Origin: Natronomonas pharaonis DSM 2160
Lineage (GTDB): Archaea > Halobacteriota > Halobacteria > Halobacteriales > Haloarculaceae
Direction: 5' to 3'
Length of the DNA: 64,000 nucleotides
NCBI RefSeq assembly: GCF_000026045.1
Contig: NC_007426.1
Coordinates: 806,001 to 870,000, forward strand
This document shows, one piece after another, positions 1-64,000 of the stretch. A program made the translations under genes and the position numbers. Each line of letters opens with the position of its first letter. The first letter of the stretch is position 1. Below the pieces are notes generated by a model. The model saw only the letters and a program-made list of their open reading frames with translations, was not told where the DNA came from and did no database searches.

Positions 1-332
1 GAGGCGTCGACGACGTGGAGGATGACATCGGCGTTTGTCAGTTCGTCGAGGAACTGGTTACCGAGTCCCTTTCCTTCGTGTGCGCCGGGAACGAGCCCGG
101 CCACGTCGAGCAGTTCGACGGGGACGTACCGCTTGCCGCCGTGGCAGGTGTCGTTGCCACAGCGAGATTCCAAATCGAGGCAGGGACACCGAGTACGAAC
201 GTGTGTGACGCCGCGGTTCGGGTCGATGGTGGTAAAGGGGTAGTTGCCGGTGTCGGCGTCGGCCATCGTCGCGGCGGTGTAAAATGTCGACTTGCCAGCG
301 TTCGGCTTGCCGGCCAGCGCAACCGAGAGCAT
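1..332 (-). CDS. YchF/Obg-type GTPase, C-terminal part outside window
   Basis: The minus strand from the ATG at 332 reads [17 protein letters not shown], a P-loop (GKPNAGKS) at the extreme N-terminus, followed by a switch I-like [10 protein letters not shown] and a G3-type [19 protein letters not shown]. These are hallmarks of the YchF branch of Obg-family P-loop NTPases, which associate with ribosomes and protein-synthesis or stress control. A short Cys-rich insert ([15 protein letters not shown]) between switch I and G3 fits the archaeal form and could bind metal. About 110 codons are visible; the nucleotide-specificity motif and C-terminal TGS region lie beyond the left edge, so ATP versus GTP preference cannot be judged. 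Confidence 0.85.
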
Positions 333-372
333 ACCCGGGCTACCGGCGGCTCTCGTATATCGTTCCCGGTCG

Positions 373-1671
373 CTACGACTCCTCCGTGTCGGTGACGACG
401 GCCGAGACATCGTCGTCGCCGACGCCGTTCGTTGTGGGGTCGCTGTGGTCGTCAGCCTCCGTATCAGCGGCGCCGTCGCCCGTCGTGTCGCCTTGTCCGT
501 CCGTCCAGTCGTGGCGCGCCTCCTCCAGCGACCGCACCGCTGGCTTCGGCTCTGTGGTGTCCAGCGGCACGAACGCAGCGGACCGTTCGTGTGACTCGTC
601 ATCAGCCTCCGGCTGTTCCGAGCCGTCGGCAGCAGCGTCGGGTGTCGACTCCTCCGGGCTTTCGGAGCCTGTCCCCGGGTCGTCGTCGGCTGCCGCTCCG
701 CCGCGGTCAGCGTCGGTTGCTTGCTCGTCCGTTGCGGGCTTTGCCGCTGGCTCGTCCGGACTGTCTTCCGGCTCCGCCTCTGTTTCTGTGGTCTCGTGAC
801 CACTCGCGACGGCTCCGCGCCCGCGTTCACCGCTCGGCGACCGCTCACGCTCGAACTCGATGCCGTCGCGGGCGCGAATCGTTCCCTCGACATCGGCGGC
901 TTCCGAGAGCGTACAGGCCTCACAGGAGATGTCGCCCCGTATTCGAACGCCGGGGGCGACAGCCACGTCGCCGTCTTTCGTCGTCACGTCACCGTGGACG
1001 ACGGTGTCGTCGCCGATTCGGATGTCACCTTTCGCCCGCAGGCTGCCGAAGACTTCCGTGGCCGTTCCGACTTCGATGTCTGTCGCGCGGATGTTGCCGT
1101 GGAGCCGGCAGTCGTCGCCGATGGTCGCGGGTGTCGAAACCCGCCAGGCGTCGTCGGAGACGCGGCCGCCCCGCGGAATGACGACCGGGTCGGCCGCCTG
1201 GTCGTCGGTCAGAAACTCCTCGGCGACCTCCTCGGCGGCCTCCTCGTCGCCCATCCGGAGCAGATGCGACAGGTAGACAAAGAGGAAGACGATAGTCGGC
1301 ATCGGATTCCGGATGACAATCCAGCCGTTGGCCTCGAAGCCCTCCTCGATGTCGACGTCGTCGCCGATGTCGAGGTCGCCGGAGACGATGAGTTGGCCGG
1401 TGATGTGGACCCGCTCGCCGAGATAGGCGTCCTCGCCGACGAGCACGTTGCCGTCGACTTCACACCACATGTCGAGCCGACAGTCGCCGTCGGCCTCGAT
1501 GTCGCCGCCGAACTGGACTCGCTCGCCGGCGACGATGTTGCTCCCGCGGACGCCGAGCTCGACGACGCTTTGGCCGCCGACGAGTACGTCACCGTCCGTG
1601 ACGAGGTCGTGCTCCCGGACGTGGGTTCCGTCCGGAATCGCCAACTCGTCCAGTGGGTCGGGGCCGAACAC
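373..1671 (-). CDS. Bactofilin-like polymer-forming cytoskeletal protein with acidic tail
   Basis: 432 residues. Two blocks of short glycine/valine/aspartate-rich turns ([18 protein letters not shown], later [20 protein letters not shown]) have the right-handed beta-helix periodicity of polymer-forming (bactofilin/DUF583-like) proteins, which assemble into membrane-associated filaments. Between the blocks, around residues 118-160, is a hydrophobic stretch ([16 protein letters not shown]) followed by an acidic helix, so the solenoid is split by a possible membrane-anchoring insert. The last ~140 residues are a low-complexity Asp/Glu/Thr/Pro tail typical of disordered haloarchaeal extensions. 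The gene is transcribed away from the small gene at 1824. Fold assignment is by repeat pattern, so the exact role (shape, polarity, envelope) is inference. Confidence 0.72.
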
Positions 1672-1823
1672 GGTCGAACGTTCGCGTCACGCCTATTAAA
1701 TCCTCCTCGGCGTCTGACGGGCGGCTGACTACCATCGCCGCTGCCACTGGCGAGGCAGCCCCGACCGCCGGCGAAACGAACGCCAACAGTGGCCCTTATG
1801 CGTTCGTCGCGCCAAGCGTGGCT

Positions 1824-2021
1824 ATGACCGTTCTTTCGTTCGACGAGGAGGGGGTTGATGTCATCTACGAGGGTACCGAGTTCCGCCTCGAAAAGGACCT
1901 CATCGAGGAAGCGACCGAAAAGCCGTATCCCGAGGTGACCGACCACGAGGTGCTGCAAATCATCGAAGAAAACCCGTCGCTGAGCGACGAACCGCGACGC
2001 ATCGCGGATATTTTGGGCTGA
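1824..2021 (+). CDS. Small conserved haloarchaeal protein (DUF5800-like)
   Basis: 65 residues beginning MTVLSFDEEGVDVIYEGTEF. The reading frame is open further upstream, but the ATG at 1824 is the first that gives the compact acidic protein I associate with the haloarchaeal DUF5800 family (from memory, not searched). It contains no recognisable catalytic motif. The composition (many Glu/Asp, and a central DHEVLQIIEENPSLSDEPRR helix) suggests a small cytosolic alpha/beta protein. It is divergent from the bactofilin-like gene and its function is unknown. Confidence 0.7.
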   Translation: MTVLSFDEEGVDVIYEGTEFRLEKDLIEEATEKPYPEVTDHEVLQIIEENPSLSDEPRRIADILG

Positions 2022-2086
2022 TTCGGCTGCCGGGCAGGTTCCGCCCGGAACGGTACATCTAAGAGCCAGCCACCGAAGGTAGGCGT

Positions 2087-2218
2087 ATGGATACAGCCCA
2101 GTTCAAGCATCCGGCGCTGCAGAGCATCGGCGGGACCGTCGTTGCGTACGCGCTCATTATCTTCGTGATGACCGCCCTGCTTTTCGGCGTTCCCTACCTC
2201 CTCTTTTTGCTCCTGTAG
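2087..2218 (+). CDS. Small single-pass membrane protein
   Basis: 43 codons from ATG 2087 to TAG 2216-2218: a short polar N-terminus (MDTAQFKHPALQSIGG) followed by a hydrophobic stretch to the end (TVVAYALIIFVMTALLFGVP, then YLLFLLL) long enough for one or two membrane passes. It sits 65 nt after the DUF5800-like gene on the same strand. No family can be named with confidence. Small membrane proteins like this are common between haloarchaeal genes, and expression is not proven by the sequence. Confidence 0.6.
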   Translation: MDTAQFKHPALQSIGGTVVAYALIIFVMTALLFGVPYLLFLLL

Positions 2219-2241
2219 GAGCGCCGCGCCGAAAACGGTGG

Positions 2242-2511
2242 TCACATTCCCATGTCGGCCGCCGGCTCCGGTATCGGTAGCTCCGACGGCGCAACGTCGA
2301 GCAGCTCCGCCGCGTGGTCGATAGCCATATCAAAGCCGTAGTAGCGTTCTAGCTCGTCGCCGTCGGCGCTGGGTCGGACTTTCAACATCGCGTACCCGTC
2401 GATGTTCTGTGCCACGGCGGCGGTCTTTCCGCCGGCTTCGAACTCCAGCACCCGTTCCTCGTCGGTCTCCCGGTACTGCGCCGTGATATCGCCTTCCTCG
2501 ACGGTCGACAT
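2242..2511 (-). CDS. Conserved haloarchaeal protein, 89 aa
   Basis: The start is taken at ATG 2511 (MSTVEEGDITAQYRETDEER). The frame continues upstream but becomes Arg/Ser-rich and non-protein-like there. The product is a small acidic alpha/beta protein ending in a Pro/Met tail (PEPAADMGM), with no nucleotide-, metal- or DNA-binding motif. It is transcribed divergently from the PadR-like gene at 2612, with about 100 bp between the two starts, so they may share a control region. Function unknown. Confidence 0.65.
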   Translation of the reverse strand: MSTVEEGDITAQYRETDEERVLEFEAGGKTAAVAQNIDGYAMLKVRPSADGDELERYYGFDMAIDHAAELLDVAPSELPIPEPAADMGM

Positions 2512-2611
2512 ACACCACAGTAAGGGGTCGCCGTACGCCAAACTACCGGTCCCGGCGGGAGCCGCCCGACGACTCCGAAAGAGCCGTGGCCGCCCGCGTC
2601 GATGAGCACCC

Positions 2612-2881
2612 ATGGAGTGGCTCACGAGCGGGCTCCGGCGCGATATCTGTGTGCTGTTGTATGCGGAGTCGCGCCGCGCCCAGCAACTCAAGTCAGCACT
2701 CGAAGCCCGGTATGACCGCCGCATTCCGCCGGAGCGGTTCTACGGTGCCGTCGAGGCGCTTGAATCGAAAGGATTCGTCGAGACGCACGTCGAGGGACTC
2801 GAAGATGTCTACTCGCTGACCGATGCCGGGCGCGATGGCGTTGCGACGCAGTTCCGCTGGATGGCCGACCACGTCGACTGA
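2612..2881 (+). CDS. PadR-like winged-helix regulator
   Basis: 89 residues: MEWLTSGLRRDICVLLYAES, then an LKSALEARYDRRIPPERFYG recognition segment, then a wing-like ALESKGFVETHVEG and YSLTDAGRDGV. This is the compact wHTH of PadR/HTH-type regulators, where the strand after 'LTDAGR' forms the wing. There is no ligand domain, so it probably acts as a small dimeric DNA-binding protein. It lies divergent to the 89-aa gene at 2242-2511, which it might regulate (inference from position only). Confidence 0.75.
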   Translation: MEWLTSGLRRDICVLLYAESRRAQQLKSALEARYDRRIPPERFYGAVEALESKGFVETHVEGLEDVYSLTDAGRDGVATQFRWMADHVD

Positions 2882-3029
2882 TGCGGCCAGTACGAGATAT
2901 CTGCTACTGGGGCAGAATACGATATCCTCTCTATATATGAGCTGTAAAATTACCCTTCAAACGCAGCTTGCGGCCAAATTAAGGTGAATTACGCGAACAT
3001 TAATGTGTGGTGGGTGTTAACAGGCAAAT
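2882..3029. promoter_or_regulatory. AT-rich intergenic control region
   Basis: 148 bp, much richer in A/T than its surroundings, with several TATA-like stretches (CTATATATG near 2932, AAATTACCC, CCAAATTAAGG, GAACATTAATG). It precedes the lipoprotein gene at 3030. Which box is used cannot be decided by eye; the AT-rich element near 3000 (ATTAATG) is in the usual range for a leaderless start at 3030. Confidence 0.5.
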
Positions 3030-3944
3030 ATGGCTACTAGAAGAAGGTTCATGTGTATGGGGTCTACCACAGTCGGACTGGTCGCGCTTTCCGGCTGCCT
3101 CGGCGCTGAAGGCGCAGAGGAGGTGGACACGGCGATGGAATTGCTCGACGAAAACTTCGAGCAGTTCGAAGCATTCGACGAGAGAGATGACCTCCCCGAT
3201 GAGGCTGCACTTGAAGCAATCGAAACACGCCTTGATGAGGCCGAATCGCATCTCGAAGACGCTGCGGCTGTCGCTGACGACGACGAGGTCCTAGCGGCGA
3301 TTGAACTCGGCGGTGCCTTCGTTGCATTCCAACGAGCACTGGTTCGGGTCGTCGGCGGTTTCGTTGAACTCGAACACGGTATGGACTCGTTCGATGCGTA
3401 CATTGACGCCGAGCGGTTCGACGACGCGATAGCAGAAGCCGAATTACTGCAAACAACGGTAGACGAGCTTGAAGCTGCTGTTGACGATGCGCTGGCGGCT
3501 ATCGATGCTGTAGACGACTCACAACTTGAAGCAGAAGACCGCATCTCGGTGACACTCACTAAGTCGGACCTGGAACGAATCGCCTCCGAAGCCAGCGCGC
3601 TTGAAGAGGTCATTGGTGGACTCGGCGACCTCGCTGATGGACTGCAAGCGATAACGGATGGATTTGAGGCGCTCGAAGCGGAGGATTTCGACACAGCACG
3701 GGATGCATTCAGCGCTGCCGAAGAGGAACTCGCCCCGGTTGTTGACCGATATACGCGGCTGGAGGATGACGCGGACCTCCCGGCCCATATGGAAGCTGAT
3801 GTCATCGGACTCTCCTGTGTTGCTGAGGCGATGCGTGATGCGGCCACACTGGCTGAAGAAGGTGCTACCGCGGGGATGAACGAGGAGTGGGACACCTTCG
3901 ATGACCGCCTCGAGCAAGCCGAAGAGGCAATGGACCGCTGCTGA
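3030..3944 (+). CDS. Tat-exported lipoprotein with helical acidic ectodomain
   Basis: 304 residues. The N-terminus MATRRRFMCMGSTTVGLVAL has a twin-arginine motif and is followed by the lipobox LSGC (Cys at about residue 23), so the mature protein should be lipid-anchored on the outer face of the membrane. The rest is almost all amphipathic acidic helices with recurring heptad-like 'ALEA..LD.A...L.DA' segments, resembling a bundle rather than an enzyme. It has no solute-binding signature and no transporter genes beside it, so a structural or adhesive role is as likely as binding. It is preceded by an AT-rich promoter region. Confidence 0.75.
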   Translation: MATRRRFMCMGSTTVGLVALSGCLGAEGAEEVDTAMELLDENFEQFEAFDERDDLPDEAALEAIETRLDEAESHLEDAAAVADDDEVLAAIELGGAFVAFQRALVRVVGGFVELEHGMDSFDAYIDAERFDDAIAEAELLQTTVDELEAAVDDALAAIDAVDDSQLEAEDRISVTLTKSDLERIASEASALEEVIGGLGDLADGLQAITDGFEALEAEDFDTARDAFSAAEEELAPVVDRYTRLEDDADLPAHMEADVIGLSCVAEAMRDAATLAEEGATAGMNEEWDTFDDRLEQAEEAMDRC

Positions 3945-4021
3945 ACGCCCCTGGCCGATTTTTCCGTCGCGTTTGCGTGGGAGCGCTCAAACTGGTTCGT
4001 CTGATTGAGCGCCGACGACGG

Positions 4022-5689
4022 TCACCCGCGCCGCCGCAACAGACCCACAGCGAGCACCACAGCGGCCAGCGCGGCGGCGACCGAGACCGCCGGCCCCTGG
4101 TCTTCGGCGGGTCCGGTCGCCGTCACGGTGAGTGTCTCGGTGCTTGTCGCGCCGTGTTCGTCTTCGACGGTCGCTGTCACTTCCGATTCCCCCGTCTCAA
4201 ACCGGTACGTCGCCGTCTCACCGGTCGCTGTCGTTCCATCGGGGAACGTCCACGTGACTGTTGTGTCTCCCGCCTCGTTTTCGACCGTCGCGTTCAGTCG
4301 CGTTTGCTCGCCAGCAATGACGGTTGCAGGGGCCTGTATGGTCACCCGCGGCCGGTCAGTGACGAAGACCGAGCGGGAGACGGTTGTCGTTTTGCCGTCG
4401 GCGTCGGTGACCCGGAGTTGCGCCTCGCTTTCTCCTAGTTCGTGTGTCACCTCAACCCGTTCCCCGACAGCGTCGTAGCTTCCATCACCGGTCGTGTCCC
4501 ACTCGTAGGTAGCTATCTGACTGTCGGCTTCGCTGATGTTGGCGACCAACGAGAAGGGTTCGTCGGCAACCGGAACATCGGCATCGACGCCGATGTTCGC
4601 CGTCGGCGGTGCTGTAGTGGGTATCCCAAAGCCGGCAGCGGGGTCATACCCGCCACGAGCATGAGTTCCAGCCGTAACATCGTAGGTTGGGGCGCGCTCC
4701 CGGAGCCGTTCCCGGAGTTCCGAAATCGATTCCGGGGGTGTCGGCGACCCCAGTAGCTTCGCTGCCAGTCCCGCGACGTGTGGCGCAGCCATCGATGTGC
4801 CCGATAGCTCGCGGTAGTCGCCGTCCGGTACCGGCGAGAGAACGCCGACTCCCGGGGCGGCGACTTCTAGCCGTTCGTTTGCGTCCGGGTCGAACGGCGC
4901 GTCAACGCCTCGGGCCGAGAAGTCCGGGACACGGTAGTTGTCCGTCGCGACCTGCTGGCCGCGGCGCGGGCCGACCGCTCCGACGGAAACGGTGCTATTC
5001 AGGGCGGATGGATACAGAATACTACCGAGCTCCGGGCCGTTGTTCCCCGAGGCGGCGATAATAGCTGCTCCGTTCGCTGTCGCATACGCCACCGCAGCGG
5101 AGATGCGCGGCTCTTCGCGGCCGCCGAGGCTCAACACGATAATGTCTGCCCCCTCATCGGTGGCTGCCCGTACTGACTCCGCGAGCGGGTCGGCTCCACA
5201 GCGGCCATCGTCAGTGCAGGCTTTGAACGCGTACACCTCCGCTTCCGGGGCAACACCGTAGATGCCGTTTCCATCGTCGCCGCCGTCCGCTGCGACGGTG
5301 CCAGCGACGTGTGTCCCGTGGCCGTTCCGGTCCTCACAGGTGTCTGTTACCGATTCGCCGGTGAAGTCGCGGCACAGCGAGACCCGGCTTTCGAGGTCCG
5401 GATGGTCGGTGTCGACGCCGGTGTCGATGACAGCGACGGTGACGTTTTCACCGCCGCTCGGCCGGTCTACGTCGTCGCTCCGGTAGAGCGTCCGCACGCC
5501 GAATGGAACCTGCTCGCTTGGGACTGTTCTGCCGTCTTCGACCTCGGTGTCGTCGGGCTCTTCGTCTACCGGTGTTGTTGGCGGGGGTGACTCGGCCGCG
5601 GCGACGCCGCCGGCAGCGACGGCCGCCGCAGCAAAAAGGGCTAGCGCGGCCGCCACGATGACGGCCCGGACGGGAGTGTCGATGCGCAT
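4022..5689 (-). CDS. Secreted subtilisin-like serine protease with PKD domains
   Basis: 555 residues with an Ala-rich N-terminal signal segment. The S8 triad is complete: Asp89 in VAVIDTGVDTDHPD, His124 in RNGHGTHVAGT, Ser299 in GTSMAAPHVAG, with oxyanion Asn in AASGNNG near 216. After the catalytic domain (about 65-330) come two PKD-like beta-sandwich modules (VDADVPVADEPFSLVANI..., then VTIQAPATVIAGEQTRLNAT...). The C-terminus GPAVSVAAALAAVVLAVGLL followed by RRRG is a membrane anchor or sorting helix, so the enzyme is probably tethered to the cell surface. The classical long propeptide is short here (about 30-70). It is divergent from the TFB gene. Confidence 0.92.
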   Translation of the reverse strand: MRIDTPVRAVIVAAALALFAAAAVAAGGVAAAESPPPTTPVDEEPDDTEVEDGRTVPSEQVPFGVRTLYRSDDVDRPSGGENVTVAVIDTGVDTDHPDLESRVSLCRDFTGESVTDTCEDRNGHGTHVAGTVAADGGDDGNGIYGVAPEAEVYAFKACTDDGRCGADPLAESVRAATDEGADIIVLSLGGREEPRISAAVAYATANGAAIIAASGNNGPELGSILYPSALNSTVSVGAVGPRRGQQVATDNYRVPDFSARGVDAPFDPDANERLEVAAPGVGVLSPVPDGDYRELSGTSMAAPHVAGLAAKLLGSPTPPESISELRERLRERAPTYDVTAGTHARGGYDPAAGFGIPTTAPPTANIGVDADVPVADEPFSLVANISEADSQIATYEWDTTGDGSYDAVGERVEVTHELGESEAQLRVTDADGKTTTVSRSVFVTDRPRVTIQAPATVIAGEQTRLNATVENEAGDTTVTWTFPDGTTATGETATYRFETGESEVTATVEDEHGATSTETLTVTATGPAEDQGPAVSVAAALAAVVLAVGLLRRRG

Positions 5690-5821
5690 GTCTCTTCATC
5701 TGCGGCCGTGAAAAAATACCTTCGGCGTCGGCTGTCTGCCAACCGACCCACAGGGCCAGTATCGGCCGAAACCGATGCGAATATATACCTGAATGGGGCA
5801 AAAGCCCGGGGCTACAAAGCA

Positions 5822-5828
5822 TTTATAT
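5822..5828 (+). promoter_or_regulatory. TATA box of the TFB gene
   Basis: TTTATAT centred about 31 nt before ATG 5856, consistent with a near-leaderless transcript. A second AT-rich patch (CCATATAAG, 5844-5852) is too close to the start to be the TATA element for this gene. Confidence 0.6.
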
Positions 5829-5855
5829 GTTGAGTAACCAAACCATATAAGCATA

Positions 5856-6824
5856 ATGCCAGGGCCCACCCGACAGCGAGAACGCGCTACCGAAGGCGAG
5901 GCGGAGGCGGAGACAGAGGCGGAGCAGGAAACTGGTTGTCCCGAATGCGATTCCGATTCTCTGGTGCGGAGCGGGGACGGGGGCGGTGAACTCGTCTGTG
6001 AGGACTGCGGGCTGGTTATTGAGGAAGAAAACATCGACCGTGGTCCGGAGTGGCGTGCGTTCAACCACTCCGAGCGGCAGTCGAAATCGCGTGTTGGGGC
6101 GCCGACGACCCAGACGATGCACGACAAGGGGCTGACGACCCAGATCGACTGGAAGGACAAAGACGCCTACGGGCGGTCGATTTCGTCGGAGAAGCGCTCC
6201 CAGATGCACCGACTGCGGAAGTGGCAAGAGCGGATTCGGACCAAGGACGCGGGCGAGCGGAACCTGCAGTTCGCGCTGTCGGAAATCGACCGAATGTCGT
6301 CGGCACTCGGCGTGCCGCGGTCGGTACGGGAGGTTGCGTCGGTCATCTATCGACGCGCGCTCGACGACGACCTGATTCGTGGGCGGTCTATCGAGGGCGT
6401 CGCTACCGCTGCCCTCTATGCTGCCTGCCGTCAGGAGGGGATTCCACGGTCGCTTGATGAGGTCGCTGATGTCGCCCGCGTCGAGCAGAAGGAAATTGGC
6501 CGGACCTACCGATATATCGCACAGGAACTCTCGCTCGGACTCGAGCCCGTCGACCCCGTTCAGTACGTCCCGCGCTTTTGCTCCGAGCTCGGTCTCAGCG
6601 AGGAGGTCGAACAGAAGACACGCGAGATAATCGAAGTAACCGCCGAGAAGGGAATGCTTTCGGGCAAGTCGCCGACGGGCTACGCCGCCGCGGCTATCTA
6701 TGCGGCGTCGCTGCTGTGCAATGAAAAGAAGACGCAGCGCGAGGTCGCCGAAGTCGCACAGGTGACTGAGGTCACCATCCGCAACCGCTACCAAGAACAG
6801 ATCGAAGCGCTCGGTATCCACTGA
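5856..6824 (+). CDS. tfb: Transcription initiation factor IIB (TFB)
   Basis: 322 residues. An acidic N-terminal extension precedes a zinc ribbon with Cys28, Cys31, Cys48 and Cys51 (CPEC...CEDC), then the conserved B-reader/linker ([20 protein letters not shown]). Two cyclin-like repeats follow (about 125-215 and 222-320), the second ending in ATTIRN-like [13 protein letters not shown] bridges TBP-TATA and RNA polymerase. Haloarchaea usually carry several TFB paralogues, so this is one member of a set, and its ordinal name cannot be assigned from sequence alone. Confidence 0.95.
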
Positions 6825-6944
6825 CCGGCGGACGCCGACAACCGCGGCCGCTTCGGCTGCTGTTGTCCCCGTTCCGATTTTCATTTTCTGTCGGTTTCGG
6901 CCAGTTCCCGCACGACTAAGGACGACTGCATCGTGTGTATGGGT

Positions 6945-8516
6945 ATGTCATCTACCGGTGCTGGCAACGTCTCCGAGGTCGCCGTGTCGCTTGAGGCCCT
7001 CGAACCGCTGGTCACTGCCCCCGAGACCGACGCGACGTTTCCCGTTGAGGCACCGTTCACCGGCGACGAAATCGGCCGGCTGCCGGCCTGTGTGTCGGCC
7101 GATGTCGAAGCCGCTTTCGACCGGGCAGCCGAGGCCCAAACCGACTGGCGCGACCGCGATGTCTCCGACCGAGCGGCCGTCTTCATCCGCTATCACGACC
7201 GTATTATCGACAACCGCGAGGAACTGCTTGATCTCATCCAATACGAGACCGGAAAGGCCCGCAGACACGCCTACGAGGAACTGCTTGACGTGGCCATTAC
7301 CGCCCGGTATTACGCCTATCGCGCCGAATCGTTCCTCGAAACGGAACCCAGAGCGGGAGCACTGCCGGGGATGACCGAGACGACAGTCAATTACCGGCCG
7401 GTCGGGACGGTCGGCATCATCTCACCGTGGAACTACCCGCTGTCGCTTTCGGTCTCCGATGCGATTCCCGCCCTGCTTGCGGGCAACGCCGTTGTCCTCA
7501 AGCCCGACGAGCAGACCTCGTATACGGCGCTGAAGGCGTTCGAACTGCTCTTGGAGGCCGGCTTGCCAGACGACCTCGTTCAGATTGTCACCGGCGATGG
7601 GCCGACAATCGGTGAGCCGCTCGTCGCGAACGCCGACTACGTTTGTTTTACCGGGTCGACCGAGACTGGCCGGGCTGTCGCCAGCCAGGCCGGCCGGCAC
7701 CTGACTGACTGCTCGCTCGAACTCGGCGGCAAAAACCCCGCCATCGTCCGCGCCGACGCGGACATCGACCGCGCGGCCGAGGGGCTCGTCCGCGGCTGCT
7801 TTACGAACGCCGGCCAGCTGTGCCTCTCTATCGAGCGGCTCTACGTTCACGAAGCCATCTACGACCGGTTTCTCGATGCATTCGTCGCGGCCGTCGAGTC
7901 GATGCCACTCGGCACCGACTACAGTTACGACATCGAGATGGGGAGTCTCATCTCCGGGTCACATCTCGAAGCGGTCGAGCAGTACGTCGAAGACGCCGTC
8001 GCCGGAGGTGCAACTGTTCTTACTGGCGGCTCTCCCCGCCCGGATATTGGCCCGTACTTTTACGAGCCGACGGTGCTCGAAGACGTTGATGAGTCGATGG
8101 CGCTCTGTGCCGAGGAGACGTTCGGTCCGGTCGTCGCCGTCTCCGCTTACAGCGACGACGCGGACGCTATCGAGCGCGCGAACGACACCGACTACGGGCT
8201 CAACGCCGCCGTCTGGACCGACGACCTCGACGCTGGCCGGCAGCTCGCCGAGCGCATCGACGCTGGAACGGTCAACGTCAACGAGAGCTACGCTGCCGCG
8301 TGGGCCTCTCTCGACGCGCCGATGGGCGGGATGAAGGACTCGGGCGTCGGTCGCCGCCACGGCGAGGTCGGGCTCTCACGGTATACGGAAGCCCAGACCG
8401 TCGCCGTCCAGAAGCACCTGGGGATGACGGCTCCGCCCGGCGTCCCCTACTGGCTGTACGCGGGCGTCATGAGCCGACTGTTGAAGCTCCAACGTCGGGT
8501 TCCCGGGCTCCGGTAG
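6945..8516 (+). CDS. Succinate-semialdehyde-type aldehyde dehydrogenase
   Basis: About 523 residues of the ALDH superfamily: oxidises an aldehyde to the acid with NAD(P)+. Visible are the cofactor-binding VGIISPWNYPLSLSVSDAIP and VLKPDEQTSYTA, the FTGSTETGRAV loop, the catalytic Glu in LELGGKNP and the nucleophilic Cys in NAGQLCLSIERLYV, plus the ETFGPVVAV motif. The sequence style is close to the GabD2-like succinic semialdehyde dehydrogenases as I recall them; substrate remains inference. ATGs at 6939 and 6945 and a GTG at 6933 are all possible starts; 6945 is chosen because an ACTAAG TATA-like box lies about 28 nt before it. Confidence 0.85.
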   Translation: MSSTGAGNVSEVAVSLEALEPLVTAPETDATFPVEAPFTGDEIGRLPACVSADVEAAFDRAAEAQTDWRDRDVSDRAAVFIRYHDRIIDNREELLDLIQYETGKARRHAYEELLDVAITARYYAYRAESFLETEPRAGALPGMTETTVNYRPVGTVGIISPWNYPLSLSVSDAIPALLAGNAVVLKPDEQTSYTALKAFELLLEAGLPDDLVQIVTGDGPTIGEPLVANADYVCFTGSTETGRAVASQAGRHLTDCSLELGGKNPAIVRADADIDRAAEGLVRGCFTNAGQLCLSIERLYVHEAIYDRFLDAFVAAVESMPLGTDYSYDIEMGSLISGSHLEAVEQYVEDAVAGGATVLTGGSPRPDIGPYFYEPTVLEDVDESMALCAEETFGPVVAVSAYSDDADAIERANDTDYGLNAAVWTDDLDAGRQLAERIDAGTVNVNESYAAAWASLDAPMGGMKDSGVGRRHGEVGLSRYTEAQTVAVQKHLGMTAPPGVPYWLYAGVMSRLLKLQRRVPGLR

Positions 8517-8540
8517 GCCGGGACGGGAGGCCGCCGGCAG

Positions 8541-9437
8541 TCACTCGCTATCGAGATACTGGAGCACGCCTCTGACGTTCATCGCCACCTCGGCCCGCCC
8601 TTTCGTTTCGCCCCACACTTCGTCGATGGTCGACTGCTCGACGAAGTGTTCGATGACGGCCTCGTCATCTTCCAGCCGCTCGCGTGCCGCTTCGACGGAC
8701 TCGACCCAGTCAGTGATGACCGCGATGTAGGTCTCGATGCGGTCGGCGGCAGGTGCGGGGCCGAAGTGCCCATAGCAGATTGTCTCCGGGTCGAGGTCGG
8801 CTATCAGCTCGGCGTCTTCGACTACGCCTTCGAGGTCGAAATCTGCAGGCGGTGATGTCTCCCGGACGGTGTCTAGTTCCGGAACATAGATGCCGGCCGC
8901 ATCGGCCGCAAAGACGACGGCGTCGTCCGGTTCGTGGAGGATGCCCTGATGGAACGCGTGGCCGGGGGCGTCATGGAGCACGAGTTCCCTGTCGCCGAGG
9001 TCGAGCGTTGCGCCGTCGGCCAGCGGCTCCAGCCGGCTCTCTGGGACTGGCCGGGGTTCGGTGTAGAACTGTATCTGCTCGCCGACGGCCCGCTTTGTTC
9101 CCTCCCAGAGCCCACTCGGGTCTATGAGGAACTGTGCGGCAGCCTCGGGCGTGTAGACATCCGCCGCCGTTTCCTCGACGAGAAAGCCGGCCCCGCCAGC
9201 GTGGTCGAGATGAGCGTGTGTCGGGATGATGTACTCCAGTTCCGACCGGCCGATGCCGACCGCGTCGAGCGCATCGAGAATGCGGTCGTAGTGGGTGCCG
9301 ATGCCGGTATCGACGAGCGCCGGCCGCTCTGTGTCGTAGATGTAGACGGCTCCGTAGCCGTCCGTCCCGTACATCCCCGTGTCGACGTAGTAGCAGTCCA
9401 CCACCGACTCGACCGAACGAACGTCACCGATTCCCAT
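8541..9437 (-). CDS. MBL-fold metallo-hydrolase
   Basis: 298 residues from ATG 9437. The metal-binding THAHLDH motif (residues 73-79) and later His/Asp ligands (DAPGHAFHQ, FAADAAG, CYGHFGP) define a metallo-beta-lactamase-fold hydrolase, probably binding two zinc ions and of the glyoxalase II-like or thioesterase-like type. A C-terminal helical domain (WVESVEAARERLEDDEAV...) could gate the active site. It is convergent with the aldehyde dehydrogenase gene. The natural substrate cannot be deduced. Confidence 0.85.
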   Translation of the reverse strand: MGIGDVRSVESVVDCYYVDTGMYGTDGYGAVYIYDTERPALVDTGIGTHYDRILDALDAVGIGRSELEYIIPTHAHLDHAGGAGFLVEETAADVYTPEAAAQFLIDPSGLWEGTKRAVGEQIQFYTEPRPVPESRLEPLADGATLDLGDRELVLHDAPGHAFHQGILHEPDDAVVFAADAAGIYVPELDTVRETSPPADFDLEGVVEDAELIADLDPETICYGHFGPAPAADRIETYIAVITDWVESVEAARERLEDDEAVIEHFVEQSTIDEVWGETKGRAEVAMNVRGVLQYLDSE

Positions 9438-9499
9438 ACACCGCGCTTTGTCGGCGGCGGTCAAAGGTCCGACGGTCGCTGGTAGCAGCTTTCGAGCGG

Positions 9500-10363
9500 T
9501 CAGAACGCCGCCCGAAGCGCCGTCCAGAGGTCCCGCTGTCGCTTCTGGAGAACCGATATCGGGTCAGCAACGGTGTAGGTCTCCTCCTCGTCGTCGGTTC
9601 GTTCGGCAATCCCCTCCCGCTCGAAGTCCGCAAGCGTCGATTCGACGACGGATTCGGGGAAGACAGTCTTGGAGGCGATTTCCTCGGCCGTCGCACCGCC
9701 GAGTGCCTGTGCGGTGAGGTACACGGAGACGCGCTGCGGTGACTCCAGCAGCTCGACCAGTAGCTCCCCGACAATAGTCCCGCCGGCGTTCGTTGTCGGC
9801 TCGGCTCTGACCATCTCCTCTTTTGTCAGCGGTTCCGTCACCTCCAGCCGGGCCTCGATGCAGTTGATGGCCGTCGTCCGTGCCTTCCCCTCCTGTTCGC
9901 GTTCCAGCAGCCGCTCCAACGTTACCGGCTCGGTAATCGCCCCGACGAGCGTCTCCAGCTCGTCGACCGTGTAATCGCCCGGGTCGACATCCAGTAGGTC
10001 CTCCTCCCTGATTTCGTCGTCGGTCACGAAACCGACCACGCCGTACCCCTCTATCTGCAGCCCCAGTTCGATTTCGTGGACACCGAGGTGGAGCCGCTGG
10101 CGGTCGAGAATGACCTGTACCGTCTCTGCCAACCCCAAGTACATCGGGTTTTCCGCCGATATTTCGTCGGCCTGGTAGCGCTCCGACTCGGAAAGCTCCA
10201 GTGTAATCCGCTCCGGTGGCACCGGCTCGCCGTCGACTTTCGCGCTTGTGACACCCTGAAATTCCGCCTCGATGAGCCGGTTTTTCAGCTCGAATTCCAC
10301 ACCCCGCTCGGTGTTCTTGAGGCTCTCCCACGTGAAGAGCCGTTCGAGATACTGTTCTATCAT
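9500..10363 (-). CDS. Conserved hypothetical protein with C-terminal wHTH-like domain
   Basis: 287 residues that I do not recognise as a named family. The N-terminal half (MIEQYLERLFTWESLKNTER...) is a mixed alpha/beta domain with a glycine-rich turn LQIEGYGVVGFVTDDEI. The C-terminal ~80 residues (LTAQALGGATAEEIASKTV, PESVVESTLADFEREGIAER) look like a winged helix. There are no membrane segments. It reads divergently from serS. A regulatory or adaptor function is possible but unproven. Confidence 0.6.
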   Translation of the reverse strand: MIEQYLERLFTWESLKNTERGVEFELKNRLIEAEFQGVTSAKVDGEPVPPERITLELSESERYQADEISAENPMYLGLAETVQVILDRQRLHLGVHEIELGLQIEGYGVVGFVTDDEIREEDLLDVDPGDYTVDELETLVGAITEPVTLERLLEREQEGKARTTAINCIEARLEVTEPLTKEEMVRAEPTTNAGGTIVGELLVELLESPQRVSVYLTAQALGGATAEEIASKTVFPESVVESTLADFEREGIAERTDDEEETYTVADPISVLQKRQRDLWTALRAAF

Positions 10364-10517
10364 GCCCGCGACAAGCGCCCCTCGCTACTTCGCTCTGTCG
10401 CCAACGGTACGTGGTACCACTCGGCGTTCACGCGGCCAACTGCTACTTGCTTTGCTCTTGCTACGGGTGCCGCGATTACCGACACGACTTTGCCGGCCGA
10501 CGGCGAACCGCCGGCAA

Positions 10518-11888
10518 ATGCTATCGAGGCAGTTCGTCCGTGAAAACCCCGAGGAGGTCCGTCGCGCACTCGACACCAAGGGCGTCGACGTCGACCTCGA
10601 CCGTATCCTCGACATCGACGAGGAGTGGCGCGAACTCAAGGCGGAAGGCGACGACCTCAGGCGGCAGCGCAACGAGGTCTCCAGCGAAATCGGCAAGCTC
10701 AAGCGCGACGGCGAGGAGGAAGCCGCAGCAGAAGCAATCGAACGGTCCCAAGAGCTCAAAGAAGAAATCGAGGCCGTCGAAGACCGTGCCGACGAACTAG
10801 AGTCGGAGCTAGAAGCGGCGCTCCTGCGGCTTCCGAACGTGCCCCACCCCGATGCCCCGGTCGGCGACGACGAGTCCGACAACGTCGAAATCGACCGCTG
10901 GGGCTTCGATGACCGGCGCTCGCTGCCCGACGAGGTCGTTCCCCACTACGACCTCGGGGAGGAGCTGGATATCCTCGATTTCGAACGCGGGGCCAAGGTT
11001 TCCGGCGGCGGCTTCTACTTCGCGAAGGGCGAGGGCGCGCGGCTCGAACACGCGCTCGTCCAGTTCATGCTCGATGTCCACCGCGACGAGCACGGCTACA
11101 CCGATGTTTTCCCGCCACTTCCGGTCAACTCGGCGTCGATGCGCGGAACCGGTCAGTTCCCGAAGTTCGTCGAGGACGCGTACCGAATCGGCGGTGACAA
11201 CGACGACCCATACGACGACGACGACCTGTGGCTGCTGCCGACCGCGGAGGTGCCGGTCACCAACATGTATCGTGACGAAATCCTCCTTGATGACGACCTG
11301 CCGCTCAAGCAGCAGGCCTATTCGCCGAACTTCCGCCGGGAAGCCGGCGAGCACGGCACCGAAACCCGTGGTATCGTCCGTGTCCACCAGTTCAACAAGG
11401 TCGAGATGGTCAATTTCGTCCGGCCCGAAAACAGCTACGACCGGCTCGAAGGACTGCTCGGCGAAGCGACCGACGTGCTCGAACGACTCGGCCTCCCCTA
11501 CCGAGTGCTTGAGATGTGTACCGGCGACATGGGCTTTACACAGGCGAAAAAGTACGACGTTGAGGTGTGGGCTCCCGGCGACGACATGGAAGACGGCCCG
11601 GATGTCGGCGGCCGCTGGCTCGAGGTTTCGTCGGTGTCGAACTTCGAGGACTTTCAGGCACGCCGGGCACACATCCAGTATCGGCCGGAACAGCACGAAT
11701 CGGCGGAGTATATCCACACGCTCAACGCCTCGGGACTGGCAGTGCCGCGCGTCGTCGTTGCGATTCTCGAATACTATCAGAACGACGACGGCACCGTCGA
11801 CGTTCCTGAACCCCTCCAGCCATACATGGGCGGCACGGATGTCATCGACGGCCAGGACCCGGTCGGCGAGTCAGCTCTCGGCGAATAG
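10518..11888 (+). CDS. serS: Seryl-tRNA synthetase
   Basis: 456 residues starting MLSRQFVRENPEEVRRALDTK; the frame is open upstream but the conserved N-terminus begins at ATG 10518. An N-terminal antiparallel coiled-coil arm (about 25-105) that grips the long variable arm of tRNA(Ser) is followed by a class II catalytic core: motif 1 near HGYTDVFPPLPVN, motif 2 SPNFRREAGEHGTETRGIVRVHQF and motif 3 LNASGLAVPRVVVAILE. It charges tRNA(Ser) with serine and also supplies Ser-tRNA(Sec) where present. The 154 bp before it show no other gene. Confidence 0.97.
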   Translation: MLSRQFVRENPEEVRRALDTKGVDVDLDRILDIDEEWRELKAEGDDLRRQRNEVSSEIGKLKRDGEEEAAAEAIERSQELKEEIEAVEDRADELESELEAALLRLPNVPHPDAPVGDDESDNVEIDRWGFDDRRSLPDEVVPHYDLGEELDILDFERGAKVSGGGFYFAKGEGARLEHALVQFMLDVHRDEHGYTDVFPPLPVNSASMRGTGQFPKFVEDAYRIGGDNDDPYDDDDLWLLPTAEVPVTNMYRDEILLDDDLPLKQQAYSPNFRREAGEHGTETRGIVRVHQFNKVEMVNFVRPENSYDRLEGLLGEATDVLERLGLPYRVLEMCTGDMGFTQAKKYDVEVWAPGDDMEDGPDVGGRWLEVSSVSNFEDFQARRAHIQYRPEQHESAEYIHTLNASGLAVPRVVVAILEYYQNDDGTVDVPEPLQPYMGGTDVIDGQDPVGESALGE

Positions 11889-11900
11889 TCCACGCCCAAT

Positions 11901-12173
11901 CTATGGCCGCCGTCGCGGCAGCCTGCGGGCACAACGGCGGCAGAACGTGTAGTCGCCGTCGATAGTCGCCCCGCAGTGTGGACAGCAGCCATCGACAAGC
12001 GCCGTCGCCTGCTCGTCGTCGGCGTCCGGAGACGCCGTCAAAAACGGAGCGTACAACCCGCCGGTCGTCCGTGAACGGTCGAGACTGGACTCCGAGCGGA
12101 ACAGCGGCGCGACTACGTACGCGACCGCGGCGACGGCAAGGGCGATTGCGACGACGTTGACCAGAAGCGACAC
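11901..12173 (-). CDS. Membrane-anchored zinc-ribbon protein
   Basis: 90 residues: one N-terminal membrane helix (LLVNVVAIALAVAAVAYVVA), a variable linker, and a C-terminal zinc ribbon with two Cys pairs (CCPHCGATIDGDYTFCRRCA). Such proteins are common in haloarchaea and their roles are mostly unknown. It is convergent with serS, 12 nt away. Its upstream region now borders the TnpB element, which was inserted between it and the SnoaL-like gene on the same strand. Confidence 0.72.
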   Translation of the reverse strand: MSLLVNVVAIALAVAAVAYVVAPLFRSESSLDRSRTTGGLYAPFLTASPDADDEQATALVDGCCPHCGATIDGDYTFCRRCARRLPRRRP

Positions 12174-12253
12174 GCTATGTAGAACTAGATACTCGAACTA
12201 ATTAAGTCGATAGCCGTCACACCTCGGCGATTTATACGAAATACAGGAGAAAA

Positions 12254-12287
<34 letters not shown>

Positions 12288-12327
12288 ACTGAATCAAACC
12301 ACGTTCTAGTAGCAGGCCGACTCCCAA

Positions 12328-12335
12328 TATTTAAG
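12328..12335 (+). promoter_or_regulatory. TATA box of first tnpB
   Basis: TATTTAAG centred 28 nt before ATG 12360, inside the element, so tnpB carries its own promoter and would be leaderless. Confidence 0.6.
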
Positions 12336-12359
12336 AATCACCCGTTCTACATATAAGAT

Positions 12360-13613
<1,254 letters not shown>

Positions 13614-13614
13614 C

Positions 13615-13953
13615 TCAATCTGGGTGTGCGTCGGTGTAGGTCCTGATTTCGCTGATACCGGACGCAACGAACCCGAACGTGTCGACGAAGCCGAACCACG
13701 CAGTGCCGTCGCTCCGGTAGAGCGTTCCTTCAGCCGCGATACGGCCGCTGTCCCCGTAGACGGCCGATAGCTCGTGGCTCGTGTCGCGTTCCGGGCGGCC
13801 ACCGCGCATGAACGCGACGAACTCTTCCCGGCCCTCGATAACCGTATCCGGCCGTCGGTGGACGAACCCGCCAGCGAGCAGGTCCGAAAGCGCCTCGTAG
13901 TCGTCCTCGTCGATAGCCCGGTAATACGCTCGAACCGCCTCAGGACGCTCCAT
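13615..13953 (-). CDS. SnoaL-like / NTF2-fold protein
   Basis: 112 residues from ATG 13953 ([20 protein letters not shown]). The pattern '[38 protein letters not shown]' is typical of the SnoaL-like NTF2 cone fold, used for polyketide cyclases, small hydrolases and stress proteins; the actual reaction is unknown. Its TGA stop (TCA on the plus strand, 13615-13617) lies in what appear to be the terminal bases of the adjacent TnpB element, so the last codon(s) may have changed when the element inserted. It reads divergently from tsr3. Confidence 0.78.
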
Positions 13954-14028
13954 GCCGGTACTGTCGGCCTCCCGGTACATATACCGTCTCCCCGAGCCAC
14001 TTTTGTGCGCTCGCTGGCAATCCTGCCT

Positions 14029-14532
14029 GTGGAGCTACACGTCCGGTACGAGGGTGACGACGACCCCGACAAGTGTTCAGCCCGGAAACTAGCTCGGTTC
14101 GACCTTGCCGACCTCCATCGCTCGCCGCGGGCGACACCGGCGGGTATCGTCCTTGACCCGCACGCCGACCGGGCGCTTTCGCCTACCGACGCCGACGGCG
14201 GGGCGGCAACGGACCGGCTCATCGCTCTCGATTGCTCGTGGGAGACCGCCGAGGCTGAGGCGTTCCGCCTCGACGGCCCGCACCGCTCGCTGCCGTTTCT
14301 CGTTGCCGCGAACCCTGTTAATTACGGAACGCCGTTTCAGCTGACAACCGTTGAGGCCTTCGCCGGTGCGCTTTGCATCCTCGGCCACCGCGACCATGCC
14401 GAGACTGTTCTCAGCAAGTTTCGCTGGGGCCATACGTTCCTCGAACTGAACGACGAGCCGCTCCGGCGGTACGCGGACTGTACCGACTCTACCGATGTCC
14501 TTGACGTACAGGACGACTACCTCGAAGCCTGA
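14029..14532 (+). CDS. tsr3: Tsr3-type 18S/16S rRNA aminocarboxypropyltransferase (DUF367)
   Basis: 167 residues with a GTG start at 14029 ([20 protein letters not shown]). Conserved blocks are [34 protein letters not shown] and [14 protein letters not shown], which match the Tsr3/DUF367 family. Tsr3 transfers an acp group from S-adenosylmethionine to a hypermodified base in the small-subunit rRNA during late ribosome maturation. In-frame codons upstream overlap the SnoaL-like gene and do not look like this family, so the GTG is preferred. A TATA-like ACATATACC lies near 13976. Confidence 0.9.
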
Positions 14533-14540
14533 CCGGATAG

Positions 14541-14646
14541 AGTTTAAATACCAGCGGGCGGCCAACCGCCACCGTGACGTAGCTGACTGCCCGCGGCGAA
14601 CACGGCGGTAGCCCGGCGGCCTGCCGCGGGAGCGACGACGCCGGCT
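14541..14646 (+). ncRNA. Possible small structured RNA locus
   Basis: A strong TATA-like sequence (AGTTTAAATA, 14541-14550) faces a stretch with no reading frame. That stretch can fold into two stems: GCGGGC (14554-14559) with GCCCGC (14589-14594), and CCGGCG (14613-14618) with CGCCGG (14639-14644). It fills the space between tsr3 and the convergent M23-like gene. A start site about 26 nt from the TATA box would begin near 14571 and lose the first arm of stem 1, so the RNA model is uncertain. It has no tRNA T-loop. Confidence 0.3.
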
Positions 14647-14647
14647 G

Positions 14648-15466
14648 TTAGCCCTCCGATGGTTCGATAGCGATAGTCAACTCGTCGCCGACCGCAACGT
14701 CGTGGCCGGACCCGAAGACCAGCTTAACGCTCACCGACCCACGCGAGGCAAAGAGCGACAGCCCCGTCGCAGCCCGTCCACTCGCCCGGATTTCGACATC
14801 GCACCACGTGATGCCGCGGCCGTCCTCGTGGCCGACTTCGGTGCCGAGGAGCGACACTGTTTTCGGGAATGCTCCGAAGGCCCCGCCTCTGTCGTAGTGG
14901 GGCAGCCCCCCATCGAGCGGCGTTCCGTCATCGGCGGTGAGTGCGACGAAGCCCTCTTCGTTGCCCCCCGGCGCGTCCAACACGACGTACGTTTGCCCGG
15001 CTTCGATGACGGTGCCGTACCCGCTCCAGCCGACACCCTCGACCGGTACGTCGACCGTCAACGGCAGCGACCCGCTCGCCCGCTCGATGTTCTGCCCGTG
15101 GTCGCGGAAGCCGACGTGGAGATGGTGGTCAACCCAACGCGCAAAAAAGCCCGACCGAATCAGCGTTCCGATGCGGTCGCCGACCTCAATATGCTCGCCG
15201 ACCTCGACGGCAGGGTCGACGTGTAGCAGCCGCGCTATGTGGTCACCACAGTCGACACAGACGAGATGGTCGACGGACGTCCCGTAGGGCTTTTCCGGAC
15301 ATTGCACCGTCCGGATTGAGCGCACCTCGCCGGAAACCGGTGCGTACGCCGTCTTTCGTGCCGGATACAGGTCGACAGCGCAGCCGTCGTCGTGGGCGGG
15401 ATACGGCGAGTTGTAACGGGAGAACCGCTCGTAGGGGTCCAGCGCGGCTGCCGGCAGCGTGACCAT
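14648..15466 (-). CDS. M23-like (lysostaphin-fold) peptidase domain protein
   Basis: 272 residues. The N-terminal half carries the LAS-type metal signature: HDDGCAVDLYP (His and Asp ligands) and VDHHLHVGF (HxH), in a beta-rich context (APVSGEVRSIRTV, VEVGDRIGTLIRSG) typical of M23 peptidases. A second beta domain (about 140-272) has no clear family. Haloarchaea lack murein, so the substrate could be a glycoprotein or another peptide, or the domain may be non-hydrolytic. No export signal is visible, so a cytoplasmic location is likely. It is divergent from the lipoate-ligase-like gene with 50 bp between starts. Confidence 0.7.
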   Translation of the reverse strand: MVTLPAAALDPYERFSRYNSPYPAHDDGCAVDLYPARKTAYAPVSGEVRSIRTVQCPEKPYGTSVDHLVCVDCGDHIARLLHVDPAVEVGEHIEVGDRIGTLIRSGFFARWVDHHLHVGFRDHGQNIERASGSLPLTVDVPVEGVGWSGYGTVIEAGQTYVVLDAPGGNEEGFVALTADDGTPLDGGLPHYDRGGAFGAFPKTVSLLGTEVGHEDGRGITWCDVEIRASGRAATGLSLFASRGSVSVKLVFGSGHDVAVGDELTIAIEPSEG

Positions 15467-15516
15467 ACCGTCCGGTCGTGCCGTGTCGTTTTATTCTCAT
15501 CGTCCGTAGACGAGGT

Positions 15517-16221
15517 ATGCACGTCGTTCGAGGGGCTCTCGACTCGGCCGATGCCGACAGGCAGGTCGTTCAGCGGCTCGCCGAGTCGGTGGCGTCAACC
15601 GGCGTGCCAGCGCTTCGCGTCTGGCAGCCCCCGAAGCACGTCGCCTTCGGACGCCGCGACAGCGCCGCTGACGGTTACGAACACGCTCGGTTGGCCGCCC
15701 GCGAACGCGGTTACACACCGATTCAGCGCCGTGCTGGCGGCACCGCGGTCGCTTACGCCCCCGGAACGGTCGCGTTCGCCTACGCAGTCTCGACAGCTAC
15801 CGGCCGTGGCGGTATCGAAGACCGGTACCGGACCGCGACAGAGCGGCTGCTTGCGGCGCTTGCATCTGTCGGTGCTGCCGTCCGTCGCGGCGAACCGTCG
15901 GCGACGTTCTGCCCGGGGACGCACTCGTTGCGCGCCGACGGTAAGGTCGCCGGCCTCGCACAGCGGGTCAAAGAAGAAACCGCCCTCGTCGGCGGCTACG
16001 TCGTCGGCACCGACCGTGCAAGCGCGGCGGTCGCCGACGTTCTCGAACCGGTGTACCGCGCGCTCGGGACGCCGTTCGACCCCACAACGGTCGGTAGCGT
16101 CGAAGCAGCCGGCGGCCCAGCGAGCGCCGGGCAGGTCGCCGATGCCATCGAAGCATCGTTTGTCGATGAGCGCCCGGCCAAATACCGCAGCGCCCAAGAG
16201 TTACTCGACCGGTCTCCGTGA
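15517..16221 (+). CDS. Lipoate-protein ligase A family protein
   Basis: 234 residues from ATG 15517 with the BPL/LPL catalytic fold: RRAGGTAVAYAPGTVAFAYA is the ligand-binding loop and GKVAGLAQRV contains the expected catalytic Lys. It should transfer lipoate or octanoate to a carrier protein such as E2 or GcvH. The usual loop motif RRxGGG is RRAGGT here, so activity or specificity could differ. It lies directly upstream of pyrC with 32 bp between, but there is no metabolic link between them. Confidence 0.82.
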   Translation: MHVVRGALDSADADRQVVQRLAESVASTGVPALRVWQPPKHVAFGRRDSAADGYEHARLAARERGYTPIQRRAGGTAVAYAPGTVAFAYAVSTATGRGGIEDRYRTATERLLAALASVGAAVRRGEPSATFCPGTHSLRADGKVAGLAQRVKEETALVGGYVVGTDRASAAVADVLEPVYRALGTPFDPTTVGSVEAAGGPASAGQVADAIEASFVDERPAKYRSAQELLDRSP

Positions 16222-16253
16222 GGCTTACGGCCCCGCCCCGAGGAACTGGAGTA

Positions 16254-17522
16254 ATGCTGTTCAGCAACGCGACGCTCGCCGACGGGCGGGTCCGGGACGT
16301 TCGAGTCGACGGCGAGACGATTGCCGAGGTCGGGACCGGCCTCGAAGCCGACGGCGAAGTGGTCGACGCCGAAGGCAAGCGTCTCCTGCCGGGGATGATA
16401 GATGCCCACGTTCACTTCCGACAGCCCGGCTACTCCCACAAGGAAACGTGGGAGACTGGCTCAAAAAGCGCCGCTGCCGGCGGTGTAACGGCGGTCTTCG
16501 ACCAGCCGAACACCGACCCGCCGACGATTGACGCCGACGGATACGCGGAGAAGGCCTCGCTTGCGACTGCCTCGCTTGTCGACTACGGCATCAACGGCGG
16601 CGTCACTGAGAACTGGTCGCCGACGGAGCTGCTGGAGGAGCCGATCGCCGCGCTCGGTGAGGTGTTCCTCGCCGACTCCACCGGTGATATGGGCATCGGC
16701 CGCGAGCGCTTTGCCGAGGCACTCGACCACGCGACCGATGCCGGCGTCCTCGTGACCGTCCATGCCGAGGACGCGACCCGCTTCGATGAGTCGGCTACCG
16801 AGCGTGACAACGCCGACGCGTGGAGCGCCTACCGGACGGCCGCGGCCGAAATCGACGCCATCGAGCGGGCGTGTGAGACCGCCGATGAACACGGCGCCGA
16901 CATTCACATCGCCCACACGTCAACGCCCGAGGGTGCCGACATCGCCCGCGAGGCCGGCATGACCTGCGAGGTGACTCCGCACCATCTCTTTTTGTCCCGC
17001 GACGACCTCGAGGAGTTGGGGACGTTCGGTCGGATGAACCCGCCGCTGCGGAGCGAAACGCGGCGCGAAGCGATGTTCGAGCGGCTCGTCGACGGCGACA
17101 TCGACATCGTTGCGACCGACCACGCACCTCACACGCGCGCCGAGAAGGACGCCAGCATCTGGGACGCTCCGAGTGGTGTCCCCGGCGTCGAGACCGTGCT
17201 CCCGCTTCTGCTGGACGAAGCCCGCAAGGGGCGGATTAGCTACGAACGTCTCCGTGACGTCACCGCGGCGAACGTCGCCGACATCTTCGACCTCCCCGAC
17301 AAGGGCCGAATCGAGGCTGGCAACGACGCCGACCTCGTGGTAGTCGACCCGGACGACGCCGAGCCGATTCGCGGCGACAACCTCAACTCGAAGTGCGAGT
17401 GGACGCCCTTCGAAGGCCGGGACGGCGTCTTCCCGGAGCTAACGATGGTTCGTGGGACGGTTGTGTACCGTGACGGCGAGTTTGCTGACGCCGTCGGCCA
17501 CGGGCAGAACGTCCGCGCCTAG
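16254..17522 (+). CDS. pyrC: Dihydroorotase
   Basis: 422 residues. Metal-binding DAHVHFRQPGYSHKE, further zinc ligands in VTVHAED, IHIAHTS and CEVTPHHLF, and the catalytic Asp region VATDHAPHTRAEK identify an allantoinase/dihydroorotase-type amidohydrolase; the 'DAHVHFRQPG' start and neighbouring pyrF at 27.4 kb support dihydroorotase. It closes carbamoyl-aspartate to dihydroorotate in pyrimidine synthesis. ATG 16254 is preferred over 16218 because the family begins at LFSNATLADGRVRD. The TAG stop overlaps the next, convergent gene by CTAG (17519-17522). Confidence 0.95.
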   Translation: MLFSNATLADGRVRDVRVDGETIAEVGTGLEADGEVVDAEGKRLLPGMIDAHVHFRQPGYSHKETWETGSKSAAAGGVTAVFDQPNTDPPTIDADGYAEKASLATASLVDYGINGGVTENWSPTELLEEPIAALGEVFLADSTGDMGIGRERFAEALDHATDAGVLVTVHAEDATRFDESATERDNADAWSAYRTAAAEIDAIERACETADEHGADIHIAHTSTPEGADIAREAGMTCEVTPHHLFLSRDDLEELGTFGRMNPPLRSETRREAMFERLVDGDIDIVATDHAPHTRAEKDASIWDAPSGVPGVETVLPLLLDEARKGRISYERLRDVTAANVADIFDLPDKGRIEAGNDADLVVVDPDDAEPIRGDNLNSKCEWTPFEGRDGVFPELTMVRGTVVYRDGEFADAVGHGQNVRA

Positions 17523-18178
17523 TCGTCCTGCGTTTCCATCTCGTGGCCGCAGTTCGGACACTGCAGTTCGTCGTGGCGCAGCGCGGCTGACGACTCCCTG
17601 ACTTCCCGCATCACGCTCGAAATCCGGTCTTCGGCGGCGAGTTCTTCGTCGACAGTGAGTTCGACCCCCTCGACCTCTAGCAGGAACTTGGCGATCTCTG
17701 TCACCTCATACATCAGTTCGTCGAGTTCCTCTGCGGTGTAGAAATCACACATCGCTCCGTACAGGAACGTCGCGCCGGCCTTTCGGACCTTCTCGTCGAA
17801 CGACGAACGGGCCTGATTGACGGCCTGTGGACTGTACGTGTCGGTCATGAAGGGAACCAGCTCCGGGAGGTTCTCACCAATTTTTGTCATTTCGACACCC
17901 GTTTCAGTCCGGAAATCCGCACAGAGGCGGGCTATCGCCCACTCCCTGGCGGTAATATACGTTCGGTCTCTGAGGAACTCGTTTGCGCGGTCGTAGGTCG
18001 CTCCGTCAATTTTCGAAAAGCGGGTGTACTCCTGTACGTCCTTAGGGACATCCTCAGCGGGGTCGGCCTCGGTGCCGGCGCTGTCAGACTGCTCTCCGTC
18101 GGGCCCGTCCTCAGTCGGCGCTTCGGCGTCGGCTCCGAGGGCATCGTCGTCGGGTGCCGTCCGGGCGTCGTCGTCCAT
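17519..18178 (-). CDS. DUF5806-like haloarchaeal protein
   Basis: 219 residues from ATG 18178. A disordered acidic N-terminus of about 45 residues is followed by the conserved block KIDGATYDRANEFLRDRTYI, TAREWAIARLCADFRTETGV and MTKIGENLPELVPFMTDTYS, which I associate with DUF5806 (from memory). The C-terminus ends with a half zinc-ribbon-like CPNCGHEM. It has only one Cys pair, so any metal site would need dimerisation. Function unknown. It overlaps pyrC convergently by 4 nt. Confidence 0.75.
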   Translation of the reverse strand: MDDDARTAPDDDALGADAEAPTEDGPDGEQSDSAGTEADPAEDVPKDVQEYTRFSKIDGATYDRANEFLRDRTYITAREWAIARLCADFRTETGVEMTKIGENLPELVPFMTDTYSPQAVNQARSSFDEKVRKAGATFLYGAMCDFYTAEELDELMYEVTEIAKFLLEVEGVELTVDEELAAEDRISSVMREVRESSAALRHDELQCPNCGHEMETQDD

Positions 18179-18268
18179 ACTATCTGATAGCGGGGGCCGC
18201 CGGAAAAAGCGTGTCGGGGGCGCGACCGCAGGCGGGAGGCTTTTGCTCTCGCGGCGTAAGGGTCCGGT

Positions 18269-18637
18269 ATGAAAGTGCTGCTCGGCATCGGTGGAAGCGA
18301 CGACTCCCTTCTGGCCCTCGAAAAGGCCGTCGACCGGGCGCGGGAGGCGGGCGACGAACTGACAATCGCAATCGTCGAAAACCCCGACTCCGACCGGTCG
18401 CCTGAATCGATTCGGGACCGAGTGAAGTCGGTGCTCGACGAGTCCGGCTTCGACGCGGAGGTGCGGATGGTCTCCGGTCACCCGGGAAGCCAACTCCTCG
18501 AGTTGGCAGAGCGGGAGGACTTTGACCGCATCGCGTTGGGCGGCGGCGAGACGAGCCCGCTCGGGAAGGTACAGCTCGGCTCCATTGCCGAGTTCGTTCT
18601 GCTAAACGCACGAACTACGGTGACACTCATACGATGA
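18269..18637 (+). CDS. Universal stress protein (UspA) family
   Basis: 122 residues starting MKVLLGIGGSDDSLLALEKA. The C-terminal GGGETSPLGKVQLGSIAEFV followed by LLNARTTVTLIR resembles the ATP-binding glycine loop of UspA proteins (GxxG...GS). It is shorter than the usual 140 residues because the central loop is trimmed. Its last four bases overlap the GNAT gene start (ATGA), so the two are probably co-transcribed. Confidence 0.88.
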   Translation: MKVLLGIGGSDDSLLALEKAVDRAREAGDELTIAIVENPDSDRSPESIRDRVKSVLDESGFDAEVRMVSGHPGSQLLELAEREDFDRIALGGGETSPLGKVQLGSIAEFVLLNARTTVTLIR

Positions 18638-19170
18638 CACGAGAGTATCCGACCGAAATCGCCGGGCCATACGAGGCCCCGCCGCGCGAGACCGAGGACC
18701 GCGACGAGCGCCGCATCGAGGTTCGGCGATACGACGACGAATTCGAACGCCTCATCGATATGTATCGGGCGTTCGACCCGGAGGACCGCGCACAGGGTAT
18801 CCCGCCAGCCAACGAAAGCGCCATCCGAAACTGGCTCGAACAGCTGCTCGGTGACGATGACAACCCCGGCATCAACGTTATCGCATGGCACGACGACGAA
18901 CCCATCGGCCACGCGATGCTCATTCCCGACCGGCACGGAGCCTACGAACTGGCGATTTTCGTCCTCCACGAGTATCAGGGGTCCGGCATCGGAACCGAAC
19001 TCATCCAAGCGCTGCTCGGTGCCGGCCGTGAGGAAGGCGTTGAGCGGGTCTGGCTGACAGTCGAGCGCTGGAACACGCCTGCGACCGCACTCTACCGGAA
19101 GGTCGGCTTCGAGTCGACCGGCGACGGCGGCTTCGAAATCGAGATGGCCGCCCGACTCGTCGACGAGTGA
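18634..19170 (+). CDS. GNAT-family N-acetyltransferase
   Basis: 178 residues. The acetyl-CoA loop is visible as FVLHEYQGSGIGTELIQALL, followed by VERWNTPATALYRKVGFEST, a clear GNAT motif A/B. The N-terminal 45 residues are a polar extension. The natural acceptor is unknown. Its TGA stop (19168-19170) is formed by the first bases of the inserted TnpB element (GTGAAC...). Before insertion the gene would have ended ...GTC GAC GAC TAA, overlapping the convergent uspA stop, so only the last residue changed from Asp to Glu. Confidence 0.87.
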   Translation: MTREYPTEIAGPYEAPPRETEDRDERRIEVRRYDDEFERLIDMYRAFDPEDRAQGIPPANESAIRNWLEQLLGDDDNPGINVIAWHDDEPIGHAMLIPDRHGAYELAIFVLHEYQGSGIGTELIQALLGAGREEGVERVWLTVERWNTPATALYRKVGFESTGDGGFEIEMAARLVDE

Positions 19171-19309
19171 ACTACCCCACCCTGCTCGCGCTGACGCGCT
19201 CGCTGAGGGTGGGGCTTCCTGCTTCCACGACGCGCTTTGCAGACACCGAATGGGTGTCCGTAGGGAGCGCAGTCTCCACAGGCGTGCCTTCGGAGTGACC
19301 CACTCCTAG
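19167..19309 (-). ncRNA. Predicted omegaRNA region of element A
   Basis: The block shared with element B (53282-53475) overlaps the tnpB 3' end and ends in a strong hairpin, as expected for an omegaRNA scaffold. If the family mechanism holds, the guide is the adjoining flank on the minus strand from 19166 leftwards, i.e. the end of the GNAT gene. Transcript ends are not visible in the sequence. Confidence 0.45.
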
Positions 19310-20431
19310 ATCGGTGAGGCCGCGAAAAAGAATGTTCCACGCTGCGTTTGCGTCTCTGTCCGCCTCGAAGCCACAGGCAGGACAAGAGTGTTCACGGACC
19401 CACAGCGGTTTCTCGGTTTCGACGCCACACTGAGCACACTCTTTGGTGGTTCCTTCGGGTTCAACTTCCACGAAGTGCGTGCCTTCGCGCTCACACTTCG
19501 CTTCAAGCATATCGGTGAAGGTGTTCCACGCTGCCGACGCCGTGTTACGGCTGTTACGCGGCGACTCCAGCATGTCTTTCACGTCGAGGTCTTCGACGGC
19601 CACCAGTTCATACTCCCGAGCGTAGTAGTTCGAGAGTTTGTGCAGGAAATCACGCTGCTTGCGCTTGATTTGCAGGTGACACTCAGCCACTCTCCGTCGC
19701 TGGTTCTCCCAGTTGTTCGACCCATGCTCTTTACGCGAGAGCTTCCGCTGCTCTCGTTCAAGCCTGTCGCGTTCTTCCGAGAGGTCGAGTGATTCGACCG
19801 CTGTGCCGTCTGTATCGTGAGCATACTTCAGAATGCCCACGTCAATCCCGACCATCTCATCAATGTTAATATCCTCTAGCGGCGGCTTGGCTGGCGGTTC
19901 TGCGTCCATCTCCATGCCGAAAATGGCGAACCACTCGCCAGCCTTCTCTTTTTTGAGCGTGACTTGCTTGACAGTGGCGTCGTCAGGCAGTGGTCGGTGA
20001 AGTTCGATGGGGATATCTGCGAGTTTCGACAGCGACAACACGGTCTGACCACCCTTCTTGTCGAGTTCGAAGCCAGACTGGTTGTAGGTGAAACTGCGAA
20101 ACTCGCGTGGGGACTTCCATCGAAGCTCTCCAACCTTGTAGCCCTGCTCTTTGAGTTGTCCGAGTGCTTTGATATTCTTGGCAATCCGCATGACGGTAGG
20201 CTGAAGCACTTTTGAGTAAATGTCGGTGAGTGCGTCCCACCAGTCTTTGAGGTCGGGAAGCTCGTCACGAATCGTGCGGACACGCTGTTTGACGGTGCCT
20301 TCGGATTCAGGAATCTGGCTGAAGCGGTACAGTGCGTGGTTGTAGAGTTGCCTACAGGTATCGCGGTGGTAGTCCAGCGTCTCACACTGACTTTCTGTCG
20401 GCTTGAGACGATACCTGTAGTTGTAGTTCAT
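19172..20431 (-). CDS. tnpB: TnpB RNA-guided nuclease (element A)
   Basis: 419 residues with all RuvC acids: GIDVGILKYA, VAVEDLDV and DRDANAAWN. The zinc-finger pair CAQC...CPAC is present, and an N-terminal helix-turn-helix-like region (YNYRYRLKPTESQCETLDYH) fits the family. It is only distantly similar to the TnpB at 12360, so the two elements came separately. The C-terminal 19 residues are encoded by the right-end hairpin, and the TAG stop is 1 nt from the GNAT stop. The start follows the RHH-like gene by 3 nt, giving a two-gene operon. Confidence 0.93.
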   Translation of the reverse strand: MNYNYRYRLKPTESQCETLDYHRDTCRQLYNHALYRFSQIPESEGTVKQRVRTIRDELPDLKDWWDALTDIYSKVLQPTVMRIAKNIKALGQLKEQGYKVGELRWKSPREFRSFTYNQSGFELDKKGGQTVLSLSKLADIPIELHRPLPDDATVKQVTLKKEKAGEWFAIFGMEMDAEPPAKPPLEDINIDEMVGIDVGILKYAHDTDGTAVESLDLSEERDRLEREQRKLSRKEHGSNNWENQRRRVAECHLQIKRKQRDFLHKLSNYYAREYELVAVEDLDVKDMLESPRNSRNTASAAWNTFTDMLEAKCEREGTHFVEVEPEGTTKECAQCGVETEKPLWVREHSCPACGFEADRDANAAWNILFRGLTDLGVGHSEGTPVETALPTDTHSVSAKRVVEAGSPTLSERVSASRVG

Positions 20432-20434
20432 AGG

Positions 20435-20566
20435 TTATGAGTCGCGTTGTTCGATAAGTTCATCCAGTTGTTCTTGGACGAACGAGGAGAGATTCAAATG
20501 GTTCTCCTGAATCCATTCTTCTTGGTCTTCTCGGATGGTGATTGTCTTCCGTTTCACCGTATGCAT
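20435..20566 (-). CDS. Small ribbon-helix-helix-like protein encoded in element A
   Basis: 43 residues from ATG 20566 to TAA 20435-20437. It begins MHTVKRKTITIREDQEEW, a beta strand 'KRKTITIREDQ' followed by two helices (EEWIQENHLNLSSFVQEQLD), which is the plan of a short RHH/CopG-like DNA-binding protein. The gap to the tnpB ATG is only 3 nt and there is one shared TATA-like box upstream, so they should be one transcript. A likely job is to repress or tune tnpB. It is too short for routine gene calls. Confidence 0.72.
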   Translation of the reverse strand: MHTVKRKTITIREDQEEWIQENHLNLSSFVQEQLDELIEQRDS

Positions 20567-20582
20567 ACTATACGTTTAGTGA

Positions 20583-20592
20583 TTAATATATG
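20583..20592 (-). promoter_or_regulatory. TATA box of the RHH-tnpB operon
   Basis: On the minus strand the sequence reads CATATATTAA, about 21-25 nt before ATG 20566, compatible with a leaderless transcript for the RHH-like gene and tnpB. Confidence 0.5.
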
Positions 20593-20677
20593 CTTGGGTT
20601 ACGTGGGCCTGTGGGCCTGCAACAATCACAGTGTATGAAAAACGATGACGGCGGTGTATCCCCTTCCTACTGCGTCC

Positions 20678-20754
20678 TCAGAACGCGAAGCGCTCTGATG
20701 TGCGAACGAGACGCGGAGCGTCTCGTTAACGCTACTCGGCCTTCGGCCTGCGTT
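20678..20754. repeat. Triloop hairpin cluster in the left end of element A
   Basis: Three consecutive inverted repeats: 20678-20698 (TCAGA...TCTGA, triloop GAA, one A-C mismatch), 20705-20727 (10-bp stem AACGAGACGC/GCGTCTCGTT, triloop GGA) and 20728-20754 (outer AACGC/GCGTT, inner GGCC/GGCC, triloop TTC). Equivalent positions in element B hold hairpins with the same outer stem bases but different inner pairs. Confidence 0.75.
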
Positions 20755-20790
20755 GCTCCTTGAGGAAGGGGGCTTACCGCCTGCATTCAG

Positions 20791-21225
20791 CTAAACGGAC
20801 AGCACCGGCTGGGAAGCGTAGGCGATGACGTACTCGGCGGCCTTTTCGATGACCGCCTCCTCGTCGCCGGTGACCGGCTGTCGCGGCACAACGACGAAAT
20901 CGACAGCCAACATCTCCGCCACATCGAGAATCACGCTCCCCGGGTGCTGTGAGAGCCGACAGGTCGAGAAGCCACAGGCTGAGGAGTGGTCGACCGGCAC
21001 TGTTCCGGCGATGGCACGGACGCTCGCCATGATTTGCTCGCCGCGGGTCGCGATGTCGGTGGCGTCGACTGCGCCGGCCTCCATCTCCGCCGCGGCGTTT
21101 TCGCCGACGAGATATAAAGCGTGAACCCCCGCTCCGTATCGGTCGGCTATCTCGACGGCGTACTCGACGGCATCCATGGCCGTCTCGCTGCCGTCGACCG
21201 GCACCAGAACCGTATCGACATCCAT
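20791..21225 (-). CDS. Universal stress protein (UspA) family
   Basis: 144 residues from ATG 21225 (MDVDTVLVPVDGSETAMDAV), a standard UspA start with the nucleotide-binding VPVDGS. The usual C-terminal glycine loop is weak (VDFVVVPRQPVTGDEEAV lacks the full GxxG), so ATP binding is doubtful. The TAG stop (CTA on the plus strand, 20791-20793) touches the left end of element A. Reading across the empty site it would overlap the GNAT stop by CTAA. About 190 bp of AT-containing spacer separates it from the PAS transducer gene. Confidence 0.85.
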   Translation of the reverse strand: MDVDTVLVPVDGSETAMDAVEYAVEIADRYGAGVHALYLVGENAAAEMEAGAVDATDIATRGEQIMASVRAIAGTVPVDHSSACGFSTCRLSQHPGSVILDVAEMLAVDFVVVPRQPVTGDEEAVIEKAAEYVIAYASQPVLSV

Positions 21226-21416
21226 GCAGGAACACTCACGAGCGGGCGACAAAAAGCTGTCTTCGACCCCGGCCGAAGGTCCCAACGATTTAAAAATTTC
21301 CTCGCTTCGGCTGCCCGATACGCTACCGGAGTATTTTGGCCGTCTCTGAGTAGTGTTCGGTAGGCCAATCCTGTGGGACGCTCGACGCTCTCCCGTCAGG
21401 TGGCACGAAACTAACC

Positions 21417-23021
21417 ATGACTGGCTTACGTGACCTCTTCTTCTCGACTCTCGGAACCACTGGTGGAACGGAGACGACGGACGACGGCACCGATACACCG
21501 ACCGACGATATCGACGTCCCTATCGACGAACAGAACGGCGACGAGACGACCCTCGGCGGTCGGCAGTCCGCCGACGAAGACCTCGATATCGCGGCGACAG
21601 CGCTTTTGGACACGCTGCCGCAGCCGGCGTTCATCGTCGACACGAACCATCGGGTTGCGGGCTGGAACCGCGAGATGGAGGTGCTAACCGGCATCGAGCG
21701 TGAGGCGGTGCTCGGTACCGACGACACCAGCGAGCTGTTTCGCGACGACCGGACCGAAACGCTCGCTGACGCGGTCATCAACGACCCGGACAACGCCGAC
21801 GAGACGTTCGGCGCCGAGCGGAGCGGCCGCGACCAGCGGGCCTACGAGGTCGAACAGGAACTGGAAAACGCCGACGGCGAGACTCTGCACGTCCACTCCG
21901 TGGCGACTCCTATCTTCCAATCGGGGTCGCTACAGGGGGTCGTTCAGCTCCTGCAGGACAACACCGAGGTCATCCGTCGCCGCGAAGCGATGGCCGACTT
22001 GGTGGCTCGCTCGAAAGGAACCGCTGAGTCGCTCGAAGACGGCGACCTCTCGGCGAGAGTTGAGTACACAGACGACCACGAGATTCTCGACGACGAGGTG
22101 CTTGAACTAGCCGGCGCAGTCAATGCCATCGCCGAGACAACACAGACGATGGTCAGCGGGCTTGTCGACGAAATCGAGTCGCTCTCGGTGGCGGCCAACC
22201 GCATCGCCGACAGCGCCGTCGAAGCGAACGAGGAAATCATCGAACAAAACGACTCGCTACGCTCGATAAACGACGAGATGCAGAACCTCAGTGCGACGAT
22301 GGAGGAGGTCGCCGCCAGTTCCGACCAGGTCGCGACCGCCGCCAACCGTGCCGAGGAGGCAGCCGTCGAGGGTGCCGACGCCGGCGAGAGCGCACGCGCA
22401 GAGATGGACGCTGTCGTCGACACCATCGACGACCTCGTCGAGACCGTCGAGCGGCTCGAATCGCGGATGGACGCCGTCGACGAGGTCATCGAGGTCATCG
22501 CCGACATCGCCGACGAGACGAACATTCTCGCGCTGAATGCCTCTATCGAGGCCGCACGCGCAGACGAGGGCGGCGACGGCTTCGAGGTCGTCGCCGAGGA
22601 GGTCAAGGCGCTTGCCGAGGAGACAAAGGACAACGCCGAGGAGATATCGGACCGCATCGTCGAGATTCAAGAACAGACCAGCGAAACGGTTGACCGAACC
22701 GAGGAGACAAACGAGCGCGTCAGAGGTGCAAGCGAGGAAATCGAGGCGATGCTCGACTCGCTCGATGACATCGTCTCCGCCGCACAGGAGGCCGCTGACG
22801 GTATCACAGAAGTCGCCGAAGTCAACGACGACCAGGCCGCATCCGTCGAAGAAATCACCTCGACAACAGAGGAGCTCAACAACCGAGCCGACGAAATCGA
22901 GACACAGATCGAATCGATTACCAGCCTCACAGAAGAGCAGCGCGACGACATCGACGATATGGTTGCCCACCTCAACGAACTGGCAGCCGGACAGGCAGCC
23001 GACGCCGTCGACGAGGCCTAG
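21417..23021 (+). CDS. Soluble PAS-domain chemotaxis transducer
   Basis: 534 residues with no membrane segment. After an acidic N-terminus comes a PAS domain (about 60-185: LLDTLPQPAFIVDTNHRVAG ... GVVQLLQDNTEVIRRREAMA), a HAMP-like linker, and a long methyl-accepting coiled coil with the conserved hairpin tip ETNILALNASIEAARADEGG. It should signal to CheA/CheW from the cytoplasm; the stimulus (redox, small ligand or light via another protein) is not evident. Its stop overlaps the convergent lutAB fusion by CTAG (23018-23021). A TATA-like palindrome GATTTAAAAATTTC near 21289 is over 100 nt upstream. Confidence 0.9.
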   Translation: MTGLRDLFFSTLGTTGGTETTDDGTDTPTDDIDVPIDEQNGDETTLGGRQSADEDLDIAATALLDTLPQPAFIVDTNHRVAGWNREMEVLTGIEREAVLGTDDTSELFRDDRTETLADAVINDPDNADETFGAERSGRDQRAYEVEQELENADGETLHVHSVATPIFQSGSLQGVVQLLQDNTEVIRRREAMADLVARSKGTAESLEDGDLSARVEYTDDHEILDDEVLELAGAVNAIAETTQTMVSGLVDEIESLSVAANRIADSAVEANEEIIEQNDSLRSINDEMQNLSATMEEVAASSDQVATAANRAEEAAVEGADAGESARAEMDAVVDTIDDLVETVERLESRMDAVDEVIEVIADIADETNILALNASIEAARADEGGDGFEVVAEEVKALAEETKDNAEEISDRIVEIQEQTSETVDRTEETNERVRGASEEIEAMLDSLDDIVSAAQEAADGITEVAEVNDDQAASVEEITSTTEELNNRADEIETQIESITSLTEEQRDDIDDMVAHLNELAAGQAADAVDEA

Positions 23022-25195
23022 CTGTCGGTCGACAGCAACGTCACAGGGTGTGGCGGCCGTTCGCCTTCCAGTGCTGAGAGCTGCTCACAGCAGGAAGTCC
23101 CGCTGGCGACGAGGTGGTCGCCCTCGGGGCGGCTCTCTCGGAGCCGCTCGCCGACATCCATGCTGAGCTCGTAGTACTCCTGTTTGTAGCCGAAGCTGCC
23201 GGCCATCCCGCAGCACTCGACATCAGTCGTTGAGACGTCGTATCCGACCGCCTCCAGCAACGCTTCGGTCTGTGCCGCCAGCCCGAGCGTCCGCTGTTGG
23301 CAGTGGCTATGGTAGACAACCGAGCCGTCGGTCGCGGCTTCGAGCGCCCCGAGTTCGGCTCCGCCGTCCGTGAGTTCATAGAGATATTCGAACAGCTCGT
23401 AACTGCTGCCGGCGAGCCGCTCGGCCGCACGGTCCGGGAGCAACCGCCCATACTCGTTGTGGAACATTGCGATATCGCTCGGCTCGATGACGACGATGTC
23501 GCGTCCCGCATCGATGTGTTCTGCCAGCGCCGCGTAGACATCGCTGGCGGCGCTGTCGGCCGTCGAAACCATCCCCTGTGACAGCGGCGCGCGGCCGCTC
23601 TCCGGGACGGATGGAACGGAGACGGCCACGCCGAGTGCTTCGAGCAGACGGACTGCCTGTTGTCCGCGCTCCGGCTCGAAGTAGTTTGTGTACATGTCGG
23701 GATAGACGACCGCTTTGCGGTCGGCGTCATCGTCGGTCGGCCGGTCTGCCGCCCACTCGACGAGCGTCTCGTCGGCCAGCGTCGGGAGGTCCCGCCGCTG
23801 GTCGATGCCGGCGACCCGTTCGAGGAGCCGCCGAACCGGCTGTGTATCCGCCAGCGTGTTCGCCAGCCCCGGCGCGAGCGACCCAACCGCAGCCAAGCGC
23901 TCGACGTTGCCGAACAGCCGCTTTTGGATGTCAAGCCCGGCCGGCTCCGAATCGGGCGTCAGCCCGGCCACCAGCGGGTCGAACGTCTCCGGTTCGGCCC
24001 CTCGGTTTAGCCGGTCGCGGACGACCGTGTTTATCCACGGGATGTCGATTTTCACCGGGCATTTCTCGACACACCGCGAACAGCCGGTACAGAGGTCGTT
24101 CATCTCCGCCGCCGAATCGAGGCCGTAGACCCCTGCTTCCCAGCCGGTACCGATGCCACCGGTGTAGGTCTCACCCCCGAAGGCGTGGCCGCCGACCGAC
24201 TGGAAGTTCGCACAGCTGTTCGAGCAGGCCCCACATCGGATGCAGTAGAGCGTCTCCCGGAGCTGTTCGTCGTTCCGCATCTCCAGCCGACCGTTGTCGA
24301 GCAAGACCAGATGGAACGTCCGGTCGTCGGCGGGAACGTACTCGTCAGTCTCGAAGTCGACTGCTGGCGTCTCAACCGGCGGCGTCACAAGCGAGAGATA
24401 CGAGGTGATGTCTTGGCCAGTTCCCGTTCTGGCGATGAGCTCGACGAACGGTTGGAGGTCTGATACCGACGGCACCAGCTTCTCGACGCCGGCGACGGCC
24501 ACGTGCGTCGGCGGCGTGACGGCCGTTTTCCGGGCGTTGCCCTCGTTCGTAACCAAACAAAGTGTCCCCGTCTCCGAGACGACGAAGTTCGCGCCCGTGA
24601 TGCCGGCATCGGCGGCGCGAATGTGCTCGCCGACGACATCCCGCGCGAACGCCGTCAGCTCGTGGGGGTCACCCGCAAGCGGCTCTGCGGGGTCAAGCCG
24701 GTCGTTGAACAGCGCCGCGATGTCGTCGGCCGACCGGTGCATTGCGGGGCCGATGAGATGGGACGGTGACTCGTCGGCCACTTGGATGACGAACTCCCCG
24801 AGGTCGGTTTCAGTCACTTCGAAGCCGCCGGCCGCAAGTCGCTCGTTGAGCGATAGCTCCTCAGTCGTCATCGATTTGCTCTTGACGATACGGTCGGCGT
24901 CACGCATTTCGAGAACGGTCTCGATGTAGTCGTTGGCGTCTGCGGCGTCGTCGGCGACGTAGACCTCGCCGCCGTTTGCCTCGACGGCCGCCCTCACCTC
25001 CTCGATGCGCTCCGGCAGTGTCTCGATGGCCTCTGCTTTGATTTGTCGGGCCTGCTCGCGGAGCTGTTCGTAGTCGTCAAATTGGTCGATGGCGTAGCCG
25101 GATAGCTGATTGACCGTCCGGGTGTTCTCGCCGATAGCGTCGCCGTCTTCGGCCATCACTTGGCGAATGCGCTCGGCGCGGTCACGCCGGCTCAT
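23018..25195 (-). CDS. LutB-LutA fusion iron-sulfur protein (LUD, 4Fe-4S, CCG)
   Basis: 725 residues. Order: LUD domain (about 70-300), two 4Fe-4S motifs (CIRCGACSNSC then CTGCSRCVEKCP, about 310-390), then a second half like LutA/LldE with Cys-rich CCG signatures (HSHCQQRTL, VECCGMAGSFG, SGTSCCEQL). Only the second CCG repeat keeps its cysteines; the first (VVYPDMYTNYFEPE) lacks them, so one FeS ligand set is lost. Together with LutC it would oxidise L-lactate or a related 2-hydroxy acid to the oxo acid. The ATG overlaps the lutC stop (ATGA). Confidence 0.85.
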   Translation of the reverse strand: MSRRDRAERIRQVMAEDGDAIGENTRTVNQLSGYAIDQFDDYEQLREQARQIKAEAIETLPERIEEVRAAVEANGGEVYVADDAADANDYIETVLEMRDADRIVKSKSMTTEELSLNERLAAGGFEVTETDLGEFVIQVADESPSHLIGPAMHRSADDIAALFNDRLDPAEPLAGDPHELTAFARDVVGEHIRAADAGITGANFVVSETGTLCLVTNEGNARKTAVTPPTHVAVAGVEKLVPSVSDLQPFVELIARTGTGQDITSYLSLVTPPVETPAVDFETDEYVPADDRTFHLVLLDNGRLEMRNDEQLRETLYCIRCGACSNSCANFQSVGGHAFGGETYTGGIGTGWEAGVYGLDSAAEMNDLCTGCSRCVEKCPVKIDIPWINTVVRDRLNRGAEPETFDPLVAGLTPDSEPAGLDIQKRLFGNVERLAAVGSLAPGLANTLADTQPVRRLLERVAGIDQRRDLPTLADETLVEWAADRPTDDDADRKAVVYPDMYTNYFEPERGQQAVRLLEALGVAVSVPSVPESGRAPLSQGMVSTADSAASDVYAALAEHIDAGRDIVVIEPSDIAMFHNEYGRLLPDRAAERLAGSSYELFEYLYELTDGGAELGALEAATDGSVVYHSHCQQRTLGLAAQTEALLEAVGYDVSTTDVECCGMAGSFGYKQEYYELSMDVGERLRESRPEGDHLVASGTSCCEQLSALEGERPPHPVTLLSTDS

Positions 25196-25701
25196 CGCTC
25201 GACCACCACGACGTGGACCTCGGTTGGTCCGTGGACACCCTCGACGAGCGTTCCCATATCGGCCGTCGCGCTCGGCCCCGTTGCCAGCACGCAGCTGTCC
25301 GGCCCGTCGCCGCCTATCGTCTGCTCGAACCGCTCGAACGCCGCCGCCATGTCCGGCACGATGTCCGACTCGTCGACTACGACGACGTGCCTCGGCGGGT
25401 AGAGACTCACCAGCTCGTCGCCGGCCGCCCGTCCATCGATAGTGACGGTCCCGTAGTCGGCGATGCCGAGGCCAGCCGGTGTCACGCCGGTCTCGGCGGC
25501 CGTCAGCGCCGCTGGGCTCGGGTCCATCTCGATAGCCACCTCACCGAAGGAAACACCCTCGAACGAGAGTGGTGTCCCGACTGCCGGCGTCTCAACTACC
25601 TCCGAAAGCGTCTCCTCGAACGTTTCGGTGTCCGTCCGGTGGCAACCGTCGGCTGTTCGGCCGACCGCCCGCTCGAACGTTTCTATGGTGCTCGCTGGCA
25701 T
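25192..25701 (-). CDS. lutC: LutC-type LUD-domain protein
   Basis: 169 residues from ATG 25701, a compact LUD domain ending with the typical GPSATADMGTLVEGVHGPTE segment, in which the loop binds substrate in LutC relatives. It is translationally coupled to the lutAB fusion (4-nt overlap), so the two form a lactate-utilisation operon. Upstream, between this gene and 25823, lies a perfect 22-bp palindrome (25769-25790) that could be an operator for it. Confidence 0.85.
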   Translation of the reverse strand: MPASTIETFERAVGRTADGCHRTDTETFEETLSEVVETPAVGTPLSFEGVSFGEVAIEMDPSPAALTAAETGVTPAGLGIADYGTVTIDGRAAGDELVSLYPPRHVVVVDESDIVPDMAAAFERFEQTIGGDGPDSCVLATGPSATADMGTLVEGVHGPTEVHVVVVER

Positions 25702-25768
25702 ACAACGTACGTCGGACGCCCGCACCTTTGTGCTTGCGCCCACCGTCGCCGCTGTTGCCCGTGTTTGT

Positions 25769-25790
25769 ACCCCCACAGTACTGTGGGGGT
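25769..25790. promoter_or_regulatory. Perfect 22-bp palindrome between lutC and the next gene
   Basis: The half site ACCCCCACAGT is followed directly by its exact reverse complement. It is 68 bp upstream of the lutC start and 33 bp upstream of the gene at 25823, so it could bind a dimeric regulator acting on either or both. No loop separates the arms, which argues against a terminator. Confidence 0.5.
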
Positions 25791-25822
25791 GAAGATACCG
25801 CTGTCCCGCCCTTCGGTTTTAT

Positions 25823-26200
25823 ATGGTCAATGGCTCCGATGGCCAGGACGTATTGCCCGACCTCGAAGCAGTCCGCCCGCGGGCCTATGCCGACGACGAC
25901 CCCGCCGCTGTGCTTCGGTTTTCGAACGGCGCACGGCTCCGCTACCGGGCTGGAGAGACGGCTATCTTCGAGGAGTGGGTTCCCCCCGCATCCGGGTCAC
26001 CAGCCCGGTCCCACGAGGTGTCGACGCCGACCCCACACGAGGGAACCGCCGAGCCGACGACTGATGGTCGGCCCTCTTCGCGGGCGCTCTCCGATAAGGC
26101 AATCGCCGCGGTCGGCTCGTATCTCTCCTTCGACAGCCGGACTGACGCGGCGTTCACATGGGGCGAAGCAAACGTCGACGTGTTGTTCGGCGACACGTAG
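25823..26200 (+). CDS. Hypothetical protein, 125 aa
   Basis: Begins MVNGSDGQDVLPDLEAVRPR. It contains a short beta-rich segment (DPAAVLRFSNGARLRYRAGE), a disordered Pro/Ser middle, and ends with an acidic ANVDVLFGDT. I do not recognise a family. An unusual TTTTATAT directly overlaps the ATG (25818-25825), so either the start is further downstream or the box belongs to another promoter; the distance to the palindrome at 25769-25790 makes regulation by it possible. Confidence 0.5.
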   Translation: MVNGSDGQDVLPDLEAVRPRAYADDDPAAVLRFSNGARLRYRAGETAIFEEWVPPASGSPARSHEVSTPTPHEGTAEPTTDGRPSSRALSDKAIAAVGSYLSFDSRTDAAFTWGEANVDVLFGDT

Positions 26201-26247
26201 CCGGTGGGACCGACGGGTATTTGCCCCGCAGGGCGCATCTCCCGACT

Positions 26248-26688
26248 ATGAGCCTTCGGACCGCCGTCGCCGCCCCGTTCCGCGAGGAGGGGGCCCGGAA
26301 GATGGGCGAAAGCGCCTTCGTTGTCGCCCTGTCGCTGGACCGCGATTGGTTTTCGCCGGACCAAGCGAAGCGACTCGTCGACGTGGCCGCCAGCGAGGGG
26401 CTGCTCGAACGCGCCGACGGCGACCTCGTCGCGTCGTTTGACCCCGCGTCGACGACTGTTCCTGAGGATTTCGCGCCCGACGAATCGCTGTTGCAGGAGC
26501 GGTCGACCTTCGAGCGGGTGCTCGATGAACTCGTCGAGAGCGGTACCGAAAAACAGGACGCTGTCGCCGGCATCAACCAACTCCAATCGGAACTGGGCGT
26601 CACAATCGAGGCAGCGGCAGTGCTGTACGCACACGAGCACGGGCTAGATGTCGATGACTACGCCGCGACCGCGCGGGCGGAGCTATAA
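26248..26688 (+). CDS. DUF2240-family protein
   Basis: 146 residues from ATG 26248 (MSLRTAVAAPFREEGARKMG). The central block FSPDQAKRLVDVAASEGLLE and the C-terminal GINQLQSELGVTIEAAAVLY match the archaeal DUF2240 family as I recall it, with an N-terminal winged-helix-like part. Its last base overlaps the next ATG by 1 nt (TAATG), so translation coupling is likely. Function not known. Confidence 0.8.
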   Translation: MSLRTAVAAPFREEGARKMGESAFVVALSLDRDWFSPDQAKRLVDVAASEGLLERADGDLVASFDPASTTVPEDFAPDESLLQERSTFERVLDELVESGTEKQDAVAGINQLQSELGVTIEAAAVLYAHEHGLDVDDYAATARAEL

Positions 26689-27068
26689 TGGTCCACAACG
26701 AAATCGGCCGCGGCGAGCGGATTGCGGAGCTACTTTCCTCGGAGGTCCACGGCCACGACCGCGGCGCACTCGGTGCGCTCTCGGTCACCGATGCCGCCGA
26801 GGAGGTCGAGCCGACGGCGGACGGCGCACTCGCCTTCCGTATCGCCGCCGCCGACGAGGTATTGGCGGACGTGTACGTCCAGCCGGACCGCGCCCGCGTT
26901 GAATTCGTTGCCGCAACTGAGGCAGCCGCTGCGACAGCCGACAAAGAAGCCCTCCGAGTCCGTCCCAAAGCGGTCGAGCCACCCCGAACGCTCGTTTTTG
27001 TAGAGAACGGGGCTGAGGTGAAGGGGGCGCTCCGGGTCGTCAGGCGGGCGGCTGCCGACGTCTTGTAG
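26688..27068 (+). CDS. Conserved protein coupled to the DUF2240 gene
   Basis: 126 residues, MVHNEIGRGERIAELLSSEV. An N-terminal helix is followed by a beta-rich domain (ADGALAFRIAAADEVLADVY, VQPDRARVEF, PRTLVFVENGAEVKGALRV). No motif identifies an enzyme. The 1-nt overlap with the DUF2240 gene suggests joint expression and perhaps a complex. The high Ala and Arg content towards the C-terminus suggests nucleic-acid contact, which is speculative. Confidence 0.65.
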   Translation: MVHNEIGRGERIAELLSSEVHGHDRGALGALSVTDAAEEVEPTADGALAFRIAAADEVLADVYVQPDRARVEFVAATEAAAATADKEALRVRPKAVEPPRTLVFVENGAEVKGALRVVRRAAADVL

Positions 27069-27078
27069 GCCTGCCCGG

Positions 27079-27264
27079 CTACTCGCCCTTGAGGATGTCT
27101 GCTCCGGGGGCGTTCTCCTTGACGCTCTCGATGCCCTGCTCGCATTTCTGCCGGCTGGCGTAGCCCTCGCCGCTGTCTGCGATGATGTTGCCGTTGTCGT
27201 GAACCAGTCGCCAGCGCCACTGTCCCGCGTTGTCTTCGTACACCTCGAACGTTGCTTTCGACAT
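27079..27264 (-). CDS. DUF1508 (YegP-like) protein
   Basis: 61 residues from ATG 27264: MSKATFEVYEDNAGQWRWRL, then HDNGNIIADSGEGYASRQK. The 'WRWRL..NGNIIADSGEGY' pattern is a single DUF1508 repeat, a small beta-rich dimer known in haloarchaea (HVO_2922-like). Its function is unresolved. It is convergent with the preceding gene and divergent from pyrF, 91 bp away. Confidence 0.85.
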   Translation of the reverse strand: MSKATFEVYEDNAGQWRWRLVHDNGNIIADSGEGYASRQKCEQGIESVKENAPGADILKGE

Positions 27265-27355
27265 AGCATGCCATTCAAACGCACACCACTTTGCTCTATC
27301 GGCGGCTCGGCCCGAAACGGGGGCGTTTTTGTCCGGCGGCCGACAGACGAAAGTC

Positions 27356-28165
27356 ATGAGCTTCTTCGAGACGCTTGCGGACCGCATCGACGACCGGGAC
27401 AGCGTCGTCTCGGTCGGCCTCGACCCCGACCCCGACCGGCTCCCGGAGTTTCTGGACGCCGACCTTCCCCGCTGGGCGTTCAATCGGCGGGTCATCGACG
27501 CGACCCACGAACACGCCGCCTGCTACAAGCCCAACGCTGCCTTCTACGAGGACTCCGACGGGTGGCGCGCGCTCGAAGAGACCATCGCCTACGCTCACGG
27601 CAAGGGCGTCCCCGTTCTCCTTGACGCCAAGCGCGGCGACATCGGCAACACGGCCCGCCAATACGCCACGCTGCTCGACGATGACGGGCTCGGAGCCGAC
27701 GCTATCACCGCCAACCCCTACATGGGGCGAGATACGCTGGAGCCGTACCTCTCTCGGGCTGACAAGGGCGTCTTCATCCTCTGTCGGACCTCCAACAGCG
27801 GCGGCGCGGACTTCCAGAACCTCACCGTCGGCAACGACAAGCGCCTGTATGAGTACGTCGCACAGCGCTGTCAGGAGTGGAACGAGCACGAAAACGTCGG
27901 GCTCGTCGTCGGCGCGACGGCCCCCGAAGAGCTGGAGTCGGTCCGTGACCTCGTTGACCTTCCCTTCCTCGTCCCCGGCGTCGGTGCGCAGGGCGGCGAC
28001 GCGGCGGCGGCGGTCGACCACGGCCTCGCAGACGGGGTCGGACTAGTCAACTCCTCCCGGGGCATCATCTTCGCTGGCGAGGGTGCGGCCGACGAAGACG
28101 AGTACTTCCGCGCCGTCGGTGCGGCGGCAAAGCGACTCAAGCAGCGGCTCAACAAGCACCGCTAG
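27356..28165 (+). CDS. pyrF: Orotidine 5'-phosphate decarboxylase
   Basis: 269 residues. ATG 27356 is preceded by a GTTTTTGT TATA-like box centred 28 nt upstream. Active-site segments LLDAKRGDIGNTARQY (Lys/Asp catalytic pair) and GLVVGATAPEEL with PGVGAQGGD identify the long type-2 OMP decarboxylase, which forms UMP in the last step of pyrimidine synthesis. Together with pyrC this window carries two enzymes of the pathway in separate places. Its TAG stop overlaps the zinc-finger gene convergently by CTAG (28162-28165). Confidence 0.96.
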   Translation: MSFFETLADRIDDRDSVVSVGLDPDPDRLPEFLDADLPRWAFNRRVIDATHEHAACYKPNAAFYEDSDGWRALEETIAYAHGKGVPVLLDAKRGDIGNTARQYATLLDDDGLGADAITANPYMGRDTLEPYLSRADKGVFILCRTSNSGGADFQNLTVGNDKRLYEYVAQRCQEWNEHENVGLVVGATAPEELESVRDLVDLPFLVPGVGAQGGDAAAAVDHGLADGVGLVNSSRGIIFAGEGAADEDEYFRAVGAAAKRLKQRLNKHR

Positions 28166-28365
28166 AAGCGGTATTCGTCGACGCCGTCGGGGTAGTCCTC
28201 GGAGCCGCGGCGTGTCGGCGGCCGGTCGCCGTACTCGGCGCGGCAGTCCGTACACAGCCCGCTGTCGCGGTCGTAGTGGTCCGCACAGACCAGCCGAGCA
28301 CAGCGGTCACACCGGTCTTCGACCGTGGCCGACTCGCAGATTTCACAGAGGCCAGCGACGCTCAC
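28162..28365 (-). CDS. Small zinc-finger protein (CxxC-rich)
   Basis: 67 residues: MSVAGLCEICESATVEDRCD and RCARLVCADHYDRDSGLCTD with eight or more Cys/His metal candidates (CEIC, CDRC, CADH, CTDC). This looks like a pair of small zinc ribbons or a B-box-like finger. The C-terminus is polar and probably disordered. Haloarchaea encode many such small zinc proteins, several involved in motility or biofilm control, but no specific role can be assigned. It overlaps pyrF by 4 nt. Confidence 0.8.
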   Translation of the reverse strand: MSVAGLCEICESATVEDRCDRCARLVCADHYDRDSGLCTDCRAEYGDRPPTRRGSEDYPDGVDEYRF

Positions 28366-28417
28366 AGCCGGCGCTTGGTACCGTGGCCCGATAAACCTTC
28401 GATAGGGGGCTAGGTCG

Positions 28418-28627
28418 CTACGGTTCGCCGTCGAGCCGACAGAACACGCCCGTCACGTCGCGCTCAACGGCGGGACTTTGCCACTCCGCCCCCAGCGACT
28501 CGACGACGACGGCCGCGTTGCCGCCGTGCTCGGCCCACCGCTTGCTTTGGGCTCGAACGACGGCGCGGGGAACCGATATCGGCAGCCCTACCGAGAACGG
28601 GGGCTTGATACCTGCGCCGACCCTCAC
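28418..28627 (-). CDS. Possible small protein with GTG start
   Basis: 69 codons from GTG 28627 to TAG 28418, reading VRVGAGIKPPFSVGLPISVP and ending VERDVTGVFCRLDGEP. The composition is more protein-like than typical antisense frames, and it fills the space between the zinc-finger gene and the phosphatase. However, its start would lie only 8 bp from the divergent phosphatase ATG and I see no good TATA box, so it may be spurious. Confidence 0.3.
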   Translation of the reverse strand: MRVGAGIKPPFSVGLPISVPRAVVRAQSKRWAEHGGNAAVVVESLGAEWQSPAVERDVTGVFCRLDGEP

Positions 28628-28635
28628 GTACGGGT

Positions 28636-29316
28636 ATGGTTGCGCCGCTTGCCGTCGATATCGACGGGACGCTGACCCGCCCCGACAAATCAATCGACCC
28701 CCGAGTGTTCGACGCTATCCGCGCGTGGGACGACCACGTCGTCATCGCAACCGGCAAGTCGTTTCCCTATCCCGTCGGACTCTGTGAGTTTCTCGGCATG
28801 CCGCTGAACGTTATCGCGGAAAACGGCGGCGCTGTCTACGTCGAGCCGGCGGGTGAGGTCGTCTACAACGGCGACCCTGAGGGCGCAGCAGCAGTCGCCG
28901 AGGAGTACGTTGCCGCCGGCTACGACCTCGGCTGGGGCGCTGTCGACATGGTCAATCGGTGGCGGGAAACCGAACTGGCCGTCGACCGCGACCAGCCGCT
29001 CGAACCGCTTGTGGCCATCGCCGACGACCACGGGATGGATGTCGTCGACACCGGCTACGCCTACCACGTCAAGGACGCCGGTGTCGACAAGGCAACCGGG
29101 CTGGAGACTGTCGCCGAACTGCTCGGCGTTGTGCCGTCGTCGTTCATCGCCATCGGTGACTCCGAAAACGACGCCGAACTGCTCGAACTCGCCGGCACCG
29201 GATTCGCCGTTGCCAACGCCGACGCGCACGCTCGCGGGGCGGCCGACGCCGTGACTGACGCCTCCTTCGCCGACGGCTTCCTCGAAGCGCTCGACCGCGC
29301 CCGCGACAACCGCTGA
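28636..29316 (+). CDS. Phosphoglycolate phosphatase (HAD, archaeal type)
   Basis: 226 residues. HAD motif I is AVDIDGTLTR (nucleophile and acid Asp), motif II is VVIATGKSF, and the C-terminal GDSENDAELLELAGTGFAV is motif IV, with Lys in VKDAGVDKATGL between. This is the archaeal TA0175-like phosphoglycolate phosphatase branch, with a Cof-type cap. It would clear 2-phosphoglycolate; other phosphosugars are possible substrates. Confidence 0.88.
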   Translation: MVAPLAVDIDGTLTRPDKSIDPRVFDAIRAWDDHVVIATGKSFPYPVGLCEFLGMPLNVIAENGGAVYVEPAGEVVYNGDPEGAAAVAEEYVAAGYDLGWGAVDMVNRWRETELAVDRDQPLEPLVAIADDHGMDVVDTGYAYHVKDAGVDKATGLETVAELLGVVPSSFIAIGDSENDAELLELAGTGFAVANADAHARGAADAVTDASFADGFLEALDRARDNR

Positions 29317-29367
29317 GCGGCCACAGCCTCAACAGACGGCCCGTTCTGCCGGTTTCGCGGGGAAGGC

Positions 29368-29374
29368 TTTTACT
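29368..29374 (+). promoter_or_regulatory. TATA box of GTPBP1-like gene
   Basis: TTTTACT centred 28 nt before ATG 29399, matching a leaderless start and supporting the choice of 29399 over the upstream GTG at 29378. Confidence 0.6.
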
Positions 29375-29398
29375 GGTGTGGTTGTTACCCCCACCCGT

Positions 29399-31003
29399 AT
29401 GAGCGCCGACCGGGCCGCCCTTCGCAGCGCTCTCGAACAGGGCGAACGGGAGGGCGGTAGCGTCGAGTTCAAAGAGCGGCTCACTCGTGGCGTCCATCTC
29501 GCTGATGGGCGGCGCGAATCGCTCGTGGCACAGCTCCGACACCGCGTGCTCTCCGGCGACGGCGAGGCGACCTACGTCGTCGGCGTCACGGACGACGGTG
29601 GCGTTGCCGGCATTTCGCCGGAGGCCTTCTCCGAGTCGATGGATGTCCTTTCCCTTCTGGCCGATGAGGCCGGTGCCCACATTGATGACGTCGAGACGTG
29701 GGGCGTCGACGGCGGCCGGCTGGTTGGCGTCGCGACGCTTTCCGAGGGGTCCGTCCTGAACGTTGATGATGACCACATCGTCGTCGGCACTGCCGGACAC
29801 GTCGACCACGGTAAATCGACGCTTGTTGGCTCGCTCGTGACCGGCAACGCAGACGACGGCGAAGGCGGCACCCGCGGCTTCCTCGATGTCCGTCCCCACG
29901 AAGTCGAGCGGGGGCTGTCGGCGGATCTGTCGTATGCCGTTTACGGCTTCGACGATGACGGCCCCGTCAGGATGGACAACCCCCATCGGAAGTCCGACCG
30001 CGCCCGCGTCGTCGAGGAGGCCGACCGGCTCGTTTCCTTTGTCGACACCGTCGGCCACGAACCGTGGCTCCGGACGACGATTCGCGGTCTCGTCGGGCAG
30101 AAACTCGATTACGGCCTGCTCGCGGTCGCCGCCGACGACGGGCCGACGAAGACGACCCGCGAGCACCTCGGCATCCTGCTGGCGACTGAGCTGCCGACCG
30201 TCGTCGCTATCACCAAATCCGACCTCGTTGATGACGAGCGGCTCCGCGAGGTCGAACGCGAAATCGGGCGGATGCTCCGGGATGCCGACCGGACGCCGCT
30301 TTCGGTCGACCGCCACGGCGTCGAGGCGGCGCTGGACGAAATCGACGAGCAGGTCGTTCCCGTCGTAACAACGAGTGCGGTGGCGACTGATGGGCTTTCG
30401 GTGCTCGATGAGCTTTTCGAGCGCCTTCCCAAGACCGGCGCGGAGGACGGGTCGTTTTCGATGTACGTCGACCGAACCTACAATGTCACCGGCGTCGGCG
30501 CGGTCGCGTCGGGGACGATACGCTCCGGTTCCGTCGAAGCCGGCGACGAACTGCTTGTTGGGCCGCTGGCGGACGGGTCATTCCGTGAGGTCGAGGCCCG
30601 CTCCATCGAGATGCATTATCATCGCGTTGAATCGGCCTCCGCGGGCCGCATCGTCGGCATCGCACTCAAAGGTATCAACGAAGCCGACCTCGAACGGGGG
30701 ATGGTGTTGCTGCCGCGGGACGCCGACCCCGAGCCGGTCCGGGCGTTCGAAGCCGAGGTGATGGTGCTCAACCATCCGACACGCATCGACGACGGCTACG
30801 AGCCGGTCGTCCATCTAGAGACGGTAAGCGAGACGGCTTCGATTCATCCCGACGGCGGCCAGTTGCTCCCCGGTGACACCGGCACCACGACCGTCCGGTT
30901 CAAGTTCCGGCCCTACGCTGTCGAGGAGGGCCAGCGGTTTGTCTTCCGCGAAGGGAGCTCGAAAGGTGTCGGGACGGTTACTGACATCGTCGAAACCGAG
31001 TGA
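29399..31003 (+). CDS. GTPBP1-like translational GTPase
   Basis: 534 residues from ATG 29399. An N-terminal ~125-residue domain (VEFKERLTRGVHLADGRRE...) precedes an EF-Tu-like G domain with GTAGHVDHGKSTLVG (P-loop), FVDTVGHEPWL (G3) and AITKSDLV (G4), then two beta-barrel domains (about 350-534). This domain order is that of GTPBP1/GTPBP2, linked to ribosome rescue or mRNA turnover in eukaryotes; the archaeal role is not settled. It is separated by one base from the convergent UbiB-like gene. Confidence 0.9.
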   Translation: MSADRAALRSALEQGEREGGSVEFKERLTRGVHLADGRRESLVAQLRHRVLSGDGEATYVVGVTDDGGVAGISPEAFSESMDVLSLLADEAGAHIDDVETWGVDGGRLVGVATLSEGSVLNVDDDHIVVGTAGHVDHGKSTLVGSLVTGNADDGEGGTRGFLDVRPHEVERGLSADLSYAVYGFDDDGPVRMDNPHRKSDRARVVEEADRLVSFVDTVGHEPWLRTTIRGLVGQKLDYGLLAVAADDGPTKTTREHLGILLATELPTVVAITKSDLVDDERLREVEREIGRMLRDADRTPLSVDRHGVEAALDEIDEQVVPVVTTSAVATDGLSVLDELFERLPKTGAEDGSFSMYVDRTYNVTGVGAVASGTIRSGSVEAGDELLVGPLADGSFREVEARSIEMHYHRVESASAGRIVGIALKGINEADLERGMVLLPRDADPEPVRAFEAEVMVLNHPTRIDDGYEPVVHLETVSETASIHPDGGQLLPGDTGTTTVRFKFRPYAVEEGQRFVFREGSSKGVGTVTDIVETE

Positions 31004-31004
31004 T

Positions 31005-32663
31005 TCACTCGTCGCCGCGACGCTTTCGGAGGTTCTGCCGGGTGAACTGTGGCTTGCCGCGGAGCCCGCGCCGCCCTCTGAACGACCGCCACAGGAGAAA
31101 CGCGACCGGCACCGCGCCGCCGAGTGCAATCAGCGCCGCCGTGAGGTCGGCGAAGGCGTACAGCACGGCTGCTGCGATGACAAGTGCCGACAGCAGCCCG
31201 CCGAAGACGAGCCGCTTTGCCAGCCGGTCGAACGCTGACTCGTCGTCTTCGAAGCTGACCTGCAAGCTGACGTTACCGCGGTCGAGGTCATCAAGCGCCG
31301 ACTCCAGTTTCGGTGGGACACGGACCATCGACTCTCCGAAGTCCTGTATCTCGCCGACCCGGTCTTCGACGTATCCGCGGGCGCTCTCTTCGATGTAACC
31401 CTCATCACGGAGGTAGTCAGTTGCCACGTCGATGAAATCGAAGTCGGGGTCGAGCGTCACACAGACACCTTCAACGACCGTCGCCACTCGCAGCACCAAC
31501 GCGAGGTTCGGCGGCAATCGTAGCGGGAACTCGTATATCGTGTCCTCGACCTGCTGGATTATCTGCTGGATACGGTACTGCTCGATATCCTCTCCGCGGG
31601 CGTCGGCGATGGCCAGTTCCATCACGTTCGCCATTACCTCGCGGTCGGCGTCGGGGCTGAGCGTCCCCATCTCGATGAGCGTATCGAGAATCGCATCGGT
31701 GTCCTGTCTGGCGACCGCCATATAGAAGTCGATGATTTTCTCCTGAATGAACGGGTCCACCCGTCCCGACATCCCGAAGTCATAGAAGACGAGCGTGCCG
31801 TCGTCTTTGACCGCGAGGTTTCCGGGGTGTGGGTCGGCATGAAACGCCCCGTCGTCGACTATCATCTGCAGGTAGACCTGCTGTAGCGTCCGTGCGAGTT
31901 CGGTCCGGTCGACGCCGGCCGAATCGAGGTCATCCAGCTTCGAAATCTTCGTTCCACCGACGTACTCCATGGTTAACACCCGCTGGCTCGAATACTCCGG
32001 CAGGGCGTCCGGAACCCGGACGTTCTCGTTTGCTTCGAGGTTTTCGCCGATCTCTTCGAGCATTCGGCGCTCGCGGTTGTAGTCCATCTCCTCGCGGATG
32101 GTCGTCTCGAACTCGTCGGCGAGTGTCTCCAGCGAGAACGACCGCGCTTGGTCGACAAACCGCATCAGGATGGGCAGCGACCACCGGATGACGCGGAGGT
32201 CGGCTTCGACGAGCGACTCGATGTCGGGACGACGGACCTTCACCGCGACATCGCGGCCGTCAACGCGGGCCGTGTAGACCTGTCCGAGGCTCGCGCCGCT
32301 TATCGGCTCCGTGTCGAACTCCTCGAACGTCTCCTCGATGGGGCCGATATCGGACTCGAGTACCGCTTTGGCCCGCTCCCAGTCGGCCGGGGGTACGTCG
32401 TCTTGGAGTCGCTCGAACTCCTCGATATACTCCGGTGGAAGCACGTCGGGCCGCGTGGACAGCAACTGACCGAGCTTGATGAATGTCGGTCCCAGCCGGA
32501 CCAGCGAATCCAACAGCGACTGTGCCCGTCGGCGTCTGGTCTCGGCGGACGGCTGACGGCTCCCGCCGAACAGCAGGAACCGCTTTTTGTCCCTGGCGTA
32601 GGCGAAAAGTAACGGGAGAAACTGCGAGGCGACGACGACAAACCGCCAGTAGGCGCGGAGCAT
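31005..32663 (-). CDS. ABC1/UbiB-family atypical kinase
   Basis: 552 residues. Kinase-like features are the KxGQ motif FIKLGQLLSTRPDVLP, ISGASLGQVYTARVDGRDVA (Ala-rich loop replacing the usual P-loop), AVKVRRPDI (ATP-binding Lys), HADPHPGN (catalytic loop) and FYDFGMSG (metal-binding Asp). Two C-terminal membrane helices (GLLSALVIAAAVLYAFADL, LIALGGAVPVAFLLW) anchor it. UbiB relatives support isoprenoid quinone metabolism; in haloarchaea the quinone is menaquinone, so a role in lipid-quinone supply is inference. Confidence 0.93.
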   Translation of the reverse strand: MLRAYWRFVVVASQFLPLLFAYARDKKRFLLFGGSRQPSAETRRRRAQSLLDSLVRLGPTFIKLGQLLSTRPDVLPPEYIEEFERLQDDVPPADWERAKAVLESDIGPIEETFEEFDTEPISGASLGQVYTARVDGRDVAVKVRRPDIESLVEADLRVIRWSLPILMRFVDQARSFSLETLADEFETTIREEMDYNRERRMLEEIGENLEANENVRVPDALPEYSSQRVLTMEYVGGTKISKLDDLDSAGVDRTELARTLQQVYLQMIVDDGAFHADPHPGNLAVKDDGTLVFYDFGMSGRVDPFIQEKIIDFYMAVARQDTDAILDTLIEMGTLSPDADREVMANVMELAIADARGEDIEQYRIQQIIQQVEDTIYEFPLRLPPNLALVLRVATVVEGVCVTLDPDFDFIDVATDYLRDEGYIEESARGYVEDRVGEIQDFGESMVRVPPKLESALDDLDRGNVSLQVSFEDDESAFDRLAKRLVFGGLLSALVIAAAVLYAFADLTAALIALGGAVPVAFLLWRSFRGRRGLRGKPQFTRQNLRKRRGDE

Positions 32664-32749
32664 CAGCGGACCCCCCCGTGCCGTCGGCTGGACGGTGCCG
32701 TTCGATACTGTCGGCTGAGCGGCGATGCAGTGTTCATCGAACGTGGAGG

Positions 32750-33097
32750 TTACTCGACCGGAATCGTCGTTTCGTCGGCGCCGTCGGCCTTCGGCAGCGT
32801 CAGCTCGAGCACGCCGCGTTCGATTTCGCCGGCCGCGTCAGTGCCCGTGGCATCCGGGGGGAGCGGCACCTCGATGTCGAGAAACAGCGACCGCTCCTCG
32901 GTGAGGTACTCGAAGGACCGCGGGACCGACTTCTCCCGGCGGGCCGAAATCGAGAGACACCCGTCCTCGAGCTGGACATCGACGGTGTCGGCCGTCGCCC
33001 CCGGCAGGTCGATGACGAGCAGATACGCGTCCTCCCGCTCCAGCAGGTCGGCGAACACGGTCTCGGGCAGCTCGTCGAGCGCCTCGCGGAGTTGCAT
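32750..33097 (-). CDS. Hsp20 / alpha-crystallin family small heat-shock protein
   Basis: 115 residues from ATG 33097 (MQLREALDELPETVFADLLE). A compact alpha-crystallin domain is visible: DAYLLVIDLPGATADTVDVQ, CLSISARREK and a C-terminal ERGVLELTLPKAD, with the IPVE end resembling the IxI/V anchoring motif. It should act as an ATP-independent holdase. The upstream frame extension (MTRGSRDIR...) is Arg-rich and unlikely. 86 bp separates it from the UbiB-like gene, with nothing recognisable there. Confidence 0.88.
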   Translation of the reverse strand: MQLREALDELPETVFADLLEREDAYLLVIDLPGATADTVDVQLEDGCLSISARREKSVPRSFEYLTEERSLFLDIEVPLPPDATGTDAAGEIERGVLELTLPKADGADETTIPVE

Positions 33098-33152
33098 TTG
33101 TACGACTCCGTACGTTCGGCCGCGGATTAAAGCCCCCGGTGGCGGCCATCCG

Positions 33153-34934
33153 CTACCGGTCTCGAACGCTCGTCTCCGTGCCGTTTGTCCGCCTGCTGAC
33201 GACATCCCCTTCGTAGACGACGGCGCGGTCGCCGTCGACGGTGATATCGGCACCCTCCTCAACCGCCGCCGGAACTGTCGCTCCCGACACCATCGGTACG
33301 TCGAGTTCACGGGCGATGATAGCCGGATATCCCGTGAGCCCCTCGTCAACAGCGACGATGCCGCCGATGTTGGTCACATCGCCGTCGAACTCGCCGTCAA
33401 AGCCAGCCGGAAGCGCAACGATAGCCCCTGATTGCACCCCGCTGAGGTCCCCATCGTCCGTCCGGACGAGCGGTCCAGCCGACCGACCGCTGACGACGCC
33501 TCGCCCGGTCGCCAGCCGCTCGGCGACGGTGTGGACCTTCAGCGTGTTCGTCGCATCTGTTCCCGCCACCCCCGCTATCATCCCCGAAAGGACTACGATA
33601 GTGTCGCCGCTTTCGGCGACGCCAGCCGCAGTTGCCTTTGCGACGGCGGTTTCGAGGATGGCATCGATATCGGTGCTGTAGCTCGCATAGCGGGCGTCGA
33701 TGCCCCACGCGACAGCGAGTTGCCGCCGCACTCGGTCGTCGGGCGTGACCGCCACGACCGGCACCGGCGGCCGGAACTTCGCGGTTCGGCGAGCCGTATA
33801 TCCCGATTCGGAGACGACGACGATGGCGGTCGCGTCGATGTCACGGGCCAGATACCGCGCCGACCGGGCCAGCGCTTCCGTCCGCGCGCCCGCTTTGGCC
33901 GCCGGCACTCGCTCGTCGCGGGTCGCCGCGTATTCACCGCTTGCCTCGATGCGCCGGACGATACGTGCCATCGTCTCGACGGCCTCGACGGGATAGTCGC
34001 CGGCCGCCGTCTCCGCCGACAGCATTACTGCATCGGTCCCGTCGAAAACAGCGTTTGCTACGTCGGAGGCCTCCGCCCGCGTCGGTCGCCGGGCAGAAAC
34101 CATCGAATCGAGCATCTCCGTCGCCGTGATGACCGGTATGCCAGCGTCGACACAGCGGCGGATGATTCGCTTCTGAATGAGCGGGACGTCTTCAAGTGGA
34201 CACTCAACCCCGAGGTCGCCGCGGGCGACCATCACGCCGTCGGCGGCGTCGATAATACCGTCGAGGTTCTCGATTGCCCGCCCGCGCTCGATCTTCGCGA
34301 CGACAGCCGTCTCCGTTCCGCCGAACGATTCGAGCGTGTCAACGACCTCGTAGACATCCGCGGCATCGCCGACAAACGACGCCGCGACGAAATCTGCGCC
34401 GTGCTCGGCAGCCAAGCGGAGGTCCTCGCGGTCCTCGTCGTCGATAAGGTCCAGTCCCAGATCGACACCACGAGGGGTCACACCTTCCCGGCTCCCGACC
34501 GCCCCGCCCGAGTCGACGCGGGCGATGACCGTCTCGCCGTCGACCCGTTCGACGGTCGTCTCGATACGGCCATCGTCGAGCAGCACCGTATCGCCCGGTT
34601 CGACGGCGGCTATCGAGTGACTCAGCCCGACGGTCTCCGAGGTCGCCGTCTCGCCTTTGATGAACCGGACCGTCGAGCCGGTGGGAAGCCGTATCGGCTC
34701 GGCTATTGTGGCAGTCCGGACCTCCGGCCCCCGAAGGTCTATCATCGCTGCCAGCGGGTCGGCAGTCGCTTCGTCGGCTGCCTGCACCCGCGACAGGAGC
34801 TCGGCCCGCTCGTCGGTCGTTCCGTGGCTCGCGTTCAGCCGCGCGACCGACATCCCGGCGTCGGCGAGCCGGCGGATAGTTCCCCGGTCGTCGGAAGCGG
34901 GACCGAGCGTGCAGACGATTTTCGCGCGTTGCAT
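33153..34934 (-). CDS. pyk: Pyruvate kinase with C-terminal PEP-utilising domain
   Basis: 593 residues. The core has MQRAKIVCTLGPASDDRGTI, the substrate loop RLNASHGT, AKIERGRAIENLDGII and the ADGVMVARGDLGVE active site with ITATEMLDSM. About 100 extra C-terminal residues (SGAIVALPAGFDGEFDGDV ... GATVPAAVEEGADITVDG) correspond to the mobile PEP-utiliser domain found in Bacillus-type and many archaeal pyruvate kinases. It converts PEP and ADP to pyruvate and ATP. ATG 34934 is the first with the conserved MQRAKIV start. Confidence 0.95.
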   Translation of the reverse strand: MQRAKIVCTLGPASDDRGTIRRLADAGMSVARLNASHGTTDERAELLSRVQAADEATADPLAAMIDLRGPEVRTATIAEPIRLPTGSTVRFIKGETATSETVGLSHSIAAVEPGDTVLLDDGRIETTVERVDGETVIARVDSGGAVGSREGVTPRGVDLGLDLIDDEDREDLRLAAEHGADFVAASFVGDAADVYEVVDTLESFGGTETAVVAKIERGRAIENLDGIIDAADGVMVARGDLGVECPLEDVPLIQKRIIRRCVDAGIPVITATEMLDSMVSARRPTRAEASDVANAVFDGTDAVMLSAETAAGDYPVEAVETMARIVRRIEASGEYAATRDERVPAAKAGARTEALARSARYLARDIDATAIVVVSESGYTARRTAKFRPPVPVVAVTPDDRVRRQLAVAWGIDARYASYSTDIDAILETAVAKATAAGVAESGDTIVVLSGMIAGVAGTDATNTLKVHTVAERLATGRGVVSGRSAGPLVRTDDGDLSGVQSGAIVALPAGFDGEFDGDVTNIGGIVAVDEGLTGYPAIIARELDVPMVSGATVPAAVEEGADITVDGDRAVVYEGDVVSRRTNGTETSVRDR

Positions 34935-35029
34935 ACGCCTCCCGTTCGGGCGGGCCCTCACAAAAGCTCCGCTCGGTTCCGACCGTTGATTCGAGAGTGT
35001 TATCCCCGCCTAATACAAACGGGATAGCA

Positions 35030-35953
35030 ATGCGACGACGCACGTACCTCACCGCTGCAGGCGGCCTCTTTGCCGCCGGGCTCGCTGGCTGTACCGACGA
35101 GGAGCCGACCGGTAACGGAAACGGCGACACCGGCGAGGAACCGATGACCGTCGGCGAGTGGGCCGACGGCCACATCGAGTTCGCGCTGCCGCCGTTTCAG
35201 GACGCCGAGGAACTGACCGCAGAGTACGAGCCCGTCTTCGAGTGGCTCGAAGACGGCTTTGACGGTGTCGACACAGTCACTGCGACCCCGACGACGAGCT
35301 ACAGCGCCGTCGTCGAAAGCGTCGTCAACGGGCACACTGAAATGGCGAACCTCTCGCCGATAATCTATGCGCTCGCCGCCGAGGACGGCGTCAACCCGCT
35401 TGCAGTCAACTGGTCGCACGGTAGCGAGGCCTATCACACCTACATCGCCACCCGCGCCGAGACGGACATCGAGACGTTGGCCGACATCCAGGGGCACACG
35501 ATTGCGATGGTCGACCCGCTGTCGACGAGCGGCGGGCTGTTCCCCCGCTACATGCTCGACGAGGCTGGCCTCGATGCCGGCGACGTGGATACGGAGCCGG
35601 GGGATTTCGACATCGACTGGGCGTTCGGCCACGGGGCTGCGCTCGATGCGTTGCAGGCCGGCCACGTTGATGCGGCCGCCTACGGCGACTTCGAGCACCC
35701 GGACGACGATGACATCGTTCGCGTCGCCGAGAGCGACCCCATCCCGTTCGACCCGGTGGTCGCCAAGCCGGAGACGCCCGACGCCGTTCAGGAAGCGCTC
35801 ATCGACCGACTACTGGAGACGCCCGAAGACGTACTCGAAGCCCACCGCATCGACCGCTTCGGCGAGGTCGAGCCCGGGACCTACGACCCGGTCCGCAATG
35901 TCGCCGAGGCGATGGGCGTCGACATTGCCGACCTCGAGGAAGACGACGACTGA
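35030..35953 (+). CDS. phnD: Phosphonate-type ABC transporter substrate-binding lipoprotein
   Basis: 307 residues. The start MRRRTYLTAAGGLFAAGLAG ends in a lipobox Cys (LAGC) after a twin-arginine, so it is a Tat-exported lipoprotein. The PhnD fold is indicated by VTATPTTSYSAVVESVVNGH, EMANLSPIIYALAAEDG, DIQGHTIAMVDPLSTSGGLF and AALDALQAGHVDAAAYGDFE. It should deliver phosphonate, phosphite or a related oxyanion to the PhnC/PhnE transporter encoded next. No C-P lyase genes are in the window, so the ligand is not known. Confidence 0.88.
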   Translation: MRRRTYLTAAGGLFAAGLAGCTDEEPTGNGNGDTGEEPMTVGEWADGHIEFALPPFQDAEELTAEYEPVFEWLEDGFDGVDTVTATPTTSYSAVVESVVNGHTEMANLSPIIYALAAEDGVNPLAVNWSHGSEAYHTYIATRAETDIETLADIQGHTIAMVDPLSTSGGLFPRYMLDEAGLDAGDVDTEPGDFDIDWAFGHGAALDALQAGHVDAAAYGDFEHPDDDDIVRVAESDPIPFDPVVAKPETPDAVQEALIDRLLETPEDVLEAHRIDRFGEVEPGTYDPVRNVAEAMGVDIADLEEDDD

Positions 35954-36655
35954 ATGCTTTCCGTCTCGGGACTGACGAAGCGCTACGGTGACGAACGCGC
36001 CCTCGACGATGTCTCTGTCGACCTCCAGCGCGGCGAGTTGACGGTACTCGTCGGTCGCTCGGGGGCCGGCAAGACGACGTTGCTTCGCTGTCTCGACGGT
36101 CTGGAACAGCCCGACGACGGGACCATCGAACTCGACGGTCGTGCGCCGGCTACAACGGATGTCGCCCTCGTTTTCCAGGCGGGCGCGCTTGTCGACAGCA
36201 AGTCGGCGCTCTCGAACGTCCTTGATGGGGCGCTCGGGCGACTCCCGTCGTGGCGGGAACTGCTCGGCGTCTATCCGGCCGACGAAAAGCGGGCGGCGAT
36301 AGCCCGGCTTCACGACGTTGGATTGGGTGGCTACGCCGACCGCCGCGTCGGAACGCTGTCGGGCGGCCAGCGCCAGCGAGTCGGCATCGCCCGCGCGCTC
36401 CAACAGGAGCCGGCGGTACTCTTGGCCGACGAGCCGGTCGCGAGTCTCGACCCCGAAACCGGCCGGGACGTTCTCGAACGGGTAGCGGCGGTCGTTCGCG
36501 ACGACGACCTCATCGGGGTTGTCAGTCTCCACCAGCCGCGGCTCGCCGAACCTATCGCCGACCGCTATCTCGGCCTCGCGGACGGTCGGCTAGTGTTGGA
36601 CCGCCCCGCAGCGGCGCTCGACCGCGAGGATATTACGGCCGTCTACGATGACTGA
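35954..36655 (+). CDS. phnC: Phosphonate-type ABC transporter ATPase
   Basis: 233 residues beginning directly after the phnD stop. Walker A GRSGAGKTTLL, signature LSGGQRQRVGIARAL, Walker B AVLLADEPVASLD and a switch His in GVVSLHQPRLAE are all intact. It powers the PhnE permease. The gene is shorter than typical PhnC in the helical domain but complete. Its 3' end overlaps phnE by 8 nt. Confidence 0.92.
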   Translation: MLSVSGLTKRYGDERALDDVSVDLQRGELTVLVGRSGAGKTTLLRCLDGLEQPDDGTIELDGRAPATTDVALVFQAGALVDSKSALSNVLDGALGRLPSWRELLGVYPADEKRAAIARLHDVGLGGYADRRVGTLSGGQRQRVGIARALQQEPAVLLADEPVASLDPETGRDVLERVAAVVRDDDLIGVVSLHQPRLAEPIADRYLGLADGRLVLDRPAAALDREDITAVYDD

Positions 36656-37499
36656 CCCTGATTCGGTCGATGAGGAGCTCGCCCGCATTCAGCGGCAGTG
36701 GCAACGCCGGATGGTCGTCAGAGCCGTCGCCGTTGCCGCCGTCGTTGCTGCTGTCGTCGCTGCCGGCCGGTGGCTCGGCTTCGACCTCGGGTATCTCTAT
36801 GCCCACCGGCAGAACCTTCAGGACATCCTCCTCGAAGAGATGCTCGCTCCACGCGCGCTGTGGGCGCAGCTACAGGGTGACGCGCCGACGCTGTTGCCGG
36901 CCGCTGTCGAGACGCTTGCCATCGCCGGTGTCGGTACCGCCATCGGCCTGCCGCTGGCGTTCGCGCTCGGCGTCCTCGCGGCGGGCAACGTCACGCCGCG
37001 CTACGTCAGCACCCCCGCCAGACTGTTTCTCGGAACGCTCCGTGCAGTCCCGAGTATGGTGTATGCGCTGCTTTTTGTCATTCTCGCCGGATTGGGGGCA
37101 GTCGCCGGCACGCTCGCCATCGCTGTCGGGACGGTCGGTGACCTCGGGCGGCTCTTTGCTGACGAACTCGAAGAGGTCGACGAGACGCCGGCGGAGGCGG
37201 TCAGCTCGGCGGGTGCGGGCGTTGCTGCGACGACTGCGGCCGCTCGACTCCCGCAGGTGACGACGGCCTATATTGCGTGGACGCTGTTCTATCTTGAGCT
37301 CAACGCCAGAAAGAGTTCGGTGCTCGGCATCGTCGGTGCCGGCGGTATCGGCTATCCGCTCATCATGGCGTTCCGCGCCCGCAACTACACCCGCGTCATG
37401 GCGGCTATCGTCGTCATCCTCTGTCTCGTTGTCGGCGTCGAGACGCTCGCCAACCGGCTTCGCGGTTGGCTTGATGCCGAGCGGAACGCCTCGCGCTGA
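36648..37499 (+). CDS. phnE: Phosphonate-type ABC transporter permease
   Basis: 283 residues with about six membrane helices and the EAA loop (VSSAGAGVAATTAAARLPQV) that docks the ATPase. A C-terminal stretch (GIVGAGGIGYPLIMAFRARN) is characteristic of the PhnE family. A single permease gene implies a homodimeric channel. The operon order is phnD-phnC-phnE, tightly spaced or overlapping. Confidence 0.9.
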   Translation: MTDPDSVDEELARIQRQWQRRMVVRAVAVAAVVAAVVAAGRWLGFDLGYLYAHRQNLQDILLEEMLAPRALWAQLQGDAPTLLPAAVETLAIAGVGTAIGLPLAFALGVLAAGNVTPRYVSTPARLFLGTLRAVPSMVYALLFVILAGLGAVAGTLAIAVGTVGDLGRLFADELEEVDETPAEAVSSAGAGVAATTAAARLPQVTTAYIAWTLFYLELNARKSSVLGIVGAGGIGYPLIMAFRARNYTRVMAAIVVILCLVVGVETLANRLRGWLDAERNASR

Positions 37500-37556
37500 A
37501 ACCCGTATCAGCCTGTTTGGGCTTCGGGGGAGGCGACCGCAGACTGTCCGGCCCGG

Positions 37557-38774
37557 TTAGCCGTCGAACCGTGTCACCGGCTCCAGCTCTTCGCTTTTGA
37601 CATCCGAGAACGCCTCGCGGGAAATGACGCGCTTGTGGACCTCGTCGGCTCCATCGACGAGCCGGAACTGCCGAACGCTCTCGTAGAAGTCGGCGATGGG
37701 GAGGTCTTTGGCGATGCCGTTGCCGCCACAGAACTGCAGCGAGGTGTCGACGGCTTCCTGTGTGACGTTGGCGGTGAAGACTTTCGCCATCGAGACTTCG
37801 AGCCGGGCTTCGTTGCCGGCCGAAATCGAATCGGCCGCTTGGCGGATGAGCGCCCGCGCGGCAGCGAGCCGCGTGCGGTGTTCGGCGACTTCGTGCCGTG
37901 GAACCTGCTTTTCAGCCAGCTTCGAGCCGAACGCCTCGCGTTCGGACATATACGCTGTCGCGATGTCGAGCGCCCGTTCGGCCATCCCCGAGTACCGCAT
38001 ACAGTGGGTCAGGCGGGCCGGTCCGAGCCGCTCTTGGACGTGTGCAAAGCCCATCCCTTCCTGTCCGAGGAGGTGTTCTTCGGGGACGCGGACGTTGTTG
38101 TACTTGATTTCGGCGTGGCCGATGCCGTGGGTCTCGCTGCCGAGATGCGGGATGTTCCGCTCGATTTCGACGCCGTCGGCGTCGGCAGGAACGATAAACA
38201 CCGAACAGCCCTCGTAGGGATGGGCTTCCTGGTCGGTTCGAGCGAACACCAGCAGAATGTCGGCCTGGATACCCTTCGTCGTCCACCACTTGTGGCCGTT
38301 GATGACCCACTCGTCGCCGTCCTTTTCGGCAGTCGTTTTCAGCATTTTGGGGTCGGAGCCGCCGCCCTGCATCGGTTCGGTCATCGAGAAGCCGGAAACG
38401 ATGTCGCCGGCCACGAGCGGCTCGAGATACTCTTCCTTTTGGAGTTCGGAGCCGTGCAACTCCAGCAGATGCATGTTGCCTTCGTCGGGGGCGTCGACGC
38501 GCATCGCGGCCGCGCCGAGCAGGCTCCGACCGGCTTCCTCGAACGTCGGCAGCACATCACGGAAGTCATACCCCATGCCGCCGTATTCCTCGTCTATCTG
38601 CGGCGCGTAGACACCGTAGTCTCGGGCTGCCTCACGCAGTTCCTCGAGTGTGCCGTCCGAAACAGCCATCCCACCGGCCATCTCCCGTTCCTTCGGCAGC
38701 ACGACCTCCTCCATCAGGTCATTGGCTCGCTCGGCAAGCTCTGTCGCTTTCTCCGAATCGTTGTACGATAGCAT
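37557..38774 (-). CDS. Acyl-CoA dehydrogenase
   Basis: 405 residues. The FAD/substrate region GFSMTEPMQGGGSDPKMLKT and WVINGHKWWTTKGIQAD, the C-terminal helical core RYSGMAERALDIATAYMSER, and CGGNGIAKDLPIADFYESVR are acyl-CoA dehydrogenase hallmarks. It catalyses the first step of beta-oxidation or of branched-chain acyl-CoA breakdown. No other beta-oxidation gene is adjacent, so the substrate chain is unknown. ATG 38774 is chosen because a TATA-like GTTTATTAC lies about 26 nt upstream, flanked by an inverted repeat. Confidence 0.92.
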   Translation of the reverse strand: MLSYNDSEKATELAERANDLMEEVVLPKEREMAGGMAVSDGTLEELREAARDYGVYAPQIDEEYGGMGYDFRDVLPTFEEAGRSLLGAAAMRVDAPDEGNMHLLELHGSELQKEEYLEPLVAGDIVSGFSMTEPMQGGGSDPKMLKTTAEKDGDEWVINGHKWWTTKGIQADILLVFARTDQEAHPYEGCSVFIVPADADGVEIERNIPHLGSETHGIGHAEIKYNNVRVPEEHLLGQEGMGFAHVQERLGPARLTHCMRYSGMAERALDIATAYMSEREAFGSKLAEKQVPRHEVAEHRTRLAAARALIRQAADSISAGNEARLEVSMAKVFTANVTQEAVDTSLQFCGGNGIAKDLPIADFYESVRQFRLVDGADEVHKRVISREAFSDVKSEELEPVTRFDG

Positions 38775-38789
38775 ACCGACCGATACCGT

Positions 38790-38811
38790 CCACATGGTAA
38801 TAAACATGTGG
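38790..38811. promoter_or_regulatory. Inverted repeat flanking the acyl-CoA dehydrogenase TATA box
   Basis: CCACATG (38790-38796) and CATGTGG (38805-38811) surround an 8-bp AT-rich centre that reads TTTATTAC on the minus strand and is the likely TATA box. A repressor bound here would block TBP directly. The arms are perfect 7-bp complements. Confidence 0.5.
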
Positions 38812-39004
38812 TACCGAACTCACATTGTTAGTTAGAGGCTGAGAACAAACACACGATGTTAGGGACAGTCACCTAAAGGACCGACCCCATGCTTTTGGCC
38901 GCGCTGCTTTGCCGCTGCTGGGCATTTCCCTCCCGCTTGACTGTGTGAAAAATACGTGGTTATAAAATTACCGCCGGATACCGGCGCCGAACTTCCCCGG
39001 AGCC
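38812..39004. other. Non-coding spacer before the transducer gene
   Basis: About 190 bp with no frame I trust. It has AT-rich patches (AAAAATACGTGG, TTATAAAATTACC) and a small hairpin GCCGGATACCGGC near 38973. A weak second promoter is possible. The transducer gene's own TATA box lies immediately after this stretch. Confidence 0.4.
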
Positions 39005-39012
39005 TTTTATTG
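39005..39012 (+). promoter_or_regulatory. TATA box of the transducer-opsin operon
   Basis: TTTTATTG centred 28 nt before ATG 39036, giving a leaderless transcript that would include the opsin gene through the TAATG coupling at 40665-40669. Confidence 0.6.
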
Positions 39013-39035
39013 CTCCTTGTGAACAGTTTCCAATC

Positions 39036-40667
39036 ATGCGCTTGGGGAGAAACTCACAACAGGTTTCCAGCGGGTTACCCGCTGGACTCGGTCGAATCGG
39101 CCAGCAATACAGCCTGAAGATAACTGGCTTTCTGGCCGCCATCTTCGTGCTGACGCTCCTGTTTGCGGCTGCTGCCGCCCGCCATGTCGCCACGGGCGCG
39201 GCCGGAACAGCGGTTGACCGCGCGGTCGCTGGCTTCGCCGGGCTGATGCTCGTGCTGTTTGTCAACCTCGGTCTGGTGGCCATCGTCATGGGCGGCAACG
39301 TCTCGCTTTCGTTGCAGCGGCTGAGCCGCAAGGCCGAACGCATCGGCGACGGCGAGTTCGATGTCGATATCCGGACGCCGCGAAATGACGAAATAAGCGA
39401 CCTCTATGGGTCGATTCGGACGATGCGTGACTCGCTTGAGACGACCCTGTCGGACCTCGAAGCGACCCGCGAGGAGATGGCGGCCGAGCGGGAACGGGCA
39501 ACGGAAGCGAAACGGCGTGCTGAGGCGCAAAACGAGGAACTACTGGAGACTGCAGCGCAGTTCTCGGCGGCGATGTCTGCGTGTGCCGCCGGCGACCTCT
39601 CCCAGCGACTTGACGCCGATACTGACGATGAGGCAATACGAAACATCGTCGACTCGTTTAACGACATGCTCGACGAACTGGAGGCGGCCGTCGCCGGCGC
39701 TCAGGAATCGGCCCGGCGTATCGACCGACTGTCGGCCGACCTCGACGGCTCCGGTGACGACCTCCAAACCGGCAGTGCGGATGTCGTAGCCGCGGTCGAC
39801 ACTATTGCGGATGGGGCCGCGCGACAGACCGACGAACTGCAGGAAGCCGCCGCCGAAATCAGCCAACTCTCGGCGACGACTGAGGAGGTCGCCTCGACCA
39901 CCGACACCATCGCCGAGCGGTCGGCAGCCGTCGCCGAGCGGGCCGCGGAGGGCAGCAACGCCGCCGCCGGGACGGCCGAACGGATGGAAGACACCGTAGC
40001 GAAGACCGAAACTGTCGTCGAGACCGTCGACGACCTCGTGGCCGAGGCGGACGAAATTGAGGCTATCATCGAGACCATCGAAGATATCGTCGACCAGATT
40101 ACCGTGCTGGCGCTGAACGCCAACATCGAGGCTGCCCGCTCCGACGCTGGCGGTGAGGGCTTTGCGGTCGTCGCCGACGAGGTCAAAGCCCTTTCTGAGG
40201 AGACGATGGCTGCCGTCGACGACATTGAGGCGACCTTGGAGTCGATACAGCGGATGGCCGACCGCACCGCGGACGATATCGCAGGCGTCGACCAGAGCGT
40301 CCGGACAGCGGCGACAGACGCCGCCGAGGTCCGCAACCACCTTGAGACGATTAGCGCCGATATCGAGGATGTCGACGCGAGCATCCAGCAGATAGCCGAC
40401 ACCGCCGACACGCAGGCCCAGACGGCACAGGAACTCTCCGAAATCGTTGATTCGGTCGCCGACATCTCCGCCGAAACAACCGACGAAGCCAACTCGGCGG
40501 CCGCTACCGCCGACGAGATGGCGGCTGCAACCGAGACTGTTGCTGAGACGGCCGCTGACCTCGATGCTGAGGCTGCCGAACTCAGCAACGCCATGGCGGC
40601 CTTCGATGCCGAGACGAAGCCGACTCCCCAGACAACTGCCGAGCCTGAGCCGGGGGTGAGTGACTAA
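39036..40667 (+). CDS. HtrII-like sensory transducer (two TM, HAMP, MCP)
   Basis: 543 residues. TM1 (about 29-46) and TM2 (about 65-86) are joined by a short outside loop with no sensor domain. After TM2 the sequence NLGLVAIVMGGNVSLSLQRL leads into a HAMP domain, a second HAMP (CAAGDLSQRLDADTDDEA), and a methyl-accepting coiled coil with tip LALNANIEAARSDAGGEGFA. From memory this closely follows N. pharaonis HtrII, whose Asn74 at the same TM2 position (here Asn77) hydrogen-bonds SRII Tyr199. It is translationally coupled (TAATG) to the opsin-like gene and should signal to CheA. Confidence 0.88.
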   Translation: MRLGRNSQQVSSGLPAGLGRIGQQYSLKITGFLAAIFVLTLLFAAAAARHVATGAAGTAVDRAVAGFAGLMLVLFVNLGLVAIVMGGNVSLSLQRLSRKAERIGDGEFDVDIRTPRNDEISDLYGSIRTMRDSLETTLSDLEATREEMAAERERATEAKRRAEAQNEELLETAAQFSAAMSACAAGDLSQRLDADTDDEAIRNIVDSFNDMLDELEAAVAGAQESARRIDRLSADLDGSGDDLQTGSADVVAAVDTIADGAARQTDELQEAAAEISQLSATTEEVASTTDTIAERSAAVAERAAEGSNAAAGTAERMEDTVAKTETVVETVDDLVAEADEIEAIIETIEDIVDQITVLALNANIEAARSDAGGEGFAVVADEVKALSEETMAAVDDIEATLESIQRMADRTADDIAGVDQSVRTAATDAAEVRNHLETISADIEDVDASIQQIADTADTQAQTAQELSEIVDSVADISAETTDEANSAAATADEMAAATETVAETAADLDAEAAELSNAMAAFDAETKPTPQTTAEPEPGVSD

Positions 40668-41368
40668 TGCTGCCGACCTCGACAATATATCTCGGCATGG
40701 TGGTGGCACTCAGTCTCGGCGCCGTCGTATTCGCCGCCGTCGCGTCACGGTTGTCGGGTACCGCCCGCCGGCTCGGGCTTATTGCTGCCGTCCCGGCGGC
40801 GGCGATGGCCGTTGCATACCTCGGGATGGGTTTGGAGTGGCTCACTATTGAGACCGAAGGGCGAGAGCAGTCCATCATGCGGTTTCTCGGCTACACGGTC
40901 GCGCTGACGGCGTACACGTACCTGCTGGCGCGTCCGGTCGGGCTTTCCCGGCGGAAGGCCGTCGGACTACTCGCGGTGTTACTTGTCACCCTCTGGAGCG
41001 CACTTGCGACGTGGCTGACGACCGGTGCCGCCGAGAGTGCTATCACGCTGCTTTCAATTTCCGCGTATCTCTTTGGCGTCTACCTGCTGTTCAAGCCGTT
41101 TTCGCGGGTGGCTGCGGCGGCCCCCGGCGAGGCGCGGCTCCTGTACGGAAAGCTACGGAACCTCTTTGTGCTCTGCTGGGGTGGACTACTCGTCGCTTCC
41201 GCCATCTCCGAACAGGCGATAGGGCTCACTGACGCGTTCATCGGGCAGTTCGCCGCCAGCTACATCGACCTCGTGTTGATGCTCGGCATCGGGGGACTGG
41301 TGCTGTTTTCCCGCTTCGTCAGAGACCCCACCGCCACGGAGCGTGCGGACGCGACTGCCGCTGACTGA
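40667..41368 (+). CDS. Opsin-like seven-helix protein lacking the retinal lysine
   Basis: 233 residues with seven membrane helices. Helix F YGKLRNLFVLCWGGLLVASA and helix G FAASYIDLVLMLGIGGLVLF align without gaps to sensory rhodopsin II as I remember it, even in numbering: Tyr199 and Asp201 are kept, but Lys205 is Met and Thr204 is Leu. In helix C, Arg72 is kept while the counterion Asp75 is Gly and Trp76 is Tyr, with Thr79/Thr80/Pro81 replaced by Ala/Leu/Thr. Covalent retinal binding should be impossible. The frame is intact and coupled to an HtrII-like transducer, so it is likely a functional non-retinal partner. Confidence 0.85.
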   Translation: MLPTSTIYLGMVVALSLGAVVFAAVASRLSGTARRLGLIAAVPAAAMAVAYLGMGLEWLTIETEGREQSIMRFLGYTVALTAYTYLLARPVGLSRRKAVGLLAVLLVTLWSALATWLTTGAAESAITLLSISAYLFGVYLLFKPFSRVAAAAPGEARLLYGKLRNLFVLCWGGLLVASAISEQAIGLTDAFIGQFAASYIDLVLMLGIGGLVLFSRFVRDPTATERADATAAD

Positions 41369-41428
41369 CCTGTCGGCTGCTGTCGGCTCTGTCCTTTTTG
41401 CTCGGTTCTCCCCGCAGTGACCCCACAG

Positions 41429-41434
41429 TTTTAA
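41429..41434 (+). promoter_or_regulatory. TATA box of the 69-aa acidic gene
   Basis: TTTTAA centred 28 nt before ATG 41460, inside the 91-bp spacer after the opsin gene. Confidence 0.5.
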
Positions 41435-41459
41435 CGCGGTCGGACGATAGGGTTCACCC

Positions 41460-41669
41460 ATGTCCGACGACTACGACATCGACCCCGAGTTCCTGTACCC
41501 GTCTGATGCTGATGTTCTCGATATCTCAGCGGGCGACGACGGCAAAGTCCACGTTCGCTTCGTTGTCCCGTCGCCCGACACCGGTGACGCGCTCGAACTC
41601 GATGCTGTCGTCGAGAGTATCGAGGAAAGCGACACCGAACTCCCGCTGGACGACGAACTCTACGACTAA
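41460..41669 (+). CDS. Small acidic hypothetical protein, 69 aa
   Basis: Starts MSDDYDIDPEFLYPSDADVL and ends DTELPLDDELYD; about a third of the residues are Asp/Glu. The middle (KVHVRFVVPSPDTGDALELD) could be a short beta sheet. No family recognised. A clear TATA box supports expression. Its TAA stop and the stop of the convergent HAD gene share CTAA (41666-41669). Confidence 0.65.
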   Translation: MSDDYDIDPEFLYPSDADVLDISAGDDGKVHVRFVVPSPDTGDALELDAVVESIEESDTELPLDDELYD

Positions 41670-42289
41670 GCCAACTCGTCGACTCGCGAGAGCCGGTGGT
41701 CGCCGACAACACAGAGCCCTCGCTGTTCTGGACTGTGCCGTTCGACGTGTGCGCCGTCGAGCCCGGCGTTCCATGCCGCACCGATGTCGTGGGGGCCGTC
41801 GCCGACTAACACCCCATTGCCGTCCGCATCGAGCGCCGACAGCGCAAGTTCGACTGGCTTCGGGTCCGGCTTCCAACCGGTCGACTCTGTACAGCAGACG
41901 ACGGTGTCGAACCAGTCTTCGATATCGAGCTCCGAGAGCACCGCCTCCGTGAGGTACGACTGACAGTGCGTAACAAGCGCTGTCGGCGCATCGATATCTC
42001 CGACGACGGCCGCATCCGCGTAGAGAAAGGTCGCATCGGCTCTCGCCGCCGGGTCTTCGACCTCGTGGAACGCCGTCCAGAACTGCTCTGGGGCAACGCC
42101 CCACGAACGCAGCGCTTCGTTCCGTGCGCCGCCGAGCCCGTGCCAGATACCATCGGCCTGCCGCTCGCTGAACGCGTATCCGAGCCGGTCGCCGACGCGG
42201 TCGAAAACGCTGCGGACGTACTCCGGCTCGACATCGACCAACGTCCCGTCGAGGTCGAACACCCATCTGTCGTACGTCGAATCGGTCAT
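41666..42289 (-). CDS. HAD-superfamily hydrolase (phosphatase-like)
   Basis: 207 residues. Motif I is WVFDLDGTLVDVEPEYV, motif II VTHCQSYL, Lys in STGWKPDPKPVE and motif IV VLVGDGPHDIGAAWNAGLDG, with a helical cap (about 15-80). It belongs to the beta-phosphoglucomutase/PGP-like type I HADs, so the substrate is a small phosphorylated metabolite. The TAG stop overlaps the neighbouring TAA as CTAA, the same arrangement that elements A and B interrupt elsewhere. Confidence 0.87.
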   Translation of the reverse strand: MTDSTYDRWVFDLDGTLVDVEPEYVRSVFDRVGDRLGYAFSERQADGIWHGLGGARNEALRSWGVAPEQFWTAFHEVEDPAARADATFLYADAAVVGDIDAPTALVTHCQSYLTEAVLSELDIEDWFDTVVCCTESTGWKPDPKPVELALSALDADGNGVLVGDGPHDIGAAWNAGLDGAHVERHSPEQRGLCVVGDHRLSRVDELA

Positions 42290-42331
42290 CGACTACGCTA
42301 GGTGATGCGGACGAAAATGGCTTCCGCCGGG

Positions 42332-42730
42332 TCACTCGTCCCGGACGTGGATGCGCGACCCGAGGTATTTTTTCTGTACCTCCGCGGTGTCGTCGGCGTT
42401 AAACAACTCAAGGTTCGCCCCGATTTCTGCTTTGAGCGCCTCGTAGTAGTCGCGGTCGGTCCGAAGCTCTCGAAAGTCGATATTCTCGATGTCGACTCCG
42501 AGGGCCGATTCCAGCGACGCTCGGAGATATGCGGGGTCGTTAATCTCACCGCGCCAGAGGGTATCGCGGAAAAAGAGCCACCCGTCTTCACCGGGCGACA
42601 CAGCGGCTCTGTACACTGTCGTCTCGATTCGTTCCGGCTCGACGCGGAGGTCGGGGTCCGACGGGGACAGCCGAACCTGTGCTCGAAAGATGTATTCGGC
42701 GTCGCCGGCGTCCGCGTCGGTAGCAGTCAT
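42332..42730 (-). CDS. LWR-salt protein
   Basis: 132 residues. The block DGWLFFRDTLWRGEINDPAY, followed by SLESALGVDIENIDFRELRT, is what I know as the haloarchaeal LWR-salt family (named for the LWR in DTLWRG), a small protein of unknown function. The ends are acidic and variable. Its start overlaps the stop of the pterin dehydratase gene by 4 nt (ATGA), so the two form an operon. Confidence 0.82.
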   Translation of the reverse strand: MTATDADAGDAEYIFRAQVRLSPSDPDLRVEPERIETTVYRAAVSPGEDGWLFFRDTLWRGEINDPAYLRASLESALGVDIENIDFRELRTDRDYYEALKAEIGANLELFNADDTAEVQKKYLGSRIHVRDE

Positions 42731-43005
42731 TCTGCCAGTTCGTCGAACCGCTCGGCGAGGTCGATATCCTTCTGTGTGATGCCACCGGCGTCGTGGGTCG
42801 TCAGCCGCACCTCGACCTCCCGCCAGCCAATGGTCATCTCGGGGTGGTGGAACGCCTCCTCAGCGAGGCCGCCGGCCGCCGACGCGAAGCCGACGCCTTC
42901 GAGATAGCTCTCGAACTCAAAGGTGCGGACGATTTCGTCGCCGTCGCGGTCCCACGCCGCCGGGAGCTGTGCCTGTATCTCGTCGTCTGTGAGCCGGTCG
43001 CTCAT
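42727..43005 (-). CDS. 4a-hydroxytetrahydrobiopterin dehydratase (PCD/DCoH)
   Basis: 92 residues with the family motif AEEAFHHPEMTIGWREVEVR (catalytic His pair) and LTTHDAGGITQKDIDLAERF. It recycles 4a-hydroxy-pterin produced by aromatic amino-acid hydroxylases; in archaea it is often present without such a hydroxylase nearby. Length is normal for the family. First gene of the short operon with the LWR-salt protein. Confidence 0.92.
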   Translation of the reverse strand: MSDRLTDDEIQAQLPAAWDRDGDEIVRTFEFESYLEGVGFASAAGGLAEEAFHHPEMTIGWREVEVRLTTHDAGGITQKDIDLAERFDELAE

Positions 43006-43037
43006 ATCTGCCTATACGGCCCGGGCGTGAATAAAGG

Positions 43038-43071
43038 TACGTCGGCCAAGTGCTTACGTCGGCCAAGTGCT
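43038..43071. repeat. Perfect 17-bp tandem duplication
   Basis: TACGTCGGCCAAGTGCT occurs twice back to back (43038-43054, 43055-43071) in the spacer after the S14-like gene and before the start region of the pterin dehydratase. It looks like a simple slippage duplication. Confidence 0.9.
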
Positions 43072-43093
43072 GGGTCCCCCGCGCCCGCCAGCC

Positions 43094-43243
43094 TCAGTCG
43101 TACTTCTTGAAACCCATGTCCCGTGCCATCTCGCGGAACGACTGTCGGCACAGCCAGATGTCGTACTTTCCCACGAGCCCCTGCTTGCGGCCGGTGTCCC
43201 GGCAGACGTGTCTATCCTCGTCGGTCGGGTCTTGTGCGCCCAT
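43094..43243 (-). CDS. Ribosomal protein S14-like protein (uS14)
   Basis: 49 residues from ATG 43243, ending [20 protein letters not shown] then RDMGFKKYD, the conserved body of archaeal uS14. The zinc-binding form of uS14 has two CxxC pairs; here they appear as CRDT and CRQS, so two of four ligands are missing. Such zinc-independent versions occur in some lineages and may be normal for this one. The gene stands alone rather than in a ribosomal protein operon, so it is either the relocated single copy or a paralogue. Confidence 0.85.
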
Positions 43244-43306
43244 GGCGCTTCGTTGGCCCCGGCGCTACAAAGAAGTTGTTAATATGGAGGTATAGTTAAT
43301 AACCCG

Positions 43307-44146
43307 TCAGTCTCCGGCCGGGGCAGCGGCCCCCTCCAGCGCTTGCGACCGGTCGTGAACCTGCTTGACCACGCCCAGCGTCAGCACGAACGCGACAAAC
43401 GAGATACCGAGAATCGCGAGCTGTCCCTCGTCGCCGAAGGCCCAGCGGGCGACGATGAGCTGTGCGATGATAAGTACCGATGCCCCCCCGGCCGCCGCCG
43501 GGACCGCTCTGAGGCCGAGTTCACGCCCCCACAGCGCCGCTACGAGCAGCGCCGAGAACATCGCAAACCCGAGCCCGTAGTAGACGAACTGGACAACCTC
43601 ACCGAACGTAAAGAGCAGCCGCGGTGTCAGGACGACCATCACCGGGAAGCCGAGCAGCGCGCCGACGCCGGCCTGTTTGACCTTCGACATCGTGACCGTC
43701 GTCACGTCGCCGTACGCCCAGACGGTCGCCGCCACGAGTAGCCCGAGGATAACCGACGCGAGGCCGAAATGCAGCGTCAACACCAGAATCGAGTACCCGA
43801 AGACGAACTCTTGAACCAGCACGGTAAACGCGCCGAAGACGATTTGTAGCGGCGTCAGTAGGAGTGCCACGAGCGTCGCCAGCTTGACCCGCCGCTGTGC
43901 GCCGCCGCGCCACGCTGCGTACGCCGAGCCGATGATGAGGAAGCCGGTAATCATCGCGATAAGCCGGTGGAACCACTCGATAAAGGACATGAAGTTCGCG
44001 GGGAAGAGCCCGAAGACCGCCCCGTCACAGAGCGGCCACCGGGCCTCACAAGTCAGTCCCGCTCCGGCCGTCGCGGTCAGTACGCCAATGAGCGCCGTCA
44101 GCGCCGTCGTAACCGTGGTCGCGAGCAGGAGCCGCCGGAAGTCCAT
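43307..44146 (-). CDS. ctaA: CtaA/COX15-type heme A synthase
   Basis: 279 residues from ATG 44146 with about eight membrane helices in two pseudo-repeats. Conserved His residues lie in FIEWFHRLIAMITG and in VLTLHFGLAS, with a Cys pair in LTCEARWPLCDGAVFGL near the first outside loop. It oxidises heme O to heme A for terminal oxidases. A GTATATA TATA box (44171-44177) sits 28 nt before this ATG, which supports it over upstream alternatives. Confidence 0.9.
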   Translation of the reverse strand: MDFRRLLLATTVTTALTALIGVLTATAGAGLTCEARWPLCDGAVFGLFPANFMSFIEWFHRLIAMITGFLIIGSAYAAWRGGAQRRVKLATLVALLLTPLQIVFGAFTVLVQEFVFGYSILVLTLHFGLASVILGLLVAATVWAYGDVTTVTMSKVKQAGVGALLGFPVMVVLTPRLLFTFGEVVQFVYYGLGFAMFSALLVAALWGRELGLRAVPAAAGGASVLIIAQLIVARWAFGDEGQLAILGISFVAFVLTLGVVKQVHDRSQALEGAAAPAGD

Positions 44147-44170
44147 ATTTCGAACTCTCTCACCGACCGC

Positions 44171-44177
44171 TATATAC
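44171..44177 (-). promoter_or_regulatory. TATA box of ctaA
   Basis: GTATATA on the minus strand, centred 28 nt before the ctaA start. The 176-bp spacer to maeB also has GCTTTTTGG (44292-44300), a TATA-like box 28 nt before the maeB ATG. Confidence 0.55.
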
Positions 44178-44322
44178 CCCCCGAATCCGGATACCAACGC
44201 CGCTGTCTACTCGGAACGGCGATATACCCCGTTGGACGCTGCGGTCGGCTACCAGTACGGGCAATATCTGCATGATTTTTTATGTTGGGTAGCTTTTTGG
44301 GGTCGCTGTACGGGGTACCCCT

Positions 44323-46578
<2,256 letters not shown>

Positions 46579-46596
46579 GGTCTATTTCGGACCGCT

Positions 46597-46633
46597 AACG
46601 TTTCGATAGTCGTCGCCTCGGTGTCGAAACGTT
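46597..46633. promoter_or_regulatory. 10-bp inverted repeat upstream of amino-acid transporter
   Basis: AACGTTTCGA (46597-46606) and TCGAAACGTT (46624-46633) are perfect complements, 17 bp apart. The right arm abuts the likely BRE/TATA area (GTTCAAATCC, 46631-46640) about 26 nt before the transporter gene's ATG, so this is a plausible operator. Confidence 0.45.
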
Positions 46634-46660
46634 CAAATCCGTCTCGTGTAAGCCACAGGT

Positions 46661-47500
46661 ATGGAATCCGACCCGACACTCGATAGACGAAGCTACCTCT
46701 CCGCGGTCGGGGCCGCTGGACTCGCAGCTGGCGCTGCCGGCTGTGTCGGCCTCGACGATGGCAACGGCGACGGCAACGGCGACGGCAACGACGACGACTC
46801 TGACGACGACTCTGACGACGACACCCGGACCATCGTGGCCGGAACAGCCCCCGGGTTCCCGCCCTTCGAATTCCGCCAAGACGGTGAGCTTCTCGGCTTC
46901 GATATCGACCTCACCGAGGCTGTCATCGAACGCTCCGACTACGAGTTCGGCGGCTGGGAGACCTTCGAGTTCGACTCGCTGATTCCAGCCCTCCAGAACG
47001 GGAACATCGATGTCATCGCAGCCGCGATGACGATAGAAGACGAGCGACGCGAGCAGATTGCCTTTTCGGACGCTTATTATGAGGCCGACCAGTCGGTCCT
47101 CGTCCGTAGCGACGACGACGACCTTCCGCAATCCCGTGAAGACCTTTCGGGCAGCATCGTCGGCGCACAGGGAGGCACCACCGGGGAAAACGAGGTCGAC
47201 CGCCTCATCGACGACGGCATCATCCCCGAGTCGGACAAAAACGTCTACGACAACTACACGCTTGCGGCCACCGACCTCGAAAACGGCAACATCGACGCCG
47301 TCGTCGTCGACGTGCCGGTTGCCCGGACGTTCTCCGAGGACCTTGCGGTGGAGGTCGCTTTCGAGATAGAGACCGGCGAGGAGTACGGCTTCGGCATCCG
47401 CCAAGATGACGAGGAACTCGTCGCCGCGGTCAACGACGGCCTCGAAGCCGTCACCGACGACGGAACCTACAACGACCTCGTCGCCGAATGGTTCGAGTGA
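46661..47500 (+). CDS. Polar amino-acid ABC transporter substrate-binding lipoprotein
   Basis: 279 residues. A twin-arginine start (LDRRSYLSAVG) and lipobox AAGC are followed by an Asp/Gly/Asn linker (GDGNGDGNDDDSDDDSDDD), then a family-3 solute-binding fold: GTAPGFPPFEFRQDGELLGF, DIDLTEAVIERSDYEFGGWE, AAAMTIEDERREQIAFSDAY and VDVPVARTFSE. It would capture a polar amino acid such as Glu, Gln, Arg or His for the permease pair downstream; specificity is not readable. Confidence 0.9.
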   Translation: MESDPTLDRRSYLSAVGAAGLAAGAAGCVGLDDGNGDGNGDGNDDDSDDDSDDDTRTIVAGTAPGFPPFEFRQDGELLGFDIDLTEAVIERSDYEFGGWETFEFDSLIPALQNGNIDVIAAAMTIEDERREQIAFSDAYYEADQSVLVRSDDDDLPQSREDLSGSIVGAQGGTTGENEVDRLIDDGIIPESDKNVYDNYTLAATDLENGNIDAVVVDVPVARTFSEDLAVEVAFEIETGEEYGFGIRQDDEELVAAVNDGLEAVTDDGTYNDLVAEWFE

Positions 47501-47505
47501 GATAG

Positions 47506-48294
47506 ATGGAGCCGCTGGCACTGCAGGCGACCGACTGGCAGTTCGCCTGGGTAACTCTCCAGACGACTGACTGGCAGTTCGTCTGGGAGAACCGGGCAAT
47601 TCTCCTGCAGGGCTTTCTGGTCACCGTCCTCTTGACGCTTGTGAGCGTCCTGCTTGGCTTTCTGGCCGGGTTCCCAGCCGGCGCAATCGAGGTGTACGGT
47701 CGCGGGCCGCTCCGGTCGGCCGTCCGAACAGTTGGGGTGCTCCTCCGCGGAACGCCCATCGTCGTGCTGATGGTGCTTTTCTTCTTCGGGCTGCCGCTGC
47801 CCGACCCTGGTGACATCACCTTCAGCAGCATCACGCTCGGCAACACGACCATCCCGGAGTTCAGCGTCGGTTTTGAGGCGTTCTTTGCGGCGATGCTCGC
47901 GTTGGGGCTCCGAAGTGCTGCCTACCAGTCACAAGTGTTCCGCGGCGCCATACAGAGCATCGACGAGGGGCAGGTCGCCGCCGCCCGGTCTGTTGGGCTC
48001 TCGAAGTACGAGGCTATCAGACACGTCGTCGTACCGCAGGCCCTCCGTCGCTCGGTCCCCGGCTTCCAAAACGAGTTCACAATCGTCCTAAAAGACACGA
48101 GCATCGCCTTCGCCATCGGGCTGGCGGAGCTTTTGACCCGCGGCTACGACCTCTTTACCCAGCCCGGCCAGAGCACGGCGGTCCTCGAAGTGATTCTCGC
48201 CGTCAGCCTGATTTACTTCGTGCTGACGTTCACGACGAACCGCGCGCTGGATGCTCTCTCCGACTACTACGCGATTCCGGGTGGAGACTCATGA
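47506..48294 (+). CDS. Amino-acid ABC transporter permease (first)
   Basis: 262 residues of the HisM/GlnP type. Five to six membrane helices and an EAA loop (AARSVGLSKYEAIRHVVVPQ). Its N-terminus has a near-repeat (TDWQFAW...TDWQFVW), possibly a short internal duplication before the first helix. It overlaps the ATPase gene by 4 nt. With the second permease it would form a heterodimeric channel. Confidence 0.9.
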   Translation: MEPLALQATDWQFAWVTLQTTDWQFVWENRAILLQGFLVTVLLTLVSVLLGFLAGFPAGAIEVYGRGPLRSAVRTVGVLLRGTPIVVLMVLFFFGLPLPDPGDITFSSITLGNTTIPEFSVGFEAFFAAMLALGLRSAAYQSQVFRGAIQSIDEGQVAAARSVGLSKYEAIRHVVVPQALRRSVPGFQNEFTIVLKDTSIAFAIGLAELLTRGYDLFTQPGQSTAVLEVILAVSLIYFVLTFTTNRALDALSDYYAIPGGDS

Positions 48295-49019
48295 CCGAAC
48301 TACTCAGCTTCGACGACGTTTCGAAATCGTACGGCGACGAACAGGTGCTCGACGGTGTCAGCTTCGCGATGGAGCAATCCGACGTGGAGGTGATAATCGG
48401 CCCGAGCGGCAGCGGCAAATCGACGATGCTCCGGTGTGTCAACCGCCTGACCGATATCGACGACGGCGCTATCTATCTCGACGGCCACTCGATTCACGAC
48501 ATCGGGGTCAACGACCTCCGCCGGCGAGTCGGCATGGTGTTTCAGGACTTCAACCTCTTTGCCCACCGGACGGCGCGGGGCAACATCACTCTCGGTCTCC
48601 GGAAAGTACGGGGATTCTCGAAGGAGGACGCCGTCGCCGCCGCCGACGAACATCTCGAACGGGTCGGTCTCGCCGACCAGGCGGCGTCCTACCCCGCCGA
48701 ACTTTCAGGGGGACAGAAACAGCGCGTCGGCATCGCCCGCGCGCTGGCGATGGACCCCGAACTGCTGCTGTTCGACGAGCCGACGAGCGCTCTCGACCCG
48801 GAGCTTATCGGCGACGTGCTCTCGGTGATGGGCGACCTCGCCGACGAGGGGATGACGATGCTCTGTGTGACCCACGAGATGAGCTTTGCCCGGTCGGTCG
48901 CCGATACGATTACGTTCCTCGACGATGGCCGGATTGCGGAGCGCGGTCCGCCCGAACAGCTCTTTGAGGCCCCGGAAACCGACCGGGCACGGGATTTCCT
49001 CGGTGAGATAGACGGATGA
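48291..49019 (+). CDS. Amino-acid ABC transporter ATPase
   Basis: 242 residues with Walker A GPSGSGKSTML, Q-loop GMVFQDFNLF, signature LSGGQKQRVGIARAL, Walker B LLLFDEPTSALD and the switch His in VTHEMSFA. It belongs to the polar amino-acid (GlnQ/HisP) branch. The gene lies between the two permease genes with ATGA overlaps on both sides. Confidence 0.95.
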   Translation: MTELLSFDDVSKSYGDEQVLDGVSFAMEQSDVEVIIGPSGSGKSTMLRCVNRLTDIDDGAIYLDGHSIHDIGVNDLRRRVGMVFQDFNLFAHRTARGNITLGLRKVRGFSKEDAVAAADEHLERVGLADQAASYPAELSGGQKQRVGIARALAMDPELLLFDEPTSALDPELIGDVLSVMGDLADEGMTMLCVTHEMSFARSVADTITFLDDGRIAERGPPEQLFEAPETDRARDFLGEIDG

Positions 49020-49993
49020 CCAGTCGAGACGACGCCCTCGGTACCTCGTCGCTTTCCTCGACGGGCCGGACCGCCCTGCTCGTGGTCGGGATTGCCTTCT
49101 GGGGCTGGCTGCTGACGCGGTGGGCCTACGACTGGGTTATCAATCCCGGCGTCGGTGTGAGTAGCCGCGAGCCCTTCGTCCCCGCCGGGCCGTTCGAAGC
49201 CGCTGGCGGCTGGTTCGAAGGGCTCGCCGCCGATGCGGGCGTCCTCTCGACACCGCTCGGCTGGCTTGCGTGGCTGTTTGACTTCATCGCATTCGGGGTG
49301 ACCGTCATGCCGGCGCTGGCTGCCGGCGCGTGGCTGACCATCGTCCTGACCGTGCTGGGCATGTTCTTTGGCATCTTTATCGCGGTGCCGCTTTCGGTCG
49401 CCCGCGTGTATGGGTCCCGGCCGCTCCGCTGGCTGTCGCTTGCCTACACCGAACTCATTCGCGGGACGCCGCTTCTCGCCCAGCTTTTCGTGCTGTACTA
49501 CGGGCTGCCGCTTTCTGGAATCATTAGAGAGCTCCCGGGTGTCGGTGTCGGCCCGGTTCCACGGGCGGCCGTCTGGGTTGCAGTCATCGGTTTCACCATC
49601 AACAGCTCCGCCTATCAGGCCGAATACATCCGGTCTGCGCTCCAGTCGGTCGACGCCGGCCAGTTGACCGCTGCCCGGTCGGTCGGGCTCTCGAAGACCG
49701 AGAGCATCCGACATGTCATCCTTCCGCAGGGGCTCCGGTATGCGATTCCGGGCTGGACAAACGAGTTCATCTATCTCATCAAATACTCATCGCTGGCGGC
49801 CTTCATCGCCGTCCCGGAGCTGTTCCGGCGCGCCAGAAACATCGGCTCCGATACGTTCCGCTATTTGGAGATGTATCTCATCGTTGCGCTGTTTTATCTC
49901 GCATTGGTGCTGACGCTGTCTGTGCTGATGGATTCCTTCGAAAAGCGGGTCGCGATTCCGGGGCTCGGAACGGCAGCCGACGACCGCGAGTAG
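49016..49993 (+). CDS. Amino-acid ABC transporter permease (second)
   Basis: 325 residues, longer than the first permease by an N-terminal extension with an extra helix (ALLVVGIAFWGWLLTRWAYD). The EAA loop AARSVGLSKTESIRHVILPQ is clear and matches that of the first permease, so the two are relatives. It ends the operon; its TAG is directly followed by the stop of the convergent rfcL. Confidence 0.9.
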   Translation: MTSRDDALGTSSLSSTGRTALLVVGIAFWGWLLTRWAYDWVINPGVGVSSREPFVPAGPFEAAGGWFEGLAADAGVLSTPLGWLAWLFDFIAFGVTVMPALAAGAWLTIVLTVLGMFFGIFIAVPLSVARVYGSRPLRWLSLAYTELIRGTPLLAQLFVLYYGLPLSGIIRELPGVGVGPVPRAAVWVAVIGFTINSSAYQAEYIRSALQSVDAGQLTAARSVGLSKTESIRHVILPQGLRYAIPGWTNEFIYLIKYSSLAAFIAVPELFRRARNIGSDTFRYLEMYLIVALFYLALVLTLSVLMDSFEKRVAIPGLGTAADDRE

Positions 49994-51445
49994 CTACATG
50001 AAGTCGGACAGGCCGGCCTGTCCGTCGTCGCTTTCTTCGGCGTCGGCTGTCCCGTCCGACTGCTCCCGATTTACCGATTCCTCCTTCGGCTCGTCGGCTC
50101 CAAATGCCGCTAGCGTGTCCCCGTCGTCGTCATCGTCGCTTTCGGTATCCGATTGTGCGTCGTCGACGGCGGGCGCGAAGATACCGCCGCCGTGGTCGAC
50201 GGCCGCCGTTTCGCGGCGCGTTTCGGCGTCTTCGACGATACCCTGTACTTTGTTGGTGGTCTTTCCCGAACCGGTGATGAAGGCGACGTGTTCGGCGTCG
50301 AGTTCGTAGCGGGCAGTCATTCGGACGGTTAGCTCCCGGTTGTTACAGTGGTGTGTCATCGCCGACAGGTAGGGGAGTATCTCCCGACGGGCCGTTGCGG
50401 TCGAAACGCCGGCGCTTTCGGCGATGCGGGTGGCGATATAATCCCGCGTCGAGTCCCGCGAGGAGCGATACGGTGCGCCGCCGTAGCGGGTCCAGCCCCC
50501 GCGGTCTTCTTGTCGGACGGCGGCAACACCGGCAGCGACGTTGTCGGTCGCGTACCGCCAGTAGCTGTAGTTCTGCGTGGCTCTGACGCGGCCGAGCCAG
50601 ACATCGGCGTCGGCCAGATGCTCGTAGGCGTCGGCCAACTCGTCGCCCTCGTAGACTTTCGGCACCTTGTCCTCAATCCATTGGAGCAGGTTATCGGGCG
50701 TCTCATCGACAGCGTAGGCCGTCTGGAGCGCCTCCTCGGCAGACTCCTCCTTGAGGACCGCATCGAGAAACGCGAAGATGTCTTCGGTGCGGTCCCGGCT
50801 GCCTTCGCTTCCCTCCGGTTTGATTTCGCCGTCGCGCTCGCGGGCCTGCAGGTCCTTGACGGCCCCGCGGAGGTCCCCGCGATTGGCCTCGGCGATTTCT
50901 TGCAGCACGTCCTCGTCGAACTCGACGTTTTCCTGCCGACAGATATCGCGGAGTACGGGGACGATAGACCGAGCAGAGACATCCCGAAATTCGACGTCCC
51001 GGCAGGCGCTCCGCAGCCCCGAGGACATCTCGTAGTAGTCGTTGGCGATGAGCACGACCGGCTGGGTGGCGTCCTTGACGAGCCGCGTCATCGCCGCCGC
51101 GCCGCCGCGGTCCTTGTGCTGGTGGAGGTTATCGGCCTCGTCGAGAATGATGAGTTGGCGGCCGCCGCCCAGTGTCGCGTTCGAGGCCGCGCGGCCGGCG
51201 AACCGCTCGATTTCGTCTTTCGTCCGCGCATCGGAGGCGTTCATCTCCAGGACCGGCCACCCCATGTCGTTGGCGAGGGCGTGTGCGGCCGACGTTTTGC
51301 CGACGCCCGGCGAGCCATGGAGGATGACGGCCTCGCGGTGGTCCTCCCAGGCCTTGGCCCACTCCTCGAAGGCATCGCGGGCCTTGTTGTTGCCGCGGAC
51401 CTCCGACAGCGTCGTCGGACGGTACGCTTCGGTCCAGTCGCTCAT
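49994..51445 (-). CDS. rfcL: Replication factor C large subunit
   Basis: 483 residues from ATG 51445 (MSDWTEAYRPTTLSEVRGNN). AAA+ motifs: Walker A HGSPGVGKTSAAHAL, Walker B IILDEADNLHQ and sensor 1 VVLIANDYYEM. A C-terminal acidic linker leads to QAGLSDFM, a likely PIP box that binds PCNA. With the small subunit it loads the sliding clamp at replication forks. The upstream in-frame codons are not protein-like. Confidence 0.95.
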   Translation of the reverse strand: MSDWTEAYRPTTLSEVRGNNKARDAFEEWAKAWEDHREAVILHGSPGVGKTSAAHALANDMGWPVLEMNASDARTKDEIERFAGRAASNATLGGGRQLIILDEADNLHQHKDRGGAAAMTRLVKDATQPVVLIANDYYEMSSGLRSACRDVEFRDVSARSIVPVLRDICRQENVEFDEDVLQEIAEANRGDLRGAVKDLQARERDGEIKPEGSEGSRDRTEDIFAFLDAVLKEESAEEALQTAYAVDETPDNLLQWIEDKVPKVYEGDELADAYEHLADADVWLGRVRATQNYSYWRYATDNVAAGVAAVRQEDRGGWTRYGGAPYRSSRDSTRDYIATRIAESAGVSTATARREILPYLSAMTHHCNNRELTVRMTARYELDAEHVAFITGSGKTTNKVQGIVEDAETRRETAAVDHGGGIFAPAVDDAQSDTESDDDDDGDTLAAFGADEPKEESVNREQSDGTADAEESDDGQAGLSDFM

Positions 51446-51608
51446 TGCCTGTCGGTTGGGGTGAGCCGCGTTTATGGGTTGTGGAGCACTGGCTGTTGGC
51501 CGTCCGCTATCGGCCGACAGCCCGTTTCCCGCTGTTGGTGCAACTATTGCCGCATTTGTGATTATCATTCATTACATTTAAGACCATGAGGGTTGTTGTC
51601 CGAAGTAG

Positions 51609-51752
51609 ATGCCCCGAGACGAAATCGAGCCGATGGTTCCGATACTCCCGACCGACGAGCAGACTGAAACGACCGCCCGCACCGACGGCGGCCACCAGCA
51701 GCGCTACCACAACGGCGACGTAGACGCACCGCTCGTCCCGAACCTCGGGTAA
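51609..51752 (+). CDS. Small hypothetical protein, 47 aa
   Basis: ATG 51609 to TAA 51750-51752, reading MPRDEIEPMVPILPTDEQTE, then a TDGGHQQRYHNGDVDAPLVP segment and NLG. It is polar, with no hydrophobic core, so probably disordered or a peptide partner. A good TATA-like CATTTAAGA lies at 51573-51581, about 32 nt upstream, which is the main reason to list it. No family recognised. Confidence 0.5.
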   Translation: MPRDEIEPMVPILPTDEQTETTARTDGGHQQRYHNGDVDAPLVPNLG

Positions 51753-51766
51753 GGTTTCGTCCGGGC

Positions 51767-52501
51767 CTACCCGCCGTTTTCTTGCTGACGATGCCTTCGT
51801 AGCGCCTCGGCTATCGTCAGGTCCCCGTTTGCGACCCGTCTCGCCAGCGCCTCGGTGATGGCCCGGTCGTCGTCGCTTTCCGCCCGTGAGCGGTCCTTGA
51901 TGCGCTGGAGCTCCCCCGCGGTCGGTTCGATGTCGCGGCTGCTGACCCGCTCGCCCTCGATTCGGGCAATGTTGACCGCCGCGAGCACGTCGCCCATCCC
52001 GCGTGCCCCTGTTCCGAGATACGGCGTCGTGCCAGTCTCGTCGACCAGTTCGACGGGGATGTCTTCGAGTTCGTCGATAATCTTGGCTCCCTTGATGCGT
52101 GCTCCGTCACCGACCCGAACGAGCGGGTCGGCGGCGTCTTCGGTCTCGCGGGCGACGACCGCCGGCGCGTCCGCGGCGGGCACCTGAAACGCCGCGACGA
52201 CCGTTCCGCCGACCAGCACCGCAATCCCGGGGCGCTCACCCGGGTCAACGCCGACGACGGTTCGACCGCCGTCGCCGCGCAGTAGTGCGACCGCCTCCTC
52301 GACGGCCCGACGCGGGTCGCCGGGGTTTGCTCGAACCGTCTCGATAGCGGGGTGTTCGTCTTCCGGGCCGACGATGGCGACTTCAGCGCCGTCGGGAAGC
52401 TCCTCGTCGGGTTCGACCGTCGTAAACGGCACGTCGCGGTCGCCGAGCTCGTCGACGACGCCGTGGTAGACCTCGAAGTCCGCTGTCGCGACGACTATCA
52501 C
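51767..52501 (-). CDS. RNase H-fold nuclease-like protein (RuvC/YqgF-like)
   Basis: 244 residues from GTG 52501 (VIVVATADFEVYHGVVDELG). The C-terminal half holds TVVGVDPGERPGIAVLVGGT, a first-Asp motif of the RNase H fold, then DPLVRVGDGARIKGAKIIDE and a C-terminal helical tail. The N-terminal ~100 residues are a smaller alpha/beta part. It may act on DNA or RNA, but catalytic residues beyond the first Asp are not certain. Its start is supported by a TATA box GATTAAGAC (52524-52532), 27 nt upstream. Confidence 0.65.
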   Translation of the reverse strand: MIVVATADFEVYHGVVDELGDRDVPFTTVEPDEELPDGAEVAIVGPEDEHPAIETVRANPGDPRRAVEEAVALLRGDGGRTVVGVDPGERPGIAVLVGGTVVAAFQVPAADAPAVVARETEDAADPLVRVGDGARIKGAKIIDELEDIPVELVDETGTTPYLGTGARGMGDVLAAVNIARIEGERVSSRDIEPTAGELQRIKDRSRAESDDDRAITEALARRVANGDLTIAEALRRHRQQENGG

Positions 52502-52523
52502 TGCCGAGCGTTCGCCCGCGGTC

Positions 52524-52532
52524 GTCTTAATC
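52524..52532 (-). promoter_or_regulatory. TATA box of the RNase H-fold gene
   Basis: GATTAAGAC on the minus strand, centred 27 nt before GTG 52501. It shares an 88-bp divergent intergenic region with the radB TATA box. Confidence 0.55.
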
Positions 52533-52559
52533 TCTCTCCTCGTGTTGCGACTACGGAGG

Positions 52560-52568
52560 TTTTTATTC
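52560..52568 (+). promoter_or_regulatory. TATA box of radB
   Basis: TTTTTATTC centred 26 nt before GTG 52590, which decides the radB start over the in-frame ATG at 52542. Confidence 0.6.
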
Positions 52569-52589
52569 GGCGGCGGCAAAGCCCCGTTC

Positions 52590-53285
52590 GTGAGCGAGCC
52601 GATTCCAACGGGCTGTGACACGGTTGATACCCTCCTCGGCGGCGGCTTCGAACGTGGGACCGTCACGCAGTTGTACGGGCCGCCGGCCTCGGGCAAGACC
52701 AATCTCGCACTGTCGGCGGCCGTCCAGGTCGCCGCCGACGGCGGGACGGCGCTGTATATCGACACCGAGGGCGTCTCGCTCGACCGGTTCGAGCAGCTTG
52801 CCCGCGGCGCGACCGACGACCTCGAAGGCACCACGTCCCGTGTTATCATCTCCGATGCGCTCGATTTCGACGACCAACGGGAGGCGGTCCAAGACGCCGG
52901 CGACCTCGCTGCGACTGCCGATTTGGTCGTCCTCGACAGTGCAACCGGGTTCTACCGGCTCGAACGTGACACCGACGACGACGGCGAGACCCTCCGTGAA
53001 GTCGCAACGCAGGTGACACACTTGCTCGGGCTGGCCCGCCGCCACGACCTCGCGGTTGTCATTACTAATCAGGTCTACACCGACCCCGAGGCCGACAGCT
53101 CGCGGGTCCGACCGCTCGGCGGCCACACGCTCTCTCATTGGTCCGGAACGGTGCTTCGAATCGAGCGGTTCCGGGGGGGCAACCGACGGGCGACGCTGGA
53201 GAAACATCAGGCGAAAGCGGCCGGCGAGACGGCGCGATTCAAAATTACTGATTCGGGACTCGAAGGCGTCGACGAAGGCGTGTGA
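52590..53285 (+). CDS. radB: DNA repair and recombination protein RadB
   Basis: 231 residues from GTG 52590. Walker A GPPASGKTNLALSAA, Walker B LVVLDSATGFYRL and the RecA-family ATPase core without RadA's N-terminal HhH domain identify the short RadA paralogue RadB, a mediator of homologous recombination. Its natural end was probably ...GAA GGC GTC TAA; element B now supplies GTG TGA, so the last residue is still Val. The convergent RNase HI gene follows the element. Confidence 0.93.
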   Translation: MSEPIPTGCDTVDTLLGGGFERGTVTQLYGPPASGKTNLALSAAVQVAADGGTALYIDTEGVSLDRFEQLARGATDDLEGTTSRVIISDALDFDDQREAVQDAGDLAATADLVVLDSATGFYRLERDTDDDGETLREVATQVTHLLGLARRHDLAVVITNQVYTDPEADSSRVRPLGGHTLSHWSGTVLRIERFRGGNRRATLEKHQAKAAGETARFKITDSGLEGVDEGV

Positions 53286-53475
53286 ACTACCCCACCCTGC
53301 TCGCGCTGACGCGCTCGCTGAGGGTGGGGTTTCCTGCTTCCACGACGTTGTCAGACTGCGTCTGACAGCCAATCAGATTCCGCGGAATCTGATAAACGCG
53401 CTTTGCAGGACCCGGAGAGGTTCCCACAGGGAGCGCAGTCTCCACAGGCGTTCCTTCGGAGTGCCCCACTCCTAG
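53282..53475 (-). ncRNA. Predicted omegaRNA region of element B
   Basis: Corresponds to 19167-19309 of element A, plus a 51-bp insertion at 53346-53396 made of two palindromes. If transcribed, its guide would be the end of radB read on the minus strand from 53281 leftwards. It could be used in trans by the TnpB of element A (inference). Confidence 0.4.
53346..53396. repeat. 51-bp double-palindrome insertion, in frame
   Basis: Absent from element A. Contains the hairpin TGTCAGAC-TGC-GTCTGACA (53349-53367) and a perfect 22-bp palindrome with arms ATCAGATTCCG (53372-53393). Its length is exactly 17 codons and it keeps the residual tnpB frame open. Confidence 0.75.
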
Positions 53476-53709
53476 TGTCTCGACGGGAGAGTTCCGTGGG
53501 ACAGCGCACGCTTCTTGTCGCGTTCTAACGCTGTCCGTGGCTGGGAACTTCGCAAGGAGCGAGCCGTTCAACGTGGAACGGCGAGCGAGTCGAAGCCCAC
53601 AGGTCGGAACGCCCATCTTATCTCTGGTTGGGCGTTCTCCGATAAAAATGCCTGCGTGGGCCTGTGGGACTGTTACCGGAACGTGCAGGGTGAGGTGAAG
53701 ACGGCGTTG

Positions 53710-53812
53710 ACGAATCGCGGAGCGATTCGTTCGCACACCAGAAATCTCCGATTTCTGGGGACGTCCTCAGAAACTACGTTTCTGATGTGCGAACGAGAGC
53801 TCCGCTCTCGTT
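53710..53812. repeat. Triloop hairpin cluster in the left end of element B
   Basis: Four hairpins in a row: 53710-53730 (ACGAATCGC/GCGATTCGT, loop GGA), 53738-53758 (CCAGAAATC/GATTTCTGG, loop TCC), 53767-53785 (TCAGAAAC/GTTTCTGA, loop TAC) and 53792-53812 (AACGAGAGC/GCTCTCGTT, loop TCC). The last two correspond to hairpins 20678-20698 and 20705-20727 of element A, with the same outer bases but different inner pairs. Confidence 0.8.
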
Positions 53813-53880
53813 AACGCTCCTTGTCCGCTTGCACGGACTGCGGTGCTTGTTGAGGACGGGGGCTTAGCGCCTGCATTCAG

Positions 53881-54543
53881 CTAATCGGAGGCTGACCCAC
53901 CGGCCGCGCCGTCGGTCCGCTCGCGGTCGGCCCGCGACGGCGGCGGGTACCGGTCGTCGTCCGGACTCTGCCAGCGGTCGTCCCGCGGGAGCACACACCG
54001 GTCGACATCCCTGTTGACGTGTGCGTACTGGTCGGGTGTATTCGCCAGCGGATGGGCGGGGTTTTCGCCGCTGTCGATGCGAGCGGCTCGTAGCTCCCCA
54101 AAGCCAGCGACGCGGGCGCGAATCCCCCGCCAGTGGTGGGCCGTCCGTCCGGGCACCTCGAACGGATGCGGCGGGCGGCTGTCCGGGCCGCGTCCGGCGA
54201 GGGCCGCCCGGTTGACGTTCTCGGCGAGGTCGTCGTGGTCGACGAGGACGCCGACTGTCGCTGTCCGCGGCGCACGCGCCGCGAGCACGTCAAGCCCCAG
54301 ATGGAGCGCCCGGTACTCGGCGACGTTGTTGTCGGGAACGGTGTCGGGAACTGAAAGCCGGGCGACGCGTTCGCCGCCGCGGGTCTCGATGACGACGCCC
54401 AACCCACCGCTGCCGTCGCTCCGATAGGAGCCGTCCGTCGCCACGTAGAACTCCCGCTGATGGGTGCGTGGCGGATGCGCGATATGTGGGGTGGGCGAGT
54501 CGTCGAAGAGGTTCCGCAGGACCGGCCGTCGGTGTGCGGCCAT
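53881..54543 (-). CDS. RNase HI-family protein
   Basis: 220 residues. Active-site features of RNase HI are FYVATDGSYRSDGSGGLGVV (first Asp and glycine hairpin), the Glu in NNVAEYRALHLGL and a later Asp in VLVDHDDLAEN. The C-terminal ~80 residues are Arg/Asp-rich and disordered. It should cut RNA in RNA/DNA hybrids. The TAG stop (53881-53883 on the plus strand as CTA) is the flank of element B. A TATA box GTTTATATATC (54563-54573) lies about 25 nt before its start. Confidence 0.85.
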   Translation of the reverse strand: MAAHRRPVLRNLFDDSPTPHIAHPPRTHQREFYVATDGSYRSDGSGGLGVVIETRGGERVARLSVPDTVPDNNVAEYRALHLGLDVLAARAPRTATVGVLVDHDDLAENVNRAALAGRGPDSRPPHPFEVPGRTAHHWRGIRARVAGFGELRAARIDSGENPAHPLANTPDQYAHVNRDVDRCVLPRDDRWQSPDDDRYPPPSRADRERTDGAAGGSASD

Positions 54544-54562
54544 ACTCGGATTTCTCGGCCGA

Positions 54563-54573
54563 GATATATAAAC
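54563..54573 (-). promoter_or_regulatory. TATA box of the RNase HI gene
   Basis: GTTTATATATC on the minus strand, centred 25 nt before ATG 54543. Confidence 0.6.
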
Positions 54574-54618
54574 CCACGGCCGGGATGTCGGCGGCAGCGT
54601 GGGAAGACTACGTAGTCG

Positions 54619-57600
54619 CTAGTCGTCTGAAAGCGCCTGTCCGGTCGTTTCGGTGTCGGTTTCGGGGGTCGCTGGTGCCGGCAGCTCCGTCCGCACGTCG
54701 GCGTCTTCCTGTTCGTCGATGATGTCCGCGTAGGCGTCGGGCATCACCTTGACGAACTTTTCGAGCTCCTCGTCCCAGTTGTCGAGGATGTACTCGCCGC
54801 GGTCCGAATCGGTGTATGCGACGTGGTTTTCCAGCAGTCGGCGCAGCATCCGCCGGTCGTTTTCGTCCAGTTCATCGGTCGTCGAGACCATCCCGTAGTT
54901 GACCTTCTCTTCGAAGTCACCCTCTCGGTCGAGAACGTAGGCAACGCCGCCGGACATGCCCGCGGCGAAGTTCTTCCCCGTTTCGCCGAGGCAGGCGACG
55001 ACGCCGCCGGTCATGTACTCACAGCCGTGGTCGCCGACCGACTCGACGACAGCCTTGACGCCGGAGTTGCGGACCGCAAAGCGCTCTCCAGCCATCCCGT
55101 TGATGTAGGCTTGGCCCTGCGTCGCACCGTAGAGTGCGACGTTGCCGATGAGGATGTTCTTTTCCGGCTCGTAGGGGGCGTCGTTCGGCGTGTTGACGAC
55201 GAGCTTGCCGCCGGAGAGTCCCTTGCCGACGTAGTCGTTCCCCGTCCCGGTCAGCTGGAAGGTGACGCCGTCCTGCAGGAAGGCCCCGAAGCTTTGGCCC
55301 GCGGTGCCGCCGAAGTCGACGGTAACCGTGTCTTCCGGAAGCCCCTCGACGCCGTGTGCTTCGGAGATACGGTTCGAGAGTGTCGCCCCGACCGCTCTGT
55401 CGACGTTCGAGATATCGCGGTCGAGATGCGTCGGCCGACCGCTTTCGATTGCCTCGGCGGCCTCGTCGATGAGGTCCCAGTCGAGCGACTCGTCGACTTC
55501 GTGGGGCTGGGGTTCGGTCTTTCGTCGGTCGTTGCCGGCCGGCTCCGCCAGCACCGCCGAGAGGTCGAGCTTCTGTGCCTTCTCCTGTTCGACGTCATCG
55601 CGCTGCTTCAGCGCGTCGACACGGCCGACCATCTCGTCGACCGTCTCGAAGCCGAGCTCGGCCATAATCTCCCGCAGCTCTTGGGCGATGAACGTCATGT
55701 AGTTGATGACGTGCTGTGGCTCGCCCGGGAACCGCTGTCTGAGACCCTCGTCCTGCGTGGCAACGCCGACCGGACAGGTGTTCTCGTGGCACTGTCGGGC
55801 CATCACGCAGCCGGAGGTAACGAGCGGCGCTGTCCCGAAGACGTACTCCTCGGCCCCGAGTAGCGCGCCGACGGCGACGTCGTAGCCGGTCTTCATACCG
55901 CCGTCGACGGTGACACGGATTCGGGACCGGAGGTCGGTCGCCCGGAGCATCTGGTTGGCCTCGGCGAGTCCGAGCTCCCAGGGCAGCCCCGCGTTCTTGA
56001 TGGACGTCTTCGGCGACGCGCCGGTGCCGCCCGAGTGGCCCGAGATGTGAACGACATCGGCGTTGGCCTTGGCAACCCCGGCGGCGATAGTGCCGATACC
56101 GGCCTCAGAGACCAGTTTGACGTTGATGTCTGCATCGGGGTTTGCAGCCTTGAGGTCGTGGATGAGCTGCTTGAGGTCCTCGATGGAGTAGATGTCGTGT
56201 AGCGGCGGCGGCGAGATGAGACCGACGCCCGGCGTCGAGTACCGGACGTGGGCTATCATCTCGTTTACCTTCTCGCCGGGGAGGTGGCCCCCCTCGCCGG
56301 GCTTGGAGCCCTGTGCCATCTTGATCTGTATCTCCTCGGCGTTTGTCAGGTACGTCGACGTGACGCCGAACCGCCCGGAGGCAACCTGTTTTACGTTACA
56401 CTCCTTTTCGGTGTCGAACCGTTCCGGCGGCTCGCCACCCTCACCGGTGTTGGACTTCGCACCGAGGCGGTTCATCGCGATGGAGTTGTTCTCGTGGGCC
56501 TCCGGCGAGAGGCTCCCGAGGCTCATTGCCGCCGTCGAGAACCGTTCGACGATTTCCTCGACGGGCTCGACATCCTCGATGTCGACCGGGTCGCGGTCGG
56601 AGTCGAACTCCAGGAGCCCCCGGAGCGTCTGGAGGTTCTCCTGCTGGTCGTTCATCATCTCGGCGAACGCCTGATACTGCTCGTAGTCGCCCTGCCGAAC
56701 GGCTTTCTGGAGCGTGCCGACCGACTCGGGATTCCACTCGTGGAACATCCCCGACGAACGGTGCTCGTATTCGCCCTGATGTTCGAGCTCCGGGTCGTCA
56801 CCGAAGGCAATCTCGTATCGGTCCCGGAGGTCGGACTCGATGTCGTCGATGTCGACGCCTTCCGTCCGGGCGGTCGTTCCTTCGAAGTACTCGGCGACGA
56901 AATCCGAGTCCAGCCCGACGGCCTCGAATATCTGGGCGCCCTGATAGGATTCGACCGTCGAGATGCCCATCTTTGCCATCGTTTTCAGAAGGCCATCCTC
57001 GACGGCTTTGATGTAGGCTTCGATGGCCTTGCTTTCGTCGGCTCCGTCGGGGCCGGCGACGATATCGGCGATGGATTCGTAGGCGAGATATGGGTTGACC
57101 GCGCCGGCGCCGTAGCCGATACAGGTTGCGACGTGGTGGACGGCGCGCGGGTCGCCGGATTCGAGCACGAGGCCGACGTGGTTTCGGAGCCCGTTTCGGA
57201 CGAGGTGGTGATGGATGCCGCCGGTCGCCAAAAGCGCCGGAATGGGCACTGCGTCCGGGCCGGCCTCCCGGTCCGAGAGGACGATGATGTCGTGGTCGTG
57301 TGCGGCTCTCGTCGCCTCCTCACGAACCGCCTCGACGGCGGCTTCGAGGTCGGAACCGGGGTCGAAGGTGATATCGAGGACGTATGTCGAGATATCGTCG
57401 TCAAGGTCCTTGATGGCGGCCGTCTCGTCGTCGGTCAGCACGGGTGAGTCGACGACGAGTTGGCGGGCGTGGTCGGGCGTTTCGTCGAGGAGGTTCCGCT
57501 GGAAGCCCAGCCGGGATTCAAGCGAGGTAACGAGTTCCTCACGAATGTAGTCCAGCGGCGGATTGGTGACCTGTGCAAAAAGCTGCTTGAAATAGCTGAA

Positions 57601-59145
57601 CAGCGGCCGGTTGAACTGCGACAGTACCGAAAGCGGCGTGTCGTCGCCCATCGACCCGACCGGGTCCTTACCATCCGTCGCCATCGGCTCGATGAGATGG
57701 TCCATCTCGTCGCGGGTGTACCCGTACAGGGCCTGCTGCGAGCGGAGCGGGGCGTCGACATCGGTGCCGTGTGCTTCGGGTGCGTCGTCTTCGATGATGT
57801 CGCCGAGTTCGACCTGCTCGTCGTCGACCCACTCGCCGTATTTCTCGTCGACGAGCTCGTCGAAGATCTCGTCGTCGGGGATGACCCGCCCCTCGTTCGG
57901 GTCGGCGAGGAACAGTTGCCCGGGCTGGAGCCGGTCGCGCCGCTCGATGTCACCGAAATCGTGTTCGAGCGCGCCGGCTTCGCTGGCCATCACGAGCGTG
58001 TTGTCGCTCGTCACGTCGTAGCGGCACGGCCGGAGCCCGTTGCGGTCGAGTACGGCACCGACACGCTCGCCGTCAGTCGCGGCCACGAGTGCTGGACCGT
58101 CCCACGGCTCGACGAGCGAGGCGTGGTAGTCGTACCACTCCTGTCGCTCCTCTGGGACGTGGTTTTCGTCGCTTCGCCACGCCTCGGGAATCAGCATCCG
58201 GAGGGCATGCGGCATCTCGCGGCCGCCCTGCATGAGCAGCTCCAGCGCGTTATCGACTGAGGCGGTATCCGACTGGTCGGGGTCGTTGATGATGGGCCGT
58301 AGCGTCTCGATGTCGCCGCCGAAGTCCTCGTGTTCGAGGTCGTTTTCCCGGGCCCGCATCCAGTTGATGTTGCCTTGGATGGTGTTGAACTCGCCGTTGT
58401 GGATGATGTTCCGGTAGGGATGAGAGAGATGCCACGCGCCGAGGGTGTTCGTCGAGAAGCGCGCATGGACCATCGCAAACGTCGACTGGATCCGCTCGTC
58501 GCTCAACTCGGGATAGTAGTCGGCCAGCTGTTCGGCGGTGAGCAGGCCTTTGTAGACGACCGTATCGCGGTCAAGCGAGCAGACATAGAAGCGGGCCGCA
58601 CCGTCAGGGTCGCGCTCCTCGATAGTCGTCTCAAGGTCGCGCCGGGCAACATACAGTGCTCGGTCGAAGGCCTCGTCGTCGAGGTCGGCGGTGACAAAAC
58701 ACTGGACGACAGCCGGCTCCGACTCTGTGGCTGTCCGGCCGAGCGAGTCGTTCTCCGTCGGCACTCGCCGCCAGGCAAACACGTCCAGCCCGTGCTCGGC
58801 AAAGACTTGCTCGGTGAGCTGCTGGAGTCCTGCAGCGGCCTCCTCGTCTTGCGGCATAAAGAGCGAGCCGACGGCGTAGTCGCCTTCGTCGGGCAGCCCG
58901 GCGACCTCGTCGGCGAAGAACTCGTGGGGCGTCTGCAGCAGGATTCCGGCCCCGTCGCCGGTTTTTTCGTCGGCTCCCGTCGTACCCCGGTGTTCGAGGT
59001 TCTCGAGCAGTTCGATTCCGTCTGCTACCGTCTCGTGTGACTGGTCTCCATCGAGGTCCATGACGACGCCGACGCCACAGTTGGCGCGGTGGTCGTCGGG
59101 GTCCGCGAGCCCGGCCGTGCCCGCGGTCGGTGTTTGCTCAGACAT
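54619..59145 (-). CDS. gltB: Glutamate synthase large subunit
   Basis: 1508 residues from ATG 59145. A short N-terminal segment precedes ANCGVGVVMDLDGD, where Cys is the class II amidotransferase nucleophile, exposed after processing. Then come the glutaminase domain, the central domain, the FMN-binding domain (HISGHSGGTGASPKTSIKNA) and the 3Fe-4S ligands in CVMARQCHENTCPVG, and the C-terminal beta-helix domain (GGKLVVNTPNDAPYEPEKN). It forms glutamate from glutamine and 2-oxoglutarate. No gltD lies nearby, so the electron donor is probably ferredoxin or a distant subunit. Confidence 0.96.
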   Translation of the reverse strand: MSEQTPTAGTAGLADPDDHRANCGVGVVMDLDGDQSHETVADGIELLENLEHRGTTGADEKTGDGAGILLQTPHEFFADEVAGLPDEGDYAVGSLFMPQDEEAAAGLQQLTEQVFAEHGLDVFAWRRVPTENDSLGRTATESEPAVVQCFVTADLDDEAFDRALYVARRDLETTIEERDPDGAARFYVCSLDRDTVVYKGLLTAEQLADYYPELSDERIQSTFAMVHARFSTNTLGAWHLSHPYRNIIHNGEFNTIQGNINWMRARENDLEHEDFGGDIETLRPIINDPDQSDTASVDNALELLMQGGREMPHALRMLIPEAWRSDENHVPEERQEWYDYHASLVEPWDGPALVAATDGERVGAVLDRNGLRPCRYDVTSDNTLVMASEAGALEHDFGDIERRDRLQPGQLFLADPNEGRVIPDDEIFDELVDEKYGEWVDDEQVELGDIIEDDAPEAHGTDVDAPLRSQQALYGYTRDEMDHLIEPMATDGKDPVGSMGDDTPLSVLSQFNRPLFSYFKQLFAQVTNPPLDYIREELVTSLESRLGFQRNLLDETPDHARQLVVDSPVLTDDETAAIKDLDDDISTYVLDITFDPGSDLEAAVEAVREEATRAAHDHDIIVLSDREAGPDAVPIPALLATGGIHHHLVRNGLRNHVGLVLESGDPRAVHHVATCIGYGAGAVNPYLAYESIADIVAGPDGADESKAIEAYIKAVEDGLLKTMAKMGISTVESYQGAQIFEAVGLDSDFVAEYFEGTTARTEGVDIDDIESDLRDRYEIAFGDDPELEHQGEYEHRSSGMFHEWNPESVGTLQKAVRQGDYEQYQAFAEMMNDQQENLQTLRGLLEFDSDRDPVDIEDVEPVEEIVERFSTAAMSLGSLSPEAHENNSIAMNRLGAKSNTGEGGEPPERFDTEKECNVKQVASGRFGVTSTYLTNAEEIQIKMAQGSKPGEGGHLPGEKVNEMIAHVRYSTPGVGLISPPPLHDIYSIEDLKQLIHDLKAANPDADINVKLVSEAGIGTIAAGVAKANADVVHISGHSGGTGASPKTSIKNAGLPWELGLAEANQMLRATDLRSRIRVTVDGGMKTGYDVAVGALLGAEEYVFGTAPLVTSGCVMARQCHENTCPVGVATQDEGLRQRFPGEPQHVINYMTFIAQELREIMAELGFETVDEMVGRVDALKQRDDVEQEKAQKLDLSAVLAEPAGNDRRKTEPQPHEVDESLDWDLIDEAAEAIESGRPTHLDRDISNVDRAVGATLSNRISEAHGVEGLPEDTVTVDFGGTAGQSFGAFLQDGVTFQLTGTGNDYVGKGLSGGKLVVNTPNDAPYEPEKNILIGNVALYGATQGQAYINGMAGERFAVRNSGVKAVVESVGDHGCEYMTGGVVACLGETGKNFAAGMSGGVAYVLDREGDFEEKVNYGMVSTTDELDENDRRMLRRLLENHVAYTDSDRGEYILDNWDEELEKFVKVMPDAYADIIDEQEDADVRTELPAPATPETDTETTGQALSDD

Positions 59146-59314
59146 ACTCGTCCATGACGAGTACCCGAATAAGAGACTTCCCCTCAAAGTATAACGGTGG
59201 ATTTACCCCATGGAAGGGAATATAATGTCATATTTATATTTTTCATCAATTATCAATCGGCTTCCGGAGGACCGAACCACATCGCAAAAAAGAAACGGGA
59301 ACCTCCCGGCGTTG
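59146..59314. promoter_or_regulatory. gltB upstream region
   Basis: About 170 bp, AT-rich in the middle (ATAATGTCATATTTATATTT near 59221-59240). On the minus strand this gives AAATATAAATATGAC well upstream of gltB, and AAGTATAACGG near 59188 may be a nearer TATA-like site. It also holds the 3' end flank of the proS gene, which reads towards gltB. No frame worth listing. Confidence 0.45.
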
Positions 59315-60763
59315 CTAGTACGATTTCGCGAAGTACGCGGTCTCTGTTGCCTCGTCACCGCAGACGCCGCAGGTGTCGTAGACGGGCGGTTCGTCCTCAT
59401 CGAGCGGTAACATCACGATTTCAGCGGCGATTTCGTCTTTGATTTCGGCTTCGCAGGCCTCGTCGCCACACCAGCCGGTCTTGACGTAGCCGCCGTGCTG
59501 GCCGAGCGTGCCGAGAATCTCCCCGCGACCGTGGGCTTTGCGGATGTTCTCTTCTAGTGTCGCTTCGGCGCTGGCGTAGAGCTTGGCGTAGACCGTCTCA
59601 AGTGCTTCATCGACGGCGTCTGTGATGCTCTCCCGTTCGGCGACGTCGCTTTCGCCGTCCGGCCGGTGGACGAGCGTCGCCGCTTCGTCTTCGACCTCGT
59701 TAGGACCGATTTCGATGCGGAGCGGGACCCCCTGCAACTCGTGTTCGTTGAATTTGAAGCCGGGGTTGCGCTCGTCGCGGTCGTCAAGCTCCACGCGGAA
59801 CTGTTCGTCCAGCTCTGCCGCGAGGTCGGCGGCGTACTCTTTGACCGCTTCTTCGGTATCCGCTTGCCAGATGGGGACGACAACGACCTGCGTCGGAGCC
59901 AGCGCAGGCGGTATAACCAGCCCTTGGTCGTCCGAGTGGGTCATGATGAGCGCCCCAAGCGCGCGCCAGGACAGCCCCCACGAGGTCGTGTGTGCCGTCT
60001 GCTTTGTCTCGTCTTCGTCCGTATACTCGATGTCGAACGCTTCGGCGAAGGACGTCCCGAGGTAGTGTGAGGTCCCCGCTTGGACGGACTTCCCATCGGG
60101 CATCAGCGCCTCGATGGTCGTCGTCGTGTCCGCTCCCGGGAACTTGTCGTGTTCGGGCTTGCGTCCTGTCATGCCCGGTATCGCCATTACTTCCTCGTAG
60201 AGCCGCTCGTACTGTTCGAGCCGCGTCATCGTCTCGTCCCAAGCGCTTTCCTCGGTCGCGTGGGCCGTGTGGCCCTCCTGCCAGAGGAACTCCTTGGTTC
60301 GGAAGAACGGCTTCGTCTCGGTGGCTTCCCAGCGGACGACCGAACACCACTGGTTGACCCGCAACGGCAGGTCCCGGTAGCTGCGGACCCACTCGGCGAT
60401 GAACGGCGTAATGATGGACTCGGAGGTCGGCCGTACCGCGAGTCGCTCTTCGAGTTCGTCGTGGCCGCCGTGGGTCACCCACGCGACCTCGGGGTCGAAC
60501 CCGTCGACGATGTCCTTTTCGCGTTCCAGATACGACTCCGGAATGAACATCGGGAAGTACGTGTTCTGGACGCCCGTCTCTTTGAACCAGCCGTCGAGGT
60601 GGTCCTGCAGCCGTTCCCACAGCGCGTAGCCGCGGGGTCGGGTGACGATGAACCCGCCCATCGGCGCATAATCAGCCAGTCCGGCCTTCTGGACGACCTC
60701 GGCGTACCACTCCCCGGGGTTGTGCTCTTTGCTTTCGGTGATGCCGAGTTCTTGGTCGGTCAT
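59315..60763 (-). CDS. proS: Prolyl-tRNA synthetase
   Basis: 482 residues from ATG 60763 (MTDQELGITESKEHNPGEWY). Archaeal/eukaryotic-type class II core: motif 1 GVQNTYFPMFIPESYL, motif 2 RWEATETKPFFRTKEFLWQE and motif 3 THSDDQGLVIPPALAPTQVV, then an anticodon-binding domain and a C-terminal zinc-binding-like tail with Cys pairs (CGDEACE, CGVCGDEA) and the terminal aromatic end AYFAKSY typical of this type. It charges tRNA(Pro). A TATATAAAG box lies near 60794-60804. Confidence 0.97.
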   Translation of the reverse strand: MTDQELGITESKEHNPGEWYAEVVQKAGLADYAPMGGFIVTRPRGYALWERLQDHLDGWFKETGVQNTYFPMFIPESYLEREKDIVDGFDPEVAWVTHGGHDELEERLAVRPTSESIITPFIAEWVRSYRDLPLRVNQWCSVVRWEATETKPFFRTKEFLWQEGHTAHATEESAWDETMTRLEQYERLYEEVMAIPGMTGRKPEHDKFPGADTTTTIEALMPDGKSVQAGTSHYLGTSFAEAFDIEYTDEDETKQTAHTTSWGLSWRALGALIMTHSDDQGLVIPPALAPTQVVVVPIWQADTEEAVKEYAADLAAELDEQFRVELDDRDERNPGFKFNEHELQGVPLRIEIGPNEVEDEAATLVHRPDGESDVAERESITDAVDEALETVYAKLYASAEATLEENIRKAHGRGEILGTLGQHGGYVKTGWCGDEACEAEIKDEIAAEIVMLPLDEDEPPVYDTCGVCGDEATETAYFAKSY

Positions 60764-60901
60764 AGTCGCTCGTTGCCGTCCGTTCGTCGCCGCAACTTTA
60801 TATACTATCGAAACGACCCCACCGACGTGTGCTGTGGTATGTGGTTGCACGGATGCACTGAACAAATGATTTAATTGGGCCGTGATACAACGGGACGTAC
60901 A

Positions 60902-61357
60902 ATGAATTCACAACTAGAAAATATCGGTAAACTCGTTGCATCGATGCTCGTCGTCGGCGTCGGAATCGGTATCGGCGCCTTCTTCGGGCTCGAATGGACC
61001 TTCGATACGATTGTCCCGCAGGTCGACCCGACAGCACAGCAAATCATCTCCGACCTCGGGCCGCTCATCATGCTCTTTGTGCTGTTCGCGTCGACGCCCG
61101 TCATCGGTGGTATCATCGGCCTCATCGAGGGGCGGAACATCACCTACGACCGACAGCGCCTGTTGACGACGATGTTTAGCTGCCTGCTCGGCGGTATCCT
61201 CGTTGTCCTCATCTCGATGGCGATTATCGGAACCGCCGGCGAGGGCGGCGGTGGCCCCGAATTCGCTGTCGTTGACCTGCTGTCGATTGCGGGCCTTGTC
61301 GGCATCTCCAGTGCCTTCACGAGCGGACTGGCAATGGCGATTACCGGCGAACTGTAA
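60902..61357 (+). CDS. Hypothetical four-helix membrane protein
   Basis: 151 residues from ATG 60902 (MNSQLENIGKLVASMLVVGV). Four hydrophobic segments are visible (about 11-30, 53-75, 89-110, 123-146). Two glycine-rich helices (VGVGIGIGAFFGLEW and VIGGIIGLIEG) suggest tight packing. No transport or enzyme motif. The protein is neutral for a haloarchaeal one, as usual for membrane proteins. The sequence before it (ATGATTTAATTGG, 60867-60879) contains a TATA-like box. Confidence 0.65.
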   Translation: MNSQLENIGKLVASMLVVGVGIGIGAFFGLEWTFDTIVPQVDPTAQQIISDLGPLIMLFVLFASTPVIGGIIGLIEGRNITYDRQRLLTTMFSCLLGGILVVLISMAIIGTAGEGGGGPEFAVVDLLSIAGLVGISSAFTSGLAMAITGEL

Positions 61358-61392
61358 GCAAAACGCGGCGCTATTTTCGGGTCTCGTCCCGA

Positions 61393-64000
61393 CTACTTCC
61401 CGAACCGCCAGCGACGGTTCAACAGCCCGAGTGAGGCAAGCGTGCCGCCGCCGCCGAGCACGATGACCGAAATCAGAATACCGGCGTCGATAATGAGGGT
61501 ACTGCCGAGCTCGTCGTTCTCGGGTTGCTCCTGCGGTTCGGTCCCCTCGTTGTTTTGTTGTTGTTGTGAGGTAGCATCGTCGTCGGCGTCGAGTTCGACC
61601 TCGAGGTCGAGTTCGAACCAGTTTGTGCCTTCGTCGGTCGCCGGCAGGTCGAGCGTCCCGTCAATCAGTGGGTCCCCTGTCTCGTCCGGCACGGTGAACT
61701 CGTTATCAACGAGTGTCGCCGTTCCGCCCTCCTCGTCCAGTGACGCCTCGCCCGACAGCGATTCACTCTCGCCGACTGTCGTCGCAATCTCAAAACTAAA
61801 CTGCGTGTCATCGTCGCCTTCTATCGCCACTGACAACTCGCCGTTTGCGCTCATCTCGCCGCTGTCGGCGTCTATCTCACCCGACAGCCCATCCGGCGCG
61901 CTGACTTCCGCTGCAATCCCTGAGTCGGTCACCAAATCCGGGAACCGAATCGAACTCGACTCCCAACTGCCGTCGTCGTCGACTGCGCCGACAATCTCAA
62001 TCGGCTCCTCGCCGGCATCCGCCGATGGGAACTCTAACCCTTCCTCGATGGCCGTCTCTTTGTCTCCGTCCTCAGCAAAGGAGATGAAGCCGCCCTGACT
62101 GGTCGCAACGAACGTGTCGCCGTCGGCGTCGACATCCGGCCCGAGGGCTTCGGCGACCGTCACGTCGGCCGTCGATTCGAAGCTTTCGCCCTCGATTTCG
62201 GCCGTGTGCTCGCCGAGGTCCTCTTCGGCGACGTCCCATTCGAGCGTGACCGTCTCGGTGTCGCCGGGGTCGACCTCGACGGTTTGGGTTTTGGTTTCGT
62301 CGCCGACGGTGGCGGTGACCTCTTCGGAGCCGGGAGCGCCGCCGGTGTTTTCGACGGTGGCGGTGAGTGCGACGGTGTCGCCGGGTTCGGCGTCGGTGAC
62401 GTCGACGTCGACGGTCATCTCGGGGTCGTCGGCGTCGAGTTCGACATCGACGGTGGTGGTATCGTCTTCGTCGACGGTGACGTCGGTGGTGGTGTCGGCG
62501 TGGCCGTCGGCGGTGATTTCGAGTGTGTAGTCGCCGGTTTCGACGTCGGTGAGTTCGAAGTCGCCGTCGTCGTCGGTGGTGGTGTCGTCGAGTTCGTCTT
62601 GGATGTCGACGGTGGCATCTTCGATGGGGTCGCCGGTTGATGATTCGACGGTGCCCTCGATGTCGCCGGTATCGGCTGCGGTCTCTTCGATATCGATGTC
62701 GAAAGAGAGTGTGAGCCAGTTTTCGCCGGGTGTGGTGGCGGGCAGGTCGAGGGCGTTGTCCATGATGTCGTAGCCGCTTTCCTCTTGGATGAGGTATTCG
62801 TTGTCGACGGCGGTGACGGTGCCGCCGTCGTCGTCGAGGTCGGCGTCGCCGTCGAGGTCATTGCTGCCGTCGGTGGTGGCGTCGATGTCGAATTCGAAGT
62901 CACCGTCGGCGGCGGTGACGGCGAGTGTGCCCTCGACGGTCATGGTGTTGTCGTCGGTGTCGATGGTGCCTTCGAGGCCGTTGGGGGTGTCGATTTCGGC
63001 TTCGACGCCGTCGATGCCGGCTTCGCCGAGGTCGAGGTTGGGGAAGTCGACGGCGGTTGATTCCCAGGAGTTGTCGTCGGGGTTGTAATCGGCTTCGAGT
63101 TCGATGGGTGTGTCGCCGTCGTCTTCGTCGGGGAGCGAGAGGCCTTCGTCGCTGGCGGTGGTTTCGCTGGAGGTGTCTTCGGTGAAGGCGATGAAGCCGC
63201 CCTGGCTGGTTGCGGTGAGGACATCGTCGCCGGAGTCGGTTTCGTTGTCGTCGGCTTCGGAGACGGTGACCTCGGCTTCGGCGGTCGCATCGCCGGTATC
63301 CAGTTCCGCCGTGTACTCGCCGTCATCATCCGCATCCGTCTCCCAAGACAGCAGTATCGTCTCGTCGTCGCCGACGGCCAGCGCAAGCGTCTCAGTGTTT
63401 TCCTCGTCGGCGACCGAGAGCGTAACATCCTGCTCGCCGGCACCATCGCCCGTGTTTTCGACGGTGCCGACAAGGTCGACCTCCTCGCCGGCTTCGACCG
63501 CATCTCCTTCGAGGCTCGCCTCGAAGTTCGGGTCACCGGCCTCGAGGGTGAACGTCTCGTCGACGGTCTCGTCTTCGCCGACGGCGATGCTGGTTGTCTC
63601 CTCGAAGTATCCGTCCGCGTCGACGGTCACGTCGTAGTCGCCGGCTTCAACTTCGAGCTCAACGCTTCCGTCCTCTCCGGCTTCGGCCTGTCTGTCACCG
63701 ACCTCGACGACTGCGCCATCGATGGGTTCTCCCGATTCGTCTTCGACCGTACCGGCGAACGTTCCGGTCGTCGACAGCACCGACACGTCGAGTTCGAGTT
63801 CGAACCAGTTGTCACCCTCGTTGGGCGAGGGGAGGCCCAGACTACCGTCTACCAGCCCGCTGCCGGTCTGGTCGTCGACGGGGAACTCGTTGTCGACGAG
63901 GGTGACTGCCCCGCCGTCCTCCGAGAGGTCCGCATCCCCGGACAGTTCGCCGCTGTCTTCGGTTGTCGCACCGATATCGAAGCTGAACTCGTCGCCGGAG
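61393..64000 (-). CDS. Large modular surface protein (N-terminus outside window)
   Basis: At least 869 codons visible. Tandem modules repeat: (a) a beta-rich unit containing 'VDNEF...D.LDLPAT..G.NWFELDL' seen at least three times (around 63800-63990, 62690-62960, 61590-61860), (b) carboxypeptidase-regulatory-like units (GTVEDESGEPIDGAVVEVGD; GTVESSTGDPIEDATVDI), and (c) CARDB-like units (EAGEEVDLVGTVENTGDGAG; EPGDTVALTATVENTGGAPG). A Gln/Asn linker and a C-terminal membrane helix (LIIDAGILISVIVLGGGGTL) with basic tail (NRRWRFGK) anchor it. It is probably a cell-surface adhesin or S-layer-associated protein. Confidence 0.85.
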   Translation of the reverse strand, partial: SGDEFSFDIGATTEDSGELSGDADLSEDGGAVTLVDNEFPVDDQTGSGLVDGSLGLPSPNEGDNWFELELDVSVLSTTGTFAGTVEDESGEPIDGAVVEVGDRQAEAGEDGSVELEVEAGDYDVTVDADGYFEETTSIAVGEDETVDETFTLEAGDPNFEASLEGDAVEAGEEVDLVGTVENTGDGAGEQDVTLSVADEENTETLALAVGDDETILLSWETDADDDGEYTAELDTGDATAEAEVTVSEADDNETDSGDDVLTATSQGGFIAFTEDTSSETTASDEGLSLPDEDDGDTPIELEADYNPDDNSWESTAVDFPNLDLGEAGIDGVEAEIDTPNGLEGTIDTDDNTMTVEGTLAVTAADGDFEFDIDATTDGSNDLDGDADLDDDGGTVTAVDNEYLIQEESGYDIMDNALDLPATTPGENWLTLSFDIDIEETAADTGDIEGTVESSTGDPIEDATVDIQDELDDTTTDDDGDFELTDVETGDYTLEITADGHADTTTDVTVDEDDTTTVDVELDADDPEMTVDVDVTDAEPGDTVALTATVENTGGAPGSEEVTATVGDETKTQTVEVDPGDTETVTLEWDVAEEDLGEHTAEIEGESFESTADVTVAEALGPDVDADGDTFVATSQGGFISFAEDGDKETAIEEGLEFPSADAGEEPIEIVGAVDDDGSWESSSIRFPDLVTDSGIAAEVSAPDGLSGEIDADSGEMSANGELSVAIEGDDDTQFSFEIATTVGESESLSGEASLDEEGGTATLVDNEFTVPDETGDPLIDGTLDLPATDEGTNWFELDLEVELDADDDATSQQQQNNEGTEPQEQPENDELGSTLIIDAGILISVIVLGGGGTLASLGLLNRRWRFGK

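Follow-up and report, generated by a model that had tools for sequence, protein, structure and literature searches.

A lysine-less opsin-related protein and its adjoining transducer in Natronomonas pharaonis, probably a receptor pair for a stimulus other than light

In the window analyzed herein, a 64,000-nucleotide stretch of the Natronomonas pharaonis DSM 2160 chromosome (NC_007426.1, positions 806,001 to 870,000), the gene for a halobacterial transducer (Htr) is followed by a gene for an opsin-like protein. As summarized in Table 1, both frames proved to be open, as a previous sequence-only reading of this DNA had stated. The single base shared by the two frames suggests that they may be translationally coupled; the same reading had called the genes co-transcribed, of which the overlap was borne out, and it is from this overlap that co-transcription is surmised.

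Table 1. Features of the opsin/transducer locus (window positions; opsin residues in the numbering of N. pharaonis SRII)
Feature	Position	Strand	Remark
Transducer gene (Htr/MCP), 543 aa	39036..40667	+	taken as NP1756A (tag via PMC3403918)
Transducer His50	39183..39185	+	aligns with HtrII Glu43 of the extracellular contact
Transducer Asn77	39264..39266	+	corresponds to HtrII Asn74 (TM2 contact to Tyr199; contact from PMC3274258)
HAMP domain	39288..39440	+	aa 85-135
MCPsignal domain	39954..40466	+	aa 307-477; kinase-control tip around ALNANIEAAR (aa 359)
TAATG	40665..40669	+	transducer stop and opsin start, one base in common
Gene for Lys-less opsin-related protein, 233 aa	40667..41368	+	seven-helix rhodopsin fold (predicted); taken as NP1758A (tag via PMC3403918)
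Opsin Arg72	40880..40882	+	kept in 53/53 hydrophobic-205 homologues
Opsin Gly75	40889..40891	+	replaces counterion Asp75
Opsin Asp189	41231..41233	+	Thr189 in NpSRII; putative extracellular contact to transducer
Opsin Tyr199	41261..41263	+	invariant in 125/125 aligned opsins
Opsin Asp201	41267..41269	+	kept; Asp or Glu in 53/53 hydrophobic-205 homologues
Opsin Met205	41279..41281	+	at the Schiff-base Lys position

The opsin matched the Pfam model Bac_rhodopsin at 40.1 bits (cut-off 24.6), while NCBIfam held no model for it, and its best solved relatives by sequence were the chains of N. pharaonis sensory rhodopsin II (NpSRII; E = 1.8e-5), the identity to SRII being 24%. An AlphaFold2 model built on a 52-row alignment (mean pLDDT 93.7, pTM 0.89) displayed seven long helices. 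The first Foldseek matches of this model were SRII and SRII/HtrII entries (TM about 0.86), with the SRII/HtrII complex as the best PDB match by E-value (TM 0.86), and VIA-align placed it at Z scores of about 28-29 (rmsd 1.6-2.0 Å) from SRII and bacteriorhodopsin (BR) alike. Considering that these Z scores were tied, the fold is that of a rhodopsin, with SRII not singled out. The rhodopsin fold is thus predicted at high confidence, and a chance resemblance to rhodopsins was rejected in view of the Pfam, PDB sequence and fold matches. The transducer was in good agreement with the halobacterial architecture, consisting of two transmembrane (TM) helices joined by a loop of about 20 residues and followed by Pfam HAMP and MCPsignal domains, with no extracellular sensor domain.

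The pair has a history in the literature. NP1758A of N. pharaonis has been described as a distant rhodopsin homologue without the retinal Lys, NP1758A and NP3132A adjoin the transducer genes NP1756A and NP3134A, respectively, and the group of Lys-less homologues was proposed to perceive external stimuli (Siddaramappa 2012, PMC3403918). Since that paper names exactly two such pairs, and the genome was found to contain exactly two Lys-less opsin/transducer pairs in the same order, at 0.847 Mb (the window) and 1.512 Mb, the window pair is almost certainly NP1758A/NP1756A, the tags being assigned from chromosome order and description. In our literature search, the tags NP1758A, NP1756A and NP3132A appeared in that one paper only. 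The class of opsin-related proteins (ORPs) was then defined by Becker 2016, divided into group A (Arg) and group B (hydrophobic), together with the conserved signalling residues and the hypothesis of a non-light function, and with N. pharaonis in the tree of Fig. 2B (PMC4915679). The window pair is therefore already described (PMC3403918, PMC4915679), and the present finding is a correct rediscovery.

For the comparison of individual residues, the SRII and HtrII of the same genome served as the reference of a MAFFT alignment in NpSRII numbering; this SRII is identical, letter for letter, to the solved N. pharaonis SRII over the region compared. The window opsin was found to carry Met205, Gly75, Tyr76, Thr108, Thr127, Trp171, Leu174 and Ser178, and to keep Tyr51, Arg72, Tyr199 and Asp201 of SRII; with Asp189 in addition, it has the set retained in group B (Y51, R72, D189 and Y199). 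The alignment thus upheld what had been claimed for this protein, namely Met in place of the Schiff-base Lys, Gly in place of the counterion Asp, and Arg72, Tyr199 and Asp201 kept at the numbers that they have in SRII. Of the features by which a retinal-binding type 1 rhodopsin was judged, the seven-helix fold is present in the model, the Lys in helix G and the carboxylate at position 75 are missing (Met205 and Gly75), and position 75 was Asp in all 23 canonical sensory rhodopsins (SRs) compared. A misaligned Lys was rejected: helix G contains none, the only lysines of the protein being K97, K143 and K162.

Relatives were collected by searching 392 genomes of the order with a profile built from 11 Lys-less opsins, and the sequences of about 120 loci were retrieved; the 257 genomes with a profile match include those with canonical sensory rhodopsins, so that this number is not a figure of ORP prevalence. 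Among 125 aligned opsins, residue 205 was Lys in 23, Arg in 40, His in nine and hydrophobic or small in 53, and Tyr199 was present in every one. The 23 Lys opsins, which are the canonical SRs, share nine invariant retinal-site positions (W76, T79, T80, G112, W171, Y174, P175, W178 and K205), eight of which, all but W171, were changed in most of the 53 hydrophobic-205 opsins. The latter instead carry Tyr76, mostly Trp80 and Thr112, Leu174, and Gly, Ser or Ala at 178; Arg72 and Tyr76 are invariant in them, position 201 is always Asp or Glu, and Gly75 occurs in 49. The Met/Gly combination, for which a search of orthologues had been proposed, did not hold as a pair, with Met, Thr or Ala at 205 and Gly or Ala at 75 in the nearest orthologues, and with Gly75 holding in the 49 of 53 just mentioned. 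We thus dropped Met205 as a conserved functional residue, as position 205 varies freely (M, T, A) even within its own subclade; by this variation, the Met itself is unlikely to matter, and the group traits appear to be Gly75 and the loss of Lys. Across the ORPs, position 205 was occupied by M, T, A, L, F, V, I, H or R. A transducer gene adjoins the opsin on the same strand in 74 of 102 Lys-less cases, and 24 of the 53 hydrophobic-205 homologues have none within 600 nt.

Judged by its sequence, the window opsin is a member of ORP group B: it has a hydrophobic residue 205, falls within the Lys-less monophyletic group, shows the T127/L174/S178 cavity, and adjoins a HAMP/MCP transducer, a neighbor that is common in the group and not universal. 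Nothing of substance separates it from the published description of group B (PMC4915679), which comprises the absence of the Schiff-base Lys, a hydrophobic 205, the changes of W178 to a small residue, Y174 to Leu and F127 to Ser/Thr, the retention of Y51, R72, D189 and Y199, and the adjacent HAMP/MCP transducer. Also among the closest known systems are those of the 2012 paper, namely NP1758A/NP1756A, almost certainly the window pair itself, NP3132A/NP3134A and Nmag_2879-2882 (PMC3403918). Rh-noK of betaproteobacteria and the retinal-less FArhodopsins are likewise rhodopsins without a usable retinal site, but they are described as bacterial branches, and the FArhodopsin cluster has no transducer genes (PMC10308929). 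With the SRII/HtrII of N. pharaonis, the window pair shares the fold, the Tyr199-Asn74 contact residues, the gene order of transducer then opsin and the HAMP/MCP output, whereas Lys205, Asp75 and the retinal box are lost.

In the crystal structure of SRII/HtrII, the partners are held together by hydrogen bonds at two sites, Tyr199-Asn74 and Thr189-Glu43/Ser62; both BR and halorhodopsin (HR) bind HtrII once Thr and Tyr are introduced at the matching sites (PMC3274258). At the inner site, the Asn of VNLGLVA had been equated with the HtrII Asn that bonds Tyr199, and indeed Asn77 in this motif of the window transducer aligned with Asn74 in INLGLVA of NpHtrII. The corresponding position was Asn in 41 and His in 10 of the 51 readable short-type ORP transducers, so that all 51 carry one or the other, compared with Asn in only four of nine short-type SR transducers. 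Within the 19 MCP genes of N. pharaonis, the TM2 motif was present in each of the three with an opsin gene next to them and in one of the 16 others. At the outer site, the window pair has Asp189/His where SRII/HtrII has Thr189/Glu43-Ser62; ORP transducers mostly carry His at this HtrII-43 position, and Asp189 with His was the commonest ORP combination (30/51), whereas most SR pairs have Thr with Glu or Arg. The association of D189 with H43 within the ORPs gave a Fisher p of 0.005, and of 0.013 after thinning at 70% identity; on independent tree pairs it was not significant, these pairs being too few and the comparison underpowered. These observations are suggestive of an ORP outer contact re-tuned to Asp189-His. 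From the conserved contact residues and the matching trees described below, we infer that the window transducer binds its opsin, and that they would form a complex of the SRII/HtrII kind, with Tyr199-Asn77 as the contact near mid-membrane and Asp189-His50 as that on the extracellular side.

A maximum-likelihood tree was computed for 64 opsins, with halorhodopsin and a BR-like protein as the root. The 53 rows without Lys all fell into one clade (100/99); one change from Lys suffices, and a single loss of Lys fits this tree. The window opsin belonged to a six-row clade (100/99) within a hydrophobic-205 clade of 22 rows (97/94). Since the transducer tree recovered the same small clade with the window member (100) and the same main groups, receptor and transducer have been inherited together; furthermore, the window and the orthologous loci in another genus have different genes around the pair, which thus moves as a unit. 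The search for orthologues that had been proposed earlier yielded Lys-less orthologues with an adjacent transducer, and the closest orthologous M205 pair (loci L070 and L071) gave dN/dS values of 0.095 for the opsin and 0.044 for the Htr, which indicate that it is under purifying selection. A pseudogene was rejected on the grounds of the open frames, the tree and these values.

Regarding retinal, N. pharaonis possesses two genes of the brp/blh type (PF15461), halorhodopsin and SRII. PF15461 was absent from 15 of 52 good-quality ORP-bearing genomes, which supports an independence of ORPs from retinal, with the proviso that another beta-carotenase may serve there, as a further type of this enzyme exists (PMC3403918). 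The earlier view that the light-sensing chemistry is lost while the interface to the transducer is kept was thus well supported by the tree, the contact residues, the purifying selection and the genomes without brp/blh.

Taken together, the pair is probably a functional ORP group B receptor-transducer pair with a non-light input, derived from a sensory rhodopsin through one ancient loss of retinal binding. The likely sensor is the opsin, since the transducer lacks an ectodomain. A non-light stimulus, for which a small molecule or an ion gaining access to the altered R72/D201 pocket from outside the cell is the most plausible candidate, would act on the remodelled helix bundle and shift helices F and G; this shift would turn TM2 of the transducer, and the signal passed on to HAMP would then change CheA activity and archaellum switching. 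The genome contains CheW matches and six flagellin-domain matches. To our knowledge, neither a ligand nor a complex nor a taxis phenotype is known for any ORP, and mass spectrometry of native cells did not reveal ORP protein (PMC4915679). Of the earlier proposal of a stimulus other than light, the general part stands as the best reading and had already been published as a hypothesis for this pair and its class (PMC3403918, PMC4915679).

The alternative that fares best is a variant of this reading, in which the buried R72-D/E201 pair, kept in the group, would be the sensor of a physical state, be it membrane potential, pH, or an osmotic or lipid state. It is in keeping with the conservation of both residues in all 53 hydrophobic-205 opsins, where no Schiff base is left to balance them, and with the titratable His205 or Arg205 of related groups; however, this network may be merely structural, and the three diverged N. 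pharaonis paralogues with their different pockets suggest several different stimuli, and thus we consider this variant to be unlikely, if of some weight. A stimulus-free role of the opsin as scaffold or regulator, in which it would set the baseline of the transducer or modulate other receptors, is rather improbable. A regulatory role toward a partner has been suggested for other Lys-less rhodopsins, such as the betaproteobacterial Rh-noK beside a pump (PMC10308929), and the SRII/HtrII of the genome would be a possible partner; nevertheless, ORPs with their own transducers occur in genomes without PF15461, which probably lack light signalling, a transducer without ectodomain would have no input if the opsin did not sense, and the long branches and the diverse residues at 205 fit varied stimuli better.

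Still less credence can be given to a phototaxis-like response to light sensed via non-covalent retinal or a different chromophore, for instance a carotenoid. Although N. pharaonis makes retinal and possesses other rhodopsins, the changes at eight of the nine retinal-site positions in most of the group and the ORP genomes without PF15461 oppose it, as does the observation that two other ORPs, when purified, showed no absorbance band at 480-580 nm in the presence of retinal (Becker 2016, PMC4915679). Finally, that the gene is a decaying SRII relic, as the lost Lys and counterion and the low identity to SRII might imply, is hardly credible given the open frame, the one ancient clade over several families of the order, the dN/dS of the closest orthologous opsins and the conserved transducer interface.

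If the non-light reading is true, the pair constitutes a natural control for SRII/HtrII in the best-studied sensory rhodopsin organism, with the same fold, output and contact Tyr/Asn and a different input, and it would show that prokaryotes can put the rhodopsin scaffold to use as a chemoreceptor. Owing to the existing NpSRII/HtrII structures and assays, the ORP stimulus, which the papers of 2012 and 2016 left as a question, is directly testable here. As a claim of discovery, the present analysis adds detail and no new kind. Relative to those papers, their supplementary files aside, the additions are the transducer side of the interface, with Asn or His at HtrII-74 in all readable ORP transducers; the congruent receptor and transducer trees and the purifying selection on the closest orthologous pair; additional classes at 205, one of His and one of Arg that is separate from the first Arg group (64-opsin tree); and, in N. 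pharaonis, a third Lys-less opsin without transducer and an orphan ORP-type transducer. More speculatively, and with doubt prevailing over belief, rhodopsin-fold proteins may be general non-light chemoreceptors of archaea, a prokaryotic counterpart of GPCR diversification, each having a dedicated transducer via a re-tuned outer (Asp189-His) and a little-changed inner contact (Tyr199-Asn/His); as a weak lead, the stimulus of the present subclade might be linked to short-chain acyl metabolism.

In total, three Lys-less opsins and one orphan ORP-type transducer were found in N. pharaonis. The second pair (locus L065; genome C1:1511981-1514447) consists of a Lys-less opsin with Arg205 (L065:3982-4695, minus strand) and an upstream transducer (L065:4688-6448, minus strand) that overlaps it by 8 bases, and is probably NP3132A/NP3134A. 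This opsin was not detected by Pfam Bac_rhodopsin, and Pfam-based counts therefore miss it. The third opsin (L066:7225-7881, minus strand; genome C1:2563224-2563880) has Arg205, Asp189 and Tyr199, and no transducer was found within about 6 kb on either side. The orphan transducer (L207:6945-8753, minus strand; genome C1:1504944-1506752) has an ORP-type TM2 (FTLNLGLLG), a His near the HtrII-43 position and no adjacent opsin. In the transducer tree it grouped with Arg-type ORP transducers, its nearest relative being the partner of a different ORP; it might conceivably serve the third opsin as a partner in trans.

Elsewhere in the order, the ORP loci L102, L103, L104, L105, L107, L188-L191, L194, L195 and L197 (mostly Arg205, Tyr76) and L074-L079 (His205) have transducers of about 740-800 aa in which a long insert separates TM1 from TM2, the last group having the transducer downstream of the opsin. 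These long-insert transducers may combine the opsin input with an extracellular domain.

Apart from a weak acyl-CoA theme, the genes neighboring the pair, in the window and at the orthologous loci, offered no hint of a ligand. An acyl-CoA dehydrogenase gene adjoins the window pair, and a gene for a DeoC/LacD-family aldolase is adjacent to the orthologous pair in another genus of the family at all four loci (L068, L069, L070 and L071), three of which also have a gene for a carboxyl-transferase of the propionyl/acetyl-CoA carboxylase type beside it. Within the window, the binding protein, ATPase and permease of a phosphonate-type ABC transporter form a cassette upstream of the pair at 34997-37499, and the gene at 44323-46578 encodes a fusion of malic enzyme with a phosphate acetyl/butyryl transferase domain.
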